This document shows positions 1 through 10,836 of a stretch of 10,836 nt of DNA, one piece after another. The notes beneath the pieces were generated by a model, which searched no databases, had not been told where the DNA came from, and saw only the letters and a list, made by a program, of their open reading frames with translations. The stretch comes from Campylobacteraceae bacterium UBA1877. GTDB taxonomy: Bacteria > Campylobacterota > Campylobacteria > Campylobacterales > Campylobacteraceae. Where the stretch lies: NCBI GenBank assembly GCA_002352945.1, contig DDHL01000110.1, positions 13,777 to 24,612 on the forward strand, given 5' to 3'. Each line of letters begins with the position of its first letter. Positions within the stretch are counted from its first letter, which is position 1. The position numbers were made by a program, and so were the translations under genes.

Positions 1-32
1 AACTTCCTTGGGCTTGAGCATTAAAAGGTTAT

Positions 33-38
33 ATTATA
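33..38 (-). promoter_or_regulatory. Possible leftward -10 box at window edge
   Basis: Read on the minus strand, this is a perfect TATAAT preceded by a T-rich stretch, the usual look of housekeeping promoters in Campylobacterota, where the -35 box is poorly conserved. About 24 bases downstream an AAGGAA sequence (positions 8-3, minus strand) could be a ribosome binding site for a gene starting left of the window. No coding part of such a gene is visible, so this is a weak call. Confidence 0.3.
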
Positions 39-112
39 CAAAAATCGCCCTTAAACATAGAAAAAGCGTCAAGAATGGGCGCTCAGAAAAAGCAAAACAA
101 TCTGTTTAAACC

Positions 113-124
113 CTTACATGTAAA
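113..124. repeat. Dispersed palindrome, site 1 (one mismatch)
   Basis: CTTACATGTAAA, one mismatch from the consensus TTTACATGTAAA. It is the only one of the ten sites outside a coding region. It sits about 37 bp upstream of the TATAAT box of the DUF4405 gene, so here alone a binding-site role in transcription is conceivable. Confidence 0.75.
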
Positions 125-160
125 GACTATTTAGTTCACATATCATTAACATAAGGAGAC

Positions 161-166
161 TATAAT
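161..166 (+). promoter_or_regulatory. -10 promoter box for DUF4405 gene
   Basis: A perfect TATAAT lies 34 bp before the start codon. TTCACA at 135-140 resembles a -35 box, but its 20-bp spacer is too long for a classical pair, which matters little in Campylobacterota. Transcription would start near 173 and give a short leader with the Shine-Dalgarno AAAGGG at 189-194. Nothing else convincing was seen in 1-200 apart from the leftward -10 candidate, palindrome site 1 and a TTAAT-repeated AT-rich run at about 170-185. Confidence 0.5.
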
Positions 167-200
167 TTGGTTAATTTAATTTAATCACAAAGGGTGTACT

Positions 201-1016
201 ATGAAACTTCGACCATTTATATCTTGGATTATGACTTGGTCTTTTTTGGTGATGACTTGGACAGGAATTATGCTTTTTATTGTCCCAAAGGGGCGTGTAG
301 CAAACTGGGTTCAATGGGAATTTATGGGTTTAAGCAAAGATGATTATACGGCTTTACATGTAATCTTTATGGTTGTTTTTGTTCTTGGTTCAATTGTGCA
401 TATTGTTCTTAATTGGAAAGCGTTAGTTCAGTATCTAAAAAATCGTCCAAGAAGTCCAAAAACAGGTCCAAAAATCCTTGTAAGCACTTTTGCGATTTCA
501 CTTTTTATAGCTTGGGCAACTTTGGCAAATATTGCACCATTTTCTTCATTTTTAGAGTGGCAAGAGGATATTAAAGTCTCTTGGGAAGACCCAAAAACAG
601 AAGCCCCCTATGGACATGCAGAGCTCTCCACACTCAATACTCTTGCAAGCAGAATGGGTTGGGATAAAGACAAAACCAAAGCAGCATTTAGCGAATTAGG
701 GTTTACGCTTACAAGTCCGCAAGATACATTGAATGATTTAGCCAAAACAAACAAGACAACTCCCCAAGCCATCTATGTTGCCTTAGCATCAAAATTAAAA
801 TCTACTTCGACCTCCACCTCAGCCTCTCCAACCAGAAGCGGACTTGGTAGATTAAGCTTATCTCAAGCCGCCAAACAAGAAGGGTTTGATTTAGAAGGCG
901 CAATCAATGCTTTACATGTAAAGGGAGTGAATGCTACACAAGATTCAACCTTAAAACCACTAGCTGAATCCTTAGGAATAACTCCAGGTGAGCTTATTGA
1001 AATACTTAAAAAGTAA
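201..1016 (+). CDS. DUF4405-type membrane protein with C-terminal helical repeats
   Basis: The product is a 271-residue inner-membrane protein of unknown function. Three hydrophobic segments are visible (about residues 8-28, 52-72 and 92-115). The second carries His53 and His67, a 14-residue spacing on one helix that would suit heme ligation; DUF4405 proteins resemble the membrane part of b-type cytochromes, so a redox role is an inference. After the membrane part come two related helical repeats of about 55 residues (about 141-195 and 215-270), joined by a Ser/Thr-rich linker (200-213). Each ends in a Leu-Ala-x(5)-Thr-Pro-x(4)-Leu pattern. The ATG has AAAGGG six bases upstream. The gene stands alone, and its last 11 bp overlap the end of the opposing Nudix gene. 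Two copies of the dispersed palindrome lie inside it, one encoding conserved-looking His53. The family call is from sequence resemblance only. Confidence 0.7.
   Translation: MKLRPFISWIMTWSFLVMTWTGIMLFIVPKGRVANWVQWEFMGLSKDDYTALHVIFMVVFVLGSIVHIVLNWKALVQYLKNRPRSPKTGPKILVSTFAISLFIAWATLANIAPFSSFLEWQEDIKVSWEDPKTEAPYGHAELSTLNTLASRMGWDKDKTKAAFSELGFTLTSPQDTLNDLAKTNKTTPQAIYVALASKLKSTSTSTSASPTRSGLGRLSLSQAAKQEGFDLEGAINALHVKGVNATQDSTLKPLAESLGITPGELIEILKK
353..364. repeat. Dispersed palindrome, site 2 (one mismatch)
   Basis: TTTACATGTAAT inside the DUF4405 gene, read in the Leu-His-Val phase at residues 52-54. The His is the first of the two membrane histidines. Confidence 0.75.
911..922. repeat. Dispersed palindrome, site 3 (perfect)
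   Basis: Perfect TTTACATGTAAA inside the second C-terminal repeat of the DUF4405 gene, read as Leu-His-Val-Lys. The equivalent place in the first repeat reads Ser-Glu-Leu-Gly and has no palindrome. Confidence 0.8.
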
Positions 1017-1590
1017 ATTGAGTCTCTAAGACTTCTTCAAGAAGAATGCTTAAATCCTCTTTTGCACTTCCAGCAAAGGCGTTGGTCACAAAGTGATCGA
1101 TACCTTTGCCATTATGTGAGACAATCGGGACTATTTTTATCCCTGTAGTTTCAGAAAGAAATCTTGATCTATCGCCCTCTTGATAAGCGTGTAGTAAAAT
1201 GGAGCGGGCAAAATTGTTTAAAATGTGATAATAAATGTGCATAAACTCCATCTCATTTACTTCCATTCCGTAAAGATGGGTGCCAATCTTCCACTCATGA
1301 GATGCAATTCCATGGATTTTTGAAGGCCTGATTTGAATGCCAATCTCCTCTTTAATTTCTCGCTCTAGCGCTTCGATTAAAGATTCATCTTTATTTGCAG
1401 TTCCACCAGGAAAGCCCATCCTTCCATCCCATCTATCAATCATGATGATTCCAGGACAGCTTGATGTGTTTATATCGTCATTAAAATATTTCCATGGTGA
1501 AATTTGACGCGAATAGATAGCTAAAAAGACAGCGTGATTTTTATGAAGATTCCTTTTACCAAAGGGGATGCGTTTTTTTTCTATCTGCAC
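1006..1590 (-). CDS. Nudix hydrolase resembling eukaryotic NUDT16
   Basis: A 194-residue Nudix enzyme, expected to cleave nucleoside diphosphate-linked compounds with Mg2+ or Mn2+. The Nudix box is complete at residues 63-85 (G-x5-E-x7-REIKEEIGI), with catalytic Glu78, Glu81 and Glu82. The arrangement DGR-x-GFPGG just before the box, and a C-terminal F-x2-N-x-F-x-GSA-(K/R)-E-x-L segment (about 167-180), recall the NUDT16 family of vertebrates, which acts on (d)IDP and on capped RNA. This is a memory-based match, so the substrate remains open. The start is a GTG with AAGGA five bases upstream, overlapping the fliY stop, which makes this the last gene of the flagellar run, 8 bp after fliY. Its end overlaps the converging DUF4405 gene by 11 bp. 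No terminator hairpin was found. Confidence 0.85.
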   Translation of the reverse strand: MQIEKKRIPFGKRNLHKNHAVFLAIYSRQISPWKYFNDDINTSSCPGIIMIDRWDGRMGFPGGTANKDESLIEALEREIKEEIGIQIRPSKIHGIASHEWKIGTHLYGMEVNEMEFMHIYYHILNNFARSILLHAYQEGDRSRFLSETTGIKIVPIVSHNGKGIDHFVTNAFAGSAKEDLSILLEEVLETQFTF

Positions 1591-1598
1591 TGAAGTCC

Positions 1599-2456
1599 TT
1601 AGCGCAACTTTTCTAAACGCTCACGTTTGGTGCCAATTTCGGTAACTTGCACACCAAAGTTGCCATCTACAATCACAACCTCTCCCATGGCAACTACCTT
1701 ATCTCCAACTAAAATCTCCAAAGGGTCATTAGCAAGCTGATTTAACTCTATTACAGAGCCAATATCCATACTAAGCACATCTTTTAAAAGCATCTTTTTT
1801 GATCCAATTCTTACACGAACCGGCAGCTGTACATCCATAATAAGAGCAATATTGCGCATCTCTTCGCTGCTTAAATCACTCTCAACCGGTTCATTTTTAA
1901 GTACATTTTCATGACTCACAGGTGTTTCTTGGGTCTCTTTATTATCATTAAGGGCACGCTCAAGAGCTTGGTCGGTTACAAAGATAACTTGATCAGTGAT
2001 TGTTTGAATGCTCATAGAGTGCAAATAAGCTGTTTGCATTCCCGAAAAATCAACCATCGAGTTTGCATCTATAAATGAGATCGACTCAACACTAAAAGAG
2101 AGTTTTGGTAAATCTTTTTGCCCACCAAGAGCGGTTGCAAAGGAGCCAAAAACATTTGAGATAATCTCCTTTGTAGCATCCAAATCATCATCATCCATAC
2201 TGTCCTTACCAACAGCTTCCTCTTCACCCATCATCAAAGCACCGATTCCAGTAGCCAAAGATGGAGCAATGGCTACTTTTATGCGCCCATCAATATCGCC
2301 GCTAACAAGTACTGAAACTAAAGCCACTGGAGGAACAACAGAAGTATTTTTTTGTGCATCTGCAGTATCTACAAATTCTAGCTTTGGCACTTCACCGGTT
2401 AATCCTTCGATAGTTGAAACCAGCTCTTGGCCTAGCAGTGTAATAAATCTATTCAT
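1599..2456 (-). CDS. fliY: Flagellar switch protein FliY (FliN family)
   Basis: This is a component of the cytoplasmic C-ring of the flagellar motor, which works with FliM and FliG in torque generation and switching. With the start used here it has 285 residues, near the size known for Helicobacter FliY. The N-terminal two-thirds (about 1-170) is CheC-like, an acidic linker follows (about 170-200), and the C-terminal SpoA/FliN domain covers about 203-280 (with LPVRVRIG and a LLKDVLSMDIGSVIEL-type core). In the CheC-like part, Glu97 and Asn101 are four apart rather than three, so the CheY-phosphatase motif looks degenerate. The ATG at 2456 was chosen because a very strong AGGAGG lies six bases upstream. 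A longer reading from 2516 would add 20 residues, overlap fliM by 68 bp and lack family support. It overlaps the fliM end by 8 bp. Confidence 0.92.
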   Translation of the reverse strand: MNRFITLLGQELVSTIEGLTGEVPKLEFVDTADAQKNTSVVPPVALVSVLVSGDIDGRIKVAIAPSLATGIGALMMGEEEAVGKDSMDDDDLDATKEIISNVFGSFATALGGQKDLPKLSFSVESISFIDANSMVDFSGMQTAYLHSMSIQTITDQVIFVTDQALERALNDNKETQETPVSHENVLKNEPVESDLSSEEMRNIALIMDVQLPVRVRIGSKKMLLKDVLSMDIGSVIELNQLANDPLEILVGDKVVAMGEVVIVDGNFGVQVTEIGTKRERLEKLR

Positions 2457-3528
2457 TTGCAGCCTCCTCCTCTTGGGCATCATATGAGGATACTTTAGCA
2501 CGTCTGTCCATTTCATACTCTTCTAGAAGTGCTTTAATTTCATCACGATCTGTTTTTATCAACTCTTTAACCTTTATAGATTTTCTAAATCGGTGCAATC
2601 CAATTTCGGCTAAGAAAATATCTTTTCTATCAATTGTAACAATTGCATGGTCATCTGCTGGCCTATCAAGACGCAAAATATCTCCCTCTTTTAAATCAAG
2701 TAGCTCACTAACAGTCATTGTTGTACGCCCTAAGAGTGCTTCGGTAAAAACCTCTGCCCGTCCAACCAAGGTTTTTAACTCTTTATTGCGGCTCTTTTTA
2801 GCCGATGTTTCACCAAGCATAATATCACGATTTGCCAAGCGAGACAAAATAGGCTCAAGATAGATAACAGGATAGCATAAATTTATCATGCCGCTTGAAT
2901 TGCCAATAATTATCTCCATGACAACCATGATAACAATCTCGTTTTGGGAGACAATTTGAACAACATTTGGGCTTGACTCTTTTGACTCTACGTTAGGATA
3001 CATATCAGTTATCGGGCTCCACGCCTCTTTTAAACGCTGCATAATAATACGCAAAATAGCGTCTAAAAGATTTAACTCTATATCTGTTAGCTCTCTAGTT
3101 GACTCATATGACTCTCCACTTCCTCCAAGAAGCCTATCTATCATCGGAAAAGCAATCGATGGATTAATTTCAATTACACAGCTTCCATCCATTGGCTTTA
3201 TCGAAAAGACATTAAAGCTTGTTGGGCTCGGCAAGCTCATTAAAAACTCCCCGTAAGTCATTTGATCAACCGAATGGAGTTGGATTTCTACAATGGAGCG
3301 CATAATTGAAGATATTTGAGATGCTAAATTACGAGCCATTTTATCATGAATGCCCTTGACTGCACGCAGTTGCTCTTTTGAAACTCTATTTGGGCGCTTA
3401 AAGTCATATAAAATAACTTGACGGGTCTCTTCTTGTTCGGCAACGCTTGAAGCAATATCTGCATCACCCTTTTCATCCACAACTTCAAGTAGCGCGTCAA
3501 TCTCTTCTTGACTAAGAATATCAGCCAT
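2449..3528 (-). CDS. fliM: Flagellar motor switch protein FliM
   Basis: A 359-residue C-ring protein that binds phosphorylated CheY and transmits the switch signal to FliG. The N-terminus holds the CheY-binding peptide (LSQEEIDALL, residues 5-14). A linker and the CheC-like middle domain (about 40-235) follow, with the GGSG loop at 135-138 that in the family contacts FliG. A C-terminal SpoA domain covers about 255-325, and the tail is acidic and charged. The length is typical. Its ATG overlaps the fliA stop by 8 bp, with AGAGG about nine bases upstream, and its own end overlaps fliY by 8 bp, so the sigma factor and both switch proteins appear translationally coupled. No oddities in the key motifs were seen. 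Confidence 0.96.
   Translation of the reverse strand: MADILSQEEIDALLEVVDEKGDADIASSVAEQEETRQVILYDFKRPNRVSKEQLRAVKGIHDKMARNLASQISSIMRSIVEIQLHSVDQMTYGEFLMSLPSPTSFNVFSIKPMDGSCVIEINPSIAFPMIDRLLGGSGESYESTRELTDIELNLLDAILRIIMQRLKEAWSPITDMYPNVESKESSPNVVQIVSQNEIVIMVVMEIIIGNSSGMINLCYPVIYLEPILSRLANRDIMLGETSAKKSRNKELKTLVGRAEVFTEALLGRTTMTVSELLDLKEGDILRLDRPADDHAIVTIDRKDIFLAEIGLHRFRKSIKVKELIKTDRDEIKALLEEYEMDRRAKVSSYDAQEEEAANE
2463..2472 (-). promoter_or_regulatory. Strong Shine-Dalgarno that sets the fliY start
   Basis: GAGGAGGAGG on the minus strand, within the end of fliM, six bases before the ATG at 2456. It is one of the strongest ribosome binding sites in the window and argues that the switch subunit starts there rather than at the upstream ATG at 2516. 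Confidence 0.8.
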
Positions 3529-4228
3529 CTTTTAATGCCTCTCGAATTTTTTGCATCAACTTCTTATGGATTTGAGAAATTCTTGATTCACTAATTTCCA
3601 AAATAGAGCTGATCTCTTTTAAATTTAACTCTTCAAAATAGTATAGTTGGATAATCAACTGCTCTCGCTCTTTGAATGTGCTAATAATACCACGAATCAT
3701 CTCCATTAGCTGATCTCTTTCCACTATAGCATCTGTCTCATCGCCTTCATACAAAGTCATCTGCTCATTAATAGGCAAGGTAGTTGCCACCATAGATGCA
3801 TTTCGTGCCTCTTTGATTTTTTCCACATCTTCTTCTAGTTTTTGCGCTAAATACTCATCATCTGGCTCTTCGCCATGGATATTAAAATAGCAATCTATCT
3901 CATATTCAATCTGTTTTAAAAGCTTTCTATTTGCCCTGCTTAACACATCTAGCGAGCGTAAAAAATCGAGCATTGAGCCGTAAACTCTCTTTTTTCCATA
4001 CCCCCAAAAAGAGTCATTTTGTTTCTCATCATAGCGGCGAGAGAGTTTTATCATCTCTTCAACACCAATTGAAATCAAATCATTCACATCCACAGATGCC
4101 GGCAAACGCTCTTTAAGACGATAAGCCATAGCGCGCACAGCGGGCATATACTGGATTACCAAATCATCTTGGTGTTTTTTAGCATTTTGACTGTATGCAT
4201 TAAGCTGCTTTTTTGCGTACGGGTTCAT
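3521..4228 (-). CDS. fliA: Flagellar sigma factor FliA (sigma-28)
   Basis: A 235-residue alternative sigma factor that directs RNA polymerase to late flagellar promoters and is normally held back by FlgM. Region 2 covers about residues 23-95 and contains the family-typical MAYRLKERLP and the D-x-N-DLISIG segment, followed by the Asp-Phe-Leu-Arg-Ser-Leu-Asp stretch. Region 3 is about 98-150. Region 4 has a helix-turn-helix at about 201-230 (LNLKEISSILEISESRISQI). The ATG gives the usual family N-terminus, but its Shine-Dalgarno is weak (GAGAGAG), and the first 29 bp overlap the preceding membrane-protein gene, so expression may depend on coupling to it. The overlap with fliM is 8 bp. Confidence 0.95.
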   Translation of the reverse strand: MNPYAKKQLNAYSQNAKKHQDDLVIQYMPAVRAMAYRLKERLPASVDVNDLISIGVEEMIKLSRRYDEKQNDSFWGYGKKRVYGSMLDFLRSLDVLSRANRKLLKQIEYEIDCYFNIHGEEPDDEYLAQKLEEDVEKIKEARNASMVATTLPINEQMTLYEGDETDAIVERDQLMEMIRGIISTFKEREQLIIQLYYFEELNLKEISSILEISESRISQIHKKLMQKIREALKDG

Positions 4229-4556
4229 GCTCTCTCATTCTATTTGTAACTACCGATCCCTCGTGAGGAGAATTTGAATCGATTAAAGATTCCATCTTCT
4301 TTTCTCTCTCTTGCAATTCATAGATAAAATAGGCGCTTGCATCTTCATATTGTCGATAATCAAAAAGCCTTTTTCCAGCCTGATTTACATCCATAAAATT
4401 CATCACAATAATATGTATCAAAAGATAGAAAAAAAGAGTAATTCCAAAAGTGTACATTAATATCTCTATAGGATCAAAGGTTTTTAGCACAGCAAAAATA
4501 AGTCCAATAAAAAACCCGCACACAGTAAAAAAAGAGATGAAATTCTCAGGGCGCAT
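4200..4556 (-). CDS. Small conserved membrane protein between flhG and fliA
   Basis: A 118-residue protein of unknown function. Two hydrophobic helices (about 6-25 and 30-53) are followed by a charged cytoplasmic tail with an Asp-Tyr-Arg-x-Tyr-Glu-Asp-Ala stretch (66-73), then a Lys/Glu-rich helix. It has one of the best ribosome binding sites in the window (AAAAGGAGG at 4574-4566, nine bases before the ATG), which supports real translation. It starts 27 bp after flhG and overlaps fliA by 29 bp. From memory, Campylobacter jejuni has an integral membrane protein of the same size class in the same slot (Cj0062c), so position seems conserved. Linkage suggests a motility-related role, but nothing in the sequence assigns one. 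Confidence 0.85.
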   Translation of the reverse strand: MRPENFISFFTVCGFFIGLIFAVLKTFDPIEILMYTFGITLFFYLLIHIIVMNFMDVNQAGKRLFDYRQYEDASAYFIYELQEREKKMESLIDSNSPHEGSVVTNRMREHEPVRKKAA

Positions 4557-4583
4557 CCGTGCAAACCTCCTTTTATAGTAGTA

Positions 4584-5450
4584 CTAAAATTGCTCCATAA
4601 GCCGCTTGAAAAAGCCACCAAAACTCCGACTCGATTTATCATCAAGCACTTTTCGTTCCAGACGATAGACTAAATTGTTTACAATCTTTTTCATATCCAT
4701 TGACGCCGTTGAGTTTGGCGAATCGTTGGTAAAAAGTGTTCGCTGTTTAATGCTTCGTGAAACTCCTTTATCTTCTGGTAATTTTCCAAGTAAATTTAAC
4801 TCTAATCGCGGACCTATATTTTGCCTCGCGACTTTTTTTATCTTTTCAAAAATTAATTCCGCTTCTTTTTCATTGCGGGTCATATTTAATATCATTTGTA
4901 ATGAATCTTTTATCTTACTAGTTACCTTTATAGTTGCGTAAGCATCGGTAATAGCCGCTGGGTCTGGAACGGTTACAATAATGACCTCATCAGCAGCCTC
5001 TAAAAAAATCTGAATCGTCTCTCCTATGCCCGCTCCTGTATCGATAATCAAAAAGTCTAAACCATCTAAGCTTTTGGCTTCCTCAAAGAAACGTTCATAT
5101 ATAAATTGGTCATTATATTTTAAAATCTCATCTCCACTTTCACCTGGAATTAAAAAGAGATTCGATTTAATTGGAATGATTATATCCTCTAATGAACACT
5201 CCCCTTTTAGTACATGTAAAAGAGTCTTTTGAATCCGGACATTTAAAATAACATCCAAATTTGCCAACCCAATGTCTGCATCTAAAAGTCCAACCTTATA
5301 TCCATGATTTGAGAGGATATTGGCCATATTTGCACTCACTGTACTCTTTCCGACTCCGCCCTTTCCACTTGTGATTGCAACCACATGGGTTACATGATTA
5401 TCTAAGTTTGGCTTCACAAGGGATTTGAGTTTATTGGCTTGATTTTCCAC
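4584..5450 (-). CDS. flhG: Flagellar number regulator FlhG (MinD-like ATPase)
   Basis: A ParA/MinD-family ATPase that limits flagellar number and works against the GTPase FlhF at the cell pole. With the GTG start used here it has 288 residues. Right at the N-terminus is NQANKLK, a version of the DQAxxLR motif that in this family stimulates the FlhF GTPase. The deviant Walker A (GKGGVGKST, about residues 29-37), the Asp-Ala-Asp-Ile-Gly switch (57-61) and the DTGAG motif (137-141) are intact. The C-terminal FGGFFKRLMEQF can form an amphipathic membrane-targeting helix, as in MinD. I chose GTG at 5450 because AAGGA lies five bases upstream. The ATG at 5471 would add seven residues but has no Shine-Dalgarno. 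The gene overlaps flhF by 20 bp (41 bp with the ATG). One palindrome copy lies inside. Confidence 0.93.
   Translation of the reverse strand: MENQANKLKSLVKPNLDNHVTHVVAITSGKGGVGKSTVSANMANILSNHGYKVGLLDADIGLANLDVILNVRIQKTLLHVLKGECSLEDIIIPIKSNLFLIPGESGDEILKYNDQFIYERFFEEAKSLDGLDFLIIDTGAGIGETIQIFLEAADEVIIVTVPDPAAITDAYATIKVTSKIKDSLQMILNMTRNEKEAELIFEKIKKVARQNIGPRLELNLLGKLPEDKGVSRSIKQRTLFTNDSPNSTASMDMKKIVNNLVYRLERKVLDDKSSRSFGGFFKRLMEQF
5209..5220. repeat. Dispersed palindrome, site 4 (two mismatches)
   Basis: AGTACATGTAAA on the plus strand. The 8-bp core TACATGTA is intact, but the flank is the weakest of the ten. In flhG, read on the minus strand, it encodes Leu-His-Val. Confidence 0.6.
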
Positions 5451-6729
5451 AAGAATCCTTTTTGAATCCATCGAGCATACACTCTACCAAATACTCACTA
5501 CTTGCTACGCGCAAGTCATCAGGAACCTCCTGACCTACAGAAAAATAGCTTACTGGCTTATCAATGTCGTAAATCAACGAAAAGATATTTCCAAATACCT
5601 TTGTTTCATCAAATTTTGTAAAAATCAAAGTATCAATATTTAAAAATGAGAAATTTTTGTAAATCTCTTTTAGATCTTCTAGTTTTGTTCCAGCAGATAG
5701 AAATAAGTTTACATCAATTTGCGCATCAGTATGTTTTAAAAAGTTATCAAGTTTTGTCAATTTCTCCCTATCATATTGGGAGCTTCCAACTGTATCAATT
5801 AAGATAATATCGCAATGCCCAAGTGAACGCACTGCATTTTCAAAATCGTTTATATCAACCACATCTTCAACTGGCAAACGCATCATTTTAGCATATTGAA
5901 AAAGCTGCTCTACTGCTCCGATTCTATATGTATCAAGGGTGATTATGCCAACCTTATAGCGCTGCTGGCAAAGGTATGAGTAGCGCGCTGCAAGCTTAGC
6001 TAAAGTTGTAGTTTTTCCAACTCCGGTTGGTCCAACAAACATCATAATCTTTTGTTGCCCTTTTACAATTGCAGACTCAAGCCGAACTGGAATCATTTTG
6101 CGAAGCAAAACTTGAAAATAGCGCTTGATTGTTTCACTGCTGCTTTTCATACGGTTTGGCATATGCTCAAGAGTAAGACGCATAATGGTGCTTAAATGCT
6201 CTTTGCTCATTCCGCTTTGGCCGGCTAATTTATAAATTTGAGAAAATTCAGGCGGAATTGCCAAATTTCCACGCATAGGAGCCTTTTCATCCCAAAACAT
6301 CTCTTGGATGAGTTTTATTTTATCAGCGAGCTTATTTATCTCTTGTTTTATCTGCCCTAACTCTTCTAGGGGCATTTGTGTACTTTTCTCTTTAGTGTGC
6401 AAAAAGGAGTTTGTAGTAGCGCTTGGAGTGGATACTTGTGCAATTTGGGAAATCTGTTTTGCAGCTTCTGAAATGTTTAAAAGCACATCTTCGCCGCGTA
6501 CAGGTTTTTTGCTCTCTTTAGTCTCTGGCTTTTGTAAAGAGGGACTGCTTTGCTCTTTTGGCTCATTAGACTCATCTAAAGCCACAACAATCTCATATAA
6601 AGCAGGTGAGTTGATGCTCTTTTTTTTAATCTGTTTAGTGCTCATAACAAAGGCATTCTCACCGCACTCTTGCTGAGCTTTTTTTAATGCCTCCGCTGGA
6701 GTCTCACCAGTAAAAGTTAAAAATTTCAC
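5431..6729 (-). CDS. flhF: Flagellar placement GTPase FlhF (SRP family)
   Basis: A 432-residue signal-recognition-particle-type GTPase that marks the pole for flagellar assembly and, in Campylobacter-type bacteria, also affects sigma-54 flagellar gene expression. The N-terminal B domain (about 1-150) begins with the typical KFLTFTGETPAEALKKAQ and continues into a low-complexity, charged linker. An N domain (about 155-225) precedes the G domain: GPTGVGKT at 233-240, DTYRIGA at 266-272, DTVG at 312-315, TKFDE at 371-375 and a closing SVGQEVPDDL at 397-406. All nucleotide-binding motifs look intact. The start is GTG with AAAGGAG five bases upstream, sitting in the end of folK one base away. The 3' end overlaps flhG. 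Confidence 0.95.
   Translation of the reverse strand: MKFLTFTGETPAEALKKAQQECGENAFVMSTKQIKKKSINSPALYEIVVALDESNEPKEQSSPSLQKPETKESKKPVRGEDVLLNISEAAKQISQIAQVSTPSATTNSFLHTKEKSTQMPLEELGQIKQEINKLADKIKLIQEMFWDEKAPMRGNLAIPPEFSQIYKLAGQSGMSKEHLSTIMRLTLEHMPNRMKSSSETIKRYFQVLLRKMIPVRLESAIVKGQQKIMMFVGPTGVGKTTTLAKLAARYSYLCQQRYKVGIITLDTYRIGAVEQLFQYAKMMRLPVEDVVDINDFENAVRSLGHCDIILIDTVGSSQYDREKLTKLDNFLKHTDAQIDVNLFLSAGTKLEDLKEIYKNFSFLNIDTLIFTKFDETKVFGNIFSLIYDIDKPVSYFSVGQEVPDDLRVASSEYLVECMLDGFKKDSCGKSSQ
5456..5460 (-). promoter_or_regulatory. Shine-Dalgarno favouring the GTG start of flhG
   Basis: AAGGA on the minus strand, five bases before GTG 5450. No comparable purine run precedes the alternative ATG at 5471. 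It lies within the end of flhF, so FlhF and FlhG synthesis is probably coupled. Confidence 0.6.
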
Positions 6730-6730
6730 C

Positions 6731-7198
6731 TCAACTCCTTTGATTTAATAGCTGCAATGGCACTAAAACCGACAAGCGGTCCTTCCATCCTGGATGGGGC
6801 AAATTTAAATGTTTCGTGCGCATCCAAACATCCTCATAAAAAATTAAATCCAAATCCAATGTACGAGGGCCGTTTGCAAATTTACGCACCCTCCCAAACC
6901 GTTTTTCGGTATGAAGGAGCAGTTTTAAAAGTTTTTGCGCCGAAAGGCTTGTTCTTACTTTTGCTACAGCATTGAAAAAATCGGCTTGATCCAAAAATCC
7001 AAATGGAGGATTTTGCACAATTGGCGAAGTTTGCTCTACATGTAAAAGAGGATGGTTTAGCCAATAGCGCATCAAAAGCTCAAAACGCTTCCTAACAGCC
7101 CCCACATTTCCGCCAATTCCTATCCAAGCTTCATATTTAAAAGCTCTTTTTGTTTTTCTAAAACTTGGAAAATTGGCGCTCGTATAGATTTGAATCAT
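6731..7198 (-). CDS. folK: 7,8-dihydro-6-hydroxymethylpterin pyrophosphokinase (FolK)
   Basis: This enzyme transfers pyrophosphate from ATP to 6-hydroxymethyl-7,8-dihydropterin, the step before dihydropteroate synthase in folate synthesis. The 155-residue protein has the glycine-rich GIGGNVG near the start of the domain (27-33). It also has the HPPK signature RTLDLDLIFY at 112-121, with metal-binding Asp115 and Asp117, and LPHPGWKDR at 133-141 with the usual substrate-loop residues. About 22 residues precede the domain start of classical enzymes, so there is a short N-terminal extension. Its ATG shares one base with the peptidase stop (TAATG), a sign of translational coupling, and it ends one base before flhF. 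One palindrome copy encodes Leu-His-Val at 52-54. Confidence 0.92.
   Translation of the reverse strand: MIQIYTSANFPSFRKTKRAFKYEAWIGIGGNVGAVRKRFELLMRYWLNHPLLHVEQTSPIVQNPPFGFLDQADFFNAVAKVRTSLSAQKLLKLLLHTEKRFGRVRKFANGPRTLDLDLIFYEDVWMRTKHLNLPHPGWKDRLSVLVPLQLLNQRS
7035..7046. repeat. Dispersed palindrome, site 5 (one mismatch)
   Basis: TCTACATGTAAA on the plus strand, inside folK. Read on the minus strand in the Leu-His-Val phase. Confidence 0.7.
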
Positions 7199-8229
7199 TA
7201 CATAACCCTAATTTTATCAGATTCTACAACAATCATATCCTCGATCCTTACGCCAATCTCATCGGGCAAGTAGATTCCAGGCTCAATGGTATAGACCATT
7301 CCAGGCTCTAAAACATCCTTACTTGAGGCCGAAATAACAGGTAATTCATGAATATCCCTGCCAACCCCGTGACCGGTTGAGTGGACAAAATATTTGCCAA
7401 ATCCCGCTTTTTCAATTACATCTCTAGCTGCCCTATCCACCTCGCACGCTCTTATTCCTGGTCTTGAAATAGCAATGGCAGCTTCTTGGGCTTTTAAAAC
7501 TGTATCATACACCTTTTGATGGAGGGGATTTTTAAAAGTTTGGTTTTTAGATGCATCCATCTTCTTATCGACAAAAAAAGTTCGGGTTCTATCCGAACAA
7601 AAACCATCTTCAATGACACCAGCATCTAAAAGAAGCACATCGCCCCAATTGAGTTTCACATCCGTTGGCAGGGCGTGCGGTTTTGCTGCATTTGCATTAA
7701 TTGCCACAATTGGCGAAAAACTCACATCACGCTGACCTTTACATGTAAAGATTCGCATCGCCTCATAATGGAGCTCTTTTTCGCTCATTCCAATTCCATC
7801 TGTTTTAATAAATTCAACAAATTCATCAAATGCCTTAGCGCCTAAATCAACAGCATTTTGCAAACGTTTAATATCATCATTTGATTTTATAAGGCGCATC
7901 TTTTGAGCAAGGTTGGATTTTGGAATAAAATGGACAAATTCAAATCCCTTTTTTAACTCTTCAAAGGCTTGAACCTTCCACTCTTTTGGATCGTACTCAA
8001 CCCTTTTTACTCCAAGACGGCGCAGCCAAAGGCGAAGAGTTTTTATAAGCGACCTTCCTCCTTTGATAACTTGAGCTCTTTTTCCAAGGGCTTCATTGGC
8101 CTCTATGACATAGCGACCATCAGTGATGAAATACTGCTTAGATGGAGTTTTAAGCACGATTGCATTATCGCATCCAAACCCGCACGAATCCATCTGTGCA
8201 GCTTGACTTAAAAGCAGGGTTGCGCGCAT
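7198..8229 (-). CDS. pepP: M24-family Xaa-Pro aminopeptidase/dipeptidase
   Basis: A cytoplasmic metallopeptidase of the creatinase/prolidase fold, expected to remove residues next to proline. The 343-residue protein has a small N-terminal domain (about 1-115) and the pita-bread catalytic domain (about 118-340). The five metal ligands can be placed: Asp202 (LLLDAGV), Asp213 (CSDRTRTFF), His287 (TGHGVG), Glu316 (TIEPGIY) and Glu330 (VRIEDM). His185 in the KPHALP motif is also present. Whether it is aminopeptidase P (pepP) or prolidase (pepQ) cannot be decided from the sequence. It starts 6 bp after aroQ with only a weak Shine-Dalgarno, and shares a TAATG junction with folK. One perfect palindrome encodes Phe-Thr-Cys-Lys at 161-164, just before the conserved SFSPIVA strand. 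Confidence 0.88.
   Translation of the reverse strand: MRATLLLSQAAQMDSCGFGCDNAIVLKTPSKQYFITDGRYVIEANEALGKRAQVIKGGRSLIKTLRLWLRRLGVKRVEYDPKEWKVQAFEELKKGFEFVHFIPKSNLAQKMRLIKSNDDIKRLQNAVDLGAKAFDEFVEFIKTDGIGMSEKELHYEAMRIFTCKGQRDVSFSPIVAINANAAKPHALPTDVKLNWGDVLLLDAGVIEDGFCSDRTRTFFVDKKMDASKNQTFKNPLHQKVYDTVLKAQEAAIAISRPGIRACEVDRAARDVIEKAGFGKYFVHSTGHGVGRDIHELPVISASSKDVLEPGMVYTIEPGIYLPDEIGVRIEDMIVVESDKIRVM
7738..7749. repeat. Dispersed palindrome, site 6 (perfect)
   Basis: Perfect TTTACATGTAAA within the M24 peptidase gene, read as Phe-Thr-Cys-Lys. One of only two sites using this reading phase. Confidence 0.8.
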
Positions 8230-8235
8230 TAAATC

Positions 8236-8712
8236 TTAAGCTTTCTCTTTAGCAGCCTGAGCTTTGCGAACCGCTGCTACCTCATTTAGGATTTGAATCA
8301 TTGAAATCATTGCAAGATGGTATCCAAATGGTCCAAATCCACTAATTTGACCTGTACAAACAGGAGCAGTTAAACTTTTTTGGCGAAACTCTTCACGGCG
8401 ATGGATATTGCTAATATGCACTTCAACTGTTGGAATAGCAACTGAGCTAATAGCATCTCTAATTGCAATTGAAGTGTGGGTATAAGCTGCTGGGTTAATA
8501 ATAATTCCATCAGCCTCTCCAAGACACTCTTGAATACGATCTACTATCTCTCCTTCTAGGTTTGATTGGAAAAATTCGATTTCGATATTATTTTGCTTTG
8601 CTACATTTTCCATTTGACTATGGATCTCTTCAAGTTTCATAGCGCCATAAATGGACTGCTCACGATGTCCTAGCATGTTGAGATTTGGGCCTTGAATTAC
8701 AACTATTTTCAT
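8236..8712 (-). CDS. aroQ: 3-dehydroquinate dehydratase, type II (AroQ)
   Basis: This enzyme dehydrates 3-dehydroquinate to 3-dehydroshikimate in the shikimate pathway; the type II form is a dodecamer unrelated to AroD. The 158-residue protein begins with the typical [10 protein letters not shown]. It keeps the full active site: Arg17 and Tyr22 on the lid loop, Asn73, His79, Glu97, His99 and Arg110, all offset by two from Mycobacterium numbering. The ATG at 8712 was chosen because AAAGGA ends five bases upstream; a GTG immediately before it (8715) is a less likely start. It is the first gene of the leftward run, with an extended -10 promoter some 32 bp upstream, so it probably leads the transcript that continues into the flagellar genes. 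The C-terminus is Ala/Lys-rich. Confidence 0.95.
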
Positions 8713-8743
8713 CACTATCCTTTGTAAAAATAAGTAAGTTTCG

Positions 8744-8752
8744 ATTATAACA
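8744..8752 (-). promoter_or_regulatory. Extended -10 promoter of the leftward operon
   Basis: On the minus strand this reads TGTTATAAT, a consensus extended -10 (TG-n-TATAAT). Transcription would begin near 8737 and give a leader of about 25 bases with AAAGGA before aroQ. It is the only good promoter seen ahead of the nine leftward genes. Confidence 0.6.
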
Positions 8753-8769
8753 ACATCAAGCTAAAAATT

Positions 8770-8778
8770 TGCTACAAT
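8770..8778 (+). promoter_or_regulatory. Extended -10 promoter of the rightward pair
   Basis: TGCTACAAT fits TG-n-TATAAT with one change. The start would be near 8785, followed by a T-rich leader and AAAGGA at 8802-8807, five bases before the ATG at 8813. The two opposed -10 boxes are only about 23 bp apart, so their upstream regions overlap. Confidence 0.5.
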
Positions 8779-8812
8779 GTTTTTTTATTATAAATAAAAC
8801 TAAAGGAACTCA

Positions 8813-10039
8813 ATGAAATGCTTACATGTAAACTATGCAATACCATGTACAAAACCCTTTACATGTAAAGAGAATTACGCAATTGTTTTTGATACGCATA
8901 TTATCGATTTTGGACCAAAAGAGCTCATAACAAAACGCTATCCAAATGCAAAAAATATAATTTCAAAAGGCCAAAGTGTTCTTTTGCCGGGGCTAATAAA
9001 TCCCCATGTGCATTTAGAGTTTTCTGCTAATCAAGGAGTGCTTGATTTTGGAGATTTTATTCCTTGGCTTCAATCTGTAATTAAGCATAGAGACGAGCTA
9101 CAAAAGGCAATTAGCTCTGAGAAGATTTTAAATACCCTAACTTCCATGCTTGCAAGCGGAACTACAGCAATAGGTGCAGTTAGTAGCTTTGGACTTGATT
9201 TGGATGCGTGTTTAAAAACCCCTTTACATGTAACATACTTTACTGAAATTTTAGGCTCAAGACCCGATGCGGTTGATATTCTTTTTAATGATTTTAAATC
9301 CAGACTAAATAGCGTATTAAAGAGTGCAAATAAAAGCTTTAGTCCGGCAATCTCAATCCACTCGCCCTATTCAACCCATCCAATCTTAGCCCAAAATGCA
9401 CTAGATATTGCAAGAAAAGATGATCTTTGTGTTTCCACTCACTTTATGGAATCCCAAGCCGAACGCGAATGGCTCGATAGTGCAAGCGGAGGGTTTAAGG
9501 AGTTTTTTAATGCCTTTTCGCCCTATGCAAAACCTTTTTGCAATGCAAAGGGATATCTATCTTTGTTTGAAAACAACCACACCCTTTTTACCCACGCAGT
9601 ACAAGCAAAAAAGAGTGAACTTGAGTATATTAAATATCAAGGAGGCTTTATCACCCACTGCCCAGTTTCAAATAGAGTTTTAGGATGCGGGCTTTTAGAT
9701 ATTAATAGGCTAAATCAGATGCAAATCTCTTGGCATCTTGGCACTGACGGGCTTAGCTCAAATATCAGTTTAAGCCTTTGGGATGAGATGAGAAACGCAC
9801 TGATGATGCATCAAAATTTTCCTCTCAAAGAACTTGCAAAAGAGCTTTTAATGGGCGCTACTGCAAATGCAGCAAAAGCTCTTAGACTCAATGCAGGCTC
9901 ACTTGAAATTGGAAAAGAGGCCACTTTTTTAATCCTTGATCTTCCAGGAGCAAGCCTCTCAAACTTGCCGCTTCATGCAATCTTGCACACAAAAAAACCA
10001 CAATCAATATATATTCAAGGAGAAAAAATAGATGTTTAG
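8813..10039 (+). CDS. mqnF: Amidohydrolase, probable aminofutalosine deaminase (MqnF-like)
   Basis: A 408-residue COG0402 amidohydrolase. The metal and catalytic residues of the deaminase class are visible: His65 and His67 (NPHVHLEF), His210 with Glu213 three residues on (THFMES), His261 (THAVQ), the HCPVSNRVL segment at 282-290, and Asp312 (LGTDGLSSN). Relatives from Nitratiruptor and other Campylobacterota deaminate 6-amino-6-deoxyfutalosine in the futalosine route to menaquinone, so that is the best guess. The subfamily also contains other purine-nucleoside and triazine deaminases. The start has AAAGGA five bases upstream. Two palindrome copies lie within the first 20 codons and a third further in. 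The stop region overlaps the sppA start by 8 bp. Confidence 0.75.
   Translation: MKCLHVNYAIPCTKPFTCKENYAIVFDTHIIDFGPKELITKRYPNAKNIISKGQSVLLPGLINPHVHLEFSANQGVLDFGDFIPWLQSVIKHRDELQKAISSEKILNTLTSMLASGTTAIGAVSSFGLDLDACLKTPLHVTYFTEILGSRPDAVDILFNDFKSRLNSVLKSANKSFSPAISIHSPYSTHPILAQNALDIARKDDLCVSTHFMESQAEREWLDSASGGFKEFFNAFSPYAKPFCNAKGYLSLFENNHTLFTHAVQAKKSELEYIKYQGGFITHCPVSNRVLGCGLLDINRLNQMQISWHLGTDGLSSNISLSLWDEMRNALMMHQNFPLKELAKELLMGATANAAKALRLNAGSLEIGKEATFLILDLPGASLSNLPLHAILHTKKPQSIYIQGEKIDV
8821..8832. repeat. Dispersed palindrome, site 7 (one mismatch)
   Basis: CTTACATGTAAA beginning at codon 3 to 4 of the amidohydrolase, read as Leu-His-Val. Its centre lies 37 bp before that of site 8. Confidence 0.75.
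8858..8869. repeat. Dispersed palindrome, site 8 (perfect)
   Basis: Perfect TTTACATGTAAA at codons 16-19 of the amidohydrolase, read as Phe-Thr-Cys-Lys, so the two neighbouring copies use different reading phases. Confidence 0.8.
9223..9234. repeat. Dispersed palindrome, site 9 (one mismatch)
   Basis: TTTACATGTAAC within the amidohydrolase gene, read as Leu-His-Val at residues 138-140. Confidence 0.75.
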
Positions 10040-10836
10040 ATCCCTTTTTAGAGCAATAGGAGCAATTTTAAGCTTTATAAATAATCATATTAAGGCTCTT
10101 TTATTTTTGCTTTTTATTGGATGGCTGCTAAGCCAAAGTCAGCAAGATCCCACTCAAACTCCAAACCTTGCCCAAGTTAGTATCCATGGGGCGATTGAAG
10201 ATGTAAGCGAACTTGTTGAAAAAATCGACTCACTTAAAAACGATGATTCCATCAAAGGAGTACTTTTACATGTAGACTCTCCAGGCGGAGCTCTTGGTCC
10301 TTCAGTTGAATTGATGCTAGCTGTAAAATCTCTTGCAAATTCAAAACCAGTTGTAGCATATGCGGCCGGAACAATGGCAAGCGGAAGTTATTATGCAAGT
10401 ATTTATGCACAAAAGATAGTTGCAAATCCTGGAGCTTTTGTCGGCTCTATTGGCGTGCTTTTTCAAGCCCCAAATATCCAACCTCTTGCTGATAAAGTTG
10501 GTATCAAAGAGCAGGTAGTTACAGCAGGAAAATATAAGCAGATGGGAACCTTTACAAGAGAGTGGCAAAAACATGAAAAAGATGCACTCCAAAAACTAGT
10601 TGATGAGGCTTATGAAATGTTTGTAAAAGATGTCGCAACAGCTAGAAAGCTAGATGGCTCTAAAGATGACATATTTGCACAAGGACAACTCTTTTTGGCC
10701 ACAAAGGCTAAAGAGATTGGCTTAATCGATGATATTGGCGGATATTTGGATTCAAAAAGGCTCGTTGAAAAATTAAGCAAGGTTCAAAAACCCCACTGGA
10801 AAAAACCATCCCAATTTGTGACAATAAAGAGCATCA
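10032..10836 (+). CDS. sppA: Signal peptide peptidase SppA, short form (3' end cut by window)
   Basis: A membrane-anchored serine protease of the S49 family that degrades leftover signal peptides. 268 residues are visible with no stop, and the short single-domain form is only a little longer, so little is missing. A single hydrophobic anchor lies at about 20-34. The catalytic Ser117 sits in MASGSYYAS, and Lys169 (GKYKQMG) is 52 residues later, the same spacing as the Ser-Lys dyad of Bacillus SppA. Other conserved parts are DSPGG (82-86) and VGSIGV (137-142). The ATG lies inside the end of the amidohydrolase gene, with AAGGAG nine bases upstream, so the two are probably co-transcribed. Residues 79-81 are Leu-His-Val, set by a palindrome copy. 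Confidence 0.92.
   Translation, partial: MFRSLFRAIGAILSFINNHIKALLFLLFIGWLLSQSQQDPTQTPNLAQVSIHGAIEDVSELVEKIDSLKNDDSIKGVLLHVDSPGGALGPSVELMLAVKSLANSKPVVAYAAGTMASGSYYASIYAQKIVANPGAFVGSIGVLFQAPNIQPLADKVGIKEQVVTAGKYKQMGTFTREWQKHEKDALQKLVDEAYEMFVKDVATARKLDGSKDDIFAQGQLFLATKAKEIGLIDDIGGYLDSKRLVEKLSKVQKPHWKKPSQFVTIKSI
10265..10276. repeat. Dispersed palindrome, site 10 (one mismatch)
   Basis: TTTACATGTAGA in sppA, encoding Leu-His-Val immediately before the conserved Asp-Ser-Pro-Gly-Gly. The folK copy has the same sequence when read on its coding strand. Confidence 0.75.

What the first reader, a model, noticed from the sequence alone, without database searches (positions are those of the whole stretch)
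113..10276. A highly iterated 12-bp palindrome, TTTACATGTAAA, dispersed through unrelated genes
Ten sites share the core TACATGTA (113, 353, 911, 5209, 7035, 7738, 8821, 8858, 9223, 10265). Three are perfect 12-mers, six have one mismatch and one has two. Assuming about 38% GC, a rough calculation gives about 0.3-0.4 cores expected in this length and far less than one full 12-mer. The sites lie in unrelated genes on both strands and in intergenic DNA, so this is not a gene-family motif or an ordinary operon operator. The density, about one per kb, is like that of cyanobacterial HIP1 or Neisseria uptake sequences; uptake sequences are usually not palindromic, so HIP1 is the closer analogue. Possible roles, all inference: binding site of a nucleoid or segregation protein, methylation-linked signal, DNA uptake or repair signal. 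I know of no description for this phylum.
Basis: partly seen in the sequence, partly recalled or inferred. Interest (0 to 1): 0.8.

Follow-up and report, generated by a model that had tools for sequence, protein, structure and literature searches.

The report
Methylase-dependent repeated DNA palindrome
A short palindromic DNA word is scattered about once every two thousand letters through the genomes of Sulfurospirillum and some related bacteria, and in Sulfurospirillum it is kept where a particular solitary DNA-methylating enzyme is present and decays where that gene is gone, which suggests a genome-wide chemical tag whose use is still unknown.

Summary
Confirmed and extended. All ten sites exist as described. 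The window's genome (1.94 Mb draft) holds 559 exact TTTACATGTAAA and 1031 TACATGTA, against 1 and 17 for the same palindromes read backwards. The real unit is a nearly all-or-none 8-bp core, TACATGTA, with lineage-specific flanks. It recurs in the Sulfurospirillum family and parts of two others; most sampled Campylobacterales are at background. The HIP1 analogy holds and gains a likely cause: a solitary NlaIII-type adenine methylase in a fixed slot beside a transglutaminase-like gene. Sulfurospirillum genomes with it have 484-576 cores per Mb (12 of 12); six with the slot empty, three sister pairs, have 42-323. In aligned regions ancestral cores survive in 211 of 243 genome-site cells with the enzyme but 5 of 52 in G225/G260; control 8-mers survive at about 0.4 in both. 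MutL was not found in 31 genomes, so the published mismatch-repair model for HIP1 does not transfer. Methylation and the reader of the mark are untested. My preferred reading is a methylated self-DNA signal, perhaps for uptake as in Campylobacter jejuni. Exceptions exist and are listed.

The parts
113..124 (.). site CTTACATGTAAA, core TACATGTA at 115-122; outside predicted ORFs
353..364 (.). site TTTACATGTAAT inside ORF 201-1016 (+), reads ..ALHVI..
911..922 (.). perfect 12-mer inside ORF 201-1016 (+), reads ..ALHVK..; extends to CTTTACATGTAAAG
5209..5220 (.). site AGTACATGTAAA inside the FlhG/MinD-like ORF 4584-5471 (-), reads ..LLHVL..
7035..7046 (.). site TCTACATGTAAA inside ORF 6731-7198 (-), reads ..LLHVE..
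7738..7749 (.). perfect 12-mer inside the peptidase-like ORF 7198-8229 (-), reads ..IFTCK..; extends to CTTTACATGTAAAG
8821..8832 (.). site CTTACATGTAAA inside the aminofutalosine deaminase family ORF 8813-10039 (+), reads ..CLHVN..
8858..8869 (.). perfect 12-mer inside ORF 8813-10039 (+), reads ..PFTCK..; extends to CTTTACATGTAAAG
9223..9234 (.). site TTTACATGTAAC inside ORF 8813-10039 (+), reads ..PLHVT..
10265..10276 (.). site TTTACATGTAGA, outside predicted ORFs

Best explanation
TACATGTA (with TT..AA flanks in this lineage) is a highly iterated palindrome whose upkeep depends on a solitary NlaIII-type (D12 class, N6-adenine) DNA methyltransferase. In the window's genome this enzyme is on contig C26. 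Shown by comparison: extreme genome-wide excess; near all-or-none 8-bp specificity; strong retention of sites in Sulfurospirillum lineages with the methylase; decay where its slot is empty. Inferred: the enzyme methylates the palindrome or its inner CATG; the methylated site is a genome-wide tag read by another protein; sites are kept or regained because untagged variants are disfavoured or replaced. Which process reads the tag is not shown. I think a self-DNA signal (uptake and recombination of kin DNA) most likely, at about 0.4, since C. jejuni of the same order takes up only DNA methylated at RAATTY. A chromosome-upkeep role is next, at about 0.25-0.3. The confidence given here is for the methylase-dependent tag, not for the uptake role.
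For: Whole-genome excess. The 12 Sulfurospirillum genomes at least 90% complete with the enzyme have 484-576 cores/Mb; the 6 with an empty slot have 42, 96, 122, 243, 249, 323 (sizes rounded). The enzyme lies beside the transglutaminase-like gene in all 12, and in G468 and G483; that slot lacks it in G225+G260, G290+G408, G372+G453, where cheY lies 585-711 bases away, three sister pairs on the species tree (support 94/93, 100/100, 100/100). Ancestral cores are kept in 211/243 genome-site cells of eight enzyme-bearing A genomes and 69/84 of three B genomes, against 5/52 in G225/G260. At the same sites flanking bases are conserved alike (0.85-0.88), while motif bases drop from 0.92-0.996 to 0.69-0.75. 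One-off decay products stand out in empty-slot genomes (GACATGTA 41 vs 5.5 expected, CACATGTA 21 vs 6.1) far more than in keepers (18 vs 9.1 and 7 vs 11.0). Relatives of the enzyme are named modification methylase NlaIII (3 of 120 listed). G198, which has the enzyme but 25 cores, has an ICEA-family gene (NlaIII-type endonuclease, recalled) close by, so there it looks like ordinary R-M. Same-order precedent: passages of PMC10046745 on CtsM and RAm6ATTY.
Against: No methylation data; the enzyme's site is inferred from family names. Of the genomes scanned, several keep many cores without a detected intact NlaIII-like gene: G320 1201, G237 1124, G393 887 (C-terminal fragment only), G268 611 (one contig), G428 484, G356 379, G422 368, G488 304, G458 259, and the incomplete G443 975, G478 897, G493 1582 (gene in two pieces). 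Several have a relative of the enzyme with few cores: G187 28, G198 25 (R-M, above), G463 92, G138 98 (59% complete), G298 99, G418 104, G413 165. G290 and G408 carry another subtype elsewhere and have intermediate density. In genus g10 the picture is mixed: G141 and G142 with the enzyme 874 and 696, G139 and G144 without 30 and 12, but G138 with it 98. Losses number only three, so the tree-corrected sign test has no power (3 pairs, 2 agree, 1 does not differ, p 0.5). Repeated gain into the same slot is not excluded for two of the three. Cells within subclades share ancestry, so the Fisher p overstates certainty.
Confidence: 0.78

Rival explanations
1. Binding site of a nucleoid, segregation or replication protein, with methylation as a switch; selected for chromosome upkeep rather than for uptake.
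For: Fairly even spread in several samples, presence on two S. diekertiae plasmids at 14 per 39.9 kb and 13 per 38.0 kb, a flank undulation that may mean bent DNA.
Against: Genomes with an empty slot live with 109-841 cores, so no fixed density is essential; pooled spacing is not more regular than Poisson (lower-tail p 0.20-0.40; most G000 blocks were dropped for N). No candidate protein was looked for or found.
Confidence: 0.25
2. Classical uptake sequence without methylation: a competence receptor prefers TTTACATGTAAA, biased transformation piles it up, and the methylase only travels along.
For: Density and flank dialects resemble Neisseriaceae DUS (abstract of PMC3630211). ComEC is found in 49 of 49 genomes. 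An AT-rich flank undulation with period about 11-12 bp recurs across genera, reminiscent (recalled) of Haemophilus USS flanks.
Against: ComEC is equally present in motif-poor genomes. Loss of sites goes with the empty slot. The site is a perfect palindrome and one-off variants are together not in excess, unlike USS/DUS as I recall them.
Confidence: 0.12
3. Reverse causation: the palindrome is selected for an unrelated reason, and the methylase is lost once the sites have gone.
For: G320 and G237 keep more than 1100 cores without a detected enzyme; G320 still retains 13 of 19 ancestral cores.
Against: Those two are drafts of about 10 and 40 contigs, and G320 also lacks the slot's neighbour gene, so the gene may be unassembled. 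G260, G290, G408 and G372 still hold many cores above chance with the gene already gone.
Confidence: 0.08
4. HIP1-style by-product of methyl-directed mismatch repair (Elhai model): sites pile up because repair favours strands that can be methylated.
For: Same link to a methylase and similar density as HIP1 (PMC4390886, abstract and section 3.4 part 1).
Against: MutL (TIGR00585) exceeds its cut-off in 0 of 31 genomes, in 11 of 14 controls; 21 of 31 have only weak short hits. MutS was not searched. One-off sites are not clearly in excess at the outer positions in enzyme-bearing genomes (AACATGTA 14/18.4, CACATGTA 7/11.0, GACATGTA 18/9.1).
Confidence: 0.06
5. Chance, base composition or a restriction-modification artefact.
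For: None beyond the fact that 8-bp palindromes vary in frequency.
Against: 60-fold excess over the reversed palindrome in the same genome; R-M sites are usually avoided (passages of PMC4687349); in the Sulfurospirillum slot the neighbours are a transglutaminase-like protein and a response regulator.
Confidence: 0.01

Closest known systems
HIP1 and alternate HIPs of cyanobacteria (Elhai 2015, PMC4390886; abstract, passages and section 3.4 part 1 read)
   Same: Palindrome dispersed in genes and between them at about one per 1-2 kb, tied to solitary methyltransferases, at low frequency in some relatives.
   Different: Other phylum; AT-rich TACATGTA instead of GCGATCGC; D12 adenine methylase of NlaIII type; no MutL found; one-off variants not clearly in excess; losses here map to one gene slot.
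Neisseriaceae DUS (abstract of PMC3630211) and Pasteurellaceae USS (recalled)
   Same: Hundreds to thousands of copies, constant core with lineage dialects.
   Different: Perfect palindrome; near all-or-none core; linked to a methylase; no uptake data.
CtsM / RAATTY system of Campylobacter jejuni (passages of PMC10046745)
   Same: Same order; an adenine methylase marks a palindromic-type motif that identifies kin DNA for uptake.
   Different: RAATTY is short and common by itself; TACATGTA is rare by chance and has been amplified. Whether it guides uptake is untested.
NlaIII/HpyI-type CATG restriction-modification
   Same: Methylase family; G198 has an ICEA-family gene near its copy.
   Different: In Sulfurospirillum the enzyme is solitary; the site is enriched, not avoided; an 8-bp unit is conserved, not CATG.

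Membership tests
HIP (highly iterated palindrome) class | Short palindrome in extreme genome-wide excess, dispersed in unrelated genes | tested here: met
HIP (highly iterated palindrome) class | Presence tracks a solitary methyltransferase | tested here: met
   in Sulfurospirillum; looser elsewhere, with the exceptions listed
HIP (highly iterated palindrome) class | The methyltransferase recognises a sequence inside the palindrome | not testable with these tools
   only family names (NlaIII; CATG recalled)
HIP1 proper | Sequence GCGATCGC in cyanobacteria | tested here: not met
   sequence TACATGTA, order Campylobacterales
HIP1 proper | One-off variants biased to the outer positions | tested here: not met
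   outer-position variants 39 observed vs 38.5 expected in enzyme-bearing genomes, though GACATGTA alone is 18 vs 9.1
HIP1 proper | MutS/MutL repair as proposed driver | tested here: not met
   MutL over cut-off in 0 of 31; MutS not searched
DNA uptake sequence (DUS/USS) | Preferred uptake of DNA bearing the site | not testable with these tools
   no experiment
DNA uptake sequence (DUS/USS) | Competence machinery present | tested here: met
   ComEC in 49 of 49; it does not discriminate; other competence genes not searched
DNA uptake sequence (DUS/USS) | Non-palindromic site (recalled) | tested here: not met
   perfect palindrome
Type II restriction-modification | Endonuclease gene next to the methylase | tested here: not met
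   Pfam scan of 20 neighbours at 12 loci: ICEA only at G198 (25 cores); Eco57I-type methylase-like neighbours at G318 and G452; transglutaminase and response regulator at G387. Neighbours in G000 were judged by eye only.
Type II restriction-modification | Avoidance of the recognition site | tested here: not met
   enriched
Transcription factor operator | Sites mainly in promoter regions | tested here: not met
   53 of 81 (G000) and 55 of 86 (G387) lie wholly inside ORFs, although DNA outside ORFs is enriched about threefold

The most novel reading that the evidence does not exclude
A methylated 8-bp palindrome serves as an epigenetic passport for kin DNA in Sulfurospirillaceae and relatives: a solitary NlaIII-type methylase marks TACATGTA, the competence machinery admits mainly marked DNA, and this bias amplified the palindrome to over a thousand copies without MutL-dependent repair; when the methylase is lost the passport decays. 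It would join HIP-like palindromes and uptake sequences in one mechanism.
Probability: 0.33. Interest if true: 0.92.

Novelty: new variant of a known kind. Interest (0 to 1): 0.8.

Why it matters
HIP1 has had no settled explanation since the 1990s. Here is a second system of that kind in culturable environmental bacteria, with natural losses of one gene that act as replicated experiments, and without the MutL protein on which the main HIP1 model rests. The question of what iterated palindromes are for becomes testable by one knockout, one methylome and one transformation assay.

Tried and rejected
Chance and composition. Gene-family motif or operator. Restriction-site logic: in the first G387 sample ACATGT outside the core is not avoided (24 seen outside the core; 24.0 expected in all). 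Competence loss as the cause of low counts: ComEC is in 49 of 49. Another methylase family to explain the exceptions: PF01555 gives hits in 7 of 20 genomes with no pattern that fits; the hits were not compared further. Regular spacing: first blocks looked under-dispersed, the pooled test is not significant. A core-free 20-kb stretch of G270 holds ordinary-looking genes, not a phage (by eye). The first species tree was wrong because loci were not oriented; one search replaces it. One search was a failed script, repeated. The phylum sample contained only the same order, so nothing is known beyond it. Remnants of the enzyme in empty slots: best protein match seen E 0.061, best DNA match E 0.038; the printed list was cut in the middle. 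PDB search by sequence found no relative. Not run: Rfam, structure prediction, Markov orders above 3, origin-terminus mapping.
Full report
OBSERVATION. The ten sites are at the stated coordinates with the stated mismatches. Shuffles that keep dinucleotides give 1.38 matches on average against 11, one of which (4783) lacks the core. The window expects 0.09-0.16 cores by Markov orders 1-3 and has 10. Eight are in predicted ORFs of both strands, two outside; in frame they read xLHVx (six) or xFTCK (two), the two phases that avoid the stop of TAC ATG TAA.

WHOLE GENOME. The window is C35:13777-24612 of an 82%-complete draft of 1.94 Mb. It holds 559 TTTACATGTAAA (reversed palindrome: 1) and 1031 TACATGTA (reversed: 17). 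In 424 kb of sampled stretches there are 234 cores against 3.4 expected. TACATGTA is the most over-represented 8-mer in the first samples of G000 and of G387.

IDENTITY. Genomes bear codes. Contig lengths tie some to names: G300 = S. oryzae, G339 = S. barnesii, G213 = S. deleyianum, G171 = a genome with the S. diekertiae plasmid of 39,868 bases. So g31 is Sulfurospirillum and f20 its family. The window's family f1 is probably Campylobacteraceae, by inference, whose best match (85% over FlhG) is an unnamed Campylobacterales MAG. Family f16 was not identified.

DISTRIBUTION. Of 398 genomes of the order, 36 have at least 20 exact 12-mers; they lie in f1 (only the window's genome in that sample), f20 and f16, while the reversed control never exceeds 6. 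In the family sample of 153, 6 genomes reach 20. Of 121 genomes four have more than 28 cores (G000 1031, G171 1372, G201 1516, G247 608).

ANATOMY. Flanks differ by lineage: T at -1 in 0.85-0.93 of sites in G000, G152, G387 and G213, mixed T/C in G364 and G270, no clear preference in G318. The core is nearly all-or-none: in 766 kb of enzyme-bearing Sulfurospirillum, 444 cores stand against 5.6 expected, while the 12 one-off classes together have 196 against 208 expected, GACATGTA alone being doubled (18 vs 9.1). Of sites, 28 of 81 in G000 and 31 of 86 in G387 are not wholly inside ORFs, which leave 11-12% of the bases uncovered. AT content of the flanks undulates with a period near 11-12 bp and similar phase across genera (20 of 21 pairwise correlations positive, one of them 0.01; permutation p 0.006). 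The G387 and G213 samples overlap in orthologous regions, so they are not independent. This is a lead, not proof, for a protein that bends the DNA.

THE METHYLASE. A PF02086 scan of 71 genomes, clustering and a tree of 35 proteins show a family that typically begins MNYIGSK and has a DPPYN motif. Thirteen from high-copy Sulfurospirillum form one clade (100/100). The enzymes of the window's genome, G151 and G152 form another (100/100) and share a neighbour resembling a short-chain dehydrogenase. Three of 120 listed relatives are named modification methylase NlaIII. In G387 it lies between a transglutaminase-like gene and a response regulator, in G000 between a GGDEF-type gene and a DJ-1/PfpI-like gene (by eye). 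At G198 an ICEA-family gene, which I recall as the NlaIII endonuclease family, is close by, and that genome has only 25 cores. So the solitary form goes with the palindrome and the one clear R-M form does not.

NATURAL LOSSES. The enzyme lies beside the transglutaminase-like gene in G171, G201, G213, G280, G300, G310, G330, G339, G348, G387, G398, G423, G468 and G483. The slot is empty in G225, G260, G290, G408, G372 and G453, where the transglutaminase-like gene lies 585-711 bases from cheY. The six form three sister pairs; G225+G260 nest inside enzyme-bearing species (100/100). Core density in genomes at least 90% complete: enzyme 484-576 per Mb (n=12), empty slot 42-323 (n=6), and G320, without detected enzyme or slot, 500. 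For the 70 genomes common, coded by hand for any NlaIII-like enzyme (G493 with its split gene as lacking), medians are 460 (n=42) and 126 (n=28) per Mb, p 8e-5 without correction for kinship. Left out: G017 (only) and G143 (only).

SITE FATE. Three orthologous 20-kb regions of 17 Sulfurospirillum genomes were aligned to G387. Cores present both in clade B and in another A subclade survive in 0.76-0.97 of cases in each of eight A genomes with the enzyme (211/243; control 8-mers 0.38-0.43), and in 4/27 and 1/25 in G260 and G225 (controls 0.39, 0.38). B genomes keep 69/84 (controls 0.28). Empty-slot G408, G290, G372 keep 8/19, 6/19, 8/20, near their controls of 0.29-0.34. G320 keeps 13/19 (control 0.35). 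Flanking bases at the same sites are conserved alike in all (0.85-0.88); shared flanking 8-mers survive at 0.34-0.44 in enzyme-bearing genomes and 0.25-0.33 in G260/G225. Decay products are visible in empty-slot genomes. Retention below control in G225/G260 (p 0.0002 and 0.0095) may mean that sites sit at freely varying positions or that unmethylated sites are disfavoured; I cannot tell.

EXCEPTIONS. Many cores without a detected intact enzyme: G320, G237, G393 (fragment), G268, G428, G356, G422, G488, G458 and the incomplete G443, G478, G493. A relative of the enzyme but few cores: G187, G198, G463, G138, G298, G418, G413. Apart from G198 these are unresolved: recent losses, missing contigs, non-homologous replacements or ordinary CATG enzymes.

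MECHANISM. Shown: in Sulfurospirillum, site upkeep goes with the enzyme. Inferred: methylation of the site, and a reader. MutL is not found (0 of 31 over cut-off, 11 of 14 controls), so the mismatch-repair ratchet proposed for HIP1 (PMC4390886) does not carry over. In C. jejuni DNA uptake needs CtsM methylation at RAATTY (passages of PMC10046745). I therefore favour a methylated self-DNA signal at about 0.4, with chromosome upkeep next. Two plasmids of S. diekertiae carry 14 and 13 cores but no 12-mer, so the core is found on resident plasmids too.

LITERATURE. Searches for the motif, for Sulfurospirillum with palindromes or methylome, for highly iterated palindromes, for uptake sequences with Epsilonproteobacteria or Campylobacterota, and for overrepresented palindromes with orphan methyltransferases and CATG turned up no description of this element among listings and the passages I opened (open-licence papers only).

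Noticed in passing
L208 (pSDCE1 of S. diekertiae, NZ_CP059996.1) 1692-4637: A plasmid-borne NlaIII-like methylase lies next to IS21 istA/istB and has four TACATGTA cores inside its own gene; a similar gene appears in pieces on pSDIE1.
   Followed up: partly
L081 (G225:C1) 3955-6012: A 678-aa ORF begins like a C5 cytosine methylase (recalled motif) and carries a D12-type DPPY motif: a possible fused double methylase in the most site-poor Sulfurospirillum examined.
   Followed up: no
L338 (G493:C239): The methylase gene matches in two pieces separated by 245 bp, at a contig end: insertion, duplication or assembly fault.
   Followed up: no
L114, L116, L117, L120, L122, L123, between the transglutaminase-like gene and cheY: The empty slots seem to hold a small lysine/alanine-rich ORF of about 80 codons (by eye); part of the upstream stretch matches enzyme-bearing slots too.
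   Followed up: partly
flanks of sites in the G000, G387, G213, G364, G270, G152, G318 samples: AT-rich stretches about 6-9 and 17-21 bases outside the core, broadly shared across genera.
   Followed up: partly
L373 (G270:C3:1-20000): 20 kb of ordinary-looking genes without a single core in a genome whose other sampled blocks have 7-10 per 20 kb: possible foreign contig.
   Followed up: partly
L049 614-1096 (G270) and window 8236-8715: A type II dehydroquinase gene lies beside the G270 methylase; the window also holds one, far from its own genome's methylase.
   Followed up: no
L076 143-1403 (G000:C26): The GGDEF-type gene beside the methylase contains N runs.
   Followed up: no
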